From Mucilaginibacter rigui (lineage in GTDB: Bacteria > Bacteroidota > Bacteroidia > Sphingobacteriales > Sphingobacteriaceae), in assembly GCF_014773275.1 (NCBI RefSeq), contig NZ_JACWMW010000001.1, positions 1,426,001 through 1,490,000 on the forward strand: DNA of 64,000 nucleotides, written 5' to 3'. Shown here piece by piece: positions 1-64,000 of this stretch; position 1 is the stretch's first letter, and each line of letters opens with the position of its first letter. A program made the position numbers and the translations under genes. The notes below the pieces were generated by a model. That model did no database searches and was not told where the DNA came from. It saw only the letters and a list, made by a program, of their open reading frames with translations.

Positions 1-472
1 CTTCAATGGCATACCCACAGGTAATAGAATTACCATAATACTCTATTTTATGGGCAAAGTTTGGCGGCGGCAATATCTTACCATCTATATTAAAACTGTA
101 AAACGATAATGTACCCATATCATACTCGGTACGTTTAAATAATTCCAGGCGGTGTTTGCCTTTTGGCAAACCGGTTACCAGTGTATATTCGGTTGGGGTT
201 TGAGCAGGCTGGATGGCTGTATTGGTTACTTTGCCATCAACCACCACAGTTACCCTGTCCATGCCGGTATTATCTTTTAAAGTAGCCTTAGCAGCGGTGC
301 CTTCAAAGTTTATCAATACGGACGATGCCGTCCAGGTGAGCTTCGCCGCGCTGTCGGTAAGCGCTATCCTGCCCATAAATTTGATATTATGGTTATCAAA
401 ATTGATAATGGTTTGCGCACGGCTGGTAAACGTGGCAAGTGCTAAGGACAGAAAAAATGCAAAACGTTTCAT
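1..472 (-). CDS. CE2-like SGNH acetyl esterase, C-terminus cut by window edge
   Basis: The ATG lies at 470-472 on the minus strand and the frame stays open to base 1, giving 157 residues. An N-terminal signal peptide (hydrophobic stretch ending near TSRAQ) is followed by a beta-rich region and then GNSITCGYA at about residues 147-155. This matches the block I nucleophile motif (GDSITCGYG) of carbohydrate esterase family 2, with Ser149 as the likely nucleophile. CE2 enzymes have a jelly-roll domain followed by an SGNH esterase domain and remove acetyl groups from plant polysaccharides. The visible part is the whole jelly roll and the start of the esterase domain. Asp replaced by Asn before the Ser is a minor deviation. 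The catalytic His lies outside the window, so activity cannot be judged. Confidence 0.75.
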   Translation of the reverse strand, partial: MKRFAFFLSLALATFTSRAQTIINFDNHNIKFMGRIALTDSAAKLTWTASSVLINFEGTAAKATLKDNTGMDRVTVVVDGKVTNTAIQPAQTPTEYTLVTGLPKGKHRLELFKRTEYDMGTLSFYSFNIDGKILPPPNFAHKIEYYGNSITCGYAIE

Positions 473-497
473 GTGTTAAGTATTGTTTTATTAACTC

Positions 498-602
498 TTT
501 CACTTGTCATGCTGAAATTTTGCAGCACTTATTCGCCGCCATGCCTATTCGTTATGCACAGTTCGCGAATAGATCTTTCGTTATCGCTCAGGACGACAAG
601 TT
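498..602. repeat. possible dispersed intergenic repeat
   Basis: The gap between the esterase and mutS2 holds a GTCATGCTGAAATTTTGCAGC-like segment and ends in CGCTCAGGACGACAAG. This wording resembles intergenic repeats scattered in Sphingobacteriaceae genomes (recalled, not searched). Only one copy is seen in this window. Confidence 0.3.
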
Positions 603-618
603 GAAATAAATTCCGTAT

Positions 619-2982
619 TTATTTTAAATATACATAAGTAATACCGTCACCGCCCCTGTCGGGGTGCTCATCTTCCATGCGGTCAACCTGGTCGTACTTT
701 TTAAGGTATTGGCGTATCATCTTTCTTAAAATGCCATCCCCTTTACCATGTAATATCTTCAGGTTGCCAAAACCCATCATTAAAGCGCGGTCAAACAGTT
801 TTTCAATCGCAAACAAAGCATCCTCAGTACGCATACCTCTTACATCAATCTCGGGGCTAAAACTGGCTATATCGCTGGTATGGCTGGTCATTGATTTGCG
901 CAATTCCTTCGGCACAGCGGCTTTGGTAACTTTCTCTAAACGTTTACGTTTTACCACGGTGCGCAATTCACCCATGGCAATCACTACGTTGTCCTTTATT
1001 AGTTCGATGATCTGCCCGGTGGTATCACCATCTATCAGTTTCACCCAATCGCCGGGTTTAAGTTCCCCGTCGGTTGCAACAATAGGTTTTACCACATCTT
1101 GCTTAACCGTATTTTTCTTAACCTCGTTGTTTAAATTTTCGCGCAGGGTACGGGTAACTTCCTTATCGGCATTGCTGCTCTTTATTTCGGCAATGGTATT
1201 TTCAACCAGCTTATTTGCATTCAGGATGATGTTTTTTGCTTCCTGTTTTGCTTCCTTCAGCAGCGTTTTGCGGTTTTCATCCAAAAAGCTTTTCAGCTCC
1301 TCGTTTTCGGCAAGCAGGCTATCCACACGGCGCTGCTGTCTGTCCAGCTTTTGTTTGGTATCGAAGATCTCTTTCTTCTCGCGTTCCAGGTCAACCAGCA
1401 GGCTATCTACCTTTTTTTGGCCGCTGCTTATTTTGTTTTTAGCCAGGTTTAATACATTTTGCGGCAGGCCGATCTTCTGGGCTATCTCAAAAGCGTACGA
1501 ACTGCCGGGTTTGCCTACCTCCAGCATGTACATTGGCAGCATTTCGGTATTGTTAAACAACATGGAAGCGTTCTCTATGCCTTCGGTGTTGCTGGCGAAG
1601 ATCTTTAAATTAGAATAGTGCGTGGTAACCATGCCCCTCACCTTTTTATGGTTCAAAGCTTCCAATACGGCTTCGGCTATCGGGCCGCCAAACTGCGGGT
1701 CGGTACCGGTACCAAACTCATCAATCAGTATCAGCGTTTTACCGTTGGCATCCTCAACAAACTTTTTCATTTTTGAAAGGTGCGCGCTGTAAGTACTCAA
1801 ATCACTTTCTATCGACTGGTCATCACCAATATCAACAAACAACTGCTTAAACACGCCTGCCACGCTATCGGGACTTGCGGGTATCAATAAGCCCGCCTGT
1901 ACCATCATTTGCAGCAGGCCAACGGTTTTCATGCAGACAGATTTACCGCCTGCATTCGGCCCAGAAACCACAATAACGCGTGTACCTTCATCAATGGCCA
2001 CGTTAAGCGGCACAACCGCTTTATGCTCCTTTTTAAAGTTAAGCAGCAACAAGGGGTGCCTTGCATTGTAAAGTTTCAACCTTGCCTCATTCACCAGCTT
2101 TGGCATTTCGGCTTCAATATCAATGGCAAACAAGGCCTTGGCGCGCACAAAATCGAGCTTGGTAAGCAAACCGTGGTATGATAACAGGATAGGCACATAA
2201 GGGCGCAACTCGTCTGTTAAGGCGGTTAGTATCTTGATGATCTCGCGGCGGCGGTCAAACTCCAGGTCGCGGATGCGGTTATTCAGCGAAAACACCTCCT
2301 CAGGCTCCATATAAACCGTTTGGCCCGATGCCGATTCATCATGTATGAACCCTTTTAACTTGCGCTTGTTCTCGGCCAGTAAAGGGATACAAATGCGTCC
2401 ATCGCGCACGGTTAATGAGCCGTCGGCCGTCCACCCGTTGCCTGTGGCGGTTTTAAAGATCTGGTCTATTTTTTTACGGGCTTCCTGCTCGGCCTTGGCA
2501 ATACCGGTGGTAATATCCAATAGCTCGCGCGATGCATTTGGCCTTATTTTTCCTTTCGGGTCAATAACCTGGTCAATTTTTTTGATTATAGCTTTCTCAA
2601 TGGGCAGGTGCTCAAACAGGGCCTCGAGGTTTGGGTATACGCCCTCGCGCTCATTAAAATAAGCGATAACCGCGAAAACCGTAGTTAGCGACGCCTGTAC
2701 ACGGAAAAACTCCTCTTCGGATAAAAAAGAACCTTCAATGCGGGCCTTATTGGCCAGCGTTTTTATATCGTAAAAATTATTGATAGGCAGGGCATCATCG
2801 TTTTGCAGGATGTTCTTAAACTCGTTTGCCTGGTTCAGAAACTTATTGATCAGGTCGTAATTGCTCATTACCTGTATCTTATCAACCATTTCCTGGCCCA
2901 TAATACTCAGGCAATGTGCTTTTATCAGTTCTTTTATTTCTGTAAACCCAAGCTTATCAGCACTGTTTTGGGGGTATAACAT
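619..2982 (-). CDS. mutS2: Endonuclease MutS2
   Basis: This is a MutS-family ATPase of 787 residues, the usual MutS2 length. It lacks the mismatch-recognition domain of MutS1. The order is an N-terminal core/lever region (about 1-300), an ABC ATPase with Walker A GPNAGGKS near 341-348 and Walker B LILIDEFGTGTD, a long charged coiled-coil clamp (about 520-650), and a C-terminal Smr nuclease domain with IDVRG near 710 and HGKGDG near 745. MutS2 proteins bind branched DNA and suppress homologous recombination, or rescue collided ribosomes in Bacillus; which role applies here is not known. The start overlaps the stop of the upstream DUF4296 gene by one base, so the two are translationally coupled. 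Confidence 0.96.
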   Translation of the reverse strand: MLYPQNSADKLGFTEIKELIKAHCLSIMGQEMVDKIQVMSNYDLINKFLNQANEFKNILQNDDALPINNFYDIKTLANKARIEGSFLSEEEFFRVQASLTTVFAVIAYFNEREGVYPNLEALFEHLPIEKAIIKKIDQVIDPKGKIRPNASRELLDITTGIAKAEQEARKKIDQIFKTATGNGWTADGSLTVRDGRICIPLLAENKRKLKGFIHDESASGQTVYMEPEEVFSLNNRIRDLEFDRRREIIKILTALTDELRPYVPILLSYHGLLTKLDFVRAKALFAIDIEAEMPKLVNEARLKLYNARHPLLLLNFKKEHKAVVPLNVAIDEGTRVIVVSGPNAGGKSVCMKTVGLLQMMVQAGLLIPASPDSVAGVFKQLFVDIGDDQSIESDLSTYSAHLSKMKKFVEDANGKTLILIDEFGTGTDPQFGGPIAEAVLEALNHKKVRGMVTTHYSNLKIFASNTEGIENASMLFNNTEMLPMYMLEVGKPGSSYAFEIAQKIGLPQNVLNLAKNKISSGQKKVDSLLVDLEREKKEIFDTKQKLDRQQRRVDSLLAENEELKSFLDENRKTLLKEAKQEAKNIILNANKLVENTIAEIKSSNADKEVTRTLRENLNNEVKKNTVKQDVVKPIVATDGELKPGDWVKLIDGDTTGQIIELIKDNVVIAMGELRTVVKRKRLEKVTKAAVPKELRKSMTSHTSDIASFSPEIDVRGMRTEDALFAIEKLFDRALMMGFGNLKILHGKGDGILRKMIRQYLKKYDQVDRMEDEHPDRGGDGITYVYLK

Positions 2983-3440
2983 TATTTAATTTCCTTTAAA
3001 ACCGGTTTTAATGATGGATCAGGTGTTGATGATTTGGGTGTAGGTACAGGCGTTGGGCCAGCCGGCGCGGGCTTGGCTTTAGCAGCTTCGGCAGCTGTTA
3101 CTTTATTCAATGAATCAACTTTAGCCTTTATAATAGCCTCAATCTTACTATATATGTCTTGTATCTTTTCCGGTTGTTTACTATAATATTTAAGGCTTTT
3201 TTTATAAACCGCGTCGGTTGTGTGGTGCCTTTTAAATAAGGCCACATATTTTTGGCTCGAGTATTTGTACATGCTGTCAGGCACTTGCGGCACCTGGTAT
3301 ACCGATCCATCGGTTAAGTGTATATCAAGCAGCAGGCTTATCATATCCTTCTCATTCAGTACACCCTTTGGCCGGTCCTCGGTTTGGCATGCGGTTAAAA
3401 AAAGCAATACTGAAAAAAACAAGCTTATATATTTTTGCAT
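2982..3440 (-). CDS. DUF4296 lipoprotein
   Basis: The protein is 152 aa with a lipoprotein signal peptide (LLFLTAC, lipidated Cys18). A helical domain of the DUF4296 type follows (motifs LLLDIHLTDG and YSSQKYVALFKRH), then a Pro/Ala/Thr-rich tail from about residue 118. DUF4296 is a Bacteroidota family of unknown function, predicted to sit in the periplasm attached to a membrane. It is the first gene of a two-gene unit with mutS2 and is divergent from yggS across a 42-base gap. No enzymatic residues are evident. Confidence 0.85.
   Translation of the reverse strand: MQKYISLFFSVLLFLTACQTEDRPKGVLNEKDMISLLLDIHLTDGSVYQVPQVPDSMYKYSSQKYVALFKRHHTTDAVYKKSLKYYSKQPEKIQDIYSKIEAIIKAKVDSLNKVTAAEAAKAKPAPAGPTPVPTPKSSTPDPSLKPVLKEIK
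3430..3437 (+). promoter_or_regulatory. putative -7 promoter element for yggS
   Basis: TATTTTTG matches the Bacteroidota -7 consensus TAnnTTTG. It lies inside the 5' end of the divergent DUF4296 gene, 45 bases before the yggS ATG. Confidence 0.4.
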
Positions 3441-3468
3441 TCTGTAATTTAGCGGCGTTTATATAACG

Positions 3469-3476
3469 CAAAATTA
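3469..3476 (-). promoter_or_regulatory. putative -7 promoter element for DUF4296-mutS2
   Basis: Read on the minus strand this is TAATTTTG, matching TAnnTTTG, 28 bases before the DUF4296 ATG at 3440. It is back to back with the yggS promoter. Confidence 0.45.
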
Positions 3477-3482
3477 CGATAA

Positions 3483-4172
3483 ATGAGCATAGCGGATAAT
3501 ATTAAAAGCTTAAAAAAAGAAACTAACGAAATAAATGTTACCCTGCTGGCTGTTTCAAAAACAAAACCGGCAGCCGACCTGCAAGAGGCATACGATGCCG
3601 GGCAGCGTTTATTTGGCGAGAACATAGTACAGGAACTGGTTGAAAAGCACGAGCAATTACCTAAAGATATTGAGTGGCACCTGATTGGCCACCTGCAAAC
3701 CAATAAGGTTAAATATATAGCGCCATTCATCAGCATGATACAATCTGTAGATAGCCTGAAGCTTTTACAGGAAATTAACAAACATGCCGAAAAAAGTAAA
3801 CGTGTTATTGATTGCCTGCTGCAAATTTACATTGCCGACGAGGAAACAAAGTTTGGCCTGGGCTTTGACGAAGCTATTGAACTGTTACGCAGCGATGAAT
3901 ACGCGGCCTTAAAAAATATCCGCATCCGCGGGTTGATGGGTATAGCCACCAATACCGATAGCGAAAAGCAGATAAAGGAAGAGTATTACGAGCTGAAAAC
4001 CTTTTTTGATGGTATTAAAGTTAGCTTTTTCCGCAAGGAGGACTCTTTTGATACCTTATCAATGGGCATGTCATCAGACTATAAGCTGGCTATTGAACAG
4101 GGCAGCAACATGGTGCGCCTGGGCAGTACCATATTTGGCGGCAGGGTAATTAAACACTATAAGAATAATTAG
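3483..4172 (+). CDS. yggS: YggS-family PLP homeostasis protein
   Basis: The 229-aa protein folds as an alanine-racemase-like TIM barrel that binds pyridoxal 5'-phosphate. Lys26 in LLAVSKTK is the expected Schiff-base lysine. Other family signatures are FGENIVQEL, WHLIGHLQTNK and the C-terminal LSMGMSSDYKLAIEQGSNMVRLGSTIFG. YggS/PLPBP proteins buffer free PLP and influence amino-acid pools; no catalytic activity is established. The length is normal for the family. It is transcribed divergently from the DUF4296-mutS2 unit. Confidence 0.95.
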   Translation: MSIADNIKSLKKETNEINVTLLAVSKTKPAADLQEAYDAGQRLFGENIVQELVEKHEQLPKDIEWHLIGHLQTNKVKYIAPFISMIQSVDSLKLLQEINKHAEKSKRVIDCLLQIYIADEETKFGLGFDEAIELLRSDEYAALKNIRIRGLMGIATNTDSEKQIKEEYYELKTFFDGIKVSFFRKEDSFDTLSMGMSSDYKLAIEQGSNMVRLGSTIFGGRVIKHYKNN

Positions 4173-4262
4173 TGGGTGGTTGATTAAGTAAGTGGTGATT
4201 AGTTAAAAACAAAAAATCACATTGGGCCTAATGACTCAATGACCTAATGAACTCAATGACAA
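4173..4262. repeat. degenerate ATGACTCA-type short repeats
   Basis: Near-repeats of AATGACTCAATGACCTAATG run through the yggS-GNAT gap and into the first codons of the acetyltransferase. The repeat itself supplies two in-frame ATGs (4247 and 4256), which makes the start of that gene uncertain. Confidence 0.45.
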
Positions 4263-4732
4263 ATAATAATTTTAACATTCGTATAGCCGAAAAACAAGAT
4301 TGCCCGCGCCTGCTGGAGCTTATTCATGAACTTGCTTTGTTTGAACGTGCACCCGAAGAGGTGACCGTTACGCTGGAAGAATTTGAAGATGCAGGATTTG
4401 GCAGCAAACCTGTTTGGAAAGCATTTGTTGTTGAGGCCGACGGTAAAGTAGTGGCATTTGCTTTGTACTACGTACGCTATTCTACCTGGAAAGGCAGCCG
4501 TTTGTATTTGGAAGACCTGATAGTGACCGAAGAATACCGTGGCAAAGGCATTGGTAAGCTGTTGTTCGACAGGTTATTTCAGGAAACCCGCGAACTGGGC
4601 TTTAGCGGTATGGTTTGGCAGGTGCTTGACTGGAACGAACCGGCTATAAACTTTTACAAAAAATACGGGGCCAATATTGAGGCCGGCTGGTTAAATGCAT
4701 CTTTATCAAAAGAACAGATAGCTAACTTATAA
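4247..4732 (+). CDS. GNAT N-acetyltransferase, diamine acetyltransferase-like
   Basis: This is a 161-aa GNAT-fold enzyme. The acetyl-CoA binding motif A is RGKGIGKLLFDRLF (from Arg98) and motif B is NEPAINFYKKYGA (130-142). The segment LELIHELALFERAPEEV, and LYLEDLIV before motif A, resemble the spermidine/thialysine acetyltransferase (SSAT) group, so a small amine or modified lysine is a plausible substrate. That is inference. ATG 4247 and ATG 4256 are both possible starts. The gene ends three bases before the DUF3298 lipoprotein and probably forms an operon with it and the aspartate kinase. Confidence 0.85.
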   Translation: MNSMTNNNFNIRIAEKQDCPRLLELIHELALFERAPEEVTVTLEEFEDAGFGSKPVWKAFVVEADGKVVAFALYYVRYSTWKGSRLYLEDLIVTEEYRGKGIGKLLFDRLFQETRELGFSGMVWQVLDWNEPAINFYKKYGANIEAGWLNASLSKEQIANL

Positions 4733-4734
4733 CT

Positions 4735-5553
4735 ATGAAGGTAACATCATTACTATTTTTAGCGGTACTGGGCCTAAGCTCATGCCAGTGGGGAACCCCG
4801 GCAAAACAAGTACCGGCTGCTATTTTTACGGATACTCTTACTTACACCTACCGGGCCATACATGAACGTGCTGCCGATTGTGGCAGCAAACCTGATAGTA
4901 CCTGTACGGTGGTGGATATAAAATACCCGCTTTTTAAGGGGCAGGGTGTTTTAAACGATACCATAAAACACAAGCTGCTTAACATATTTATGTTGGGCGA
5001 AAAGCCGGACACCGGCCTTAACAGCCTGGCCACTAATTTTTTAAAATCGTACACTGATGCCAAAAAGGATGATCCGCGGTCGGCAATGTTTTACACGCTT
5101 GAGAGCTACGCCAGGGTGATTCGGCAGGATTCGGCTTTGCTGGCTTTAGAATATGGAGGCTATTCATACCAGGGTGGTGCGCATGGCGGCAGTTTTAAAG
5201 GGTTTATTAATTGGGATACCAAAACCAATAAGAATGTAACGCTTGATGATATTTTAGTGGATGGTTATAAACCGCAACTAACCAAAATTGCCGAAAAGAT
5301 ATTCCGTAAAAATGAAAAACTGACCGATACCTCATCGCTAAAGAACGATTACTTTTTTAAGGATGACAAATTCGCGCTGAACGAGAATTACTCGATAACC
5401 CCGGCAGGCATCCGTTTTGTTTATAACCAGTATGAGATAAAGCCTTATGCCGCGGGGCAAACAGAATTGATAATCCCCTATTCACAAATTAAAACATTAA
5501 TGCGGCCGAAGTCTGTCGCTTCACAATACATATATAAAAATGCTGGTATTTAA
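4735..5553 (+). CDS. DUF3298/DUF4163 (RsiV-like) lipoprotein
   Basis: The 272-aa protein has a lipoprotein signal peptide (LGLSSC, Cys17). An N-terminal DUF4163-like region is followed by a DUF3298-type domain, recognised by YSYQGGAHGGSFKGFINWD and the later KPYAAGQTELIIPYSQI. The same architecture occurs in RsiV, the lysozyme-binding anti-sigma factor of Bacillus, and in PdaC. Here there is no N-terminal cytoplasmic segment or sigma-factor neighbour, so an anti-sigma role is not supported. A periplasmic or outer-membrane-anchored glycan-binding role is possible. Its 3' end overlaps the aspartate kinase start by 14 bases. Confidence 0.8.
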   Translation: MKVTSLLFLAVLGLSSCQWGTPAKQVPAAIFTDTLTYTYRAIHERAADCGSKPDSTCTVVDIKYPLFKGQGVLNDTIKHKLLNIFMLGEKPDTGLNSLATNFLKSYTDAKKDDPRSAMFYTLESYARVIRQDSALLALEYGGYSYQGGAHGGSFKGFINWDTKTNKNVTLDDILVDGYKPQLTKIAEKIFRKNEKLTDTSSLKNDYFFKDDKFALNENYSITPAGIRFVYNQYEIKPYAAGQTELIIPYSQIKTLMRPKSVASQYIYKNAGI

Positions 5554-6796
5554 GTTCGGCGGGGCGTCGGTTAAGGATGCGCAGGGGGTTATAAACCTGG
5601 GCAATGTGGTTAGCACTTATTCGGGGAATGAAATTTTAGTGGTCGTATCTGCCATGGGCAAAACTACCAACGCGCTCGAAAAATTGACGGATGCCTATTT
5701 TAACGGTGCTGATGATCTGCATGAGATATTCGAAGAGATAAAAAATTATCATTACCAGATAGCGCATGAGCTGTTTGGCGACGGCCACCCTGTATTTGAT
5801 GAGATAGCCAATACCTTTGTTGAGATAGATTGGGCTATTGAAGATGAACCACACGATGATTACGACTTTATTTACGACCAGATCGTATCCATTGGCGAAC
5901 TGGTATCAACCCGCATAGTAAACGCCTGGTTTAACCATAAAGGCATCACCAGCAAATGGCTTGATGTTCGCGGCTATATACATACCGATAACACCTACCG
6001 CGAAGGTGTGGTTGATTGGGATAAAACCCGTGCAAGCATCCAAAAAGATATCCCGGCCATGCTTAACAAAGGCATTGTAGTAACACAGGGCTTTTTAGGC
6101 GGCACATCTGAAAACTTTACCACTACCCTTGGCCGTGAGGGTTCCGACTACACGGCATCCATTTTTGCGGCCTGCCTTGGCGCTGAATCTGTTACCACCT
6201 GGAAGGATGTGCCCGGCATTTTAAACGCCGACCCAAAGTTTTTTGCCGATACCATTAAGTTTGATGAACTAAGTTACCAGGAAGCTATAGAAATGACTTA
6301 CTACGGCGCAAGTGTTATCCATCCAAAAACCATAAAGCCACTGCAAAACGCCAATATACCGTTACTGGTTAAGCCCTTTACACATCCTGATGCACCCGGT
6401 ACGGTGATCAAAGAGAACGCGGTCAACAAGTTTGAAAAACCGGTTATCATTATAAAACAAAAGCAGGTATTGTTATCCATATCCGCTAACGATTATTCGT
6501 TTATATCAGAGAGCCATTTGAGCGAGATCTTCGGCTTGTTTGCCAGGTACCACGTAAAGATGAATATGATGCAAACATCGGCCCTGAGCTTTACCGCTTG
6601 TATTGATTACACTGCCGACCGCTTTGAAAAGTTATTACAATCACTTAAAGAAACTTTTAAGGTAAGATATAATAATGAGCTCACCCTTATTACGTTAAGG
6701 CATTACACCGATGCAGCAGTTGCAGAGCTAACAGCCGGTAAAACCATATTAATGAAGCAAACCAATAGGAACACCGCGCAGGTGGTATTGAGATAG
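5540..6796 (+). CDS. Aspartate kinase
   Basis: The 418-aa protein phosphorylates aspartate as the first step toward lysine, threonine, methionine and diaminopimelate. The N-terminus carries KFGGASVKD from Lys5 (family consensus KFGGTSV), then TTLGREGSDYTASIFA and VTTWKDVPGILNADPK, all part of the amino-acid-kinase fold. ACT-type regulatory sequence occupies about 300-418. It is monofunctional: no homoserine dehydrogenase domain is attached. The start overlaps the preceding lipoprotein gene by 14 bases in another frame, which suggests coupling. Which of the paralogous aspartate kinases this is cannot be decided from sequence alone. Confidence 0.92.
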   Translation: MLVFKFGGASVKDAQGVINLGNVVSTYSGNEILVVVSAMGKTTNALEKLTDAYFNGADDLHEIFEEIKNYHYQIAHELFGDGHPVFDEIANTFVEIDWAIEDEPHDDYDFIYDQIVSIGELVSTRIVNAWFNHKGITSKWLDVRGYIHTDNTYREGVVDWDKTRASIQKDIPAMLNKGIVVTQGFLGGTSENFTTTLGREGSDYTASIFAACLGAESVTTWKDVPGILNADPKFFADTIKFDELSYQEAIEMTYYGASVIHPKTIKPLQNANIPLLVKPFTHPDAPGTVIKENAVNKFEKPVIIIKQKQVLLSISANDYSFISESHLSEIFGLFARYHVKMNMMQTSALSFTACIDYTADRFEKLLQSLKETFKVRYNNELTLITLRHYTDAAVAELTAGKTILMKQTNRNTAQVVLR

Positions 6797-6835
6797 TAAG
6801 ATCGTTAGGAACATCCTGTTTATTCTTAAATTTAC

Positions 6836-6908
6836 TCACCCGCCATCGCTACGCTTGTCGACCCTCTCTGCTTCGCAAAGAAAGTGAGGAAAGCAAAGCT
6901 GTCGAATG
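6836..6908. repeat. imperfect dispersed repeat after aspartate kinase
   Basis: The stretch CTCACCCGCCATCGC...CGACCCTCTCTGCTTCGCAAAG shares wording with the longer repeat at 20208-20338 (GACCCTCTCGGCTTCGCAAAG). It lies between the convergent ends of the kinase and DUF92 genes. This looks like a member of a dispersed intergenic family. Confidence 0.5.
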
Positions 6909-6930
6909 ACTAAACTAAGCGCTGATATTG

Positions 6931-7653
6931 CTATAACAATAATAACAGGCATGAAGCTAAAACAGCCGTAAACGTGTTCAGAAAGTTTACTTCGTTGTTA
7001 TTCATATAACCTTTACGCTCCAGCGTGGCGCCTAATACCGAATCGGCCATGTTGCCGATGGTGCCGGCTATCAGGATGTTGAAGAATGTTCCGTTCCAGC
7101 CGAACGTAAATGAATAAACGCACGCAATAGCGGCCGAACCAGCTATGCCGATCAGTGTACCTTCCAGGCTGATGACGCCATCCATGCCCTTTTCATCCGG
7201 CTTTAAATTAAGGATATTATAAAAACGCCTGCCATAAACTGTACCCAGCTCTGATGACAAGGTATCTGCCGTAGCCGAAGCGAAAGCGGCAGCCATAAAT
7301 ACAGTTGCCAGTAGTGTATTATCGGGCATGGTAACTGCCAATATTCCCAATATTGCAGGTAAGCCGCCATTGGCCAACACTTGCCGCGCGTCGCGCTTTT
7401 GGGGGTGTTCGGCTTCACCTAAGTATCTTTTTTCTCTCTTTTTATGTGATGTAGCTAAAATCGACAGTACAAAAAATACAGCCAGCATGGAAATGCCTGT
7501 ATAGCCCGTGCCTAGGTAAATGCATAAACCAATAAACCCGCCGGTTATCGCCCCGCCCTCGGTTAGTTTGCCGGTTTTGTAACTGGCATAACTGGCCGCT
7601 ATCAGGAGGATCAGAAAAACAATTTGCGGTATTGGCATTGTGGTATCAAACAT
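6931..7653 (-). CDS. DUF92 family membrane protein
   Basis: The 240-aa integral membrane protein has about six hydrophobic helices. Family signatures are LTEGGAITGGFIGLCIYLGTG near 30-50, ASATADTLSSELGTVYG, and GTIGNMADSVLGATLERKG near the C-terminus. DUF92 is related to plant VTE6 phytyl-phosphate kinase and to CTP-dependent prenol/dolichol kinases, so a role in isoprenoid phosphate recycling is possible but untested in bacteria. It stands alone on the minus strand, convergent with the aspartate kinase. Confidence 0.85.
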   Translation of the reverse strand: MFDTTMPIPQIVFLILLIAASYASYKTGKLTEGGAITGGFIGLCIYLGTGYTGISMLAVFFVLSILATSHKKREKRYLGEAEHPQKRDARQVLANGGLPAILGILAVTMPDNTLLATVFMAAAFASATADTLSSELGTVYGRRFYNILNLKPDEKGMDGVISLEGTLIGIAGSAAIACVYSFTFGWNGTFFNILIAGTIGNMADSVLGATLERKGYMNNNEVNFLNTFTAVLASCLLLLL

Positions 7654-7726
7654 AATAACATTACTTTAAAAAACACACGGTCATTACTTTGAGCGATAGC
7701 GTGGCAATATTCGCCTGGTTACATAA

Positions 7727-7759
7727 AAAACGCCCTTAGCTTTTGCTACAGGGCGTTTT
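7727..7759 (-). terminator. Rho-independent terminator of the 58-aa gene
   Basis: A perfect 10-bp stem AAAACGCCCT/AGGGCGTTTT (7727-7736 and 7750-7759) with a 13-base loop lies 23 bases past the stop of the 58-aa gene. Read on the minus strand it ends in a T run. Confidence 0.8.
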
Positions 7760-7781
7760 GGGTAATTGATCTAAATTATTA

Positions 7782-7958
7782 TTACTTGTGATTTTCGTGC
7801 TTGCGGGTGTTGTCCCTGTTTGATGTTTGATCGGAGCGCTGGCCACCGCCGTTGCTTATCCCCTTTTGCTTTTGTGTTTCCTTAGCGTCGTTAAAAGCGC
7901 GGTCGGCAGTTGGTGAGCCCTGGCCGGTTGGGTTGTTTTTAAGATCCTGAGTTTTCAT
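7782..7958 (-). CDS. small hydrophilic protein, 58 aa, unknown
   Basis: ATG at 7956-7958 and TAA at 7782-7784 give a 58-residue protein that begins MKTQDLKNNPTGQGSP. It is very polar, rich in Asn, Gln, Lys, Gly and Asp, with no hydrophobic core, so it is probably intrinsically disordered. It resembles short stress-type hydrophilic proteins only in composition. A strong terminator sits directly behind it, which supports it being a real transcribed unit. Function unknown. Confidence 0.6.
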   Translation of the reverse strand: MKTQDLKNNPTGQGSPTADRAFNDAKETQKQKGISNGGGQRSDQTSNRDNTRKHENHK

Positions 7959-8023
7959 AACAGATGTATTTAGTTTATAAATAAGCTTTAGCAGCCTTTG
8001 TTATATCCTTGCAACAACTGTGC

Positions 8024-8350
8024 CTATCTGCTTTGGTAAATAGTATTATAAACCTCCATCAGGTACATAGCTTCCATCATAGAGGCATTAAAGTCGTCCC
8101 ATTCGGTGTCGGTGAACACAAAATTAATATCACGGTTTGGCGTACACAGTACTACCCTGTCAGAGCCATCAGGGAACGGGAAACACCTGTCTTCAAAATC
8201 CATCTCCTGCGTAAAGCGATGGAACGACATGAATTGTTCGGGTGTAAAACACAGCATCAAATTTTGATGCCATATATTTATCATTCCGCATTCGGCACAA
8301 TGGCTTATTACCGTTTGGCCCTTCTGGGTAAGTATCCTGGTTTCGCACAT
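8024..8350 (-). CDS. conserved small CxxC protein, DUF6686-like
   Basis: The 108-aa cytoplasmic protein has a Cys18-x-x-Cys21 pair (HCAECGMINIWHQN) and further Cys at 2 and 34, followed by an acidic and aromatic C-terminal half (FVFTDTEWDDFNASMM). The arrangement resembles a family I recall as DUF6686 in Bacteroidota; the assignment is from memory and not certain. A metal or redox role for the Cys pair is inference. It is a single gene with no obvious partner. Confidence 0.55.
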   Translation of the reverse strand: MCETRILTQKGQTVISHCAECGMINIWHQNLMLCFTPEQFMSFHRFTQEMDFEDRCFPFPDGSDRVVLCTPNRDINFVFTDTEWDDFNASMMEAMYLMEVYNTIYQSR

Positions 8351-8452
8351 AATGGTGATGTTTTAATTGGTGCCTGTTTCGCCCGCGGCAAACGCTCTAA
8401 AATACCGCAGGCAAACACAGGGCTTATTATCTTTAATTATTCATTTTTGGGG

Positions 8453-9067
8453 CTATTTTAATGTTGTACTACCATCTGCCTGGTAAGCAAACCTGAAGGT
8501 ATAAAACCTTGAAGTCGGCCTTGTTGCTAAATCGGCAAATGTTGGCGTAGTGGTATCAGGGTTGCCTTTGTAATAGCTTTTCATTTCCAACTTAGCATAC
8601 TTACCATCGGTAGTTTTTATGACGATGATCTTGCCCGGTACCGGTAGTATAGCATGTTGCGGTGCAGTTTCGGCAGTATAAGTGTACCAGCCCGTAATTG
8701 CGTTTGCGCCTGTAGCATCGGTTTTATAACCATCTGTTGGTGCTGTAGCAAGGTCGGCAAAGGTGTTATTTACAACCTGCGCCTGTGTTGTGCCTGTACC
8801 AGATGTACCACCATTTACAAAAATGCTTGTAGCGGTGAATTTTATGTCCCATTTATTGCTGGTGATATCGGTACCGGTTACTTCGGCGTTTTTGCTTAAG
8901 CTGTAATAAACATCACGGCCTGTGCCGTCTAAATCGGCAACGGTATTTACGGTAAGGGTTACAGGTTTTACAGGCTCAGGTGCGTTATCATTGTCTTTTG
9001 AACAAGAGGTTACCAATAAAGCAGTGCTGCTAAATAATACTAATGCCAGAGTTTTAAATTTATTCAT
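8453..9067 (-). CDS. hmuY: HmuY family heme-binding lipoprotein
   Basis: The 204-aa lipoprotein (LLVTSC, Cys22) has a low-complexity linker and then a beta-rich HmuY domain: VYYSLSKNAEV, NKWDIKFTATSIFVNGG, GWYTYT, and KYAKLEMKSYYKG near the end. In Porphyromonas, HmuY is a surface hemophore that takes heme from host proteins and passes it to the receptor HmuR. The two Porphyromonas heme-ligand histidines are not conserved as a rule in environmental homologues, and His is scarce here, so the ligand may differ. It lies 28 bases downstream of the TonB receptor and is clearly co-transcribed with it. Confidence 0.82.
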   Translation of the reverse strand: MNKFKTLALVLFSSTALLVTSCSKDNDNAPEPVKPVTLTVNTVADLDGTGRDVYYSLSKNAEVTGTDITSNKWDIKFTATSIFVNGGTSGTGTTQAQVVNNTFADLATAPTDGYKTDATGANAITGWYTYTAETAPQHAILPVPGKIIVIKTTDGKYAKLEMKSYYKGNPDTTTPTFADLATRPTSRFYTFRFAYQADGSTTLK

Positions 9068-9095
9068 GTTGTTTGTTTAAGTGTGTATATGATTT

Positions 9096-11186
9096 TTATT
9101 GTTTATTAAAATTGTAAGTAACGCCTGCGTAAATCAGTCTGCCTGCCAGGTTGCTGATGGCGCCCGGGTTTTTGTAGTTGCCTATATTCTCTCCGGTTAC
9201 CTGTAAGCGCAACTGGTTGTTCAGGAATAGTTTTGATACCGATGCATTGAACAGCACATATCCTTTTACATACTCATCATCGCGGTTTACGATACCGTTG
9301 CCATCCACATCCGAGAAACCGTAGCGGCCGCGGTAAATAGCACGTATGGATGTAATGATGCCTGTTTTATCGTCCTGGTAAGCAATGCGGGCATTGGCCA
9401 TATATTTCGACCGGTTTAACAAACCACCGTACTGGCTTTTCTTCACCTTGATAGTTTCGCGGGTGGCCTGGTCGGTGCCAAACACCTGCCCTGCTTTGAT
9501 CTTGTCGAGCACGCTTTGGTCGTAAGCCTCCAGGTATTGCATGCCACCGGCAACCGTCCAATGGGTTAAAAAGTTGTAGCTGATATCGGTTTCGGCACCC
9601 TGCGTGTAAACATCATGAATGTTGAAGTATGAGAATACCGATTGCCCATTTGTTTTGATGGCGATGGGCTGCGAATCTATCAGATCGCGGATGTTGTTAC
9701 GGAAGGCATTAACCGTCCACATAACGCCCTTGAAAGGTTTGTAACGGAAACCAAAATTATACGCGGTAGAGCTTTCGGCATTTAACCTTTGTAGCGTTGC
9801 CGGGTCTATCAGTATGGTTTGTATCTGGCCCTGATCCTGCAGTTTCTTTAATTCGGTAGCTGCTTCTTCATAACCGAATACGCTGTACCCTACAATAGCA
9901 TTATTGAAATTCAGGTATAACTGCCTAAAATCTGGCGCTTTATAACCCTTGCCTGTTGATGCAAGCAATACAAACTTATCGCTAAACTGATAGCTGGCAG
10001 CCAGTTTGGGGCTAAACTGCGAGCGGTAAACGCTGTGCGCATCAAAACGGCCGCCTAAAATAACATCCAGTTTTTTCAACGGTATCCAGTCTGCCTGCCC
10101 ATAGGCATAACCCGATTGGAATGTTTTTTTATCGTTATAACGGGTAGCCCTTACACTTTCGTCCTGCCCTCCAACACCGCCGGTAAACCGCAGGCCATTG
10201 ATGCTCTTGTAATCTCCCTGTAGTTCGGCGCGGTTAAAGTTCTGGTCAAAAAATGTTTCGTCGTAAACAGAGTTATCCGTGTTGTTTATTAAAAGCGATT
10301 TAGTGCTGTAGCCCGCATGGTAAAGCCTCACATCCCCCGTAAACTTATCTGTAAAGCGGTGTGTTAACCCGGCAGAAGCACTCAATGTTTTTTCGGTCCC
10401 ATCTCCGGTTATGCGGTCGTTATCAACCAAAAAGTTATTATCGGCCGTACTGGTGTAATCGCGCACCTGGAATTTAATTTGAGTGCGGTCATTGAATTTA
10501 TAACCAAGGCTGCCGTTTAGCGTATATCCGTAAAATGGCGATACCGTTGCGCTACCAGACTCGGGCACCAGCGTATAACCGCTGCTGCTATACCTGTTTG
10601 CAAAGCCCGATATGGACAAGCGTTTGGTAGCATAGGCGCCATTTAATGATACATCGGCATTTTTATTGGTGCCATAACGCACCGAAACGTTGCCTGTTGT
10701 ACCAATTGGAGGTGTTGCCGATATGATATTAATAACCCCCGCCATAGCCTCGCTGCCGTATAATGATGATACCGGGCCTTTAACTATCTCTATCTTTTCG
10801 ATGTTGTTTGTGGTAATTCGCGATAAGTCGAGTATGCCTGTTGTACGGCCTATCAGCGGCAAACCATCCAGCATGATCATGGTATAATCGGGGCTAAAAC
10901 CCTGAATCTGTATCCCCTGCCCGTGTGCATCAGGTAGTACGCTTAAGCCAGTTTGTTCATTTAATATCTCATTAAGGCGAACCAGGCCGCGGTTTTTAAT
11001 TTCTTTATTGCTGATGGTTGTTACCGGCATAGGTACCTGCATCAGGTTTTTATTAGTACGGGTAGCGGTAACTACTACCTCTTTTAGTTTTTTGGTTTTT
11101 GATGTATCAGTAGACAGGGTATCTGCATGCTGCGCTTTGGCATTCAGTGTCACTAAGATTAGCAAGCAGAAGAAGATATATTTCAT
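9096..11186 (-). CDS. TonB-dependent receptor, HmuR/heme-type partner of HmuY
   Basis: The 696-aa outer-membrane receptor has a signal peptide (to about residue 18), a TonB box EVVVTATR (about 36-43), a plug domain (to about 165, with VKGPVSSLYGSEAMAGVINI), and a 22-strand barrel ending in an aromatic GVTYNFNKQ tail. It has no SusC-type N-terminal carboxypeptidase domain, consistent with a metal or heme receptor and not a glycan one. Genomic pairing with HmuY points to heme or a heme-like iron compound. It is divergent from an AraC regulator, with a two-site direct repeat between them. Confidence 0.88.
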   Translation of the reverse strand: MKYIFFCLLILVTLNAKAQHADTLSTDTSKTKKLKEVVVTATRTNKNLMQVPMPVTTISNKEIKNRGLVRLNEILNEQTGLSVLPDAHGQGIQIQGFSPDYTMIMLDGLPLIGRTTGILDLSRITTNNIEKIEIVKGPVSSLYGSEAMAGVINIISATPPIGTTGNVSVRYGTNKNADVSLNGAYATKRLSISGFANRYSSSGYTLVPESGSATVSPFYGYTLNGSLGYKFNDRTQIKFQVRDYTSTADNNFLVDNDRITGDGTEKTLSASAGLTHRFTDKFTGDVRLYHAGYSTKSLLINNTDNSVYDETFFDQNFNRAELQGDYKSINGLRFTGGVGGQDESVRATRYNDKKTFQSGYAYGQADWIPLKKLDVILGGRFDAHSVYRSQFSPKLAASYQFSDKFVLLASTGKGYKAPDFRQLYLNFNNAIVGYSVFGYEEAATELKKLQDQGQIQTILIDPATLQRLNAESSTAYNFGFRYKPFKGVMWTVNAFRNNIRDLIDSQPIAIKTNGQSVFSYFNIHDVYTQGAETDISYNFLTHWTVAGGMQYLEAYDQSVLDKIKAGQVFGTDQATRETIKVKKSQYGGLLNRSKYMANARIAYQDDKTGIITSIRAIYRGRYGFSDVDGNGIVNRDDEYVKGYVLFNASVSKLFLNNQLRLQVTGENIGNYKNPGAISNLAGRLIYAGVTYNFNKQ

Positions 11187-11213
11187 TTATTTAGACTAAT
11201 TAAAAATAATGAT

Positions 11214-11223
11214 GCAAATTTGC
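11214..11223. promoter_or_regulatory. GCAAATTTGC palindrome upstream of the TonB receptor
   Basis: A perfect 10-bp palindrome lies 28 bases upstream of the receptor start in the divergent intergenic region. It may be an operator or may overlap the -7 region of the receptor promoter (CAAATTTG). No regulator is assigned. Confidence 0.35.
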
Positions 11224-11245
11224 GGTAAGATTAGCGACTTGGTTA

Positions 11246-11280
11246 ACGCCAAACGGATTGAAAACGACGCCAAACGGATT
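11246..11280 (+). promoter_or_regulatory. AraC-type operator: two 14-bp direct repeats, 21 bp apart
   Basis: ACGCCAAACGGATT occurs exactly at 11246-11259 and 11267-11280, with start-to-start spacing of 21 bp (two helical turns). It ends two bases before the AraC gene's ATG and lies upstream of the divergent receptor gene. Tandem half-sites 21 bp apart are the classic geometry for a dimer of AraC-family proteins. Binding here should block the regulator's own expression and could activate the receptor. Confidence 0.65.
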
Positions 11281-11282
11281 TT

Positions 11283-12236
11283 ATGCACCTTACCTTTACA
11301 TCTTACTCATCCGTACAAAAAAAACTGGAGTTACCCTACCCCGTAGATTTTGCAGGACCGGTACATTTTGAGGAACGTAAAACAGCGCTGGCAGAAACCT
11401 GGGGAACCTTCAACGCCAAAGAGTTATGGTTTGATGGCGCCTGTGTTATACAAACCGAAGCCATTTTAAAAGAACCTTGTACTATAAATATTGGCTGCAA
11501 TGGTTTTTGCTGGTTAATGAATTTTATGCAAACCGGCGATCTAACCATACAGCTGGAAAATATTAAAACTATCCAGTTAAATGAAGGTAGCCACCATACC
11601 TTTTACACCCCGGTGTTGAATGCAGAATTGGTTTTAAAACGGTCGGCCAGGATGTTTACCGTATGCCTTACACGTAAGTTTATCAGTAAGCTAATGGGTA
11701 ACGATACTATCAAATTATCATTAAATGAAAATGCGAAGCTTATTGCAACGGGTAATTACAAACACACCCGGTTGCAGGCTGTAATACAAGAAATAACAGG
11801 GGCTGCACAACCAGGGGTTATCCGCCGTATATACCTCGAATCGAAAGTATTGGAACTGCTCTCTATACAACTGCACCAGGCAGAAACCAAGGCGGCGACA
11901 AAGGGCTTTAGCAAGGATGATGTGGAAAGGCTGCAGGAAGCAAAGCAGATCATCGCCCAAAACCTGCAGACGCCATGCTCATTAATTGAACTTGCCCGCA
12001 AAACCGGCCTGAATGATTTTAAGCTAAAAAAGGGTTTTAAAGCCCTTTTTGGCCACACGGTTTTTGGTTACCTGTTTGAACTGCGTATGGATAACGCTTA
12101 CCGCCTTTTACAGGATGGTAAAAGCGTTAGCGAAGTAGCCGAAATTATCGGTTATAAAAACCCGCACCATTTTACCGCTGCCTTTAAAAAGAAGTTTGGC
12201 TTCTTGCCAAGCATGGTAGCTAAAATGGCCGGTTAG
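11283..12236 (+). CDS. AraC-family regulator of the HmuY/TonB operon
   Basis: The 317-aa protein has an N-terminal ligand-sensing half (about 1-200) and a C-terminal AraC double helix-turn-helix (about 210-317: LIELARKTGLNDFKLKKGFKALFG and VSEVAEIIGYKNPHHFTAAFKKKFG). The architecture and setting resemble PchR-type activators, which sense an incoming iron compound and switch on its TonB receptor. The start codon lies just after a pair of 14-bp direct repeats, so autoregulation is likely. The next gene (DUF4112) follows 56 bases later but is probably unrelated. Confidence 0.88.
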   Translation: MHLTFTSYSSVQKKLELPYPVDFAGPVHFEERKTALAETWGTFNAKELWFDGACVIQTEAILKEPCTINIGCNGFCWLMNFMQTGDLTIQLENIKTIQLNEGSHHTFYTPVLNAELVLKRSARMFTVCLTRKFISKLMGNDTIKLSLNENAKLIATGNYKHTRLQAVIQEITGAAQPGVIRRIYLESKVLELLSIQLHQAETKAATKGFSKDDVERLQEAKQIIAQNLQTPCSLIELARKTGLNDFKLKKGFKALFGHTVFGYLFELRMDNAYRLLQDGKSVSEVAEIIGYKNPHHFTAAFKKKFGFLPSMVAKMAG

Positions 12237-12292
12237 TATTTAAGCATTATTTTTAAAATAAATAACGGCTTGTTTATTGCTTTAGCAGAAGC

Positions 12293-12766
12293 ATGGATAA
12301 ATCAAAACAAGTTGTATTAAGCAGCCAGTTGAAATGGGTAGAACGGATATCGTCCATCATGGATGATAAATTCCGTATACCGGGTACCAGTTTCAGGTTC
12401 GGCCTCGACCCTATCCTTAACCTTATTCCTTTTGCCGGCGACGTATCGGGCTTTGTGGTGTCGGCCGCTTTGCTTTATGTAATGGCCAAAAATGGCGTAA
12501 GCCGCAAAGTGCTAATACTTATGGCTGTTAACATCAGCATAGATGCTGCAGTAGGCGCTATACCCCTATTGGGGCAGATCTCTGATTTTTATATAAAAGC
12601 CAACACCCGCAACATCAAGTTGTTGAAAGAGCACTATCATGAAGGTAAACACACAGGCAGCGGCAATGGCATTATAGCCATTTTGCTTATCGTATTATTT
12701 GTAGTGATGGGTGCAGTACTTTACGTTAGTTACCTTACCTTGCACTGGCTGTTTACACATTTTTAA
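12293..12766 (+). CDS. DUF4112 membrane protein
   Basis: The 157-aa protein contains the DUF4112 signature: MDDKFRIPGTSFRFGLDPILNLIPFAGDVSG in the first third, then NISIDAAVGAIPLLGQISDFYIKANTRN. There are two or three membrane-associated segments and a final TM helix (about 125-150). The family is widespread and uncharacterised. It ends 55 bases before the convergent end of a sensor kinase. Confidence 0.88.
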   Translation: MDKSKQVVLSSQLKWVERISSIMDDKFRIPGTSFRFGLDPILNLIPFAGDVSGFVVSAALLYVMAKNGVSRKVLILMAVNISIDAAVGAIPLLGQISDFYIKANTRNIKLLKEHYHEGKHTGSGNGIIAILLIVLFVVMGAVLYVSYLTLHWLFTHF

Positions 12767-12821
12767 TAGCGCCTACTCGCGCTTAAAAGTATAAGGCATT
12801 TTGGTGATGGTGCCTGGTATG

Positions 12822-14870
12822 TTATACCTTATTATATGGCAGTGTAACATAAAATGTGGTTTCGCCGGGCTGGCTGGTAAACCATATTTTACCATGGTGC
12901 TGGTGTACAATTTTTTGCGTGATAGAAAGGCCGAGGCCAAATGGTTCTTCGCCATTAGTGCCATTCTTTTTTGCTGTAGTGAACATATCAAAAATATGCC
13001 CTTTATCTTTATCAGGTATGCCAACGCCATTATCGGTAACCGCTATTTTTATCTTCTTTTTATCGGGTGTAAGTGCAATATCTACCACTATTTGCCCGCC
13101 GTTGTAACTAAATTTTATGGCATTAACAATAAGGTTATTAAATACCCGCCAAATTTTTTCCTGGCTAACGTTGGCTATGATGGGCAGTCCGTCGTTTTCA
13201 AAAAGGATCTCCTGATTTTTTTCGCTGGCTTTAAACTGCAGAAGTTTTACCGAATCATGAAGCAAGGCTTTAATATCAACAGGCTGTAGTACTAATGCCT
13301 CATTCTCGTCTGCCAGCCCCGATTTTAGTAACTCATTTATCATCTCGATAGAGTTTAGCCCGGTACTTTGTATCAGCCCCAATATATGCCTGTTTTCTTC
13401 ATCAAACCCTTCTTCTTCAAGCAATAAAGCGGTTAAGCCTGTAATGCCCGATAGTGGGTTACGCAGATCATGCGCCATTACACGCATAATACGGATATAG
13501 TTTTTATTGGCGGCTTCCAGTTCTGTTAGGGTTTGCTGCAACCTGCGGTTGTGTTCTTCGGTATAGCGTTGGTTCTTTTTGCTGGTGTTTAGGTTGCGGT
13601 TTATTAGTACAATAATAATAACCGACAATATTACCGCTATGGTGATGCATAACAGGTATATCTGGTTAAGCTTATCGTGATGCCTTAACTCTGTAAGCAC
13701 CTGCTGCTGATGGAATGTATTGAGTTCGCGGTCCACATCAACCCGATATATATTTGCAGATGCTTTTTCTACCGAATCATTTAGCCGGATATAGTTTTTT
13801 AGATATTGAAAAGCTTTATCCGGTTGTTTTAATTCCAATAAATATTGTGCGTATAGCTTGCTCCAGATGATATCTGAGTCAGAGTTTTCTTTGTGGAATT
13901 TTTTTATTAAAAACTTGCTTTGCTTAAAAGCCTCTTCGGCTTTATTGTATTGTTTAGTTACGAGGTATAGTTCGGCAAGCTTAATGTATGGTGGTGTTTT
14001 TATTCCATCCACTAAGGGGATATCCATATTTACGCAAGTAAGTAAATACTTTTCGGCCTCGGCATATTTCCCATTTTTTAGAGCAAGGCCCCCCAGATTA
14101 TCATATAGCACCGTTCTTGCTCCCAATAAAACGCCCTTCTCAATAACACCACAACTATCGGCTTTGTTTAATACGGTAAGATCCATGTTATAATAAACCA
14201 CGGCGCTATCTTCCATACCCGCCCTTTGGTAAGCGAGCGCACAGTTATTTAGTGACCCCTGCTGCATGTAAAACCGCTTTTGCGGTGTTAGGGCAGTATC
14301 ACATGCACCAATGCGGCGATAGTTTTCGGCCCAATACTGGGCTGCAAGCCTAAAGTTTTTTTGGTGGTAATAAATACTTGCAATGCTTGCAGCCAGTTGT
14401 CCGTTATCACATTGGCCTTCGGCAAGCAGCTTTTTGCCTTTATATAAATAATCTAAAGCAGCGTTGTATTGTTTACTTTTCATGCAGGCATCGCCTTTAG
14501 CCAACAGTACTTTCAGGTATTGATCGGGGTAAGCCTTTATCCGCTCTTGTGTCGAAAAGAAAGACATGGCACTATCAGCATATAAAACCATTCGTTCGGG
14601 ATTATCGCGAGAACGATCCATAAGCATAATATAGTAGTAGGTAATTAAGGGGGCGTTATTACCCATTTTAGATTTTAGCTTACGTGCTATCTGCATTGCA
14701 CTATCGCCCTTACCTATTAACGCAAGGCTATCTGCTGTATGCATTTGCTTATTTAGCTCATCATTACTTTTATCAGTACGAGATACACATGACGACAGGA
14801 GAACACAGGTAAAAATAAATAAGAAGAAAATCCGCTGACGTGAGGGGGGCATGTATAACGTTGGTAACAA
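12822..14870 (-). CDS. TPR-lipoprotein hybrid sensor histidine kinase, orphan
   Basis: The 682-aa protein begins with a lipoprotein-like signal (FIFTCVLLSSC) followed by a TPR array (about 35-375) that should lie outside the cytoplasm. Then come a TM helix (about 400-422), a coiled coil, a HisKA domain with His467 in MAHDLRNPLSG, and a HATPase_c domain (NNLIVNAIKFS, DNGVGIPD, GLGLS). It would autophosphorylate on His467 in response to something bound by the TPR region. No response regulator is adjacent, so its partner is unknown. It is a clear paralog of the kinase at 21776-23899. The start could be ATG 14852 instead, which gives a tidier signal peptide. Confidence 0.9.
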   Translation of the reverse strand: MLPTLYMPPSRQRIFFLFIFTCVLLSSCVSRTDKSNDELNKQMHTADSLALIGKGDSAMQIARKLKSKMGNNAPLITYYYIMLMDRSRDNPERMVLYADSAMSFFSTQERIKAYPDQYLKVLLAKGDACMKSKQYNAALDYLYKGKKLLAEGQCDNGQLAASIASIYYHQKNFRLAAQYWAENYRRIGACDTALTPQKRFYMQQGSLNNCALAYQRAGMEDSAVVYYNMDLTVLNKADSCGVIEKGVLLGARTVLYDNLGGLALKNGKYAEAEKYLLTCVNMDIPLVDGIKTPPYIKLAELYLVTKQYNKAEEAFKQSKFLIKKFHKENSDSDIIWSKLYAQYLLELKQPDKAFQYLKNYIRLNDSVEKASANIYRVDVDRELNTFHQQQVLTELRHHDKLNQIYLLCITIAVILSVIIIVLINRNLNTSKKNQRYTEEHNRRLQQTLTELEAANKNYIRIMRVMAHDLRNPLSGITGLTALLLEEEGFDEENRHILGLIQSTGLNSIEMINELLKSGLADENEALVLQPVDIKALLHDSVKLLQFKASEKNQEILFENDGLPIIANVSQEKIWRVFNNLIVNAIKFSYNGGQIVVDIALTPDKKKIKIAVTDNGVGIPDKDKGHIFDMFTTAKKNGTNGEEPFGLGLSITQKIVHQHHGKIWFTSQPGETTFYVTLPYNKV

Positions 14871-14978
14871 ATTAAAAGCGAATCAAATATAGTTAATATT
14901 TGTCAGTGTGAGTTTGCCGAAGCCCCGAACGCTTTGTTAATGTTCGACAGGCTCATCATGACAATACCCGAATACAAA

Positions 14979-15010
14979 AAATGCCGCCTCCCTTGCAGGA
15001 AGCGGCATTT
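14979..15010 (-). terminator. terminator of the Hsp20 gene
   Basis: Stem AAATGCCGC/GCGGCATTT (14979-14987 and 15002-15010) with a 14-base loop lies 33 bases past the Hsp20 stop and is followed on the minus strand by a T run. Confidence 0.75.
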
Positions 15011-15042
15011 AACTAAACCAACTTATGAAAACACTCTTAGAA

Positions 15043-15480
15043 TTATTTTATTGTTATTTCTCTTGATTGAAATTTAGCTTCTTCTCTTTTTGCAACGGTT
15101 AATTTTAAGATACCGTCGGTGTAATCGGCTTCAATTTTTGAGTGATCTACAGAATCGGGTAAGGTGAATGACCTTACGAACGAGTTGTAGCTGTATTCGC
15201 GTTTGCTGAATTTTTTTGTTTCTTCCGCATTCTCAGATTTCTTTTCGGCAGATACGGTCAGGATATTTTTGTCCAGGTTGATCTTGAAATCTTCTTTCTT
15301 TAAGCCCGGTACTGCTAACTCAATGTGAAACTCGTTATCGGTCTCAGCAATGTTTACAGCCGGCACACGTGCAACTAATTTGTCGCCGATGTAAGAGTCG
15401 TTCAATAAAGAATCGAAAACATCGTTAAAGAAAGGATGTGCGTTATTTTTTAGTCCGTTGTTAAATTTAACTAATGTCAT
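15043..15480 (-). CDS. Hsp20/alpha-crystallin small heat shock protein
   Basis: The 145-aa protein has the alpha-crystallin domain (about 40-130): VNIAETDNEFHIELAVPGLKKEDFKINLDKNILTVSAEK, then FVRSFTLPDSVDHSKIEADYTDGILKLTVAK. The C-terminal IxI anchor appears as EITIK. Small heat shock proteins hold unfolding proteins without ATP until DnaK and ClpB refold them. It is a single-gene unit with its own terminator. No clear heat-shock operator is seen upstream. Confidence 0.95.
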   Translation of the reverse strand: MTLVKFNNGLKNNAHPFFNDVFDSLLNDSYIGDKLVARVPAVNIAETDNEFHIELAVPGLKKEDFKINLDKNILTVSAEKKSENAEETKKFSKREYSYNSFVRSFTLPDSVDHSKIEADYTDGILKLTVAKREEAKFQSREITIK

Positions 15481-15615
15481 GGTTTTATATCTCCTTTAAA
15501 TTTTGTTTTGTTAATTTGCAGGGATGAGTTCAACTGTTGTACCAACAGATAAAAAAGCACTTTCGAAAGACAAAATGGCTGCACCATTCAATATTAACCG
15601 ACAAACTGTCTTAAT

Positions 15616-16062
15616 ATGGCTGAAAAACTAACCGATTACAAGTATAAAACAGATGTTGCAATCCGTTTCTCGGATATCGATGCGCGCGGCCATGTAAATA
15701 ACGCGGTGTACCTAACTTATTTTGAAGTGGCCCGTTTCAATTACTGGCGCGATGTTGCCAAATGGAATTTAAAAGAAATTGGGATAGTGATTGGCCGCTC
15801 AGAGATCCATTACTTAAAACCCGTTACTATTGATGATATGCTGGTTTGTTATGTGCGTGTTACACGTATAGGCAATAGCAGTTTTGATATAATGCACGTA
15901 TTAGCAAAGGTAACCGATAAAGGCGAAGAGATTTGCACCACCTGCAAAACAGTATGCATCAGTTATGATTACGCCACCAATAAATCTACAACTATAGATA
16001 AAGAAGGCCGTAAGAATATGATAGATTACGATGAGCCAAGGCTGATTTTGAATACGAATTAA
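15616..16062 (+). CDS. Hotdog-fold acyl-CoA thioesterase (YbgC/4HBT type)
   Basis: The 148-aa protein shows the 4HBT signature RFSDIDARGHVNNAVYLTYFEVARFNYW (about 16-43), where Asp and the HVNN segment belong to the active site. Such enzymes hydrolyse acyl-CoA thioesters. Substrate chain length cannot be read from sequence. It is convergent with the LytS-type kinase, with 79 bases between them. Confidence 0.85.
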   Translation: MAEKLTDYKYKTDVAIRFSDIDARGHVNNAVYLTYFEVARFNYWRDVAKWNLKEIGIVIGRSEIHYLKPVTIDDMLVCYVRVTRIGNSSFDIMHVLAKVTDKGEEICTTCKTVCISYDYATNKSTTIDKEGRKNMIDYDEPRLILNTN

Positions 16063-16141
16063 TGCTGCAAAATGTGTGTATTTTTAAATGTACAAATATG
16101 CAAATGCCCTTCCCGGCAGGTACAGCAATTACGCCGTGGTT

Positions 16142-17950
16142 TTATTGCCCCTCATTTAACAACGATAAACAAACAGTAGCAACTGTTCCTGCCCCATTCT
16201 CACCCGCGGCAATACTAAACTTTGCCACAGTGGTATTATTCTGAAGGTTTATCATTTCTATCCGCTCTTTGATAAATGCAATACCGATGGATCTTTCTTT
16301 AACTCCGGCAAGTTTTTTGGGCATTTTAGCGCTTTTTTCCATCCCCAAACCGTTATCTGATACGGTTATGCATATACCCGTCTTTGTTTTTTCTAATCTC
16401 ACATCCAAATGGGCGTCACTCCTGCTTTCTGCAATTAAACCGTGCAAAATGGCATTCTCTATCAATGGCTGAATGAGCATGGGCGGCAAAATTAGTGTTT
16501 TTAATTCCAAACTCTCATCAGCAATAAAGTTATAGGTAAATGCATGGTTATAACGGGTGGCCTCCAGTTCGGTATAAAGCATCAAGGCTTTCCATTCCTT
16601 ATCGGCGGTTACCAGGCTTTTGGTAGAGTTTTCGAGGATCAGCCGGGTTAAGGAAGCAAACTTTTGAATCAGCCGGGAGGCTGTTTTCCGGTCGCTATCC
16701 ATAATGTACGATTCGATAGAATTTAGCACATTAAACATAAAATGCGGGTTCATTTGCGAACGGATAGCCTTTAGTTCGCTTTCAGATAATTGATATTGAT
16801 GGATCAGTTTTAACTCATTCTGCGCAGCTTCCTGCTGTTGCAGGGAGTTTTTGAACCGCAACTGCCTGATACGGTAAATACTGATGAAGAATACGGTAAC
16901 AGCAATTAATACTACCAGTAAAATGATTAGGTTGCGTTCGTTCTCTTTGGTTTTGGCATCGGCGAGCACTAATTTTTGCTTATTAATAACCAAACTATCC
17001 TGCTTTTGCCTCAGCTCATACTTGGCGCTCATTTCAGCAACGGCTTTATTGATGCCATCTATATTAATACTGTCTTTAGTTACCTCCTCCAGGTTTTGAA
17101 AATAAAAGGCTTTATCAAAAGCCCTTTGCCGACCGTAGGCATAAGCGAAATTATGGTACAAGGCAACCTTGTTGGCTTTGGCAATATATGGTGTTATAAA
17201 CTGTTGTGCTTTTTTAAAGCATACAATGCTCTCATAAATCTTATCTTGCTGCATCAGGCAGTCGCCCTTATTAGCATAGGCGGTAAACAGGTCGGTACTA
17301 TCGTTTAATATGGTTAATCCTGATATGGCTCTATCGTAATAATTTAAAGCAGTGGGATATTTCTTCATCAAAGAATAAATATCACCAGTTAATAACAAAG
17401 CAATATTTTTCGATGAATTATGTTTAGAGTTATTAGAACTTACCTTATTAAAGTATGACAGGGACACATCATACTTATTTAAGCCTTTATAAGCAATACC
17501 CAGGTTATTTAAACAATCGAACAAGCTGGTGCTGTCTTTCATCAGCCGTGTATAAACTAGCTGCCTGTTCAGATAATCAATAGCTTTTAAATATCGCTGC
17601 GTAAATAGCAATTCAATACTCCCCAAGTGGTTGTACAAAAAAGCAAGCGTGGCGTTATCTTTTTTACTTTCGCTGTATTTTACGGCCTCACCATAATAGT
17701 AAATAGCAGAATCGATCTTGTTCAGCGCTTCGTAATTACTGCCCAGGTAAGTGTTTACCCAATCTGCATAGGCGGTGTCTCTACCCTTCAGGGTTTTGGC
17801 TTTAAGCAAAAGTTTTATAGCAGCATCGTACTTTTGCACTTGCGCACTATCAGCCGCCGCTTTTGTAAGTGCCTTAAAACCGGATTGCGCAAAACATGTA
17901 AAATATAAAAACAACAGTGCCGTAGCTAAAAGCAACCGAGGGGGCTTCAT
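16142..17950 (-). CDS. LytS-type TPR sensor histidine kinase, orphan
   Basis: The 602-aa protein has a signal peptide (to about 21), a TPR array (about 30-320), a TM helix (about 340-360), a coiled coil, a His_kinase domain with His403 in SQMNPHFMFNVLNSIES, and a HATPase_c domain (PPMLIQPLIENAILHGL, DNGLGM). LytS-family kinases normally act with a LytTR response regulator, yet none is adjacent. A 103-aa unknown gene lies two bases upstream and must be co-transcribed. The TPR input domain is shared in kind with the other two kinases in this window, but the kinase core is of a different family. Confidence 0.9.
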   Translation of the reverse strand: MKPPRLLLATALLFLYFTCFAQSGFKALTKAAADSAQVQKYDAAIKLLLKAKTLKGRDTAYADWVNTYLGSNYEALNKIDSAIYYYGEAVKYSESKKDNATLAFLYNHLGSIELLFTQRYLKAIDYLNRQLVYTRLMKDSTSLFDCLNNLGIAYKGLNKYDVSLSYFNKVSSNNSKHNSSKNIALLLTGDIYSLMKKYPTALNYYDRAISGLTILNDSTDLFTAYANKGDCLMQQDKIYESIVCFKKAQQFITPYIAKANKVALYHNFAYAYGRQRAFDKAFYFQNLEEVTKDSINIDGINKAVAEMSAKYELRQKQDSLVINKQKLVLADAKTKENERNLIILLVVLIAVTVFFISIYRIRQLRFKNSLQQQEAAQNELKLIHQYQLSESELKAIRSQMNPHFMFNVLNSIESYIMDSDRKTASRLIQKFASLTRLILENSTKSLVTADKEWKALMLYTELEATRYNHAFTYNFIADESLELKTLILPPMLIQPLIENAILHGLIAESRSDAHLDVRLEKTKTGICITVSDNGLGMEKSAKMPKKLAGVKERSIGIAFIKERIEMINLQNNTTVAKFSIAAGENGAGTVATVCLSLLNEGQ

Positions 17951-17952
17951 CG

Positions 17953-18264
17953 CTATCGCTGTATGTTAAAATATAATCTCAAATTTTGTAATATCTGGAA
18001 AAGCTCATCATGAGGCATTGGCGGCGGGTTAGGAATCTTTTTCACCGGTACTGCCTGTGTACTCACTAATTCGCCGCCTACATAGAATTGCGCAATTATC
18101 TCCCGTCCATTTACTTTGATAGATATTTCGCTGTTATTGAGGTTTGCACCCTCTTTTACAGAGAAATTTACGGCAAGCGGCGATTTAGTTTTGCGTAACT
18201 GAGCGGCCGAGCTAACGGGTGATTTAGCCCGTGTAATTGCGGAAAGTTTTTTGGTTGAACTCAT
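17953..18264 (-). CDS. 103-aa protein of unknown function, operon with LytS kinase
   Basis: I do not recognise this protein. It has a basic, Ser/Lys-rich N-terminal 30 residues, then an apparent beta-rich domain (NFSVKEGANLNNSEISIKVNGREIIAQFYVGG), a Pro-rich turn (NPPPMPHDE) and an amphipathic C-terminal helix. There is no signal peptide or TM segment, so it is probably cytoplasmic. Its stop lies two bases before the start of the LytS-type kinase, which indicates coupled translation and a possible functional link. Confidence 0.6.
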   Translation of the reverse strand: MSSTKKLSAITRAKSPVSSAAQLRKTKSPLAVNFSVKEGANLNNSEISIKVNGREIIAQFYVGGELVSTQAVPVKKIPNPPPMPHDELFQILQNLRLYFNIQR

Positions 18265-18389
18265 CTCTCAAAAGTGTTTTTTAGCGTGAATTTTAACAGC
18301 AAGATAAGCACTATAATTTATTTTACCAGCACATTCACTCATACAAACCACTCCTTCACTCATTAAAACAGGGCAGTTTACCTAAAAAT

Positions 18390-19790
18390 TTAAAAGATCT
18401 TTCCCGGGTTAAGGATCCCGTTCGGGTCAAAAATTGCTTTGATGCCTTTCCAGATGGCAAAATGTACCGGCGTATATTTAAGCGACATAAAACTCTTTTG
18501 AACCAGGCCAATCCCATGCTCGCCGGATAACGTACCACCTAAAGCAACCGTTAATTCAAAAACTTCGGTGATGCCATCTTTTAGTTTGCTGCTCCAATCC
18601 GCATCGCTCATGCCTGCTTTTACGATATTTACGTGCAGGTTACCATCGCCGGCATGGCCGTAACAAACGGATTCGAAACCATATTTAGCACCAATCTCTT
18701 TAATGCCTTTTATCAGTTGAGGTAATGCCGCGCGTGGTACAACGGTATCTTCTTCTTTATAAACCGAGTTTGATTTTACCGATACAGCCATGGTACGCCT
18801 GATGCGCCAAAGTTCCTCCTTTTGTGCCGATGTATCTGCAAAAAGTACTTCGCGGCAATTATGCTGTTCTAATACTTCGTTTATCTTTTCACAATCGGCA
18901 AATATTACATCCTGGTTGGTTCCGTCGGCCTCTATCAGCAGGAATGCCCCTATCCCATCTTTCAGGTCGAATGCAATGCCATCATGTTCTATTACCCATT
19001 CAATACCTTTGCGCTCCATAAACTCCACTGCTGATGGCACCACCCCTGCCCTGAAAATGGCCGAAACCGCGGCGCAGGCATCCTCGTTTGTGACAAATGA
19101 TGCCAGCATCAGCGCATCCAGCGTTGGTTTAGGGATAAGCTTGGTTACTATTTTGGTAACGATGCCCAGCGTGCCCTCACTTCCTATCAGCAATTGGGTT
19201 AAGTTATAACCCGATGCATATTTTAGCGTGTTGGCACCGGTCCAGATCACATCACCGGATGGTAAAACAACTTGCAGGTTCAACACATACTCGCGGATGG
19301 TGCCGTATTTAACTACCCTTGGGCCGCCGCTGCAATTGGCCACATTACCGCCAATAAAACAGCTGCCCTTACTTGCCGGATCTACCGGGTAAAGCAGGCC
19401 TTTTTCGGCGACTGCGTTCATGAAAACTTCAGTAATAACACCAGGTTCAACAGTGGCCTGCAGGTTTTGCTCATCAATATCCAGTATCTTGTTAAAAAGC
19501 TCCATAGATATCATTAAACCGCCATTTACTGCCAGGGCGCCGCCAGCCAGCCCTGTACCTGCGCCACGGGGGGTAACCGGTATCAGCTGCTCGTTACAAA
19601 ACTTCATTAAAGCTGATACCTGCTCAACTGTTCGCGGTTTTGCCACAACTTCCGGATAATAAATCAGGTCCTCGGTTTCATCGTGACTATAATTTTCTAT
19701 CGCGGCATGGTCGTTTAATATGTTATCCGCGCCAACAATGGTACTTAATTGTGCAAGTATATCTGGTGTTATTTTAGTATAGGTAGTCAT
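18390..19790 (-). CDS. FAD-linked oxidase, GlcD / D-lactate dehydrogenase family
   Basis: The 466-aa flavoprotein has an N-terminal FAD_binding_4 (PCMH) domain (about 40-215; PRGAGTGLAGGALAVNGG and CFIGGNVANCSGGPRVVKYG) and a C-terminal FAD-oxidase domain with YGHAGDGNLHVNI and LGGTLSGEHGIG. It oxidises a 2-hydroxy acid such as glycolate or D-lactate; the exact substrate cannot be told. No GlcE or GlcF gene is beside it, so it may act as a single-subunit enzyme. It is followed upstream by folB, which is unrelated in pathway. Confidence 0.9.
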   Translation of the reverse strand: MTTYTKITPDILAQLSTIVGADNILNDHAAIENYSHDETEDLIYYPEVVAKPRTVEQVSALMKFCNEQLIPVTPRGAGTGLAGGALAVNGGLMISMELFNKILDIDEQNLQATVEPGVITEVFMNAVAEKGLLYPVDPASKGSCFIGGNVANCSGGPRVVKYGTIREYVLNLQVVLPSGDVIWTGANTLKYASGYNLTQLLIGSEGTLGIVTKIVTKLIPKPTLDALMLASFVTNEDACAAVSAIFRAGVVPSAVEFMERKGIEWVIEHDGIAFDLKDGIGAFLLIEADGTNQDVIFADCEKINEVLEQHNCREVLFADTSAQKEELWRIRRTMAVSVKSNSVYKEEDTVVPRAALPQLIKGIKEIGAKYGFESVCYGHAGDGNLHVNIVKAGMSDADWSSKLKDGITEVFELTVALGGTLSGEHGIGLVQKSFMSLKYTPVHFAIWKGIKAIFDPNGILNPGKIF

Positions 19791-19801
19791 GGCAGTGAAT
19801 A

Positions 19802-20158
19802 TTATTTATGGTAACTAAGCGTAATAACCGATTGTTTTAGCGGCCCGCGGAATGGCGGCCTTTGCTTTTTAATGGTTACGATGGCTGTCTCTATAAATAC
19901 AAACTCGGTTGTGATGCGGTTAAGTATAGCCTGGGCAACGCTTTCTATCACTTTACGGGTATGCTTCATTTCTTCTTCTATAATGGCATAAAGTACCTCG
20001 TAGTTTACGGTATTACTCAGGTTATCTTTTTCTACATCTATATCGGCATAAAAGCCAACCTGCACATCAACCAAAAAGTGTGTGCCTATCACTTGTTCTT
20101 CGGGGTAAAAACCATGGTAGGCATAAAACTCAGCGCCTTCTAAAGCTACATTTATCAT
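19802..20158 (-). CDS. folB: Dihydroneopterin aldolase
   Basis: The 118-aa protein matches FolB in length and motifs: LEGAEFYAYHGFYPEEQVIGTHFLVDVQV near the start, NTVNYEVLYAIIEEEMKH, LIESVAQ-like VIESVAQAIL, and a final KQRPPFRGPLKQSVITL. It cleaves dihydroneopterin to 6-hydroxymethyl-dihydropterin and glycolaldehyde in folate synthesis. It lies 11 bases upstream of the GlcD-like gene on the same strand. Glycolaldehyde can be oxidised to glycolate, so the pairing with a glycolate-type oxidase might be meaningful; this is speculation. Confidence 0.92.
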   Translation of the reverse strand: MINVALEGAEFYAYHGFYPEEQVIGTHFLVDVQVGFYADIDVEKDNLSNTVNYEVLYAIIEEEMKHTRKVIESVAQAILNRITTEFVFIETAIVTIKKQRPPFRGPLKQSVITLSYHK

Positions 20159-20162
20159 GTTT

Positions 20163-20170
20163 CAAAAGTA
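20163..20170 (-). promoter_or_regulatory. putative -7 promoter element for folB
   Basis: On the minus strand this reads TACTTTTG (TAnnTTTG). It ends four bases before the folB ATG, so the mRNA would be leaderless or nearly so. Confidence 0.45.
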
Positions 20171-20207
20171 ATGGAATATTTGAAGGTTTAAAATTTGCAT
20201 GCCGTCT

Positions 20208-20338
20208 ATTTTAATCACCCTGCCTACGCTGAGCAGGCCGACCCTCTCGGCTTCGCAAAGAGGGTTAAGATATTTTTTTACCCTATTTCCGCGCAGCGAA
20301 GAGAGGGGCGCGCACATAGTGCTGCGGGGTGAGTTAAC
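20208..20338. repeat. imperfect palindromic intergenic repeat
   Basis: The 356-base gap between folB and the acyl-CoA dehydrogenase holds a roughly 130-base imperfect inverted repeat. It opens ATCACCCTGCC and closes GGGGTGAGTT, with inner arms CCCTCTCGGCTTCGC and GCGAAGAGAGGG around an AT-rich loop. The wording overlaps the repeat at 6836-6908. No ORF or RNA gene is evident here. Confidence 0.5.
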
Positions 20339-20486
20339 CTAATAAGGATGTTTGGAAAATTTTTCTCACAAAAACTTTCACATCAAAAAATATGTTTAAA
20401 CGGTTTAAACCTGCTTTTTGCCATAAAGTGGCCTCTGCTTATTAAAAACAACGATTTGAGGTTGTTTAACTAACCCGTAAATGCCC

Positions 20487-20494
20487 TATATTTG
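20487..20494 (+). promoter_or_regulatory. putative -7 promoter element for acyl-CoA dehydrogenase
   Basis: TATATTTG matches TAnnTTTG, 20 bases before the ATG. A TTG at 20462-20464 is a possible -33 element. Confidence 0.5.
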
Positions 20495-20514
20495 GCCAAC
20501 CAATTATCAGAACC

Positions 20515-21696
20515 ATGGCTAAGACCGACCTGTACGAAGCACCGGATTACTACCTTTTAGACGAACTTTTAAGCGAAGAACACAAGCTGATACGCGCCAG
20601 CGTGCGCGATTGGGTGAAGAAAGAGGTAAGCCCTGTTATTGAGGATTACGCTCAAAAAGCTGAATTTCCTAAACACCTGTTAAAAGGTTTGGCAGAGATA
20701 GGTGCTTTTGGCCCAACCATCCCTGTTGAGTATGGCGGGGCAGGGCTGGATTATATGGCCTACGGCATTATCATGCAGGAAATTGAGCGTGGCGATTCGG
20801 GTATCCGCTCAACCGCATCGGTACAAGGTTCATTAGTGATGTTTCCTATAAACGCTTATGGCAGCGAAGAACAGAAGCATAAATACCTGCCCAAACTTGC
20901 CAGCGGCGAGTTGATGGGTTGTTTCGGTTTAACCGAGCCCGACCACGGCTCTAATCCTGGTGGTATGGTTACCAACATAAAAGATGCCGGCGATCATTAT
21001 ATTTTAAATGGTGCTAAGATGTGGATTTCTAACTCTCCTTTTGCTGATATAGCCATTGTTTGGGCTAAGGATGAAGAAGGAAAGATACGCGGGTTGATTG
21101 TTGAACGCGGTATGGAAGGCTTTACTACGCCCGAAACGCATAATAAATGGTCGTTGCGTGCATCAGCCACCGGCGAACTGGTGTTTGATAATGTTAAAGT
21201 GCCAAAAGCGAATCTGTTACCAAATGTATCGGGCTTAAAGGGGCCACTTGGTTGTTTAAACCAGGCACGTTACGGCATAGCCTGGGGCGCATTAGGTGCT
21301 GCTATGGATTGTTATGATACTGCCCTGCGCTATTCAAAAGAGCGCGTACAGTTTGGCAGGCCAATTGGCGGTTTTCAGCTACAGCAAAAAAAACTTGCCG
21401 AAATGATCACCGAGATAACCAAGGGGCAACTATTGGTTTGGCGACTGGCTACTTTAAAGAATGAAGGCCGTGCTACAGCCGCACAAATATCGATGGCTAA
21501 ACGTAACAGTGTTGAAATTGCTATAAACATAGCACGTGAAGCGCGCCAGATGCTTGGCGGTATGGGAATTACAGGCGAATACCCAATAATGCGCCATATG
21601 ATGAACCTTGAGTCGGTAATTACGTATGAAGGTACACATGACATCCATTTACTGATTACAGGGATGGATGTTACGGGCGAGAATGCTTTTAAATAG
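20515..21696 (+). CDS. Acyl-CoA dehydrogenase, glutaryl-CoA dehydrogenase-like
   Basis: The 393-aa flavoenzyme has the three acyl-CoA dehydrogenase domains. FAD-contact motifs are CFGLTEPDHGSNPGG and WISNSPFADIAIVWAK, and the catalytic base is Glu372 in YEGTHDIH. The motif TEPDHGSNPGGM and ASATGELVFDNVKVP resemble glutaryl-CoA dehydrogenases, which oxidise and decarboxylate glutaryl-CoA in lysine and tryptophan breakdown. The electron acceptor would be ETF, whose genes begin at 62927. A strong -7 element lies just upstream. Substrate assignment is moderate. Confidence 0.88.
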   Translation: MAKTDLYEAPDYYLLDELLSEEHKLIRASVRDWVKKEVSPVIEDYAQKAEFPKHLLKGLAEIGAFGPTIPVEYGGAGLDYMAYGIIMQEIERGDSGIRSTASVQGSLVMFPINAYGSEEQKHKYLPKLASGELMGCFGLTEPDHGSNPGGMVTNIKDAGDHYILNGAKMWISNSPFADIAIVWAKDEEGKIRGLIVERGMEGFTTPETHNKWSLRASATGELVFDNVKVPKANLLPNVSGLKGPLGCLNQARYGIAWGALGAAMDCYDTALRYSKERVQFGRPIGGFQLQQKKLAEMITEITKGQLLVWRLATLKNEGRATAAQISMAKRNSVEIAINIAREARQMLGGMGITGEYPIMRHMMNLESVITYEGTHDIHLLITGMDVTGENAFK

Positions 21697-21775
21697 CTGC
21701 ATATAATTTATAGCTTAGAGTAGTAGAAAATTGCCGCTTAATATTATATTTGTGTAACGATAATTCCCTACTACG

Positions 21776-23899
21776 TTGATTAATTTTAAAGACCAGTTTG
21801 CCAAATACATTCCAAGGCATGTTTGGCTTTATACTTTTCTGATCTTTTTTTTGGCCTGCGGAAAAAAGAATAATGATAAAGAAGGTTATTCTGAGGAATT
21901 TGAAAAGGCGCGTAATGAAATTGAACTTTCATGGTCTAAAGAAAAAGTAAAAGAGGGGTTGCTTGCACTTGATACCGCATTTAACAAAATAACCAACCCT
22001 ACTATCAATGATCGTTTCCGTTTTTACGGGTATCATTTTGTTTATTATCAAAAAACAGTAAGGCAATTTGACAAGGCTTTGGCATACACAGACAGTATGT
22101 TTGCTATAAACTCAAAAAGCGCCAAAACAAAACAATACTTTTATAATATAGCCGATGCCAGCTTTGCCCGCGGCGATGCGCTTTTTTCCCTTAAACGATT
22201 CTCTGAGGCATATCAATCATATTATCAGGGGTATCTTGTTGGAAAAAATTATCTCAATAAAGAGGCACTTGGCGATTATACCTATCGCATGGCCATGATC
22301 ATGTATAAACAAGGGCATTACCGGCTTGCATTAAATTATTTTAAGGACACGTATAAATTCTTTGAAAAATCGGGTGATGGGTTTGTTTTCTTTTATCGCC
22401 GGCAGGAACTTTGGGATAACGTTGGTCTAAGCTATCGTCATCTTAACCAGCCTGATAGCGCTATTATGTATTTTGATAAGGCCTTGGCGCTGATCAATGA
22501 GAAAGCATATTTATATCCCGACAGAAAACAACATCTTGAATCGGCCCGCGGGGTTGTTTATGGTAATAAGGCGGATATTTATATCGCTAAAAAGCAATAT
22601 ACGCAAGCAATTCAACTGCTCAAAAAAAGCATCACTATTAATTTGCAACAGGGTTACGACAATCATGATGCTCAATTAGCCGAAATAAAACTTGGCCAGA
22701 TCTATTTTAACCTTGAGCAAAAAGATTCGCTGGTAAACTTACTTGGCACCCTGCGTAAACAGCTTGATAGTACTAAAAATGATGAGGTTGAAGCAGATTA
22801 TAACCGCCTGCTGGGCAATTACTTTGTAAAGGAAAATGATTTAAAGCAAGCCATTGCACACATACAGCGATATAACATTTTAAAAGATTCGCTTACCCAA
22901 CGCACAAGTTTGCTAATGGAAACAGATGTGAACCAGCAACTGGCCAATTATGAAAAGCAGCATGAAATTGATACTTTGAGTAACGACAATAAACTACAGG
23001 TAATTTATCTGTATGTTACCATTTTCTTCGCCGCAATGGCGCTAATTATTATCCTTTTGGTTTACAGAAACTGGAAACGATCAAAAAAAGATGTGCAAAC
23101 GGTGAACATCCTAAACAGGCAAATAAACGAGCAAAACCACATATTAGAAAAAGCACTTACAGAACTGAACAGCAGCAGCCAGGAGAAAGATCGTATTTTG
23201 CGCACCGTAGCGCATGATCTGCGTAACCCTATTGGCGGTATAGCTTCGTTAACAGCAATGATGGCCGATGATGAATACACCGACGAACAAAAGGAATTAA
23301 TAAACCTGGTACAGGAAACCTCGCTTAACTCGCTTGAACTGATTAACGAGATATTGGAAGCCACAAACCTGGCATCGGTAGATTTAAACCTCGAACCGGT
23401 AGAGATAAATTCGCTGGTAAACAACAGCGTTGAACTTTTGCGTTTTAAGGCAGCAGAAAAGGGGCAGAAGATAATTCTTGATACTTTAGATAAACAACAG
23501 GATCTTTACATCAGCCGCGAAAAAATATGGCGGGTTATCAGCAACCTTATTAGTAATGCTATTAAATTTAGCCCCACTGGTGGCACTATCCATGTAAAAG
23601 TTGCCGAAGTAAATACAAAAATAATTATAGCCGTAAAAGATAACGGTATAGGTATACCCGACAAGCTAAAAGACCAGGTATTTAATATGTTTACCAGTGC
23701 CCAAAGGCCTGGCACATCGGGCGAAAAGTCGTTTGGATTAGGCTTGTCCATTTGCCGGCAGATCATGGAAAAACATCACGGCCGTATTTGGTTTGAGAGT
23801 GATACCAATATTGGCACAACCTTTTTTATCAGTCTGCCCATTTCGGTGTATAATCTATCTACCGGTTCACCGCAACAGGGAAGCATACCAGTGTCCTGA
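21776..23899 (+). CDS. TPR-lipoprotein hybrid sensor histidine kinase, orphan
   Basis: The 707-aa protein uses a TTG start at 21776, chosen because the lipoprotein-type signal (YTFLIFFLACGKK) requires it and no upstream ATG is in frame. TPR repeats fill about 60-400, then a TM helix (about 408-430), coiled coil, HisKA with His480 in VAHDLRNPIGG, and HATPase_c (SNLISNAIKFS, DNGIGIPD, GLGLS). It matches the kinase at 12822-14870 domain for domain and in many kinase-core residues. No response regulator is adjacent. Its 3' end overlaps the convergent GH1 gene by 33 bases. Confidence 0.88.
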   Translation: MINFKDQFAKYIPRHVWLYTFLIFFLACGKKNNDKEGYSEEFEKARNEIELSWSKEKVKEGLLALDTAFNKITNPTINDRFRFYGYHFVYYQKTVRQFDKALAYTDSMFAINSKSAKTKQYFYNIADASFARGDALFSLKRFSEAYQSYYQGYLVGKNYLNKEALGDYTYRMAMIMYKQGHYRLALNYFKDTYKFFEKSGDGFVFFYRRQELWDNVGLSYRHLNQPDSAIMYFDKALALINEKAYLYPDRKQHLESARGVVYGNKADIYIAKKQYTQAIQLLKKSITINLQQGYDNHDAQLAEIKLGQIYFNLEQKDSLVNLLGTLRKQLDSTKNDEVEADYNRLLGNYFVKENDLKQAIAHIQRYNILKDSLTQRTSLLMETDVNQQLANYEKQHEIDTLSNDNKLQVIYLYVTIFFAAMALIIILLVYRNWKRSKKDVQTVNILNRQINEQNHILEKALTELNSSSQEKDRILRTVAHDLRNPIGGIASLTAMMADDEYTDEQKELINLVQETSLNSLELINEILEATNLASVDLNLEPVEINSLVNNSVELLRFKAAEKGQKIILDTLDKQQDLYISREKIWRVISNLISNAIKFSPTGGTIHVKVAEVNTKIIIAVKDNGIGIPDKLKDQVFNMFTSAQRPGTSGEKSFGLGLSICRQIMEKHHGRIWFESDTNIGTTFFISLPISVYNLSTGSPQQGSIPVS

Positions 23900-25240
23900 T
23901 GCTTTAATAACCCGCTGCTGGGTATCAAAATCAATATAAATAAGCCCAAAGCGCGGATGATAGCCTTCGGCCCATTCAAAGTTATCAGTAAGCGTCCATA
24001 CAAAATATCCTGCTACTTTACATCCCTCCTGCTGGGCTTTTAACACTTGTTGCAAATGGGTTTGCAGGTATTTTACCCGTTTAGGGTCATGAACTATGCC
24101 ATCGGTGTGTGTATCAGGAAAGGCCGCCCCGTTTTCTGTAATGATTATCTTTTTTATTTGCGGATAAGCATCAAATTTTTTGATCATATGATAAATAGCC
24201 GGGGGATACACCTCCCATTTCATATCGGTGAGTTCTACATTCCGTTTTTCGGCCTTTACTAAACTTGCGCCGATGTACGGAGTAAAGAACGAATACTTAA
24301 CAATTTCGCGTGTGTAGTTTTGTATCCCGATGAAATCAAAATCAAAGCTAATGTTATGCTCATCGCCCGGTTGATGGTATTTATAAATGCCTTTAAGGGC
24401 TGTAACATCATCTGTTGGGTATCCTAATCCTAATATGGGTTCAATAAAAAGGCGGTTTATGAGTGCGTCGGCACGTTTGGCGGCGTTGATGTGTTTGGGC
24501 GTATTGGCATAAGGCTCAATATGCGAACATGAAAACGTGTTACCTATGTGCGCACCGGGGCATATTTTTCGCAGGATCCGTGCACCCGCCACGATGCTTA
24601 AAACCACATGGTGCACCGCAGGTAAAAAATTTCGCAGCCCGCTCCTGCCTGGTGCATGGATGCCTAAAAAATATCCGGCACCGGTAAATACCGCAGGTTC
24701 GTTCATTACCATCCAGTTTTTTACCCGGTCGCCAAAACTTTGGGCGCAAATGGTTACAAATTCGCTAAACCAGTTTATAATTTCGCGGTTTGTCCAACCG
24801 CCTTTATCTTCAAGCGCCTGCGGCAGGTCCCAGTGGTAAAGGGTTACCCAAGGCTCAACCCCCTGTTGCAGGCAGTAATCAATCAGTTTATTATAATGGT
24901 CTATCCCCGCCTGGTTAATGCGGCCGGTGCCCTCCGGTAAAATACGGCTCCAGGCTATTGAGAAACGAAAGTTTGGTATATTAAGCTCTTTTACAAGGTC
25001 AATATCGTCCGTGTAACGACTATAAAAATCGCAGGCTATTGTTGGTTTATCACCATTAAGTATCTTTCCTTTACGGGCGCTAAAGGTATCCCATATAGAT
25101 GGGCCTTTTCCATCGGCATCACATGATCCTTCTATCTGCAGGGCAGCAGTAGATACCCCCCAGGCAAAATCATCGCCAAAAAGTTGTTTAGAAAGAAGCA
25201 GGTCGGGGTTATTTATATCCATTAATTTGAGCTGATGCAA
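23867..25240 (-). CDS. GH1 family beta-glucosidase
   Basis: The 457-aa enzyme is a retaining glycoside hydrolase family 1 TIM barrel. Glu181 in MNEPAVF is the acid/base and Glu369 in IITENGAAF is the nucleophile. The N-terminal GVSTAALQIEG and SIAWSRILPEGTG are also diagnostic. No signal peptide is visible, so it should act on cellobiose-like sugars in the cytoplasm. Length is typical. A second ATG (MDINNPD, residue 7) is a possible start. The 3' end overlaps the convergent sensor kinase by 33 bases. Confidence 0.93.
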   Translation of the reverse strand: MHQLKLMDINNPDLLLSKQLFGDDFAWGVSTAALQIEGSCDADGKGPSIWDTFSARKGKILNGDKPTIACDFYSRYTDDIDLVKELNIPNFRFSIAWSRILPEGTGRINQAGIDHYNKLIDYCLQQGVEPWVTLYHWDLPQALEDKGGWTNREIINWFSEFVTICAQSFGDRVKNWMVMNEPAVFTGAGYFLGIHAPGRSGLRNFLPAVHHVVLSIVAGARILRKICPGAHIGNTFSCSHIEPYANTPKHINAAKRADALINRLFIEPILGLGYPTDDVTALKGIYKYHQPGDEHNISFDFDFIGIQNYTREIVKYSFFTPYIGASLVKAEKRNVELTDMKWEVYPPAIYHMIKKFDAYPQIKKIIITENGAAFPDTHTDGIVHDPKRVKYLQTHLQQVLKAQQEGCKVAGYFVWTLTDNFEWAEGYHPRFGLIYIDFDTQQRVIKASGHWYASLLR

Positions 25241-25291
25241 AGCCCAAAATGTACATTATTATTGTATAAATAAAGCGTTACTTAAAAAAAC

Positions 25292-25381
25292 TTAGTGAAT
25301 GAATGATGAGCGCATGCTTTTTAAAAACAACCATTCGCGCAGGTCGCTTATAATGGCGGCTAACTTTGTGATGATCTTCAT
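25292..25381 (-). CDS. possible 29-aa peptide
   Basis: ATG at 25379-25381 and TAA at 25292-25294 give 29 residues beginning MKIITKLAAIISDLREW. The first 24 residues form an amphipathic, positively charged helix. The ORF sits alone in the 277-base gap between the GH1 gene and the DinB-fold gene. Length alone makes chance occurrence likely; the amphipathic composition is the only support. The rest of this gap is AT-rich with nothing else recognisable. Confidence 0.25.
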   Translation of the reverse strand: MKIITKLAAIISDLREWLFLKSMRSSFIH

Positions 25382-25517
25382 GATGTTGTATTTAATGTTT
25401 AATCAAATATAACCTGGCAGTGTGTAGTTATCATCAGCGTATCATTATTATAATGTTAACACAAATTGTAGCTTGCGCATTAATTTATTTAGTGAATGAT
25501 GTTTACTTTTACAGCCA

Positions 25518-25982
25518 ATGAAAAGCTATTTTATCCGCCTGCTTAATTACGATCATTTTGCTAATACAAAAATAGCAGAGCTAATTATACAAACCGGTGC
25601 TACAGGTAAGCCTGTAGAGATTATGGCACATTTGTTAACCGCGCAACAAACCTGGCTAAAGCGCCTCAAAAGAATCCCGGCACCACTTACCCCGCTTTGG
25701 CCCAACTGGGCGGCAGAAGCGTTTACTAACATTATTGATGACAACCATCAGCAGCTTCTGGCACACCTGGAAACCATGCAACCGGATAATTTTGATATGG
25801 TTATTGAATACAAAAACTCCGTTGGTAATTTTAAGAATACTGTAAGCGATATACTTGCCCATTTAATAAACCATGGTACACACCACAGAGCACAAATTGG
25901 TACAATTTTAAAAATGGACGGGGCAACCCTGCCCGGGTTAGATTACGTACTTTACCTCAGAAACTTAAACCAAACAGTATAA
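25518..25982 (+). CDS. DinB-fold (DfsB-like) protein
   Basis: The 154-aa four-helix DinB/YfiT-type protein has the metal-site pattern HLLTAQQTW near 36-44 and HLINHGTHHRAQI near 115-127. The three His are expected to bind a divalent metal. Family members include thiol-dependent transferases and many proteins of unknown role. It is not DNA polymerase IV despite the shared name. It precedes a lipoprotein-SCO-cytochrome c run by 17 bases and is likely in the same operon. Confidence 0.85.
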   Translation: MKSYFIRLLNYDHFANTKIAELIIQTGATGKPVEIMAHLLTAQQTWLKRLKRIPAPLTPLWPNWAAEAFTNIIDDNHQQLLAHLETMQPDNFDMVIEYKNSVGNFKNTVSDILAHLINHGTHHRAQIGTILKMDGATLPGLDYVLYLRNLNQTV

Positions 25983-25999
25983 CTTTTACCATAAACACA

Positions 26000-26410
26000 A
26001 TGAAAAAAATAATTGCCGCCCTGTTTTTAAGCTTTATCATATTTAGCTGTAGCGATACCAAGAAGCAAGAGAAAGACCTGTTTAACGAGGTTATAAAAGT
26101 ACACGACCGTGTGATGAGTAAAGACCAACTGATCATGATCAATAAAATGCAGCTGGATACCCTTATTAAACAAAACAAAACGCCAGAGATTACCGCGGAA
26201 GCAACACAACATAGCAAAGCGCTGGATGCTGCTGATGCCAATATGGAAGCCTGGATGCACGAGTTTGATGCAGAAAATAAAGGTAAAAGCCATCAGGAGA
26301 TCATGGCCTATCTTACCGATCAGAAAAAGAAAATAGATGCGATAGACAGCAGCTTTAACGTTACTGTAGCGGCAGCAAGCAAATTCATCAAACAAAACAA
26401 AACCAAATGA
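26000..26410 (+). CDS. small helical lipoprotein in SCO operon
   Basis: The 136-aa protein has a lipoprotein signal (SFIIFSC, Cys17) followed by a largely helical, charged domain. It contains a HDRVM segment near 36-40, a MEAWMHEFD segment near 76-84, and several Met and His residues (HDRVMSKDQLIMINKMQ). The Met/His content next to a SCO copper chaperone would fit metal binding, but that is inference. Its stop overlaps the SCO start by 4 bases (ATGA). Confidence 0.7.
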   Translation: MKKIIAALFLSFIIFSCSDTKKQEKDLFNEVIKVHDRVMSKDQLIMINKMQLDTLIKQNKTPEITAEATQHSKALDAADANMEAWMHEFDAENKGKSHQEIMAYLTDQKKKIDAIDSSFNVTVAAASKFIKQNKTK

Positions 26411-27066
26411 AGAAACTGATAGGGTTAGCCCTTATTGCATTAACTTTTACCGCCTGTAAGTTTAACGATGCCGATAAACCAAAACTGCCTATTATGGGCA
26501 ACCGTGATGCGGTAACCAAAACAGTAAATGGTAAAGAGGTTGTAGACACCGTATACCAAACCATACCTGATTTTAAGTTTGTAAACCAGTATGGCGATAC
26601 CATAACCCAAACCAGCCTGAAGGGCGATATTTATGTAGCAGATTTCTTTTTTACCACCTGCCCTTCTATTTGCCCTATTATGCACCGCAACATGTTAAAC
26701 GTGTATAATGAGTTTAAGAATGTACCCGATTTTAAGATCATTTCGCACACTATCGACCCTAAACATGATAGCGTTGCAGTAATGAAAAAATATGCCGATA
26801 AGCTGGGCATAAGCGGGAATAGCTGGTGGCTGCTGCAAGGTAATAAGGAGCAAACTTATGAGCTTGGCCAAAAAAATTATTTAGTTGCTGTAAAACAGGA
26901 CGATGGCACCCCCGGTGGCTACGTTCACCAGGGATGGTTTGTATTGGTTGACAAGCAGAAACGCATCCGCGGGTATTACGATGGCACCGATGAGAAACAG
27001 GTTGCCAAGCTGATAGAAGATATAAAAATACTACGTACTGAAGTTAATACCGAGATAGCCCAATAA
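26407..27066 (+). CDS. SCO1/SenC family copper chaperone lipoprotein
   Basis: The 219-aa thioredoxin-fold lipoprotein (ALTFTAC, Cys17) keeps all SCO copper ligands: Cys85 and Cys89 in FFTTCPSICPIM and His174 in GYVHQGWFV. SCO proteins deliver copper to the CuA site of cytochrome oxidase or act as thiol-disulfide reductants. It overlaps the lipoprotein gene before it by 4 bases and the cytochrome c gene after it by 1 base, so the three are translationally coupled. Confidence 0.93.
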   Translation: MKKLIGLALIALTFTACKFNDADKPKLPIMGNRDAVTKTVNGKEVVDTVYQTIPDFKFVNQYGDTITQTSLKGDIYVADFFFTTCPSICPIMHRNMLNVYNEFKNVPDFKIISHTIDPKHDSVAVMKKYADKLGISGNSWWLLQGNKEQTYELGQKNYLVAVKQDDGTPGGYVHQGWFVLVDKQKRIRGYYDGTDEKQVAKLIEDIKILRTEVNTEIAQ

Positions 27067-27488
27067 TGAAGTTAAGGATAATTGCTTTTATCGGGCTTTT
27101 AATTTGTATGGTAGTGGTATCATGCCAAAGCGATGCTGAACAGGATTTTAAGCGCTATTATACCGGCGGTGCTGCAATCTATAAAAGTAAATGCCAGAAT
27201 TGCCATGGCGCCAAAGGCGAAGGTTTGCTAAACCTTATTCCCCCTCTTACAGATACTGCCTATCTAAAAAAAAACAAGGCCAAACTGGGCTGTTTTATCA
27301 AGTATGGTATCAAAGAAACCATTATTACTATAAACGGCAAAGCTTATGAAGGTGCCATGCCAGCTAATGTTGACCTAACTGCCATAGAAATAGCTAAACT
27401 GCTTACTTATGTTGGCAACTCATTTGGCAACATAATGGGAACTATTGCCTTTGAGGAAGCTGATGCCGATTTGGCGAAGTGTAAATAG
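27066..27488 (+). CDS. monoheme cytochrome c lipoprotein
   Basis: The 140-aa protein has a lipobox (MVVVSC, Cys20), a single heme site Cys43-x-x-Cys46-His47 (CQNCHGAKGEG) and a likely axial Met98 (EGAMPANVDL). It is a class I cytochrome c anchored to a membrane, probably an electron donor to an oxidase or reductase. It overlaps the SCO gene by one base. Together with SCO it may serve assembly of, or electron supply to, a copper enzyme not encoded in this window. Confidence 0.9.
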   Translation: MKLRIIAFIGLLICMVVVSCQSDAEQDFKRYYTGGAAIYKSKCQNCHGAKGEGLLNLIPPLTDTAYLKKNKAKLGCFIKYGIKETIITINGKAYEGAMPANVDLTAIEIAKLLTYVGNSFGNIMGTIAFEEADADLAKCK

Positions 27489-27493
27489 CTGGC

Positions 27494-27535
27494 AAGTCCG
27501 TAAGACAGTAGCCCTCTTTTTCATCTTACGGACTT
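27494..27535 (+). terminator. hairpin after cytochrome c gene
   Basis: A perfect 12-bp stem AAGTCCGTAAGA/TCTTACGGACTT (27494-27505 and 27524-27535) begins 6 bases past the stop codon. Its loop, not its 3' flank, holds a T run, so it may also be a repeat-type hairpin. Confidence 0.55.
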
Positions 27536-27589
27536 ACGGTCTTTTCTGACTTCCCGACTAAAATCCCTACCTTTACGCCCGCAAAACGT

Positions 27590-27945
27590 TCTATCGCTGT
27601 GCCGACATAGTCGGTGAGAGGAAAGTCCGGGCAACATAGAGCATCCTGCTTCCTAACGGGAAGGCGCCCGCAGCAGGCGACAGCAAGTGCCACAGAGAAT
27701 ATACCGCCCGCAAGGGTAAGGGTGAAAACGTGAGGTAAGAGCTCACGGCTTTTCCGGGCGACCGGGATCGCGGTAAACCTCAGGAGTTGAAAAACCAAAT
27801 AGGTTCTGAAAGCGGTGCTGCTCGCATCCATGTCCGGCAACGGAATGTCAGAATGGGTAGGTTGATAGATCATGCCGGCAACGGCAGGGCCAGATTAATG
27901 ATAGAAGCTCTCATTCGGGAGTACAAAACCCGGCTTACAGATTTG
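27590..27945 (+). ncRNA. rnpB: RNase P RNA (bacterial class A)
   Basis: Diagnostic conserved blocks are present in order: GAGGAAAGTCCGGGC at the 5' side (P4 region), GACAGCAAGTGCCACAGAG, an ACCGCC block, GGTAAGGGTGAAA, and AACCCGGCTTACAG at the 3' end, which closes P4. The RNA is the catalytic subunit that removes 5' leaders from tRNA precursors. Ends are approximate to about 10 bases. A clean terminator hairpin follows. Reading frames across this locus on both strands are spurious. Confidence 0.95.
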
Positions 27946-27952
27946 CTGCTGA

Positions 27953-27979
27953 GAAAAGCCCCCTTTATGGGGGCTTTTC
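27953..27979 (+). terminator. rnpB terminator
   Basis: A perfect 11-bp stem GAAAAGCCCCC/GGGGGCTTTTC (27953-27963 and 27969-27979) with a 5-base loop lies directly after rnpB. Confidence 0.85.
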
Positions 27980-28142
27980 AGTTATTACCGCTTCATCAAT
28001 TTGAGGGAAATGTTGGCTGAAAATCATAACTACACATCTTTTTTACTCAATCAGCCATTCGCCAACAATAAAGTGTTTTAAATACTATACATTTTTCTAT
28101 ATTAGCCTCAAACATTACTACCTGTTTTCAGTTTAAATAACC

Positions 28143-29522
<1,380 letters not shown>

Positions 29523-29545
29523 ATTACCGCCATCAATCATAGTGC

Positions 29546-29583
29546 AAAAAAGCTAATGACTTACGGTTGTCATTAGCTTTTTT
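29546..29583 (+). terminator. terminator after NtrC-type gene
   Basis: A perfect 15-bp stem AAAAAAGCTAATGAC/GTCATTAGCTTTTTT (29546-29560 and 29569-29583) with an 8-base loop and a trailing T run. It separates the regulator from the 53-aa gene. Confidence 0.9.
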
Positions 29584-29612
29584 TGTAACTTTAAACAGTT
29601 AAAAGAAATGCA

Positions 29613-29774
29613 ATGGCTGATAAAGAGATATTTACCCAAGCAGAAATAGCACTTTTAAAAGAAGGTTTAAAACGATCATATAAGGAACGTTTTGAATTTG
29701 CAACACGTTTATACAAAATTCAGAAAACAATGGCCAAAGCTGTAATATCACACAAACCATTTATAAGTAAATAG
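29613..29774 (+). CDS. 53-aa helical protein, partner of nucleotidyltransferase
   Basis: ATG 29613 to TAG 29774 gives 53 residues beginning MADKEIFTQAEIALLKEGLK. It is predicted all-helical, basic and cytoplasmic (GLKRSYKERFEFATRLYKIQKTM). Its stop lies three bases before the TTG start of the nucleotidyltransferase, so the two form one unit. The size and placement fit an antitoxin or adaptor, but no known antitoxin motif is visible. I recall similar short helical proteins in front of such nucleotidyltransferases in other Bacteroidota, which is unchecked memory. Confidence 0.65.
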   Translation: MADKEIFTQAEIALLKEGLKRSYKERFEFATRLYKIQKTMAKAVISHKPFISK

Positions 29775-29777
29775 GCA

Positions 29778-30257
29778 TTGGATATTTTCGACGAAGAAAT
29801 ACTGAATTTTTGGAAGGCTCTTCAGGATAATCAAGTGCAATATATCATGATTGGTGGTTATGCCATTAATTTGCATGGTTTTCAACGCTTTACCGGAGAT
29901 CTTGATATATGGTTAAAGGATACCTTAGAAAATAGAATAAACCTTCGAAAGGCGTTTGTAAGTTGCGATATTGGGGATTATCCTATGGTAGAATATATGG
30001 AATTTATACCCGGCTGGACAGATTTTAGCATGAATAACGGCCTTCGTATTGATATTTTGATTGATATGAAAGGGCTTGAAGGATATACATTTGACGAATG
30101 CTTGCAAATGGCCTCTGTTGCAGATATCGAAGATGTAAAAGTTCCATTTTTACATATTAATCAACTTATTCAAAATAAAAAAGTAACCAACCGCCCTAAA
30201 GATCAGATTGACGTTGCTGCGCTTGAGGAGATTCGTAAATTAAGAGAAGAAGATTAG
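29778..30257 (+). CDS. nucleotidyltransferase, MNT/AbiEii-like fold
   Basis: The 159-aa protein has the polymerase-beta-type nucleotidyltransferase signature: Gly26-Gly27 in IMIGGYAINLHG and the metal-binding pair Asp41/Asp43 in TGDLDIW, with another Asp at DILIDM. TTG 29778 is preferred over ATG at codon 24, because starting at 24 would remove the strand before the GG motif. Relatives act as tRNA- or protein-nucleotidylating toxins or MNT antitoxins. Here its partner is a 53-aa helical protein and not a HEPN protein. Target unknown. Confidence 0.8.
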   Translation: MDIFDEEILNFWKALQDNQVQYIMIGGYAINLHGFQRFTGDLDIWLKDTLENRINLRKAFVSCDIGDYPMVEYMEFIPGWTDFSMNNGLRIDILIDMKGLEGYTFDECLQMASVADIEDVKVPFLHINQLIQNKKVTNRPKDQIDVAALEEIRKLREED

Positions 30258-30265
30258 AATATAAA

Positions 30266-30297
30266 AGAAGGTTTGGATTGAAATGGGGAAATAAATT
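30266..30297 (+). repeat. right direct repeat (degenerate copy of the NtrC 3' end)
   Basis: AGAAGGTTTGGATTGAAATG...GGGAAATAAATT repeats the sequence at 29494-29526 with two small indels and a few changes. It begins 8 bases after the nucleotidyltransferase stop. Confidence 0.7.
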
Positions 30298-30318
30298 GCT
30301 TTCTCGCACCCAGATAAT

Positions 30319-30358
30319 GGCAATGCGAGGCGTGAGGGTTCGAGTCCCTTCTTCCGCA
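30319..30358 (+). pseudogene. tRNA-Leu 3' remnant
   Basis: The sequence from 30331 reads CGTGAGGGTTCGAGTCCCTT then CTTCCGCA. This gives a T stem GAGGG/CCCTT (30334-30338 and 30346-30350) around TTCGAGT, a 7-base 3' acceptor strand CTTCCGC (30351-30357) and discriminator A. The wording, with the GCGAGGCGT variable-arm-like segment before it, matches the 3' third of a bacterial tRNA-Leu. The matching 5' acceptor GCGGAAG and D and anticodon arms are not present upstream, so it cannot be a working tRNA. This looks like an integration scar or degraded gene. Confidence 0.75.
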
Positions 30359-30361
30359 CAT

Positions 30362-30403
30362 AAATAATAAAGCCCGATATGAAAGTATCGGGCTTTATTA
30401 TTT
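30362..30403. terminator. strong bidirectional terminator
   Basis: A perfect 18-bp stem AAATAATAAAGCCCGATA/TATCGGGCTTTATTATTT (30362-30379 and 30386-30403) with a 6-base loop TGAAAG lies 4 bases after the tRNA remnant. It probably terminated the tRNA transcript. Confidence 0.85.
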
Positions 30404-30451
30404 AATTCTATTTTATATAAGTTTATATCCTAACCGTACACCACATATTGT

Positions 30452-30459
30452 TACTTTTG
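30452..30459 (+). promoter_or_regulatory. putative -7 promoter element for 73-aa gene
   Basis: TACTTTTG matches TAnnTTTG and ends 4 bases before the ATG, implying a leaderless or nearly leaderless mRNA. Confidence 0.45.
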
Positions 30460-30463
30460 CCGC

Positions 30464-30685
30464 ATGACAGATGAGGAACTGATTGCCTATTTTGAACACG
30501 CTAAATTACCCGAAACCTTACGCCTTGACAGGGCTTCTACTCAGCATTTTGTAAAGGAAGCGGTGCATAGAAACCTTGAAATGATGATGGCCGACCCAAC
30601 TGATACCCGTTCGAGGCATCGTTTAAACATGATAGCCATTGCGATGGAAAAACCATACGACGGGCCGGAGATCCCCAGGTTTTAG
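30464..30685 (+). CDS. 73-aa conserved hypothetical protein
   Basis: The protein begins MTDEELIAYFEHAKLPETL and is predicted alpha-helical and soluble. The pattern EELIAYFEHAKLPETLRLDRA resembles small Bacteroidota proteins I recall under DUF6965, but this is uncertain. A -7 element sits directly upstream. Its end is convergent with the BLUF gene, with six bases between them. Function unknown. Confidence 0.6.
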   Translation: MTDEELIAYFEHAKLPETLRLDRASTQHFVKEAVHRNLEMMMADPTDTRSRHRLNMIAIAMEKPYDGPEIPRF

Positions 30686-30691
30686 TACCAG

Positions 30692-31114
30692 TTATGAATT
30701 TACAGCAAGTTGATTGTTTTCTATAAAGGTTTTAATTGCGGCAACGGCGCTGCCTTTGCCATCGTTTAAATCAAGGTCGCTTATTGATTTTAAATAGCCC
30801 ACTAATTTTTCTGTTTTTGCACTGTCTGTTACTGTAAAGCCCATTAGCCATTGCGAAAAGCTTTTTTCGGCAATAGGCTCATCAATCAGTTTTATCACAT
30901 TTTTATGGCGCTGGTCGGCTTGTATCCTTGAGTAAAGCGCATCAATTACCGAATCTTTTCCCTCTAAAACCTGTATAAACGTTCCTTCGGAATACAACAA
31001 TACGCCCGAAATATTAAGTGCCGCGTTATGTAGCCTTGCATTGTGTAAAATATCAAGTAATTGATTTTCGTGCATTAATTTAACAGCGGTACTTATGTAA
31101 ACTATATTTTTCAT
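30692..31114 (-). CDS. BLUF-domain blue-light photoreceptor
   Basis: The 140-aa protein is a stand-alone BLUF domain (about 1-95) plus a short helical tail. Every flavin-photocycle residue is present with the family spacing: Tyr6, Asn30, Gln48 (LLYSEGTFIQVLEG), Trp89 and Met91 (FSQWLMGF). These line up with AppA Tyr21, Asn45, Gln63, Trp104 and Met106, so it should bind FAD and respond to blue light. Short BLUF proteins carry no output domain and must signal to a partner. Its ATG overlaps the stop of the DUF3095 gene by one base (TAATG), which makes that protein the obvious candidate. Confidence 0.95.
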   Translation of the reverse strand: MKNIVYISTAVKLMHENQLLDILHNARLHNAALNISGVLLYSEGTFIQVLEGKDSVIDALYSRIQADQRHKNVIKLIDEPIAEKSFSQWLMGFTVTDSAKTEKLVGYLKSISDLDLNDGKGSAVAAIKTFIENNQLAVNS

Positions 31115-32283
31115 TAATTGGGTAAATTGTTTAAATGTATTTTTTCCTTTAGTATTTTGGCGGCCTGCGTGTATCCCCCTTCTGAGCCATCAACAAAATG
31201 AATATGCCCGTCTATAAGGTCGCGTACATAGCACGACATGATGGAGGCGCTGCTGATGTGCAGTCCGTATAATATTGCCCTGTCCTGCTCCAGTTCATCC
31301 AATGCTTGCTGTAGCTCTTTACGCTGTTTGATGGTGCCCGATATAACCGTATTGATTTTGCCATCAATCACCAGTGTGTCGGCCATTTCTACCAGGCTCT
31401 TTAAATACTTTCGGCCACTTCGTGTCCTGAAATAAATTTGGCCGTACAATGTAGTTAACCATATTGTGATCAACTTAAACCATTTAACCTGCCCCAGCCT
31501 GAAACGCATTTCGGCTCCTAAATTACTAAAAGTAGTTTTAAGTTTTAATTGTGCAACAGATATGGGCTGTCGTTTGCGCGGTGGGCCGTATATCTCATCT
31601 ATCTTATTCATCACTTTACTAAAGGATGCCGACTGCCTTGCATTATCGCCGGCTGCAACCAATAGGGTAACCACTTCTTCCCTATCCTGCGGCGGCGCTA
31701 CCCTATCCCATCGGCATTGCATGCCGCTTAGGTCAAGTTCATCTGTTTGGGCCGGATGATTTGATAAAAGGGCGTCGTCTCCTTTAATCAACTGCTCGGC
31801 ATAGTTAAGGCCGTTACCCAAAACAACAGGAATATGGAAAGATGCTGAACTGCTGAATTTAGCAATATGCAGATGATGGCCTTGCGTGTAGATCTGCTCT
31901 ATTGCTACCATGCCGGTACGTAGCTCAAGGTTAAACGTGTTTTGGGTATTGATTTTGTAAGAAGCCAGTGCCTGCATTACTTTATCGATAATGCCGGGTG
32001 GAACAATAAAAGTGGCGCCATCGCCCCCAAAGAAAAAAGGGATAATAATGTTTAATCCATATGCGATATTAAGGACAGATACGATGCTGCCTGTAGCTAT
32101 CAGGTTTACATCTTCGTGCCTGCCGCTAAACACAGCGTTGGTAGATCCCTTTATATCGGTGAGCACTACATACCAGCCGCGCGGTATTTCATTAAACAAA
32201 TGGGATTGGGTTAAAAGCTCACCAAGTGGCATTTTATGTGCAGGTAATTCTGCATAAAACTGGTCATTAGCTGCTACCGGCAT
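31114..32283 (-). CDS. DUF3095 protein, class III cyclase-like
   Basis: The 389-aa cytoplasmic protein has an N-terminal part resembling a class III nucleotidyl cyclase: VVLTDIKGSTNAV with Asp43 and FFFGGDGATFIVP with Asp88. In true cyclases the two metal-binding Asp sit about 44 residues apart, and here the spacing is 45. The C-terminal half ends in the DUF3095 hallmark SCYVRDLIDGHIHFVDGSEGGYTQAA. Whether it makes a cyclic nucleotide is unknown; the base-selecting and transition-state residues cannot be assigned. It is translationally coupled to the BLUF photoreceptor. Confidence 0.85.
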   Translation of the reverse strand: MPVAANDQFYAELPAHKMPLGELLTQSHLFNEIPRGWYVVLTDIKGSTNAVFSGRHEDVNLIATGSIVSVLNIAYGLNIIIPFFFGGDGATFIVPPGIIDKVMQALASYKINTQNTFNLELRTGMVAIEQIYTQGHHLHIAKFSSSASFHIPVVLGNGLNYAEQLIKGDDALLSNHPAQTDELDLSGMQCRWDRVAPPQDREEVVTLLVAAGDNARQSASFSKVMNKIDEIYGPPRKRQPISVAQLKLKTTFSNLGAEMRFRLGQVKWFKLITIWLTTLYGQIYFRTRSGRKYLKSLVEMADTLVIDGKINTVISGTIKQRKELQQALDELEQDRAILYGLHISSASIMSCYVRDLIDGHIHFVDGSEGGYTQAAKILKEKIHLNNLPN

Positions 32284-32357
32284 ATATACTAAATATACGT
32301 AAAAACACTTCTTAGGTTTTAAGAAGTTTATAATACATAATCGTTAATAGAAGTGAG

Positions 32358-32798
32358 CTAAACGAGGGTTTTAGGCCATTTCCATGCTTGCCATACAATT
32401 AAAAGCGTTATAATAACTTCTACCATACCTAAAAAGATATAAAACACCCACCACGGGTCGATAGAAATTAACACCACCAATACCATAACAATGGTGTAAA
32501 TAATCCCCGCTATAATGTTTAAAATACGGTTTGTCTTCGGCTTTAATACTAACGATAAAAAGACCATTAGAGCCGGTACCGCCATGAGTATGGCTGCGGC
32601 TAACAATTTGTAAGGGGTTGTTTCACCAACGCCCATATGCCCGTTTAATAATCCTTTAAGACGTTGAGGCACAAACATCGAAAATATGTCGCCGTATATA
32701 TATAACAACATTAAACTTACCCATAAAGCGGATAATTTTATTTTGGTGTTTACCTTAATGTCTTCAAAGCTGCGGGTAATAGTACCGTTTGGGGCCAT
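32358..32798 (-). CDS. four-TM membrane protein, DUF6326-like
   Basis: The 146-aa protein has four predicted TM helices (about 20-45, 65-85, 92-112, 118-138) with the pattern LSALWVSLMLLYIYGDIFSMF at the first helix and an AAILMAVPALMVFLSLVL second helix. It resembles a family I recall as DUF6326. It lies 74 bases upstream of the DUF3095 gene on the same strand, so a three-gene unit with the light-sensing pair is possible. Confidence 0.65.
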   Translation of the reverse strand: MAPNGTITRSFEDIKVNTKIKLSALWVSLMLLYIYGDIFSMFVPQRLKGLLNGHMGVGETTPYKLLAAAILMAVPALMVFLSLVLKPKTNRILNIIAGIIYTIVMVLVVLISIDPWWVFYIFLGMVEVIITLLIVWQAWKWPKTLV

Positions 32799-32953
32799 TT
32801 TATGGTTTATATTATTGTAATCTATTTAAGTTATTATGAACACATATATATGACTGTTTGTGCTTTAAGTTGTTACAAAAACGGCTAAAGCAACATTATA
32901 TATCATAATTACCATCCCGCAAAAATTGCTACATTACATTCAAAAAGATACCT

Positions 32954-34228
32954 ATGCTCATAAAACCCACCAAAATAACCGCCGGTACTCTACAGGTAAA
33001 TATCTACGCTGCAGTTTCGGTTTTTTTGGCTTACACCATGATCTTCGGGTTCCGTAAATCATTCACCGCGGCAACGTTTGATGGTATTACCGTTTCTGGG
33101 TATAGCTATAAAACGCTTTTGGTTATAAGCCAGGTTTTGGGTTACATGCTGGCCAAATTTTATGGCGTAAAATACATTGCCGAGCTTAAACGCACCGGCC
33201 GTGGCAGCGTTATTATACTACTAACGGGCATAGCCTGGTTTAGCTGGCTGGGTTTTGCGTTGGTGCCTGTGCCTTACAATATTGTGTTTTTGTTTATCAA
33301 TGGTTTCCCGTTGGGGATGCTGTGGGGCGTGGTTTTTTCTTATGTAGAGGGCCGCCGCGGTACCGATTTTATTGGCGCTACGCTGGCCGTAAGCTTTATT
33401 TTTGCATCGGGGTTTGTAAAATCGGCGGCCGGGTGGCTTATACTAAATTTTGGCATTAATGAGTTTTGGGCACCATTTTGTACCGGGCTTTTATTTGCCG
33501 GCCCGCTCCTGCTGTTTATTTACCTGATGGAGAAGATCCCTCCGCCAGATGCCGCAGACATTGCTGACCGGATGGAGCGCACCCCCATGAGCAAAGCACT
33601 ACGAAATACATTTGTTCGCTCGTTTTTACCGGGCCTGGCAGCATGTATCCTCATTTATACTTTCGCTACCATCTTTAGGGATATCCGCGATAATTTTAGC
33701 GCCGAAATGTGGAAAGAAATGGGCTTTTTTAATCAGCCTGCTATTTTCTCAAAAACCGAAACCCCTATCACTCTTGTAATCCTGGTGCTTATTGGCAGTA
33801 TGGTAATGATACGTAACAGTTATAAAGCATTGATAACCGCTCATGTATTTATCGGTATCGGGTTTTTACTGGCGGGGCTATCAACATGGATGTTTATCAG
33901 CGGCAATGTGCCACCCGTTTGGTGGATGACACTCGTAGGCCTTGGCTTGTATATGGTGTATATTCCCTTTAACGCTGTGTTTTTTGAAAGATTAATCGCC
34001 ACGTTCAGGTATGCAGGTAATGTTGGCTTCCTGATATACCTTGCCGATTCATTTGGTTATGTTGGCAGCTTAGGTGTACTACTTGCCAAAGAGGTATTTA
34101 AAGTGAAGCTTAACTGGGTCAATTTCTTTTCAAACAGTGTTATGGTATTATCGGCCATTGGGTTGTTCCTCACATTATTCTCGGCCATATATTTCGCACG
34201 AAAATTTAAAAAGTTACGTACGTCTTGA
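32954..34228 (+). CDS. DUF5690 family MFS-like transporter
   Basis: The 424-aa integral membrane protein has about 11-12 TM helices in an MFS-like arrangement. Signatures include MIFGFRKSFTAATFDG near 30-45, YKTLLVISQVLGYMLAKFYGVK, and NGFPLGMLWGVVFSYVEGRRGTDF. DUF5690 is a Bacteroidota family with no known substrate. A gene for a 484-aa conserved unknown follows 104 bases downstream on the same strand. Confidence 0.85.
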   Translation: MLIKPTKITAGTLQVNIYAAVSVFLAYTMIFGFRKSFTAATFDGITVSGYSYKTLLVISQVLGYMLAKFYGVKYIAELKRTGRGSVIILLTGIAWFSWLGFALVPVPYNIVFLFINGFPLGMLWGVVFSYVEGRRGTDFIGATLAVSFIFASGFVKSAAGWLILNFGINEFWAPFCTGLLFAGPLLLFIYLMEKIPPPDAADIADRMERTPMSKALRNTFVRSFLPGLAACILIYTFATIFRDIRDNFSAEMWKEMGFFNQPAIFSKTETPITLVILVLIGSMVMIRNSYKALITAHVFIGIGFLLAGLSTWMFISGNVPPVWWMTLVGLGLYMVYIPFNAVFFERLIATFRYAGNVGFLIYLADSFGYVGSLGVLLAKEVFKVKLNWVNFFSNSVMVLSAIGLFLTLFSAIYFARKFKKLRTS

Positions 34229-34332
34229 AATTCGGGACTTGGTTATTTAGTATATTTGGGCGCTTAGTTCATTAAAACTTGTCTACCGGGTATTTGTATT
34301 TTATACAAGCTGTCCTAAATATCGCTATCCTT

Positions 34333-35787
34333 ATGAGCATCATCCACAATAAAAATATTGGTACCAAACAAAAAGCCCTTGCTATTAATCTCGACCCTAC
34401 CATCTACGGTTCATTTGCCGAGATCGGTGCCGGACAGGACGTAGCTGCAAACTTTTTTAAAGCGGGTGCTGCTGCGGGTACTATAGCCAAAACCATGTCG
34501 GCTTATGATATGGTTTTCTCTGATGCCATATACGGTGTGCAGCAGGTACGCAGGTACGTAAGCGAGAACAGGCTCATGTCCATGCTAAACCACGAGTACA
34601 GCCTGATCATGGAGCGCCTGGCTGAGTCGCGCGGAAATACTTCTACCTTTTTTGCTTTTTCGGCAACCTTTTCGGCGCTTAACTATCATAAAACTAATGA
34701 GGGGCATGGCTGGATGGGCCTCCGTTTCCAGATGGAGCCCAACGGCAAATATCATGATGTGGTGCTACACGTTAAGTTGCTTGATAATGATAACAACCTG
34801 CAACAGCAAGCTGTAGGCGTTTTGGGGGTAAACCTGATATATGCCTGCTTTTATTACCATGAATACCCCACTGTTTTTTTGCAATCATTGATGGACGACC
34901 TGAACACAGACCGTATCCAGATTGATATGATCCGTTTCGAAGGGCCGGGTTTTGATAAGGTAGATAACCGCCTGATGAGTTTGCATCTGGTAAAACTCGG
35001 TTTTTCAGATGCCGCCGTATTTGGTCCTGATGGTAAGAACCTTCAGCCATCAGAAGTTTTGTATAAAAAGCATATCGTAGTTGTACGCGGCCGTTTCCGC
35101 CCGCTCATCAATGTGCACTTGGATATGATAAATACCGGTGTTGAACAGTTTATGGGCGAGCCGGATGTAGATAGCAATAATTTAGTTGTAGTTACCGAGC
35201 TTACGCTGCAATCGTTAAAAGAACGGGACGCCGATATTAATGCAGAAATAGACGAGAAGGATTTTCTTGACCGGGTGGATATCCTTTGTTCGTTAGGCCA
35301 AACGGTACTTATTTCTAATTTTCATGAGTACTATAAACTGGTGGCGTACCTGTCTAAAATTACCAAACTTAAAATGGGTGTTGTGTTGGGCTATCCCAAC
35401 CTTGAATATATTTTTTCGGAAGAGCATTATAAAGACCTGCCGGGTGGGATCCTGGAATCTTTCGCTACCCTGTTTAGCCGTAAGGTAAAGCTGTTTATTT
35501 ACCCTACCCTACGCGATGGCGAGATATGGAATACGCAGAAGTTTTCGCTCCCGCCGCATTTGACAGACTTGTACCAATACTTGCTTGCCAATAATAAAAT
35601 TGAGGATATTGAACATTACAACAAAAATAACCTGCAGATAGAAACCGATAAAGTGCTGCAATTTATTAAACAAGGCACTCCGGGTTGGGAAAAGTATGTA
35701 CCTGTTGAGGTTGCCGCAGTAATAAAAGCCCGATCATTATTCGGGTACTCTGCAGATACGCTCAATAAAACCGAAGCAAATATATAA
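34333..35787 (+). CDS. conserved 484-aa cytoplasmic protein of unknown function
   Basis: I recognise the family but not a function. Hallmarks are FAEIGAGQDVAANFFKAGAAAGTIAKTMSAYDM and SDAIYG near the N-terminus, then NHEYSLIMERLAE, TFFAFSATF, NEGHGWMGLRFQ and AVGVLGVNLIYACF. Database entries of this family are often labelled TonB-dependent receptor or nicotinate-nucleotide adenylyltransferase; neither is supported, since there is no signal peptide, barrel or HxGH motif. ATG 34333 is preferred over TTG 34279, because conservation seems to begin after it and the TTG extension is hydrophobic and atypical. Confidence 0.75.
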   Translation: MSIIHNKNIGTKQKALAINLDPTIYGSFAEIGAGQDVAANFFKAGAAAGTIAKTMSAYDMVFSDAIYGVQQVRRYVSENRLMSMLNHEYSLIMERLAESRGNTSTFFAFSATFSALNYHKTNEGHGWMGLRFQMEPNGKYHDVVLHVKLLDNDNNLQQQAVGVLGVNLIYACFYYHEYPTVFLQSLMDDLNTDRIQIDMIRFEGPGFDKVDNRLMSLHLVKLGFSDAAVFGPDGKNLQPSEVLYKKHIVVVRGRFRPLINVHLDMINTGVEQFMGEPDVDSNNLVVVTELTLQSLKERDADINAEIDEKDFLDRVDILCSLGQTVLISNFHEYYKLVAYLSKITKLKMGVVLGYPNLEYIFSEEHYKDLPGGILESFATLFSRKVKLFIYPTLRDGEIWNTQKFSLPPHLTDLYQYLLANNKIEDIEHYNKNNLQIETDKVLQFIKQGTPGWEKYVPVEVAAVIKARSLFGYSADTLNKTEANI

Positions 35788-35947
35788 CTGCTATATTTTT
35801 TCAAAGCTTGTAATTTATGGACTGATTATTAAATCTAATAATCATATAAAGGTCATATATAACTTATATAACAAACACTTAAAGGGGTTTATTGTTAAAA
35901 ATTACCTTTATAGTATAAAACCATTTATTAAATTAAATAATTATAAA

Positions 35948-37288
35948 TTGACAGATACATTAAACTATATAACCGGCCGCATAAACCGTTTTGCTTTATA
36001 TAAGATTTTATTAGTGATGTTTTTTGCAGGCATTAACAGCCTTGCATATAGCCAGGTTACCGGCGCTACTGATACCTTAAAAAATGATACTGTAAAAGTT
36101 ACAAAACATGCCGAAAACCTATCTGGCCAATATGATGTTGGCGATTTGTTCCATAAAATACTCCACCCAAAAGCCAAGCCCGATTCTGTAAAGAAAAAGC
36201 CATCGGGTATCACAATTATACCCAATATCGCTTCTAACCCAACTATCGGGTCGCAGATTGGGATAAAGGCTGTTGCTGGCCGTGTATTGGGCAACGAGCC
36301 GGGTACCTTTTTATCGGTAGCCGCCACATCTGCTTCCATCACTACAAAAGGCATTATTTACTTTTATGTTAACCATAATATTTTTACACCGGGTAACAAG
36401 TATAACTTTCAGGGCAGTCTTGTAGTGGCTAAAACTGTTAGTCCGGATTATGGTATGGGTATTGGCAATGGCAATTACGACAGCCCGGAAAATGAGATAT
36501 TAACAAACCCGGCGCGTAAGGGCCGTGCACTTAACTCTCTTTATTTCAACTTACGCGAAAAAGTATATAAAGAGATACAAAAAGGACTTTTTGTTGGCGC
36601 CGGAGCATCGTTTGATGTAAGGAGAAATATTGAGGAACGGAATACTACAGCGACAGACCTAACACCCTATAGAATTTATAACGACCGATATGGCTTCGAT
36701 GATGGTGGCTATTCAGCAAACGGGTTACTGTTTAATGTGCAGTACACCACCCGTGATAACCAGAACCGCGCTTATAAAGGTATTTATGCAGATGCCGGGT
36801 TCCGTTTAAACCAAACGTGGCTGGGCAGTTCAAGAGGCGCACTGCAATTTACAACCGATGTTAGAAAATATATCAGTCTTTCTACCAGTCACCCCGAACA
36901 TGTGATCGCTTTCTGGAACTGGGGATCGTATTTGCTTAGTGGTGCCGTACCTTATCTCGAACTTGCTGGTACCGGCAGAGATGGCTCATTTAGAAGTGGC
37001 CGCGGCTATGTTAATCAATATTTCAAAGGCACCAAATACAACTATTCTGAAGTTGAATACCGCTTCCCTATCTTAAAAAACAAATTTATAAGCGGTGTTA
37101 CCTTTTTTAACCTGCAAACTGCTAACGATGATCTGGGTACTAAGTTGTTTGAGAAATGGCAACCGGGTTATGGTGGTGGTTTACGCGTACTGTTCAATAA
37201 AGCTACCCGTACCAACCTTTGCCTTGATTACGCATGGGGTAAATATGGCGCACGCGGATTCTTCCTGGGTTTGAACGAGGCTTTTTAA
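35948..37288 (+). CDS. BamA/TamA-family outer membrane protein
   Basis: The 446-aa protein has a signal peptide (YKILLVMFFAGINSLAYSQ) and a C-terminal 16-strand-type barrel of the surface antigen D15 kind: NPTIGSQIGIKAVAGR, LFNVQYTTRDNQNRAYKGIYADAGF, GRGYVNQYFKGTKYNYSEVEYRFPI, and a last strand with ARGFFLGLNEAF. There are no obvious POTRA domains, so it is shorter than BamA and may be a stand-alone outer-membrane transporter. The TTG start at 35948 is needed to include the positively charged n-region of the signal. Function is unassigned. Confidence 0.8.
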   Translation: MTDTLNYITGRINRFALYKILLVMFFAGINSLAYSQVTGATDTLKNDTVKVTKHAENLSGQYDVGDLFHKILHPKAKPDSVKKKPSGITIIPNIASNPTIGSQIGIKAVAGRVLGNEPGTFLSVAATSASITTKGIIYFYVNHNIFTPGNKYNFQGSLVVAKTVSPDYGMGIGNGNYDSPENEILTNPARKGRALNSLYFNLREKVYKEIQKGLFVGAGASFDVRRNIEERNTTATDLTPYRIYNDRYGFDDGGYSANGLLFNVQYTTRDNQNRAYKGIYADAGFRLNQTWLGSSRGALQFTTDVRKYISLSTSHPEHVIAFWNWGSYLLSGAVPYLELAGTGRDGSFRSGRGYVNQYFKGTKYNYSEVEYRFPILKNKFISGVTFFNLQTANDDLGTKLFEKWQPGYGGGLRVLFNKATRTNLCLDYAWGKYGARGFFLGLNEAF

Positions 37289-37603
37289 ACTAACACGCTT
37301 AACTCAAAAGTTAAAGTGAATTTATTTTTGCTTGTAATTTCAACCGGTTTTTAACGATCTGGATGGGGTTTAAAGCACCAAAAATCGCCCTTAAAACGGC
37401 CTGTAACGCCCGTAGTGTTCACGTTCACGCCATCCCCGGCTCGTGAACGCTCGTATATATCTCATAATCAGGGCATTCAGTTATTTAGTAAATTATAAAA
37501 AGTATAAGTAGTTGATTTGATGCTAATTGCGTATTACTAACTGGCTGATTCCGCTCCTTTGCCATAGATATTAAGACAGGCAGTCAATTAACCTATAATG
37601 AAG
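37289..37603. other. non-coding gap with one inverted repeat
   Basis: The gap before the helicase has no gene. It contains CGTTCACG/CGTGAACG (37422-37429 and 37442-37449), an 8-bp perfect inverted repeat around a 12-base spacer. This could be a hairpin or an operator. Nothing else is recognisable. Confidence 0.4.
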
Positions 37604-37611
37604 TATCTTTG
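37604..37611 (+). promoter_or_regulatory. putative -7 promoter element for DEAD-box helicase
   Basis: TATCTTTG matches TAnnTTTG, 20 bases before the ATG. Confidence 0.5.
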
Positions 37612-37631
37612 CCAATTCTCATCAACAATAC

Positions 37632-38933
37632 ATGATCAAGCAAGCCCTACAAAATTTAAACATACAAGCCTTAAACCCTATGCAGGAGGCTGCCATTGCG
37701 GCCGCCAAAAAGGGCGATGTAATACTGCTTTCACCTACCGGATCGGGTAAAACACTGGGCTTTTTGTTACCATTGCTGGGTTTACTTGATGCTAATGTAA
37801 ATACTGTACAGGTAATGATCCTGGTGCCCTCGCGCGAGCTGGCCTTGCAGATAGAGCAGGTTTTCCGCAGTATGGGAAGTGGGTTTAAAGTGAACTGCTG
37901 TTATGGCGGCCACTCTTTAAAAATAGAGATGAATAACCTCTCCCAGCCGCCTGCTGTGTTGATAGGTACTCCCGGCCGTATCACGCATCACCTGCGCCGC
38001 GAAACTTTTGACACCTCGGCCATTTCCACCATTGTACTGGATGAGTTTGATAAATCGCTGGAATTTGGTTTCCAAGAGGATATGGCCTACATCATTAAGC
38101 AGTTGCCCAATATCAAAAAGCGGATCCTGACTTCGGCTACCCAAATGGACGAGATCCCGGGCTTTACCGGTATCCGTAACCCTACCAAACTTGATTACCT
38201 GAGCAATGCCGCTATTACGCCAGATTTGAAACAGAAAGCGGTATTTAGTGAAGCTGCCGACCGTTTAGAAGCCCTGTTCGCACTGCTTTGCAAAATAAGC
38301 GATAAGCCAACACTGGTATTTTGCAACCACCGCGAGGCTGTTGACCGTATTAGCGACCTGCTATATGATATGGGCCTGCCGCATGATATTTTCCACGGCG
38401 GTATGGAGCAGGACGACCGCGAACGCGCCTTACTGAAGTTCAGGAACGGCAGTCACCATATATTAATTACTACTGATTTGGCTTCGCGCGGACTGGATAT
38501 CCCCGAAATAGAACACGTAGTACATTACCAGCTGCCGCATAACCAGGAGGCCTTTACACACCGTAACGGCCGTACGGCGCGGATGCATGCCAAAGGGACT
38601 TCCTACCTAATGCTTAACCCCGGTGAAAAGCCGGCGTATTTACACGAGATGCCCGAAGAGGAAAAGCTATCCGCTAAGATCAAGATCCCGGCGTTATCGC
38701 CATGGGCAACGGTGTACATCGCCGCAGGCAAAAAAGATAAAATAAACAAGGTTGATATTGTAGGCCTGTTGCTGAAAAAAGGTGAACTGGCCAAAGAAGA
38801 CCTTGGGCTGATTGAGGTGCTGGACCACTCCTCCTACGCCGCTGTAAAACGTAACCTCATAGAACGTACAGTAGCATTGGTAAAAAATGAGAAAATAAAA
38901 GGCCGTAAGATCAAGATAGATATTTCGAGGTAA
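37632..38933 (+). CDS. DEAD-box RNA helicase with DbpA-type RNA-binding domain
   Basis: The 433-aa protein carries Walker A SPTGSGKT (34-41), PSRELALQ, a Walker B written VLDEFD in place of DEAD, SAT in LTSATQ, and motif VI HRNGRTARM. The C-terminal about 75 residues (SPWATVYIAAGKKDKINKVDIVGLLLKKG) match the DbpA RNA-binding domain, which in E. coli binds hairpin 92 of 23S rRNA during 50S assembly. A role in ribosome maturation is therefore likely. The Asp-Glu-Phe-Asp motif is a tolerated variant. Confidence 0.92.
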   Translation: MIKQALQNLNIQALNPMQEAAIAAAKKGDVILLSPTGSGKTLGFLLPLLGLLDANVNTVQVMILVPSRELALQIEQVFRSMGSGFKVNCCYGGHSLKIEMNNLSQPPAVLIGTPGRITHHLRRETFDTSAISTIVLDEFDKSLEFGFQEDMAYIIKQLPNIKKRILTSATQMDEIPGFTGIRNPTKLDYLSNAAITPDLKQKAVFSEAADRLEALFALLCKISDKPTLVFCNHREAVDRISDLLYDMGLPHDIFHGGMEQDDRERALLKFRNGSHHILITTDLASRGLDIPEIEHVVHYQLPHNQEAFTHRNGRTARMHAKGTSYLMLNPGEKPAYLHEMPEEEKLSAKIKIPALSPWATVYIAAGKKDKINKVDIVGLLLKKGELAKEDLGLIEVLDHSSYAAVKRNLIERTVALVKNEKIKGRKIKIDISR

Positions 38934-38955
38934 GTACCCAAGCCACTATTTACAA

Positions 38956-39068
38956 TCGCCTGGCTCCAGCCGGGTGATGATTATTACAAGGCCTCCGGCC
39001 GCTTACTATAAGCGGCAAACTGCGGCGGGACGCCGTATAATAGTGGTCACCCGGCTGGAGCCAGGCGA
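38956..39068. repeat. BIME-like paired palindromic repeat, copy 1
   Basis: The outer arms (38956-38977 and 39047-39068) form a perfect 22-bp inverted repeat, TCGCCTGGCTCCAGCC.... Each arm also folds on itself (CCTGGC-TCCA-GCCGGG). The middle contains AAGGCCTCCGGCCG. The same organisation and the same middle start occur at 52096-52199. The form is that of two REP units in opposite orientation, 22 bases downstream of the helicase stop. Confidence 0.8.
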
Positions 39069-39116
39069 CGGCAAAGAGAAACCCTGCGACTACAAATGGG
39101 TTTGTGGATTATACTA

Positions 39117-39183
39117 ACCAACCAATCGTCCCGCTCGGACGACCGTTTATACAAATTCGTCCCATTCGGGACGTGTGGTTGGT
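39117..39183. repeat. second palindromic repeat family (CGTCCC type)
   Basis: Outer arms ACCAACCA/TGGTTGGT (39117-39124 and 39176-39183) enclose two small hairpins: CGTCC-CGCTC-GGACG (39127-39141) and CGTCCC-ATTC-GGGACG (39158-39173). The unit is unrelated in sequence to copy 1 of the BIME-like repeat 49 bases before it. Confidence 0.75.
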
Positions 39184-39322
39184 AGAATAATAACAACAAG
39201 TAAAAGCGTTTCATCAGAACGCCTGATAAAATGCGAAGATTTGAATTGCACCTTCATATCTTTTCCTCGCCCATTATACTTACATTTGGCGCTGATGTAA
39301 GTTCTTTACTTTCCTTCATCAA

Positions 39323-39495
39323 CCGGTATAGGTTTTACTTAATTGTAGATTAATAGGGAATAGTGTGCAAATCACTAACTGTCGCGCAACTGTAAGTAAC
39401 ACAAAAAGGTTTTTGCCAATAATGTCCACTGCTTGTACCAACAATGAGCGGGAAGGGCGGCAAAAATGTTACAAGTCAGGAGACCTGCCATACTG
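39323..39495 (+). promoter_or_regulatory. cobalamin (B12) riboswitch
   Basis: Conserved elements occur in order: AATAGGGAAT then GTGCAAATCAC (P3 region), CTGTCGCGCAACTGTAA, CCACTG, GGGAAGGGCGGCAAAA, and the B12 box AAGTCAGGAGACCTGCC at 39473-39489. Ends are approximate. About 180 untranslated bases between it and the metE ATG should hold the expression platform. Bound adenosylcobalamin would switch off this B12-independent methionine synthase when B12 is available for MetH. Confidence 0.95.
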
Positions 39496-39677
39496 AATTG
39501 ACAATGCTTTCGCGGTATGAAGCAATGGTCGGTGTGTTTGATATAGTTTTTGTTACCACCTGTATTTTTATGCAAGGGAGTGCTATGTCCAAACTTTTCC
39601 ATCCATCCTACCCAAACGCATTGCGAAGAATAGCTAACGGGCTTTTAACCGATTTATTCATTTAATCAATTAAAGCA

Positions 39678-42002
39678 ATGCTAACGCAAAATTTAGGCTA
39701 CCCGCGCATTGGTGGCCAGCGCGAATTGAAAAAGGTTTGCGAAAACTACTGGGCAGGCAAAACGGGGTACAAAAATGTACTTGCCGTAGGTAAAAACATT
39801 CGCCACGAAAACTGGCAGATCCAAAAAGACGCGGGGATAGACCTGATCCCTTCAAACGATTTCTCTTATTATGATCACGTGCTCGACCATTCCCTGATGT
39901 TTGGCGCCATACCAAAACGGTATAACGAGGTGATGCTGAAACAGGATAACGAAGAGATTGACCTGTACTTTGCCATGGCCCGCGGTTATCAAAAAAACGG
40001 GTTTGATGTAGTTGCTATGGAAATGACCAAATGGTTTGATACCAACTACCATTACATTGTGCCCGAGTTTTATAAGAACCAGCAGTTCCGCCTGTTCTCG
40101 CAAAAGATAGTGCATGAGTTTTATGAGGCAAAGCAACTGGGTATTGTTTCCAAACCTGTGCTGATTGGGCCTGTATCGTACCTGTTACTGGGTAAAGAGA
40201 AAGAGGCGGGTTTTGAGAAGATAGACCTGATCAAAAACCTATTACCTGTTTATGCTGATATATTGACCAAGTTGCAAGACTTAGGGGCCGAATGGATCCA
40301 GTTTGATGAGCCTTTCCTGTCGCTCGATCTGACCGAAAAAGAGCAGCAGGTTTACCGCAATACCTACAAGCAGCTTAGAAAAGAGTTCCCGCGATTGAAT
40401 TTTTTGCTGGCCACCTATTTTGAACGCCTGGGCGATAACGCGCAACTGGCCACATCATTACCTGTTGATGCCCTGCATATCGACCTGGTGCGCGCGCCGC
40501 AGCAGTTAGATGAGGTGCTGGAACTGTTGCCTGCCAAAACCATCCTTTCGTTAGGTGTGGTAGATGGCCGCAACGTTTGGAAGAATGACTTTGAGCAATC
40601 GTTGGCTGCCATCCAAAAAGCAAAAGATAAATTGGGTGCCGACAGGGTTTGGATAGCCCCATCCTGCTCCCTGATCCATTCGCCCTGCGATTTAAAAAGC
40701 GAGAGCAATAATGATGTATTAACCCCTGAAATTAAACAATGGCTTGCATTTGCAAAACAAAAGGTGAGCGAAATAGCGTTGTTAAAAAGCCTTTCAGGCA
40801 ATGCACCTGGTGTTAATGCCCAATATAAACTGGCCGGGAATATTCATGATAACACCTCACGTAAAACATCAATACTTATCCATAATTCATCTATAAAACA
40901 GCGTGTTGTAAATATAAAAGAAAGTGATGCTCAACGTAAAAGCAGTTTCCCATCGCGTAAGCAACAACAGCAAGCTTTGTTAAACCTGCCGTTGTTTGCT
41001 ACCACTACTATCGGTTCGTTCCCGCAAACTGCCGAGGTGCGCAGCTGGCGTTCACAATTAAAAAAGGGTGCCATCAACCAGGCGCAGTATGACCTGCACA
41101 TAGCTGCCGAAACCGAGAAAGCCGTAAAATGGCAGGAAGAAATCGGCCTGGATGTTTTGGTACATGGCGAGTTTGAGCGTAACGATATGGTGGAATATTT
41201 TGGCGGGCAACTGGCTGGCTTTACCTTCACCCAAAATGGCTGGGTACAAAGTTATGGCAGCCGCTGTGTAAAACCTCCCATTATTTATGGCGATGTATCG
41301 CGCCCCGAAGCGATGACGGTTAAGTGGTCGGCCTACGCGCAGTCATTAACCAATAAATGGATGAAGGGCATGCTTACCGGGCCGGTAACTATTTTGCAAT
41401 GGTCGTTTGTAAGGAACGATCAGCCACGGTCAGAAACCTGTATGCAAATAGCACTTGCTATCCGCGATGAGGTTTGCGATCTGGAGAAAGCCGGCATCAA
41501 GATCATTCAGATAGATGAACCCGCCATACGCGAAGGCCTGCCCCTGCGCAAGGCTGATTGGGCAACTTACCTGGACTGGGCGGTAAAAGCTTTCCGCATT
41601 TCGGCCGGTGGCGTGCAGGATGATACGCAGATCCATACACACATGTGCTATTCGGAGTTTAACGATATCATTCAAAGCATTGCCGATATGGACGCGGATG
41701 TGATCACGATAGAAACCTCCCGCTCGCAAATGGAGCTACTGGATGTTTTCGCCGATTTTAAATACCCTAATGAGATTGGCCCCGGGGTGTATGACATCCA
41801 CTCGCCACGCGTGCCCAATAAGGATGAGATGACCCACCTGCTTAAAAAAGCAAGGGCGGTTATACCCGACAGCCAGCTTTGGGTAAACCCCGATTGCGGC
41901 CTGAAAACCCGCGGATGGGACGAAACCAAAAAAGCGTTAACAGAAATGGTAGCGGCAGCCAAAGAAATGCGTGCCACTGTCACCGAAGCATCAATAATTT
42001 AA
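39678..42002 (+). CDS. metE: Cobalamin-independent methionine synthase
   Basis: The 774-aa enzyme transfers a methyl group from 5-methyltetrahydrofolate (polyglutamate) to homocysteine. The zinc ligands are all present and each is offset by 14 from E. coli MetE: His655, Cys657 (HTHMCYSEF), Glu679 (ITIETSRS) and Cys740 (NPDCGLKTR). The N-terminal barrel starts LGYPRIGGQRELKK and the C-terminal barrel starts TTTIGSFPQT. It lies under a cobalamin riboswitch and is followed by a terminator, so it is a single-gene unit. Confidence 0.98.
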   Translation: MLTQNLGYPRIGGQRELKKVCENYWAGKTGYKNVLAVGKNIRHENWQIQKDAGIDLIPSNDFSYYDHVLDHSLMFGAIPKRYNEVMLKQDNEEIDLYFAMARGYQKNGFDVVAMEMTKWFDTNYHYIVPEFYKNQQFRLFSQKIVHEFYEAKQLGIVSKPVLIGPVSYLLLGKEKEAGFEKIDLIKNLLPVYADILTKLQDLGAEWIQFDEPFLSLDLTEKEQQVYRNTYKQLRKEFPRLNFLLATYFERLGDNAQLATSLPVDALHIDLVRAPQQLDEVLELLPAKTILSLGVVDGRNVWKNDFEQSLAAIQKAKDKLGADRVWIAPSCSLIHSPCDLKSESNNDVLTPEIKQWLAFAKQKVSEIALLKSLSGNAPGVNAQYKLAGNIHDNTSRKTSILIHNSSIKQRVVNIKESDAQRKSSFPSRKQQQQALLNLPLFATTTIGSFPQTAEVRSWRSQLKKGAINQAQYDLHIAAETEKAVKWQEEIGLDVLVHGEFERNDMVEYFGGQLAGFTFTQNGWVQSYGSRCVKPPIIYGDVSRPEAMTVKWSAYAQSLTNKWMKGMLTGPVTILQWSFVRNDQPRSETCMQIALAIRDEVCDLEKAGIKIIQIDEPAIREGLPLRKADWATYLDWAVKAFRISAGGVQDDTQIHTHMCYSEFNDIIQSIADMDADVITIETSRSQMELLDVFADFKYPNEIGPGVYDIHSPRVPNKDEMTHLLKKARAVIPDSQLWVNPDCGLKTRGWDETKKALTEMVAAAKEMRATVTEASII

Positions 42003-42013
42003 AACTGACAACC

Positions 42014-42040
42014 AACAGGCAGGGTTATCCCCTGCCTGTT
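42014..42040 (+). terminator. metE terminator
   Basis: A perfect 10-bp stem AACAGGCAGG/CCTGCCTGTT (42014-42023 and 42031-42040) with a 7-base loop lies 12 bases after the metE stop. The T run is weak. Confidence 0.7.
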
Positions 42041-42058
42041 ATTACCTTTACCGGCATC

Positions 42059-42445
42059 ATGACATTAGACGAAAGAATACAAGCCTCAGAAACCCGCATA
42101 TTTAAAGCCGTTTTCCCGAACACTACCAACCACTACGATACCCTTTTTGGCGGCACCGCCATGCACATGATGGATGAGGTTGCCTTTATAACCGCCACCC
42201 GCTTCAGCAGGCAGGTAATGGTTACCGTAAGCAGCGATAAGATTGATTTTAAAAAACCCATCCCCGCCGGTACCATTGTTGAGCTGATTGGCAGAGTGAG
42301 CCATGTAGGTAACACCAGCTTAAAGGTTGATGTAGAGATCTATATAGAGCAAATGTATGCTGAGGGACGGGAGCTGGCCATACACGGCAGCTTTACATTT
42401 GTAGCTATTGATGAACACAAAAAACCGGTTAGGATAGTAAAGTAA
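42059..42445 (+). CDS. acyl-CoA thioesterase, YciA/BFIT-like hotdog
   Basis: The 128-aa protein starts at ATG 42059 (MTLDERIQASETRIFKAVFP); a longer frame reaching back into metE is an artefact. The signature NHYDTLFGGTAMHMMDEVAFITATRFS contains the N/D active-site pair typical of YciA-type acyl-CoA hydrolases, followed by DKIDFKKPIPAGTIVELIGRV. It should hydrolyse acyl-CoAs in the cytoplasm. It is only 18 bases after the metE terminator. Confidence 0.88.
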   Translation: MTLDERIQASETRIFKAVFPNTTNHYDTLFGGTAMHMMDEVAFITATRFSRQVMVTVSSDKIDFKKPIPAGTIVELIGRVSHVGNTSLKVDVEIYIEQMYAEGRELAIHGSFTFVAIDEHKKPVRIVK

Positions 42446-42451
42446 AAGGTA

Positions 42452-43117
42452 TTATATCGCCTTTTCCAAAACGGTTATTTTACCGGTTTCGTCATTCATT
42501 AAAGTCATCTGTATCCAAACCTGTTTGGTTTTGGTGCGGATAACGTACGTTTTAATGTTGTCGAGCAGGTTATAATCAATAGAATAGCCGTATCGTTTAT
42601 CTATAAGTTCGGGGTTGCCAACGCTGTCTATTTGCGTTTTTGGTACAGATACATTATTAACCTGTACGCCGCCCAAAGCTTTAATGGCTTCATCGTAATA
42701 CTTGCCTACTTGTATGCTATTGAACTTTTTGCCGTCGCTCCTGTCCTTTTCTATATGGGCTTTAAAGGTTTTGCCTTCCTGTAGCAGCAGTTTGCCGTTC
42801 ACCGCAAAGTACTCTTTGTCCACATCCCTTATGCTCTCCGGCTTAATCTCTTTATCATAATTGTAGGTGTATTTCTCCGGCGGACTTAGGTACGGAAACT
42901 TATCCAGGTTCTTATCACTCACCGGGATGGTATTGATATCAAATTTACCGGTACTTACAGGCGTATTGTTAGCCACTGCATCGGGCGCGGTTTTGCTTAC
43001 CTCGGCTTTATTAGCTGCGGTATCTGTAGTGCCGGTATTATTAGTTTTGCTTTTGCATGCTGCAAGGGCAATAACTACAGTGGCGCAAAGGATTATCTTT
43101 TTTATATTATTTAGCAT
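42452..43117 (-). CDS. lipoprotein of unknown function, 221 aa
   Basis: The protein has a lipoprotein signal (ALAAC, Cys21), a Thr/Asn/Ala-rich spacer (about 25-55) and a domain with LDKFPYLSPPEKYTYNY. The C-terminal part holds KYYDEAIKALGGVQV and KRYGYSIDYNLLDNIKTYVIRTK. The pattern recalls the domain preceding OmpA modules in Bacteroidota envelope proteins, but no OmpA domain is here. It overlaps the upstream secreted-protein gene by 11 bases, which indicates one operon. Confidence 0.7.
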   Translation of the reverse strand: MLNNIKKIILCATVVIALAACKSKTNNTGTTDTAANKAEVSKTAPDAVANNTPVSTGKFDINTIPVSDKNLDKFPYLSPPEKYTYNYDKEIKPESIRDVDKEYFAVNGKLLLQEGKTFKAHIEKDRSDGKKFNSIQVGKYYDEAIKALGGVQVNNVSVPKTQIDSVGNPELIDKRYGYSIDYNLLDNIKTYVIRTKTKQVWIQMTLMNDETGKITVLEKAI

Positions 43118-43688
43118 ATAAACCGTTTTTTAATTGTGTAGCAGCAGCAAGTATTTCTTTCGATAATATTTTTGCATTGGTTGCGGCATCTTCATCATCA
43201 TAGCGCAGATACTTCCATGTACCATTGGTATAAGTGTCTTTTATGGCCAGCAGGTATTGTGTCCCTTTCATCCTCACCTTATTTGAACCTATTTTTTCAA
43301 CTTTAGTATCACCCATTTTAGTTTTGGTGATCATATCTATCAGCGCGCCGTTTTTAAATTCTAAAACCATACTTTGATTGTACCTGCCCAGGCAAACCGA
43401 TGCATTTGCCAGTTTTTTTACCGGGCTCAGCTTTAACATTAAAGGCACTTCTTCAAATATGGATTTAATGCCCATCCCATCAAGTGCCCCGTTGGCCATG
43501 GCTTTCATTTGAGCCCTGGGCATAATTTTAAAGATTTGAGGATAGGTCATCTCAATAACTTTATCCATGTTTTTTTGGTGGGTGTAGGCCACTATGGTTT
43601 CAAAATCGTGCTTAATAATTGTCGCGTCTTGCTGCGCGGAGGCACCGGTTGCAGATAACAGCAAAAGGCATATCAGAAGTTTTTTCAT
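43107..43688 (-). CDS. secreted protein of unknown function, 193 aa
   Basis: A signal peptide (MKKLLICLLLLSATGASAQ) precedes a 174-aa mature domain. It begins DATIIKHDFETIVAYTHQKNMDKVIEMTYPQIFKIMP, which looks like a nuclear-transport-factor-2-like or cystatin-like fold, and ends with YGTYTNGTWKYLRYDDED-like residues. Prediction of that fold is inference. It is coupled by an 11-base overlap to the lipoprotein gene that follows. Confidence 0.65.
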   Translation of the reverse strand: MKKLLICLLLLSATGASAQQDATIIKHDFETIVAYTHQKNMDKVIEMTYPQIFKIMPRAQMKAMANGALDGMGIKSIFEEVPLMLKLSPVKKLANASVCLGRYNQSMVLEFKNGALIDMITKTKMGDTKVEKIGSNKVRMKGTQYLLAIKDTYTNGTWKYLRYDDEDAATNAKILSKEILAAATQLKNGLYAK

Positions 43689-43885
43689 AGGCGTGGCCCG
43701 GGTTTAAGGTTTTGTGGGATTTTTAATATCCCCACAATAAACAGCAGCACAATTAAATGGTTTTGATATGTTGCCATGTTTCACTAACAGCCTGCTCTAC
43801 AGCGAAGTAAATTGCAAGCGATTTATAACAGCTTAAATCAAAATAGCTACCTTTATCCAACGAAAAACTAATTACTTAAATCATC

Positions 43886-44410
43886 ATGAAAAAGCTATCA
43901 TTCCTGTTAGTAATGCTAACATTTGCCTGTACCTCGGTATTTGCGCAATTAACCAAAGACCAAATTGTTGGCGAGTGGACACGCGCCAAAGCCTACACCA
44001 AAGCTTATTTAGATGCTATGCCTGCCGATGGCTACGCCTTTAAAGCCACGCCAGAGGTACGTACCTTTGCGGGCCAGATGCTGCACCTGGCCGATGCCAA
44101 CTACTTTTTTGTAGGTATGGCAAGCGGTAAGGTAAGCCCGCTGGGTAAAGATGTATCTGTAGAAAAAACCGTTGAGCAAACCAAAGAAGCTACCACTAAA
44201 GCAGTTTTAGACAGCTACGACTATGCCATCGGCGCCATACAGGGCATGACCGAAGCGCAGTTCAAAGAAGAAGTAAGCATGGGTAAAATGAAAGCCACCC
44301 GCGGCCAAATGCTGGCAAAAGGTTTTGAGCACCAAACCCACCACCGTGGCCAAACAACTATTTACATCCGTTTAAAAGGTGTAACCCCGCCTAACGAAAT
44401 GTTGTTCTAA
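43886..44410 (+). CDS. secreted DinB-fold protein
   Basis: The 174-aa protein has a signal peptide (to about 21, VFAQ) and a DinB four-helix domain with metal-site His in GQMLHLADANYFF and FEHQTHHRGQTTIYIRLKGVTPP. A periplasmic DinB-fold protein is less common than the cytoplasmic form at 25518. Enzymatic role unknown. It is a single gene with its own terminator. Confidence 0.85.
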   Translation: MKKLSFLLVMLTFACTSVFAQLTKDQIVGEWTRAKAYTKAYLDAMPADGYAFKATPEVRTFAGQMLHLADANYFFVGMASGKVSPLGKDVSVEKTVEQTKEATTKAVLDSYDYAIGAIQGMTEAQFKEEVSMGKMKATRGQMLAKGFEHQTHHRGQTTIYIRLKGVTPPNEMLF

Positions 44411-44430
44411 CTAAGAACCGGAAATTTGTA

Positions 44431-44464
44431 AAATGCCGCCCTGGTCAGCAGGGTGGCATTTTTT
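44431..44464 (+). terminator. terminator after secreted DinB-fold gene
   Basis: Stem AAATGCCGCCCTG/CAGGGTGGCATTT with one G-T type mismatch and a short loop is followed by a T run, 20 bases after the stop. Confidence 0.8.
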
Positions 44465-44604
44465 GTTTTGATGTTTTAACCACACAAAACACGGAGGGTT
44501 ACAGAGAATTAATATTCTAAAAGAGGTTGTTGGTTTCTTTTTGTGCCCTATGTGTTTTTTCTCCTGTGTCCTTTGTGGTTAAATAAACAAATATAAATAT
44601 TTGT

Positions 44605-44627
44605 ATTTGCTAAAATAATTAGCAAAT
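44605..44627. promoter_or_regulatory. 9-bp inverted-repeat operator before Y-family polymerase
   Basis: ATTTGCTAA (44605-44613) and TTAGCAAAT (44619-44627) are perfect inverted repeats with a 5-base AT spacer. The palindrome abuts the start of the polymerase gene. Its position is that of a repressor site for a damage-response gene. The repressor is not identified. Confidence 0.65.
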
Positions 44628-44633
44628 TTGTAT

Positions 44634-45911
44634 GTGAACCAGAATAAGATAGAGATAAAGGCCGAAGCGCGTGTGTTGTTTGTTGATATGAACAGCTATT
44701 TTGCCCGCTGCGAGCAGCAAACCAACTACTGGCTGCGTGGCCGCCCTGTTGGCGTTTGTGTTTACACAGGCAAGTATGGCTGCGTAATATCATTATCTAC
44801 CGAAGCCAAAGAGCGCGGGCTTAAAGCCGGCATGCGCCTTAACGATGCCATGGCCCAATGCCCCGATCTGGTACCGGTTGAAAGTAACCCCGCCCGTTAT
44901 CGGCAGTATCATACAAAAATTATTAACGTAATGCGCGAGTATTGCAACGATGTGGTACCTAAAAGTATTGATGAAGCTATTGTAAACTTTAGCAACTACG
45001 AAAATGTTGACCCCATGCAAATGGCCATGAACATTAAAAGGGATATCCTAACCAAAGTGGGCGACTGGCTTACCTGTTCGGTTGGTATTGCGCCAAATGC
45101 TTTTTTAGCTAAGTTGGCATCCGTTAGGGGCAAAAAACGCGACGGGCTGATGATGATAACCCCGCAAAATATCGATTCGGTTTTAAGCGAGTTGAAACTG
45201 GGCGACCTGCCCGGCATCGGCGCAAACATGTCATACCGGTTGGAACGCGCCGGTATTAAAACCCCGCTGGAAATGCGCTATGCCCCGCCCGAAAGGCTGC
45301 GCAGTATATTTAAAAGTATTGATGGTGTTTACTGGCATTACCGCCTCAATTTTATCGAAACCAACATTGTAGCGCATGAGTACAAAGGTATGCAGGCAAT
45401 GCGCCAGATCTCGGCCGAAAAGCGCCAGCATATCAACTACATCGACCAGTTGTTTATGACGCTTTGCCTTACGCTGGAGAAACGCATGGTGCATCATAAG
45501 TTTCACTGTAAATCGGTTGGGTTTACCGCGCGTTATGCCGATGATACCCGCTGGGACGATGCCTTTACTATCAGCGTGCCCGTACAGGATGCCATTAGTT
45601 TAATGCGGATGATCCGCATCCGCATGGCAAAGTTTGAGGAAGCAACCAAATGCGGCCCTATCCTTAATACACAGATAACGCAAATGCGCGTGGCTGTTAC
45701 CAATTTTGTAAACAATGGTAATATGCTGTACAGCCTGTTTGATGACATGGAAAAGCAGGAAACAGCCCTGAAAACCATGCACCAGATAAAAGATAAGTTT
45801 GGGTCAGATAAGCTCATTCGCGCTGTAGAAATGACGGACGGCAAGGTGATAAAAGATGTGATCGGCTTTGGCTCGGTGAAAGATCTGACCGATCTGGATT
45901 ATAAGAGTTAG
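44634..45911 (+). CDS. Y-family DNA polymerase (Pol IV / DinB-like)
   Basis: The protein (425 aa from GTG 44634; TTG 44628 is also possible) has the Y-family palm: Asp18 in LFVDMNSYFARCEQ and the catalytic Asp113-Glu114 in PKSIDEAIVNF, plus SVGIAPNAFLAKLAS and the helix-hairpin-helix DLPGIGANMSYRLERAGI. The little-finger domain follows, and no clear C-terminal beta-clamp peptide is seen. Such polymerases copy past DNA lesions. Sequence alone does not separate Pol IV from an ImuB-like protein, but the catalytic acids argue for an active enzyme. A palindromic operator abuts the start. Confidence 0.9.
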   Translation: MNQNKIEIKAEARVLFVDMNSYFARCEQQTNYWLRGRPVGVCVYTGKYGCVISLSTEAKERGLKAGMRLNDAMAQCPDLVPVESNPARYRQYHTKIINVMREYCNDVVPKSIDEAIVNFSNYENVDPMQMAMNIKRDILTKVGDWLTCSVGIAPNAFLAKLASVRGKKRDGLMMITPQNIDSVLSELKLGDLPGIGANMSYRLERAGIKTPLEMRYAPPERLRSIFKSIDGVYWHYRLNFIETNIVAHEYKGMQAMRQISAEKRQHINYIDQLFMTLCLTLEKRMVHHKFHCKSVGFTARYADDTRWDDAFTISVPVQDAISLMRMIRIRMAKFEEATKCGPILNTQITQMRVAVTNFVNNGNMLYSLFDDMEKQETALKTMHQIKDKFGSDKLIRAVEMTDGKVIKDVIGFGSVKDLTDLDYKS

Positions 45912-45968
45912 CTTCCCCACCTCTCCGCATTTAGCATTTTTATTACCTTTAAGCCTCTATAATTTTAT

Positions 45969-47600
45969 ATGGTGTTTTGCTACCGGTCTATATTTTCTGT
46001 GTTAATCGCCATGCTTGGCTTATCCCAGTGCCATAACCGGCATACGGCAACAGTTTTGGTAAAAGATACAGTCAGGGTTATTAATCCCCACGAAGCAAAC
46101 GCTATAGATAGTAACCAAACGCCACTGAAAAACATGTTCGGCATAAACGGTTACGAATGGAACTTTTTGGAGAACCCCGCGGCTAAAAACGACCGTAACC
46201 ATATTTACGAAGCCAATATGGCGCTCATCAAAAGCTTTAGCGCTGTAAGGCATTACCTGAACTGGAATAAACTCGAGAACACCCAGGGCAACTACACTTA
46301 TAACCCTACCAACAATGGCAATTGGTATTACGATGTTATTTACAGTCGCTGCAAGCAGGATAGTATAATGATTGTGGCCGATATCAAAAACCTGCCGGTA
46401 TGGATGATGGACACCTACCCTGCCGACCAGCGCGACGATGAGAACGCCCCAGCACCTTACGGGGCTGACCGTTCAAAACCTGCTTCGTATCTAATACAGG
46501 CCCGTACCGCTTTTCAGTTTGCTGCGCGATATGGTTCGAACACGAAAATAAACCCAAATCTTGTAAAAGTTGATGGCCGCCCCCGCTGGAAAAACGATGT
46601 GGTAAACACCGTTAAGATCGGCCTTGGGCTCATCAAATACATTGAGTGCGGTAACGAACCCGACCGCTGGTGGAAGGGCGACAAAGCCACCCAATCGCCG
46701 GAAGAATATGCCGCAAACCTATCGGCTTTTTATGACGGGCACATGGGCACACTGGGTAACAACGCCGGTGTAAAAACTGCCGACCCAAACATGATGGTGG
46801 TAATGGGTGGCCTTGCTACCGCCGATGTAAAATACGTACAACGAATGATAGACTGGTGTAAAGCCAATCGCGGTTTAAACCCCGATGGCAGCATTAACCT
46901 GTGTTTTGATGTGATCAATTATCACCTGTATGCAAATGATGGCAGCGTATTTACCCACCAACGGGCATCAACTGGCGTAGCGCCCGAACTTACCCTATCC
47001 GGCAGTGTGGCCGATGGCTTTGTAAAACTGGCAAACGGGTTAAAAAACAAGCCCGAGGTTTGGGTAACAGAAACAGGTTATGATATTAATCAGCAAAGCT
47101 ATCAGCACGCGCCGCCAATTAGCAATAAACCGGCCTTGGTAACGCAAGCCGACTGGATTCTGCGCTCCTCATTAATGTATGCCCGCCACGGCGTTAAACG
47201 CCTGTTTTTTTACCAGTTGTTTGATGCTGCCCCTAATAACCCCGAACAGTACATGACATCCGGCCTGGCCGAAAGCCCCAAACGACGCCCCGCTGCCGAT
47301 TATATTTTGCAAACCAACAAACTGATGGGCAACTATGTGTACAAAGGCACCATCAATGCTGATCCTTTGGTAGATAAGTATCAGTCGGGGAAAAGCATCA
47401 TTTATGTGCTTACCGTGCCCGACCAAAAAGGCCGTACAGCCGATTATACGCTTAATTTGGGTGCAGGCGCAAAAGCCATAATTTACAGTCTGAAACCCGG
47501 TGCCAATGTCATGATTAGTAGTGAAGTAAGCCCTGTAAACGGAGAATTAAAAGTTGTGGCAACAGAAACACCGGTTTTTGTGCAGGCGGTACCTCAATAA
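45969..47600 (+). CDS. secreted clan GH-A glycoside hydrolase-like protein
   Basis: The 543-aa protein has an N-terminal signal, possibly lipidated (LGLSQC), and a TIM barrel with Glu230 in KYIECGNEPDRWW as likely acid/base and Glu368 in VWVTETGYDIN as likely nucleophile. The spacing of about 140 residues fits clan GH-A. A C-terminal beta-sandwich (about 450-543) resembles those of GH30/GH39 enzymes. Family and substrate are not assigned. Confidence 0.7.
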   Translation: MVFCYRSIFSVLIAMLGLSQCHNRHTATVLVKDTVRVINPHEANAIDSNQTPLKNMFGINGYEWNFLENPAAKNDRNHIYEANMALIKSFSAVRHYLNWNKLENTQGNYTYNPTNNGNWYYDVIYSRCKQDSIMIVADIKNLPVWMMDTYPADQRDDENAPAPYGADRSKPASYLIQARTAFQFAARYGSNTKINPNLVKVDGRPRWKNDVVNTVKIGLGLIKYIECGNEPDRWWKGDKATQSPEEYAANLSAFYDGHMGTLGNNAGVKTADPNMMVVMGGLATADVKYVQRMIDWCKANRGLNPDGSINLCFDVINYHLYANDGSVFTHQRASTGVAPELTLSGSVADGFVKLANGLKNKPEVWVTETGYDINQQSYQHAPPISNKPALVTQADWILRSSLMYARHGVKRLFFYQLFDAAPNNPEQYMTSGLAESPKRRPAADYILQTNKLMGNYVYKGTINADPLVDKYQSGKSIIYVLTVPDQKGRTADYTLNLGAGAKAIIYSLKPGANVMISSEVSPVNGELKVVATETPVFVQAVPQ

Positions 47601-47682
47601 GGCATTTACTAAAAATTACAAAATTTTCTTCTGTAATCAATTTGGATAATTTATCTTAGGCTATCTAAATCTTAACAAAAAA

Positions 47683-48225
47683 ATGGACGATAGCCTAACT
47701 ATAGCGCAACCAAAAGAGAGGTGCGCTTCCTGCTTTAATGAAGTTATAAACGATGATGTTTTTTGCACCAGCTGTGGTTACCCAATAAAAGGTACCGAAC
47801 AGGAACAACGGATATTCCTTAGCCATATTGAAGCGAATAATATAGATTATAAGGACTATAACGATAAGGTAAAAAGGGCTGGAAATTCGCTGTATTATCT
47901 GGCGGGGTTTTCCTTGCTGGGCGGTATCATCAGCTTCTTTTTAAAGCAGGATGACCCAAACGTACTTGCCTATACTTTACCTTCAATAATTTTAGCTGTC
48001 TTATTTCTGGCATTGGGGAGTTATAGCAGGAAAAAGCCACTGGCTTGTATTGTATCTGGCCTGGTGCTTTATCTCATTGTTCAAATACTGCTTATTATTG
48101 ATAACCCGGTTAACATAGCAAGTGGCATTATTGTTAAAATAATTATCATAGGGTACCTGATAAACGGTATTAAATCGGCCCTTGAACTGGAAAAATTTAA
48201 AAAAGAACACAACATAAAAGATTAA
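47683..48225 (+). CDS. zinc-ribbon membrane protein, 180 aa
   Basis: An N-terminal zinc ribbon with Cys14, Cys17, Cys28 and Cys31 (CASCFNEVINDDVFCTSCG) is followed by a helical linker and four TM helices (about 70-170). The next gene's protein has Cys at exactly the same four positions. The function is unknown. It ends three bases before that gene's TTG start, so the two are co-translated. Confidence 0.75.
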   Translation: MDDSLTIAQPKERCASCFNEVINDDVFCTSCGYPIKGTEQEQRIFLSHIEANNIDYKDYNDKVKRAGNSLYYLAGFSLLGGIISFFLKQDDPNVLAYTLPSIILAVLFLALGSYSRKKPLACIVSGLVLYLIVQILLIIDNPVNIASGIIVKIIIIGYLINGIKSALELEKFKKEHNIKD

Positions 48226-48228
48226 CCA

Positions 48229-48996
48229 TTGCTTAGCGAAGAAATTGAACCGCCTGCAACTAAGGCGTGTGTACAATGTGCGGCTTTACTTAATACCGAT
48301 AGCAAATTTTGCAATATCTGCGGTGCCAGGCAATCAGCAGTTGAAATAAAAGTAGCCGACCAATGGAACTTGCTGAAACAGGCCTCGATATTTTACGCAC
48401 TGTACCTGCTTTTATGCTGCTTAAGTAAGTTTACCGACGCATTCCAGGAAATGGCCTGGTACCTGGTTCTTGAGGTGGCAGGCATTCTTTTAACCGCTGG
48501 CTTTTTTGCCATTAATTGGCAAGAGAATAAAGCACTGCTCAAGTGGCCGGGGTTTTCATTGCAAAAATTGTCGGCATATTGTGGTATAGCCATGGCCGGG
48601 GCTTTCCTGGTGCATTATTCTGTAAATTGGCTAAACATAACTATCTTCTCGCATGAAGAGCATCTGTTTAATGCCTCCCGCGATAACTATTACGCCATTT
48701 TTTTAGTGGTATTTTTCACCGCTGTTACGCCCGCTTTATTTGAAGAATTAGGCTTTAGGGGGTATTTGCTGCAGAGTCTTTTAAAGGTATCAGATACAAC
48801 ACAGGCGGTTTATATTTCCGCGTTTTTGTTTGCCATTATCCACCTCAGTTTTATATCTCTTTTTTGGCTTATCCCCTTCGCGTTATTTATAGGTTATGAA
48901 AGGGTGCGCGAAAACACAATTTGGTATGGCATATTTTTCCATTTCTGCTTCAACCTAACCGCCTGCCTGTTTGAACTATTGCAACAACCTAAGTAA
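48229..48996 (+). CDS. CPBP-family intramembrane metalloprotease with zinc ribbon
   Basis: The 255-aa protein starts at TTG 48229, which is required to include the N-terminal zinc ribbon Cys14, Cys17, Cys28, Cys31. The membrane part contains the CPBP (CAAX protease and bacteriocin-processing) motifs: Glu172-Glu173-x-x-x-Arg177 (FEELGFRGYLLQ), FAIIHLSF and GIFFHFCFN. These motifs form the metal site of Rce1-like proteases. Substrate unknown. It is coupled to the preceding zinc-ribbon membrane protein. Confidence 0.88.
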   Translation: MLSEEIEPPATKACVQCAALLNTDSKFCNICGARQSAVEIKVADQWNLLKQASIFYALYLLLCCLSKFTDAFQEMAWYLVLEVAGILLTAGFFAINWQENKALLKWPGFSLQKLSAYCGIAMAGAFLVHYSVNWLNITIFSHEEHLFNASRDNYYAIFLVVFFTAVTPALFEELGFRGYLLQSLLKVSDTTQAVYISAFLFAIIHLSFISLFWLIPFALFIGYERVRENTIWYGIFFHFCFNLTACLFELLQQPK

Positions 48997-49040
48997 AATC
49001 ATTAGGCAAAATTACATACCAATTTATCCGCTTAAAAAGT

Positions 49041-49048
49041 TATTTTTG
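49041..49048 (+). promoter_or_regulatory. putative -7 promoter element for lepA
   Basis: TATTTTTG matches TAnnTTTG and ends 7 bases before the lepA ATG. Confidence 0.45.
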
Positions 49049-49055
49049 CGGTTGA

Positions 49056-50843
49056 ATGAAGCACATACGTAATTTTTGTATCATAGCACATATTGACCAC
49101 GGCAAAAGTACTCTTGCCGATAGGTTATTAGAATACACAAACACCATCACCCAGCGCGAATCGCAGGCACAATTGCTTGATGATATGGACCTGGAGCGCG
49201 AACGTGGCATCACCATAAAGAGCCACGCCATCCAGATGGATTATGAACTCGACGGACAAAAATATGTCCTGAACCTGATTGATACCCCCGGCCACGTAGA
49301 TTTTTCGTACGAGGTATCGCGCTCCATAGCAGCCTGCGAGGGCGCATTGCTTATTGTTGATGCGGCGCAGGGTATACAGGCGCAAACCATATCAAACCTT
49401 TACCTGGCCTTAGAGAACGACCTGGAAATCATCCCTGTATTAAACAAAATGGATCTTCCCGGCGCTATGCCCGAGGAGGTTAAAGACCAGATTGTTGAAC
49501 TGATTGGCTGTAAACGCGAAGAGATCCTTGCCGCATCGGGTAAAACCGGCATGGGCGTTCATGATATTCTGCGCGCTATTGTTGAGCGTGTGCCCGCCCC
49601 TGTTGGCGACCCGGAAGCACCACTACAGGCGTTGATATTTGACTCGGTTTATAACTCGTTTCGTGGTATTGTGGCTTACTTTAAAGTGGTTAACGGCGAG
49701 ATCCGCAAAGGCGATAAAGTAAAATTCTTCGCTACCGAAAAGCAATATATAGCTGAGGAAGTTGGTACGCTTAAGTTAAAGCAATTACCAAAAGATGTAA
49801 TTAAAACCGGCGATGTGGGATATATCATCTCGGGCATCAAAGAATCGCGCGAGGTAAAGGTTGGTGACACCATTACCACCATTAACCGCCCGTGCGAACA
49901 AGGTATACAGGGTTTTGAAGAAGTAAAACCAATGGTATTTGCGGGTATTTACCCAGTTGATACTGAGGATTTTGAAGAGCTTCGCGAATCAATGGCGAAG
50001 CTGCAGCTGAATGATGCTTCTTTGGTTTTTGAACCGGAATCATCAGCAGCGCTGGGTTTTGGTTTCCGTTGTGGTTTCCTGGGGATGCTGCACATGGAGA
50101 TCATTCAGGAACGTTTGGAGCGCGAATTTAACATGACGGTTATTACTACCGTACCCAACGTGTCATACCTGGCATACTCTACCAGGGGCGAAGAAATTGT
50201 AGTGAACAACCCATCTGACCTGCCCGACCCAAGTAAAATTGACCGTGTAGAAGAGCCATATATTAAAGCCACCATCATCACCAAGTCCGACTTTGTTGGG
50301 CCGGTAATGTCGCTTTGTATCCAGAAACGCGGGTTTATTAAAAATCAATCGTACTTAACGTCTGATCGTGTGGAGCTGGTTTTTGAGATGCCGATGGGCG
50401 AGATCGTATTCGATTTTTATGATAAGCTAAAAACCATATCAAAAGGTTATGCATCGTTTGATTATCACCAGATAGGTTACCGCCCAAGCGACCTGGTACG
50501 TTTGGATATTAAATTAAATTCAGAGCCGGTTGATGCTTTATCATCATTGATCTTCCGCGGTAACTCGTATGATTTTGGTAAAAAGATCTGCGAGAAGCTG
50601 AAAGAGCTTTTACCACGCCAGCAGTTCGAGATCATTATACAGGCTTCTATTGGAGCCAAGATCATCGCCCGTGAAACGGTTAAGGCCATGCGTAAGGATG
50701 TAACCGCTAAATGTTACGGTGGTGATATATCGCGTAAGCGAAAACTTTTAGAGAAACAAAAAGCCGGTAAAAAACGCATGCGCCAGGTTGGTAATGTAGA
50801 GATACCACAGAGCGCGTTTATGGCGGTTTTGAAACTTGATTAA
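49056..50843 (+). CDS. lepA: Elongation factor 4 (LepA)
   Basis: The 595-aa translational GTPase matches LepA in length and order: G1 AHIDHGKST (11-19), [24 protein letters not shown], domains II and III, then the LepA-specific C-terminal domain ([38 protein letters not shown]). It back-translocates or assists ribosomes under stress and in initiation. Its last 11 bases before the next ORF suggest the 111-aa gene may be read through from lepA. Confidence 0.98.
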
Positions 50844-50854
50844 ACTAAATTATT

Positions 50855-51190
50855 GTGACTCGATATTTACTGGTAAGTTTTTATACGCTAACTGGTATCA
50901 GAAAAGTTATTGATTTGGGAGATTTTTCTTATGGAGAATGGGTGATTTATGAAGATAAATCACCTGTGTATCTCGTGAATTTGCATACTGAAAACGAACC
51001 AGATATGATTATCAATTCGCTTCTTAACAAAGGAATTGAAACTATTGAAAGCATCGTTTCTAAAATAAATATAAAACAGGGAACTAATCTCAGTTTGGCT
51101 AATATGCCGGTTATTAGGCTTATAAAAAGCGAGGAGCAGGTAGAATTAGACTTACCACCATTACCTATTGATTGGCTCAAAAATATATAA
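50855..51190 (+). CDS. 111-aa hypothetical protein between lepA and folD
   Basis: GTG start at 50855 gives 111 residues beginning MTRYLLVSFYTLTGIRKVID. I do not recognise a family. Predicted content is mixed alpha/beta with no signal or TM segment. Base use is visibly more AT-rich than the flanking lepA and folD genes, which suggests later acquisition. It ends six bases before folD and so lies inside a lepA-folD transcription run. Confidence 0.6.
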   Translation: MTRYLLVSFYTLTGIRKVIDLGDFSYGEWVIYEDKSPVYLVNLHTENEPDMIINSLLNKGIETIESIVSKINIKQGTNLSLANMPVIRLIKSEEQVELDLPPLPIDWLKNI

Positions 51191-51196
51191 AGCATA

Positions 51197-52078
51197 ATGC
51201 AATTACTCGACGGAAAATACGTATCAGAAAAACTTAAAGGTGAAATAGCCGAAGAAGCGGCTAAAATTTTAGAGCGCACCGGCCGCAAGCCGCATCTGGT
51301 AGCCGTTTTAGTTGGCCATGATGGCGGCAGCGAAACCTATGTTGCCAGTAAGATGAAGAACTGCGAAAAGGTGGGCTTCAAATCTACCCTGGTACGTTAT
51401 GAGGATAATGTAAGCGAGGAAGAACTGCTTGCCAAAGTAGCTGAACTAAATGCCGATGTGGATATTGACGGCATTATTGTACAACTGCCCCTGCCTAAGC
51501 ACATCGACCCGGAGAAGGTAACCGAACGCATTGACCACCGCAAAGATGTTGATGGCTTCCACCCCGTTAACCTTGGCCGAATGCAGCGCAACCTGCCGTC
51601 GTTTATCCCTGCCACGCCTTATGGCATCACGTTGATGCTAAAAGAATACGGTATTGAGACCGCAGGCAAACATTGTGTTGTGGTTGGTCGCAGTAACATC
51701 GTTGGCTCGCCCATGAGCATCCTGATGGCGCGTAATACTACACCGGGTAACTGCACCGTAACTATTTGCCACAGCCGCACACCCGATATAAAGAAATTTA
51801 CGCTGGATGCAGATATCCTGATCGTAGCCATCGGTAAAAAGAATTTCATCACTGCCGATATGGTTAAAGATGGCGTTGTGGTAATTGACGTAGGTATGAA
51901 CCGCGAAACTTCAACCGTAACTAAATCGGGCTTTAAACTTTATGGCGATGTTGATTTTGAAGGCGTATCCGAAAAAGCATCCTGGATAACCCCGGTACCG
52001 GGCGGCGTTGGGCTGATGACCATTATAGGGTTGTTGAAAAATACGCTGGCTTCGGCTAATAAAGAGGTATACCAATAG
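51197..52078 (+). CDS. folD: Bifunctional methylenetetrahydrofolate dehydrogenase/cyclohydrolase
   Basis: The 293-aa enzyme has the FolD hallmarks: YVASK with catalytic Lys52, [24 protein letters not shown], the NADP site [15 protein letters not shown] and the C-terminal [11 protein letters not shown]. It interconverts 5,10-methylene- and 10-formyl-tetrahydrofolate. It starts six bases after the 111-aa gene and is followed by a palindromic repeat. Confidence 0.97.
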
Positions 52079-52095
52079 TATTATCAAAAACACAG

Positions 52096-52199
52096 TCGCT
52101 CGGCTCCTGCCGAGTGACTACTATTATAAGGCCTCCGGCCGATTCATATACTGCGGCCAGAGGCCGATTAATAGTCATCACCCGGCAGGAGCCGGGCGA
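52096..52199. repeat. BIME-like paired palindromic repeat, copy 2
   Basis: Arms TCGCTCGGCTCCTGCCGAGTGA (52096-52117) and its partner (52178-52199) pair over 22 positions with one U-G and one A-C. Each arm folds on its own as CTCGGC-TCCT-GCCGAG and CCCGGC-AGGA-GCCGGG. The middle, AAGGCCTCCGGCCG, matches copy 1 at 38956-39068. It lies between the convergent folD and Rieske genes. Confidence 0.8.
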
Positions 52200-52212
52200 T
52201 TGCATAGAGGTT

Positions 52213-52548
52213 TTATTTAATTGCAAATACTCTGTCCCAGAGCGTATCAATCCCTACATACACCTCTCCTGCTCTCATTTCTACAGGATAGCTATCTACA
52301 TAGTCGTTTTGACCGGGGCTGCCTTTACCTGTTTTCAGATCGTAAGAATATCGGTGAAAAGGGCAGATAATTTTGCCTTCCTTACACCACCCGCCGCTCA
52401 ATTCGGCACCGGCATGCGGGCAGGCGGAACCTAATGCATAAAGGTTGTTTTGGTAACCAATAATAATGATGCCCTTTCCGCTTAGCTTGATCTTTTTGAT
52501 GAATGGCTGGCCTGTAAGTTCAATACCGGGTACTACATACCATTTCAC
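52213..52548 (-). CDS. Rieske [2Fe-2S] ferredoxin-like protein
   Basis: The 111-aa protein has both Rieske ligand pairs, Cys43-x-His45 (SACPHAGAELSGG) and Cys62-x-x-His65 (ICPFHRYSYD), with DLKTGKG in the loop. It is a small soluble Rieske ferredoxin of the type that feeds oxygenases or reductases. No oxygenase is beside it. It lies six bases downstream of the lipoprotein gene on the same strand. Confidence 0.9.
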   Translation of the reverse strand: MKWYVVPGIELTGQPFIKKIKLSGKGIIIIGYQNNLYALGSACPHAGAELSGGWCKEGKIICPFHRYSYDLKTGKGSPGQNDYVDSYPVEMRAGEVYVGIDTLWDRVFAIK

Positions 52549-52553
52549 GGGCG

Positions 52554-53303
52554 CTAAAAATCTATTTTAAGGTTCATTAAGGCTGGGTTCTTCATCACTT
52601 CGTCCATACTGGTTACCAGGGTCACTGTTCGCCTGTCGGCCGATAGTATGGCTTTTGAATTGTTCATTTTTTTAACCGGTTTGGCAAAATTAAGCACCAC
52701 TTTATAAGGCATATCTATTAACATTGCTTTAGCCATGGCAAATTTAGACCCCGCTTTTTTCAAAAAAGCATTGAATTTAACCTTATCTATAATACGGTAA
52801 AATTTGTGTTCGGTTATTTCGTAGCTGTAATAACTTTGCCCGGTTATGAGTGGCTGTGCATCAAATGTTTTTTTGGTTACATTGGTGATTGGGCTATTCA
52901 TGGATATGTTACTCAGGTGTTCCAGGTAATACTGCAAATCGGCGGCATCTTTTGCTTCGTGTTTAATGCTCACCTTCATCAGGCTCTTTTTCAGGTCCAT
53001 TTTAATAGCCAGATCGCTGCCTTGGGCCATCTTTGCTTCTTCGGTGGTCATTTTTTGGGAGATGCTATCGGGAAGTGCACTGTAAAAGTTAAGAGTGGTG
53101 TCCTTAACCAGGCTAAACTGGGGCGTTTCGCGAACAGAATCGGTCATTAGGTTTACCAATACCGATACAGCTTTGCTCATATCAAAACCGTATACCACGT
53201 TGCATGATCCGTTAGGTTTAAAATCATAATGCTCTTCAATATCAACGCATGAACTAAGGCAGAGGAATGCAAAAAATACAAGGGGCATGTATAGTTTCTT
53301 CAT
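52554..53303 (-). CDS. lipoprotein of unknown function, 249 aa
   Basis: The protein has a lipobox (LCLSSC, Cys19) and then a beta-rich mature part beginning VDIEEHYDFKPNGSCNVVYGFDMSK. The remainder has alternating strands with no known motif. I do not recognise the family, but an N-terminal pattern of this kind is common in Bacteroidota periplasmic lipoproteins. It precedes the Rieske gene by five bases. Confidence 0.65.
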   Translation of the reverse strand: MKKLYMPLVFFAFLCLSSCVDIEEHYDFKPNGSCNVVYGFDMSKAVSVLVNLMTDSVRETPQFSLVKDTTLNFYSALPDSISQKMTTEEAKMAQGSDLAIKMDLKKSLMKVSIKHEAKDAADLQYYLEHLSNISMNSPITNVTKKTFDAQPLITGQSYYSYEITEHKFYRIIDKVKFNAFLKKAGSKFAMAKAMLIDMPYKVVLNFAKPVKKMNNSKAILSADRRTVTLVTSMDEVMKNPALMNLKIDF

Positions 53304-53441
53304 ACGATAAATTTCAAGTAATAATAGTTAAATTTACTGAAATAGAAGTTTTTATAATACTTTTTTATTGTTAAAATGTCAATTTAACAATAGCCTTAAA
53401 GCCGGGGCGGTATTTACCTTTATCGTTTCGGCACAAAAGTG

Positions 53442-53449
53442 TACCTTTG
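53442..53449 (+). promoter_or_regulatory. putative -7 promoter element for queE
   Basis: TACCTTTG matches TAnnTTTG and ends 10 bases before ATG 53460. It overlaps the alternative GTG start at 53439, which argues against that start. Confidence 0.5.
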
Positions 53450-53459
53450 CGCCCTTATT

Positions 53460-54083
53460 ATGGCACACCAGGTTCCGGAAGATGGCACGTTGCTTCCTTT
53501 AATGGAAGAGTTTTATACGATACAGGGAGAGGGATATAACACAGGCAAAGCAGCCTACTTTATCCGCCTTGGCGGCTGCGATGTGGGCTGCCACTGGTGC
53601 GATGTAAAAGAAAGCTGGGATGCCGAACTGCACCCACTTACCGCTGCTGATGCTATAGTAGATAACGCTACAAAATTTCCTTCAAAAGCTGTTGTGGTAA
53701 CCGGTGGTGAGCCTCTGATCTATAATCTTGACTACCTGACCCAAAACCTGCAGCAAAAGGGCATTAAAACCTTTATTGAAACATCAGGCGCTTACCCCCT
53801 TTCGGGTAACTGGGACTGGATTTGCCTGTCGCCCAAAAAGTTTAAAGCCCCTACACAACAGGTTGCCGATAAAGCACATGAACTAAAGGTGATCATTTTC
53901 AACAAATCTGATTTTGCATTTGCCGAGCACCATGCTAAGCTGGTTGGGCCAAATTGTAAGCTGTACCTACAGCCCGAATGGTCAAAACATGCCGAGATGA
54001 CCCCGCTTATTGTTGATTATGTAATGGCCAACCCACAGTGGGAAATATCACTGCAAACCCATAAATACTTAAATATCCCGTAA
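53460..54083 (+). CDS. queE: 7-carboxy-7-deazaguanine synthase
   Basis: The 207-aa radical-SAM enzyme (from ATG 53460) carries the cluster motif Cys40-x3-Cys44-x2-Cys47 (CDVGCHWC), preceded by EFYTIQGEGYNTGKAAYFIRLGGC, and the GGEP SAM-binding motif in VVVTGGEPL. It makes 7-carboxy-7-deazaguanine, a precursor of queuosine and of deazapurine DNA modifications. No queC, queD or queF lies beside it in the window. Confidence 0.95.
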   Translation: MAHQVPEDGTLLPLMEEFYTIQGEGYNTGKAAYFIRLGGCDVGCHWCDVKESWDAELHPLTAADAIVDNATKFPSKAVVVTGGEPLIYNLDYLTQNLQQKGIKTFIETSGAYPLSGNWDWICLSPKKFKAPTQQVADKAHELKVIIFNKSDFAFAEHHAKLVGPNCKLYLQPEWSKHAEMTPLIVDYVMANPQWEISLQTHKYLNIP

Positions 54084-54122
54084 TAGTGTAACTTAGTATA
54101 TTGGTTATCGTATCAGTTACTA

Positions 54123-56027
54123 ATGTTTAAAATCTATATTCTGCTTTTTTTATTGGTTGTACTGTCTGTAAATGTTTATGCCCAGCAAAGGCGGTATTCA
54201 ACTACAAATGAGGAGGCTATAAAGTATTACGCCCTGTCAAACCAAAACCTTGATGATCATTTGTATGATGAGGCCATAGCACAACTGGAAAAAGCCATTG
54301 ACATTGATAAGAAATTTGTTGAGGCACACGCCCAGTTGGCCGATGTTTTACGCATGCGGCGTATGTACCAGCCTGCTGTAACGCATTTTTTAAAAGTAAT
54401 TGAGCTCGACCCGGAATACAACCGATCTGTTTATTTAAAAGTTGGCGATTGCGAGATCAGTAGCGCCATGTATGAGCCGGCATTGCGCCACCTGGAAAAA
54501 TATATTACTTATCCCGGCATTACAGCGCAAAATATGGCTTATGCACAAAAGCTAATAGCAGATTGTAAATTTAGCATACAGGCATTAACCCACCCGGTAG
54601 CCTTTGTCCCCATAAACATGGGGCCCGAAATTAATACGGCAGCAGATGAGTATTTGCCTGTTGCCACGGCCGATGAAGGCACCCTTATATTTACCCGTAA
54701 GATAGATAATAACGAAGATTTTTATAAAAGTGATAAGTTAAATAGTAAGTGGCAAAGTGCTGTATATCTTAGTGATATAATTAATACATCTGCCTACAAC
54801 GAAGGTGCCCAATCCATCTCGCAGGATGGTAAATACCTGTTCTTTACAGGCTGTAACCGGCCCGATGGTTTGGGTAGATGCGATATTTATATAGCCCAGA
54901 AAAAAGGCGACGACTGGGCAAAACCATTTAGCCTGAGTACCCCTGTCAACACTTCCGGCTGGGAAGCGCAACCCTCTATTAGTGCGGATGGGCGCACGCT
55001 GTATTTTGTAAGCAACCGTAAAGGCGGCTATGGCGGTTATGACATTTGGAAATCAAACCTGACCGATAAAGGCTGGGGAGCGCCGGAAAACATGGGCCCC
55101 GAGATCAATACAGCTTACGATGAGCAATCACCTTTTATACACCCGGATGATAGTACCTTTTACTTTTGCAGCAATGGCTGGCCGGGCATGGGCGGTAAAG
55201 ATCTTTTTATAAGCCGCCTCGGTAAGGATGGTAAATGGGAGAAACCCGGGAACCTTGGCTATCCTATTAATTCAAGCGGTGATGAAAATGGCTTAACGCT
55301 TACAGCGAATGGCTCATCTGCATTTTTCTCATCAAATAACTTAAAAGGTTTTGGCGGATATGATATTTACACCTTTGAATTGCCCGCTAACCTGCGCCCT
55401 AACATCGTAACTTATGTAAAGGGTACAGTTGCTGATAAAAAAACCAAAGCACCGTTAGAGGCGGCTGTAGAGATCATAGACCTGCAAAAGAATACTCCGG
55501 TGTACCAGGATTACAGCTCGGAAGATGCGGGTGAGTTTTTGGCTACACTGTCCGCAGGGAAAAATTATGGTTTAAATATATCAAGGGAAGGCTACCTGTT
55601 TTACTCGGATAATTTTTCGCTGATTGGGCTTAAAGATAAAAAAGCGTTTAACCTTGCTGTACAGTTATCGCCTATTGAGGTAGGCAATAAGGTGATATTA
55701 AAGAACATCTTTTTTGATACCAATAAATTTGAACTGAAAGCCGAATCTAAAGCCGAGCTGCAAAAACTGATAGAGTTTTTACAACTGAATAAAACCGTAC
55801 GGATAGAGATATCGGGTTATACGGATGATGTAGGTACGCATCTGGCTAATGTGGCCTTGTCAGAAAAACGCGCCAATGCGGTCTATCAATATCTTTCGGC
55901 AAACGGAATTGTTGCCACAAGGTTAGTTTATAAAGGTTACGGCGAAGATCAGCCAATAATGCCCAATTCTTCAGAAGAAAACCGTGCGCAGAACAGGCGT
56001 ACGGAGTTTATGATCATAGCCAAATAA
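54123..56027 (+). CDS. PorE-like OmpA-family protein (TPR-PD40-CRD-OmpA)
   Basis: The 634-aa secreted protein has a signal peptide (to about 21), TPR repeats (about 25-140), a PD40/WD40-type propeller (about 160-420; repeated GGYDIW and GMGGKDLF blocks), a carboxypeptidase-regulatory-like domain (about 430-510) and an OmpA C-terminal peptidoglycan-binding domain (about 525-634; NIFFDTNKFELK and SENRAQNRRTEF). The same order defines PorE of the type IX secretion system, which links peptidoglycan to the secretion machine. Bacteroidota carry several paralogs, so PorE identity is not certain. Confidence 0.85.
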   Translation: MFKIYILLFLLVVLSVNVYAQQRRYSTTNEEAIKYYALSNQNLDDHLYDEAIAQLEKAIDIDKKFVEAHAQLADVLRMRRMYQPAVTHFLKVIELDPEYNRSVYLKVGDCEISSAMYEPALRHLEKYITYPGITAQNMAYAQKLIADCKFSIQALTHPVAFVPINMGPEINTAADEYLPVATADEGTLIFTRKIDNNEDFYKSDKLNSKWQSAVYLSDIINTSAYNEGAQSISQDGKYLFFTGCNRPDGLGRCDIYIAQKKGDDWAKPFSLSTPVNTSGWEAQPSISADGRTLYFVSNRKGGYGGYDIWKSNLTDKGWGAPENMGPEINTAYDEQSPFIHPDDSTFYFCSNGWPGMGGKDLFISRLGKDGKWEKPGNLGYPINSSGDENGLTLTANGSSAFFSSNNLKGFGGYDIYTFELPANLRPNIVTYVKGTVADKKTKAPLEAAVEIIDLQKNTPVYQDYSSEDAGEFLATLSAGKNYGLNISREGYLFYSDNFSLIGLKDKKAFNLAVQLSPIEVGNKVILKNIFFDTNKFELKAESKAELQKLIEFLQLNKTVRIEISGYTDDVGTHLANVALSEKRANAVYQYLSANGIVATRLVYKGYGEDQPIMPNSSEENRAQNRRTEFMIIAK

Positions 56028-56045
56028 GAAGAAAGCATAAAGATA

Positions 56046-56109
56046 AAAGCAGAAAGTCTAAAGCCGGCGAGCCTTTTAAGCAAGCTTTTAGCTTTGGACT
56101 TTCTGCTTT
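56046..56109. terminator. bidirectional terminator/inverted repeat between PorE-like gene and recQ
   Basis: A 19-bp stem AAAGCAGAAAGTCTAAAGC/GCTTTGGACTTTCTGCTTT (56046-56064 and 56091-56109) with one wobble pair fills the gap between two convergent genes. Confidence 0.7.
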
Positions 56110-56113
56110 CGAG

Positions 56114-58309
56114 TTAGTTCCCTACTTCCGACAGGAATTTTATGCGCATTAACTGCACCTCTTCGCGGGTGTAATCGTCAGAGCCAAGTTCAGCGAGGGC
56201 GTCGTCGATAGAATCCACCTCAGCCGATTTAAAGTAATCGAAAACCTCTTCTTGCTTATCCTCATCTATCATTTCATCAATGTAATAGTTGAGGTTAAGC
56301 TTGGTGCCCGAATTGACAATGGTTTCTACCTCTTTCAGTATTTCCTCGTAAGTAAGGCCTTTTGAAGCAGCTATATCATCAAGGTTTAAATGCCTGTCGA
56401 TGTTTTGAATAATGAAAACCTTAAGGGCCGATTTGTTGGCGGCACTTTTGATCACCATATCTACCGGGCGGTCAATATCATTATCCTCAACGTATTTCTT
56501 GATCAGGTCGATGAACGGCGCGCCAAATTTCAACGCTTTGCCTGCTCCTACACCCGAGATCTGTTTTAACTCCTCGGTGTTAATTGGATAATGCGTACAC
56601 ATCTCCTCTAACGATGGATCCTGGAAGATAACAAACGGAGGCAGGCCTTTTTGTTTGGCCAGCTTTTTACGCAGGTCTTTCAACATCTGCAGCAGTTCGG
56701 TATCTAAGGCACCTCCGCCCTGTTTAGGGCCATCCTCGGTGTCATCATCATCTGTTGGGCCCATTTCCTGGTTCAACAGGAAACGGATGCTATAAGGGTT
56801 CTCTATAAACGAATTACCGGCTTTTGTTAAATGCAGTAATCCGTACTGGTCAATATCTTTAGACAGGAAGTTGTTTAGCAGTGCCTGGCGCATCAGCGAG
56901 TTCCAAAGGTTCTCGCCCTGCTCTTTGCCGGAGCCAAAATATTCCAGTTTATCGTGTTCGTAGTTCTTAACCTGGGCATCATCCTTGCCCATTAAAATAT
57001 TGATGATATGGCAATCGTCAAACTTCTCGCCTATTTGTTTAATAAGGCTTAAGGCTCTGTGCAGGTGTTCTTCGCCATCAAAATGTACTTTTGGCCCACA
57101 GCAGTTGTCACACATGTTGTTACAACCAGCTTCGTTAAAATTCTCGCCAAAGTAGTGCAGCAATTGTTTACGGCGGCATACAGACGATTCGGCGTAATCT
57201 ATCACCTCTTTCAGTATCTGCGTACCTATTTCCCGTTCAGCAACGGGCTTATCCTTCATAAACTTTTGCAGCTTATCAATATCCTTGCCCGAGTAAAATG
57301 CCACACATACGCCTTCGCCACCGTCACGGCCGGCACGTCCGGTTTCCTGATAGTAACCCTCCATGCTTTTAGGCATATCATGGTGTATCACGTAACGCAC
57401 ATCGGGTTTATCTATACCCATACCAAATGCTATGGTAGCCACAATAACGTCCACATCCTCCATCAGGAACTTGTCCTGCGTGTCGGCGCGTACCTTAGGG
57501 TCTAAACCCGCGTGGTATGGTAATGCTTTTACACCGTTAAGGTTTAGGGCCTCGGCTACTTCCTCAACCTTTTTACGGCTAAGGCAATAGATGATACCGG
57601 ATTTGCCCTGGTTTTGCTTTACAAATTTAACGATCTCTTTTATAGCATTGCGCTTGGCCCTAACCTCATAAAACAGGTTGCTGCGGTTAAAAGATGATTT
57701 GTAAACCGTGGCGTTATTCATTTGCAGGTTCTTTTGGATATCCTGCTGTACTTTTGGCGTTGCGGTAGCGGTAAGGGCAATAATAGGGATATCATCGCCT
57801 ATATTACTGATTACCTGGCGTATTTTGCGATACTCGGGGCGGAAGTCATGCCCCCACTCAGATATACAATGCGCCTCATCAACGGCAACGAACGATACCT
57901 GGTTCAACCTTAAAAAATCAACATTCTCTTGCTTGGTCAATGACTCGGGCGCAACATAAAGTAATTTAGTTTTGCCGCTTAATACATCGTCTTTAACCCT
58001 TAAAATATCTGCTTTTGTTAACGAGGAGTTTAGGAAATGTGCAATGCTGTCTGAACCACCGAAGGCCCTTAGCTGATCTACCTGATTTTTCATCAGGGCG
58101 ATGAGCGGGGAGATCACAATCGCTGTGCCCTCGCTCATTAAGGCAGGTAACTGATAACACATGGATTTGCCGCCACCGGTAGGCATAATCACAAAAGTAT
58201 CGTTCCCCGCTAAGATGTTCGTTATGATCGCTTCTTGCTCACCTTTGAAGTTATCAAACCCGAAAAAATTTTGCAGGTTATCAAAAAGCGACTTTTTAGT
58301 CTCAATCAT
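56114..58309 (-). CDS. recQ: ATP-dependent DNA helicase RecQ
   Basis: The 731-aa protein has Walker A PTGGGKSM (Lys48), the Asp144-Glu-Ala-His box in VDEAHCISEWGHDFRPEY, motif VI QETGRAGRDG, a zinc-binding region with CRRKQLLHYFGE and CNNMCDNC, a winged-helix RQC domain, and an HRDC domain (about 525-600). An extra C-terminal stretch of about 100 residues ends KFLSEVGN. RecQ unwinds branched DNA in recombination and fork repair. Confidence 0.95.
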   Translation of the reverse strand: MIETKKSLFDNLQNFFGFDNFKGEQEAIITNILAGNDTFVIMPTGGGKSMCYQLPALMSEGTAIVISPLIALMKNQVDQLRAFGGSDSIAHFLNSSLTKADILRVKDDVLSGKTKLLYVAPESLTKQENVDFLRLNQVSFVAVDEAHCISEWGHDFRPEYRKIRQVISNIGDDIPIIALTATATPKVQQDIQKNLQMNNATVYKSSFNRSNLFYEVRAKRNAIKEIVKFVKQNQGKSGIIYCLSRKKVEEVAEALNLNGVKALPYHAGLDPKVRADTQDKFLMEDVDVIVATIAFGMGIDKPDVRYVIHHDMPKSMEGYYQETGRAGRDGGEGVCVAFYSGKDIDKLQKFMKDKPVAEREIGTQILKEVIDYAESSVCRRKQLLHYFGENFNEAGCNNMCDNCCGPKVHFDGEEHLHRALSLIKQIGEKFDDCHIINILMGKDDAQVKNYEHDKLEYFGSGKEQGENLWNSLMRQALLNNFLSKDIDQYGLLHLTKAGNSFIENPYSIRFLLNQEMGPTDDDDTEDGPKQGGGALDTELLQMLKDLRKKLAKQKGLPPFVIFQDPSLEEMCTHYPINTEELKQISGVGAGKALKFGAPFIDLIKKYVEDNDIDRPVDMVIKSAANKSALKVFIIQNIDRHLNLDDIAASKGLTYEEILKEVETIVNSGTKLNLNYYIDEMIDEDKQEEVFDYFKSAEVDSIDDALAELGSDDYTREEVQLMRIKFLSEVGN

Positions 58310-58548
58310 TATTTACTTGTGCGTTTGGAATTATGGTTCAAAATAACAAAAATTTATAAATAAACGATGCGTTTCGTTAAAAATTTTATACTAAAATGAT
58401 TATTTGATTAAAAACAATTTGTTTATTTATCGCTTTTAGAATTGGTAAAATCCACAATTAAATATTTTAGTTTTACCTGATATTAAATTTACAAATTAAT
58501 GCACATATTTAGCATGGGTTTGCCAAATTAAAATCTACAACTTATATA

Positions 58549-59634
58549 ATGAATAAAAACTATTATGCAATTATTATGGCTGGCGGAATCGGTAGCCGTT
58601 TTTGGCCAATCAGCAGAACATCGCATCCAAAACAGTTTATAGATATACTGGGCACCGGCAAAACACTCATACAAAATACTTACGAGCGCTTCCTTAAGGT
58701 GTGCCCAAAAGAAAATATATACGTTGTAACAAACGAGAATTATACGGGCCTGGTTAAAAAACAGTTGCCTGATATGGACGATCAGCAGATACTAACCGAA
58801 CCTGTAATGCGCAACACGGCGCCCTGCGTGGCATATGGCTGTTTCAAAATAGAAAGCATGAACCCTGATGCCGCTATTGTTGTAGCGCCCTCAGACCATC
58901 TGATACTTGACGAAACGGCTTTTATTGCTACTATAGAAAAATCATTAGAAACTGCTTCGAAAAATAATTGCCTGATAACCCTGGGTATTAAGCCCTCACG
59001 CCCCGATACCGGTTACGGGTACATCCAATACACAGACCAAACCCTGAACGAGGATTTCCATAAAGTAAAAACCTTTACCGAGAAGCCAACTGTTGATATT
59101 GCCAAAACATTTATCCAAAGCGGCGACTTTTTGTGGAACGCAGGGATCTTTGTGTGGTCGGCTAAAACTATTGTAGCCGCATTTGACAGCCACCTGCCCG
59201 AAATGCACGAGATATTTGCCGAAGCACGCTCCGTATACAATACCGACGATGAAAAGGAATTTGTGCACAAGGTTTACCAGCGCTGTATAAATATTTCTAT
59301 CGATTACGGTATTATGGAGAAGGCATCAAACGTATACGTACTACCCTCAGAATTTGGCTGGAGTGATCTGGGCACCTGGGCATCTATTTATCAGCTGGCC
59401 GATAAAGATTACGTAGGTAACGCTGTTATCCCCGCAGAAAAAGTAATTATGTACGATAGCAGTAACTGCATGGTAAATGTACCCGGCGAAAAGCTGGTGA
59501 TACTGCAAGGCCTGCACGATTACATTGTGGTAGAAGCTAACAACACCCTGCTCATCTGCCCGCGTGACCAGGAGCAAAACGTTAAGCAGGTAGTTGCCGA
59601 TGTGAAAAATAAGTTCGGCACAAAATACATTTAA
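58549..59634 (+). CDS. manC: Mannose-1-phosphate guanylyltransferase
   Basis: The 361-aa protein has the nucleotidyltransferase signature IMAGGIGSRFWPISR and SHPKQF at the N-terminus, then APSDHLI, TEKP and WNAGIFVW. The C-terminal beta-helix part is short, so no phosphomannose isomerase domain is fused. It makes GDP-mannose for surface polysaccharides. It stands alone. Confidence 0.93.
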   Translation: MNKNYYAIIMAGGIGSRFWPISRTSHPKQFIDILGTGKTLIQNTYERFLKVCPKENIYVVTNENYTGLVKKQLPDMDDQQILTEPVMRNTAPCVAYGCFKIESMNPDAAIVVAPSDHLILDETAFIATIEKSLETASKNNCLITLGIKPSRPDTGYGYIQYTDQTLNEDFHKVKTFTEKPTVDIAKTFIQSGDFLWNAGIFVWSAKTIVAAFDSHLPEMHEIFAEARSVYNTDDEKEFVHKVYQRCINISIDYGIMEKASNVYVLPSEFGWSDLGTWASIYQLADKDYVGNAVIPAEKVIMYDSSNCMVNVPGEKLVILQGLHDYIVVEANNTLLICPRDQEQNVKQVVADVKNKFGTKYI

Positions 59635-59669
59635 AAGGAGAGTCAGGTAAAAGGAGAGTCAGGATTTTT

Positions 59670-59762
59670 AGAATCAAGAGTCAAGATATAAGAAAGCCCG
59701 GCTAACATATAGTCGGGCTTTCCTGTTTTCCGGTCGTGGATCTTGATTCTTGACTTCTTATA
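59670..59762. repeat. AATCAAGA-type inverted repeat with terminator hairpin
   Basis: Outer arms GAATCAAGAGTCAAGA and TCTTGATTCTTGACTTC pair imperfectly around a perfect 9-bp hairpin GAAAGCCCG/CGGGCTTTC (59692-59700 and 59714-59722). It fills the gap between convergent manC and rlmB. Confidence 0.65.
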
Positions 59763-59763
59763 T

Positions 59764-60534
59764 CTATTTAACTGCCTGGCGTTGCCTTATGGCCTCATAC
59801 AAGATCACCCCGGTTGATACCGATACGTTAAGTGATTCTATCTCGCCAAACATCGGGATCTTGGCCAGATGGTCACTAATACGGATGATCTCATTTCGGA
59901 TGCCGTCCTCTTCCGATCCCATGATGATGGCCGTTGGGGCAGTGTAATCCGGTGTATAGATATAATCGTTGGTTTTTTCGGTGCAGCAAACCAGTTGCAA
60001 GCCCGATTCCTGGAGGAATTTTACGGTTTGCATAAAATTATCGTGCCTGCATACCGGGATCTTGTACAATGCACCTGCCGAAGTTTTGATAGCATCGGGG
60101 TTTATCTGTGCCGAACCTTTTGCAGGTATCACAATAGCATGCACACCGGCACATTCAGCCGTACGGGCTATGGCACCCATGTTGCGTACATCAGTAATGC
60201 TATCCAGCACCAAAACTAAAGGCACCTCGCCCCTTTCAAAAACGTCGGGTATAATGTTTTCTATTTTTTGGTAGATAATAGGCGATATGAAAGCAATAGC
60301 ACCCTGGTGGTTTTTCATGGTGATCCGGTTCAGTTTTTCAACCGGCACCTGCTGCGGGGTTATGTTATATTCGTTGGTTACATCGCGCAGCTCATTTAGT
60401 AAGCCGCCGCCCAGTCCGCGTTGTATGTACAAAGCCTCAATCTCTTTACCTGCCAATATCGCTTCAATCACTGCCCTTATACCAAAAACCATCTGATTGC
60501 TTTCGCGTGGCGGAGGTTTAGAATTATATGCCAT
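59764..60534 (-). CDS. rlmB: 23S rRNA (guanosine-2'-O)-methyltransferase RlmB
   Basis: The 256-aa SpoU-family protein has an N-terminal substrate-binding region (VFGIRAVIEAI) and a C-terminal knotted SAM-binding domain with DSITDVRNMGAIARTAEC, IIMGSEEDGI and ESLNVSVSTGVILYEAIRQR. It methylates G2251 in the 23S P loop. A TAnnTTTG element lies just upstream. Confidence 0.93.
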   Translation of the reverse strand: MAYNSKPPPRESNQMVFGIRAVIEAILAGKEIEALYIQRGLGGGLLNELRDVTNEYNITPQQVPVEKLNRITMKNHQGAIAFISPIIYQKIENIIPDVFERGEVPLVLVLDSITDVRNMGAIARTAECAGVHAIVIPAKGSAQINPDAIKTSAGALYKIPVCRHDNFMQTVKFLQESGLQLVCCTEKTNDYIYTPDYTAPTAIIMGSEEDGIRNEIIRISDHLAKIPMFGEIESLNVSVSTGVILYEAIRQRQAVK

Positions 60535-60553
60535 TTCTTTAAAATTATTTCGC

Positions 60554-60561
60554 CAAAAGTA
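60554..60561 (-). promoter_or_regulatory. putative -7 promoter element for rlmB
   Basis: On the minus strand this reads TACTTTTG, matching TAnnTTTG, and ends 19 bases before the ATG. Confidence 0.45.
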
Positions 60562-60800
60562 CCTAAATTAACTGATTTAACGGTTATTGAACTTACTTCG
60601 GTTTGGGTATTGTTGATAATACTTAACAATGTACAATACTTATAAACATATATGTAAATGAGGTACTTATAACGTTATTAACACGTTATAAACATACGAT
60701 GTTAATTACCGGCGCCGAAATTTATAGTGCTGATAATGTTTTCATTATGTTAATAACTCATTTGTTAGCGATTTAAAAACAGGCGGGAACATTTTTTATA

Positions 60801-60808
60801 TATTTTTG
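60801..60808 (+). promoter_or_regulatory. putative -7 promoter element for dnaB
   Basis: TATTTTTG matches TAnnTTTG and ends 7 bases before the dnaB ATG. Confidence 0.5.
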
Positions 60809-60815
60809 TTGAGTT

Positions 60816-62384
60816 ATGAATTTCGAGAACGATAGCCCTAATTACAAACAAAATACCGACCGTAAAAGCAGGTTTACAAATGCCACCCCATCTTATCCGG
60901 CAAACGGCAAATTGCAGCCACAGGCGCTCGACCTGGAAGAAGCTGTTTTAGGTGCTTTAATGCTCGAAAAAGATGCGCTATCTTCAGTAATTGACGTACT
61001 TAAACCTGAGGTTTTTTACGATGTAAGGCACCAAAAAATATTCAGCACAATAGCCGTACTTTTTGAAAAAACATCGCCCGTAGATATTCTTACAGTAACA
61101 GCACAGCTACGCCAGCAAGGCGAGCTTGAAATGATAGGTGGTGCATACTATATTACCGAATTAACCAATCGCGTAGCATCAGCTGCCAATATTGAGTACC
61201 ACTCACGTATTATCATCCAAAAATACATTCAGCGCGAGCTGATCCGCATCTCAACAGATGTAATAAGCATGGCATATGAGGATAGCGCCGATGTATTGGA
61301 AATGCTTGATAAGGCCGAAAAAAACCTTTTTGAGATAGCCCAGAACAATCTCCGCCGAGACTCGCGTAAAATGGACGACCTGGTACATGAGGCTTTAAAA
61401 GATATTGAAGCTTTAAAAGATAAGAAAGACGGTTTAACCGGTGTTGCATCCGGCTTTACAGATCTGGACAGGATGACCTCGGGCTGGCAAAAATCCGATT
61501 TGGTGATTATCGCTGCCCGCCCTGCAATGGGTAAAACAGCGTTTGTATTAAGCTGCGCCCGGAACGCCGCGGTTGATTTTGATAAGCCGGTAGTAGTATT
61601 CTCGCTGGAGATGTCGTCTGTTCAATTGGTTAATCGTTTAATATCCGGCGAAACCGAAATTGAGCAGGAAAAGATACGTAAGGGTACACTGGAAGAATGG
61701 GAATGGCAACAGATCCACTCCAAAATTGGTCGACTGGAGGCCGCCCCTTTAATTATTGACGATACACCATCACTAAACATATTTGAGTTCCGCGCTAAAT
61801 GCCGCCGTTTAAAATCTCAGCACGATATCCAGCTCATCATCATCGACTATTTGCAGCTAATGCAAGGCAAAGCTGAGGGTAAAGGCGGAGGTGGTAACCG
61901 CGAACAAGAAATTGGTAGTATATCGCGTGCATTAAAAACCGTGGCAAAAGAATTGAACGTACCGGTAATTGCGCTGTCGCAATTAAGCCGTGCGGTTGAG
62001 AACAGGCCGGGTGGTTCAAAAAGGCCGATGCTATCGGATCTACGTGAATCTGGTTCAATAGAGCAGGATGCGGATATGGTACTGTTCCTTTACCGCCCCG
62101 AGTATTATGGTTTGGACGTAGATGAGGATAACAACCCTACCCAGGGTGTTGGTGAGGTTATTATAGCCAAACACCGTAATGGCGAAACGGGCCGCGTACG
62201 ATTGAAATTTGTTGGTAAATACGTTAAATTTCAGGATCTTGACCAGGGGATGGATAGCTTCCCGGCAGCAGGCGGCAATGCCTTTACAGGCCTTAACCCA
62301 TCACCTGATTTTGACAGCAAGCCAAGTAATTTTATTATCCGTCCATCACGGATGGATGATATTGATGATGAACCACCGTTTTAA
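60816..62384 (+). CDS. dnaB: Replicative DNA helicase DnaB
   Basis: The 522-aa protein has an N-terminal primase-interaction domain (EEAVLGALMLEKDAL and YDVRHQKIFSTI), a linker helix, and a RecA-type motor with Walker A RPAMGKTAF (Lys240), LIIIDYLQLMQG and LSQLSRAVENR. No intein is present and the length is normal. DnaB unwinds DNA at the fork. It stands alone. Confidence 0.97.
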   Translation: MNFENDSPNYKQNTDRKSRFTNATPSYPANGKLQPQALDLEEAVLGALMLEKDALSSVIDVLKPEVFYDVRHQKIFSTIAVLFEKTSPVDILTVTAQLRQQGELEMIGGAYYITELTNRVASAANIEYHSRIIIQKYIQRELIRISTDVISMAYEDSADVLEMLDKAEKNLFEIAQNNLRRDSRKMDDLVHEALKDIEALKDKKDGLTGVASGFTDLDRMTSGWQKSDLVIIAARPAMGKTAFVLSCARNAAVDFDKPVVVFSLEMSSVQLVNRLISGETEIEQEKIRKGTLEEWEWQQIHSKIGRLEAAPLIIDDTPSLNIFEFRAKCRRLKSQHDIQLIIIDYLQLMQGKAEGKGGGGNREQEIGSISRALKTVAKELNVPVIALSQLSRAVENRPGGSKRPMLSDLRESGSIEQDADMVLFLYRPEYYGLDVDEDNNPTQGVGEVIIAKHRNGETGRVRLKFVGKYVKFQDLDQGMDSFPAAGGNAFTGLNPSPDFDSKPSNFIIRPSRMDDIDDEPPF

Positions 62385-62392
62385 AAAGACTT

Positions 62393-62512
62393 TAGAGTCA
62401 AGATGTAAGAATCAAGACAGAGCTGCATATAAGAAATCCCGTTTAACATTAAACGGGATTTCTTTTTTCTAAGTCTTGGCTCTTGATTCTTATTATCTTA
62501 ACTCTCTTAATA
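62393..62512. repeat. AATCAAGA-type inverted repeat with terminator hairpin
   Basis: The gap between convergent dnaB and the TPR gene has outer arms AGTCAAGATGTAAGAATCAAGA and TCTTGGCTCTTGATTCTTA around a perfect 16-base-arm hairpin AAGAAATCCCGTTTAA/TTAAACGGGATTTCTT (62431-62446 and 62449-62464). It is the same design as at 59670-59762. Confidence 0.65.
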
Positions 62513-62851
62513 GTCATCTTCGTCATCTTCCTCAAAGCCTTTGGCCGAGCGGTAAACGGCCTGCAGTTCGCTAAAAGCGTGCATGTCGCGTTTGGCTTTT
62601 GTTATCTCCATTCCCTTCTCATAAGTGCTTATCGCGTCGTCTTTACGGTTAAGGGCTTCATACAGTTTACCTAAATGGTAGTAGGTGCCAGTATAGTTTG
62701 GGTGGTTGTTCACCAGGTCTTCGTAATAGCTCAGTGCTTTTTCGCTATCGTTAAGTCGCAGGTATTCAGTAGCCAGCGCATATTTTAAAAATTCATCTTC
62801 GGGTTCGTTCTGTATAAACGCTAACAGCTTATCTAATCTGCTTATCTCCAT
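62507..62851 (-). CDS. small TPR protein, 114 aa
   Basis: The cytoplasmic protein is two to three TPR units: LLAFIQNEPEDEFLKYALATEYLR, EKALSYYEDLVNNHPNYTGTYYHLGKLYEALNRKDDAISTYEKGMEI. It ends in a very acidic tail (EEDDEDDY). TPR proteins mediate protein contacts; partner unknown. It is divergent from etfB. Confidence 0.85.
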   Translation of the reverse strand: MEISRLDKLLAFIQNEPEDEFLKYALATEYLRLNDSEKALSYYEDLVNNHPNYTGTYYHLGKLYEALNRKDDAISTYEKGMEITKAKRDMHAFSELQAVYRSAKGFEEDDEDDY

Positions 62852-62873
62852 TTTAAACTCTCTCTTTTTTAAC

Positions 62874-62881
62874 TAAATTTG
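62874..62881 (+). promoter_or_regulatory. putative -7 promoter element for etfB
   Basis: TAAATTTG matches TAnnTTTG, 45 bases before the etfB ATG. Confidence 0.45.
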
Positions 62882-62926
62882 CAGTATCCTAATTACTAAT
62901 ACCTGTAAAAATATAAACCAATTATA

Positions 62927-63667
62927 ATGAGCAAAATACTGGTATGTATCAGCAATGTTCCGGATACTACGACAAAAATAACCTTTACTGATAATAACAC
63001 CCAATTTAATACAAATGGTGTTCAGTTTATCCTTAACCCGTACGATGAGATTGCCCTTGCACGCGCCATTGAATTAACAGATGGCGGCAAAGGCAGTGTA
63101 ACCGTTATAAACGTTGGCGAAGCCAATACCGAAGCCACCATTCGTAAAGCATTAGCCATTGGAGCTACCGATGCCGTACGCATTAATGCAAAACCGCATG
63201 ATGCCTGGTACGTGGCTTACCAAATAGCTGAGTATGTAAAAGCCAACCCGTTCGACCTGATATTGACAGGTCGCGAATCTATCGATTATAACGGCTCTAA
63301 AGTTGCCGGTATGCTGGGCGAACTGTTAGACCTGCCATCTGTATCCATTATCAAAAAACTGGATGCGACAGATAGTGAAGCTACAGTAGAGCGCGAGATT
63401 GAGGGCGGCAAAGAAGTATTAACTATTCCCTTTCCATTTGTAGCGGGTTGTGCCGAAGGTGTTGCCGAGCCAAAAATACCAAACATGCGTGGTATTATGA
63501 GCGCACGTACAAAACCGTTGGCTGTAGTTGAACCGGTTGAGGTGCAAACTTTATCAGAGATCATCAGTTATGAAACCCCTGCCCCACGCGGCCAGGTGAA
63601 TTTAGTTTCGGCAGATGATGTTGCCAAACTGGTTGACCTGTTACACACAGAAGCAAGGGTTATTTAA
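62927..63667 (+). CDS. etfB: Electron transfer flavoprotein beta subunit
   Basis: The 246-aa protein matches EtfB: KILVCISNVPDTT at the N-terminus, FILNPYDEIALARAIEL, and the AMP-site region ILTGRESIDYNGSKVAGMLGELLDLPSVS. It forms ETF with EtfA, passing electrons from acyl-CoA dehydrogenases (one at 20515) to the quinone pool. The alpha subunit starts 147 bases downstream. Confidence 0.95.
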   Translation: MSKILVCISNVPDTTTKITFTDNNTQFNTNGVQFILNPYDEIALARAIELTDGGKGSVTVINVGEANTEATIRKALAIGATDAVRINAKPHDAWYVAYQIAEYVKANPFDLILTGRESIDYNGSKVAGMLGELLDLPSVSIIKKLDATDSEATVEREIEGGKEVLTIPFPFVAGCAEGVAEPKIPNMRGIMSARTKPLAVVEPVEVQTLSEIISYETPAPRGQVNLVSADDVAKLVDLLHTEARVI

Positions 63668-63689
63668 TAAAAAGGATTTTATAAACTAG

Positions 63690-63796
63690 GAATCAGGATA
63701 AAAAGAGTCAAGAATCAAGAGAAACATGTTTATTTTAGCTGTTATTGTGCGATAATACAAATGTCTTGGTTCCTGACTCTTAATTCTTAATTCGCT
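63690..63796. repeat. AATCAAGA-type repeat between etfB and etfA
   Basis: The left arm holds GGAATCAGGATAAAAAGAGTCAAGAATCAAGAG and the right arm TCTTGGTTCCTGACTCTTAATTCTTAA, paired imperfectly. It shares its wording with the repeats at 59670 and 62393 but lies inside a co-directional operon and has no central GC hairpin. Confidence 0.55.
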
Positions 63797-63813
63797 TAAA
63801 CTATATTTCATAT

Positions 63814-64000
63814 ATGTCAGTTTTAATATACGCGGAGAATGCGGGCGGTAAATTCAAAAAATCAACTTTTGAAGCAGTATCATACGCCAAAGCAATTGCC
63901 GGCCAAAATAACACAACCCTTATAGCCATATCTATTGGCTATGTTGCCAAAGAAGACCTGGCTGCACTTGGCAAATACGGCGCCGAAAAGGTTTTAAACG
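63814..64000 (+). CDS. etfA: Electron transfer flavoprotein alpha subunit, cut by window edge
   Basis: ATG 63814 opens a frame to the window end (62 codons visible): it begins MSVLIYAENAGGKFKKSTFE and continues SYAKAIAGQNNTTLIAISIG and LGKYGAEKVLN. This is the N-terminal domain of EtfA. The FAD-binding C-terminal domain is outside the window. It follows etfB with a 146-base gap that holds a repeat. Confidence 0.9.
   Translation, partial: MSVLIYAENAGGKFKKSTFEAVSYAKAIAGQNNTTLIAISIGYVAKEDLAALGKYGAEKVLN

Follow-up and report, generated by a model that had tools for sequence, protein, structure and literature searches.

The adjacent DUF3095 and BLUF genes of Mucilaginibacter rigui (genome G000, 4.71 Mb, with one gene of each kind) are best explained, with a probability of about 0.6, as two ordinary building blocks that were recently joined: a DUF3095 gene of the sort that normally stands alone and a standard short BLUF photoreceptor, the two now being co-expressed. 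The pair lies in a window of 64 000 nucleotides, which is the whole stretch of DNA that was analysed, and a first-pass annotation made from the letters alone had given the open reading frames, strands and coordinates of both genes correctly. The features are as follows.

31114-32283, minus strand: DUF3095 (PF11294) protein of 389 residues, with a predicted class III cyclase-like N-terminal lobe and a predicted ferredoxin/palm-like C-terminal lobe that carries a helical insertion
30692-31114, minus strand: stand-alone (short) BLUF photoreceptor of 140 residues, with Tyr6, Asn30, Gln48, Trp89 and Met91 present
31112-31116, minus strand: TAATG junction, the DUF3095 stop and the BLUF start having one base in common (TGATG in the related genome G507)
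31117-31140, minus strand: lineage-specific tail IHLNNLPN of the DUF3095 protein
32295-32305, minus strand: TTTTTACGTAT element, some 12 nt before DUF3095, conserved in G000, G507, G415 and G364 and probably part of DUF3095's own promoter

The minus-strand junction reads CCCAATTAATGAAA, in which the TAA of DUF3095 and the ATG of BLUF overlap in a single A; the one-base overlap described in the first-pass annotation is thereby borne out. A single message is probable, since the genes point the same way, have a one-base overlap in two genomes and are both under selection, and the overlap makes co-transcription likely. Between G000 and G507, dN/dS is about 0.05 in DUF3095 and 0.19 in BLUF, low values that indicate purifying selection on both genes and speak for a functional pair. 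A DUF6326 membrane-protein-like gene (32358-32798, minus strand) lies on the same strand 74 bp upstream of DUF3095, as it also does in G507, and might head the DUF3095 message. The last 22 bases of a tRNA gene lie at 30337-30358 on the plus strand, a few hundred bases away from BLUF, and match exactly the 3' end of an intact tRNA-Leu gene on contig C10; no complete tRNA was found at this site, and the fragment is probably the scar of an element inserted at a tRNA.

Judged by its sequence, the BLUF protein is an ordinary blue-light receptor of the short type. The PF04940 profile covers a full BLUF domain (1-92 of 92, E = 4.4e-29, 100.9 bits against a curated cut-off of 25), all five residues of the photocycle are found and nothing recognisable lies C-terminal of the domain, in agreement with the earlier description of a complete sensor without an output domain. 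Among proteins of solved structure, this BLUF is closest to AppA, to other BLUF proteins and to the BLUF portions of photoactivated cyclases.

DUF3095 is a widespread soluble protein of Bacteroidota and Alphaproteobacteria and is normally encoded by a lone gene. Of 396 genomes sampled from the phylum 58 have it, as have 28 of 150 Mucilaginibacter genomes, and it is also found on many rhizobial plasmids. Clustering of the neighbours at 125 distinct loci revealed none that was conserved beyond local synteny within genera, and thus no conserved non-BLUF partner at these loci. No phage or viral carriage of DUF3095 was found, and a role in anti-phage defence was rejected because PADLOC gave no match. 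The gene is in pieces or fragments in three Mucilaginibacter genomes (G455, G414 and G468; loci L051/L204, L049, L050 and L052) and is therefore dispensable there. Cyclase genes stand near DUF3095 at a few loci. A metagenome-assembled genome of Lewinellaceae (L178) has a class III cyclase gene (3749-5992, plus strand) 8 bp before DUF3095 (6001-7158, plus strand), L090 has another cyclase about 1.2 kb before DUF3095, and plasmids of Rhizobium phaseoli and Mesorhizobium (L317 and L319) carry, within a few genes of DUF3095 and beside a nucleotide sugar dehydrogenase gene, one or two genes annotated as adenylate/guanylate cyclases.

The first-pass annotation had put forward a family-wide count of BLUF genes beside DUF3095 as a check on a coupled pair, and this count went against recurrence. 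When all DUF3095 loci of the genus Mucilaginibacter were checked, BLUF adjoined DUF3095 in three of the 28 DUF3095-bearing genomes among the 150 searched, namely G000, G507 and G415, which form one small clade. No such adjacency was seen at about 100 loci checked outside the genus, none of 80 named loci had a BLUF within 6 kb of DUF3095, and in the initial set of whole-genome DUF3095 loci a BLUF was nearby in G415 only. On the strength of the genus-wide and collection-wide neighbour checks, a recurrent BLUF-DUF3095 operon was rejected. The DUF3095 protein of G000 is 93% identical to that of G507, 77% to that of G415 and 76% to that of G364, the last having no linked BLUF beside its DUF3095. 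Outside the three-genome clade, DUF3095 most likely acts independently of light. BLUF does co-occur with DUF3095 in the genus (18 of 20 genomes with DUF3095 against 44 of 81 without it; Fisher p = 0.004, uncorrected for phylogeny or genome completeness), a statistic to which we attach little weight. Chance neighbours are unlikely a priori, with about 0.01 expected over 20 genomes against one event observed, a comparison judged after the fact.

The origin of the pair can be followed within the genus, where BLUF genes are common (62 of 101 Mucilaginibacter genomes). Relatives of this BLUF lie directly behind a gene for a 253-residue protein of the metallo-β-lactamase fold (Lactamase_B_2) on the same strand; this arrangement, without overlap, accounts for 12 of about 30 Mucilaginibacter BLUF loci (L103, L104, L108, L110, L113, L114, L120, L124, L126, L129, L130 and L131) and is a better candidate than DUF3095 for a conserved BLUF partnership. 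In a maximum-likelihood tree the three DUF3095-linked BLUFs (support 100/100) are nested inside the metallo-β-lactamase-linked ones, at the end of a long branch (0.58 changes per column), and descent from those copies implies that the DUF3095-linked BLUF was relocated once. Both BLUF copies persist in G507 and G415; of the two, G000 retains the one next to DUF3095, having lost the copy behind the metallo-β-lactamase-fold gene. This nesting, together with the presence of both copies in G507 and G415, makes the pair a single, fairly recent event. We propose that in the ancestor of the three genomes a BLUF copy from the metallo-β-lactamase-linked lineage was placed beside DUF3095, and that the two genes, now co-directional, would be made from one message. 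The loss in G000 is clean, leaving a gap of about 40 bp (L309, 2262-2304, reverse complement) where G507, G415, G458 and G214 keep a BLUF behind the metallo-β-lactamase-fold gene.

Gene order has changed within the clade. G507 has the same order and one-base overlap as G000, with TGATG replacing TAATG. G415 shows the opposite arrangement, in which BLUF leads and DUF3095, preceded by an upstream element of its own, lies 42 bp behind it. The sequence directly before BLUF in G415, CAATCTACCCAATTGATG, nevertheless repeats exactly the end of the G507 DUF3095 gene, and the tail IHLNNLPN is absent from the DUF3095 proteins of G415 and G364; this displaced copy and the missing tail indicate that a local rearrangement in one lineage changed the order. 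Either a tandem duplication was followed by loss of the outer copies, or DUF3095 joined the former leader of BLUF in G000 and G507.

The alternative that survives best, at roughly even odds, is that BLUF landed behind DUF3095 as a passenger, is transcribed from the DUF3095 promoter and passes its signal to an unrelated partner encoded at another locus. Its sister BLUFs lie, without overlap, behind the metallo-β-lactamase-fold gene at the 12 loci listed above or, in a separate clade (support 99/97), directly behind a single-domain response-regulator gene at five others (L109, L115, L118, L121 and L127), an arrangement reminiscent of the PixD-PixE pair; with two kinds of upstream gene, short BLUFs here have no one fixed neighbour. 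The lack of conserved partners of DUF3095 points the same way. However, adjacency was retained through the rearrangement and the other BLUF was lost in G000. These same observations count against a view of recent juxtaposition and nothing more: adjacency through the reordering in G415, the overlap kept in G507 and the retention in G000 of just this BLUF are together more than a neutral neighbour would predict.

What DUF3095 itself contributes depends on its fold. The PF11294 profile matches the protein over its full length (1-378 of 378, E = 5.7e-97, 325.6 bits against a cut-off of 22.2), no solved structure similar in sequence was found and no paper in the literature searched mentions the family. 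An AlphaFold model of the full protein, built with 59 homologues, has a pLDDT of 92.8 and a pTM of 0.90. Its N-terminal lobe consists of strand 38-45, helices 47-52 and 56-76, strands 83-85 and 89-94, helix 96-117 and strand 120-127. A Foldseek search of the PDB with this model gave human soluble adenylyl cyclase as the top match (E = 1.7e-5, probability 1.00), followed by adenylyl cyclase 9, Csm1/Cas10, GTP cyclohydrolase III and the guanylyl cyclase Cya2. Whole-chain TM-scores against cyclases are about 0.4 with a large r.m.s.d., so that either the lobes are arranged differently or just one of them fits well. The C-terminal half modelled alone (pLDDT 81.8) had no PDB match at E ≤ 0.001, with Csm1, the adenylyl cyclase C2 domain and guanylyl cyclase as the best at E values of 0.04-0.12, and with Csm1 and cyclases heading the matches over a range of 0.04-0.2. 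The cyclase fold is thus well supported by the model for the N-terminal half, the top PDB matches being cyclases; the reading of DUF3095 as a two-domain cyclase is a suggestion, since the C-terminal half alone lacks a significant match. Two acidic residues are central to the comparison.

32155-32157, minus strand: codon of Asp43, in TDIKGST at the end of strand β1 (38-45), at the first metal Asp position of class III cyclases; kept in 131 of 132 homologues
32020-32022, minus strand: codon of Asp88, in FGGDGATF in the β2/β3 hairpin (strands 83-85 and 89-94), at the second metal Asp position; kept in 131 of 132 homologues

In the model these residues, 45 positions apart, occupy the class III positions of the fold, as the first-pass annotation had proposed, and they are retained rather than lost across the family. 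Asn60, Asn72, Lys167, Cys190, Cys351, His362 and Asp365 are found in all 132 homologues, Ser47, Thr48 and the GGDG motif are further conserved positions in this set and Lys379 is nearly invariant in it. Such conservation favours a functional site for nucleotide or metal. DUF3095 most likely binds nucleotide and metal between its lobes, in the manner of a single-chain C1-C2 cyclase, given the predicted N-terminal cyclase fold, the two metal-type Asp residues and the C-terminal α/β sandwich of the model.

The earlier suggestion of a cyclase holds for the fold of the N-terminal half and for the positions of the Asp residues; sequence profiles do not recognise a cyclase. The class III cyclase profile PF00211 matched none of 59 DUF3095 members, and a cyclase profile built in this analysis scored at best 1.5 bits. 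Profile-profile comparison of DUF3095 with cyclases gave a non-significant 0.4%, a result that we do not count against cyclase homology because the test is insensitive, the known cyclase-GGDEF pair used as a positive control itself scoring just 17.9%. Kinship with GGDEF proteins was rejected (a weak profile-profile value of 12.7%, with no GGDEF protein in G000). The whole-protein TM-score, the non-significant profile-profile value and the unmatched C-terminal half are also counted against our preferred explanation.

It is possible, if rather less probable than a passenger BLUF, that DUF3095 is a degenerate protein of cyclase fold, binding nucleotides without turning them over and serving as a sensor or scaffold, a role compatible with the other alternatives considered here. 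In an alignment made by eye, no conserved equivalents of the base-selecting residues or of the Asn-x3-Arg transition-state motif were seen in DUF3095: the motif has no conserved Arg, position 164 being Gln here, and Val takes the place of the base-selecting Lys305 that part of the family has. The absence of a Pfam cyclase match in all 59 members fits such a protein, but both metal-type Asp residues, Lys167 and Lys379 are nearly invariant, which would be unusual in a dead enzyme, and Lys167, Lys379 and Arg191 could substitute for the base-selecting and transition-state residues.

A light-controlled split enzyme is less likely still. By analogy with PapB-PapA (PMC8846402), BLUF and DUF3095 would form a complex in which light would move the C-terminal helices of BLUF, shift the lobes of DUF3095 and so alter its nucleotide chemistry. 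The one-base overlap in G000 and G507, the adjacency kept despite the reversed order in G415, the complete set of photocycle residues, the long branch before the DUF3095-linked clade and the fact that the sole BLUF of G000 is the linked one are all consistent with such a switch. However, 25 of the 28 Mucilaginibacter genomes with DUF3095 lack the pair, as does every locus checked outside the genus, and G364 has a DUF3095 about as close (76%) with no linked BLUF. Physical or light-dependent coupling of any kind is accordingly unlikely, and that DUF3095 is an undescribed two-lobed, single-chain nucleotidyl cyclase or nucleotide-metal enzyme, captured and blue-light-switched by BLUF in one Mucilaginibacter clade, is improbable.

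On the preferred reading of two recently joined building blocks, the durable result is DUF3095 as a cyclase-fold family worth assaying; its N-terminal cyclase-type fold and near-invariant metal Asp residues make its biochemistry directly testable. A light-controlled pair, confined to three genomes, has a low probability and is cheap to test. Were the link functional, the pair would represent a natural two-chain light switch observed shortly after its formation, which would show how a sensor is recruited and offer an optogenetic lead; were it not, the locus would exemplify a one-base overlap that arose by local rearrangement without an ancient partnership.

The first-pass annotation had called the separate-chain form unusual, and here it has to be corrected. 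In Rhodopseudomonas palustris, the short BLUF protein PapB and the EAL protein PapA assemble into a heterotetramer (PMC8846402), and PixD-PixE, BlsA-Fur and YcgF-YcgE are further cases of BLUF proteins acting on separate partners (PMC5955987); with PapB-PapA, PixD-PixE and BlsA-Fur established, the arrangement is not new in kind. PapB-PapA resembles the present pair in combining, on separate chains, a short BLUF with an effector of nucleotide-signalling type. It differs in that PapA is an EAL c-di-GMP phosphodiesterase in a demonstrated complex, whereas DUF3095 has another fold and is known here from sequence and a model. The recurrent gene linkage that would be expected of a split pair of this type was not seen, BLUF-DUF3095 linkage amounting to 3 of 28 genomes in the genus and none elsewhere. 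The partners in PixD-PixE, BlsA-Fur and YcgF-YcgE are, unlike DUF3095, a response-regulator-like protein or transcription factors. The photoactivated BLUF cyclases are indeed fusions, as the annotation had said. bPAC and OaPAC share with the pair a BLUF related in sequence and, as possible output, a fold of class III type, but in them the sensor and a canonical class III domain are fused in a single chain; the present pair has two chains and a divergent fold that PF00211 does not recognise. Human soluble adenylyl cyclase and adenylyl cyclase 9, class III enzymes with two catalytic domains, are the best structural matches of the DUF3095 model and agree with it in the order of secondary-structure elements and in the positions of the two Asp residues, although identity is 7-10%, the TM-score is about 0.4 and the C-terminal half is not significant alone. 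DUF2652 is an uncharacterised cyclase-like family of Bacteroidetes and Proteobacteria with two conserved metal Asp residues (PMC4886424); it has a single cyclase domain and belongs to a different Pfam family. On the evidence of the predicted model, DUF3095 would be a further cyclase-like DUF family beside DUF2652, distinguished by a second lobe.
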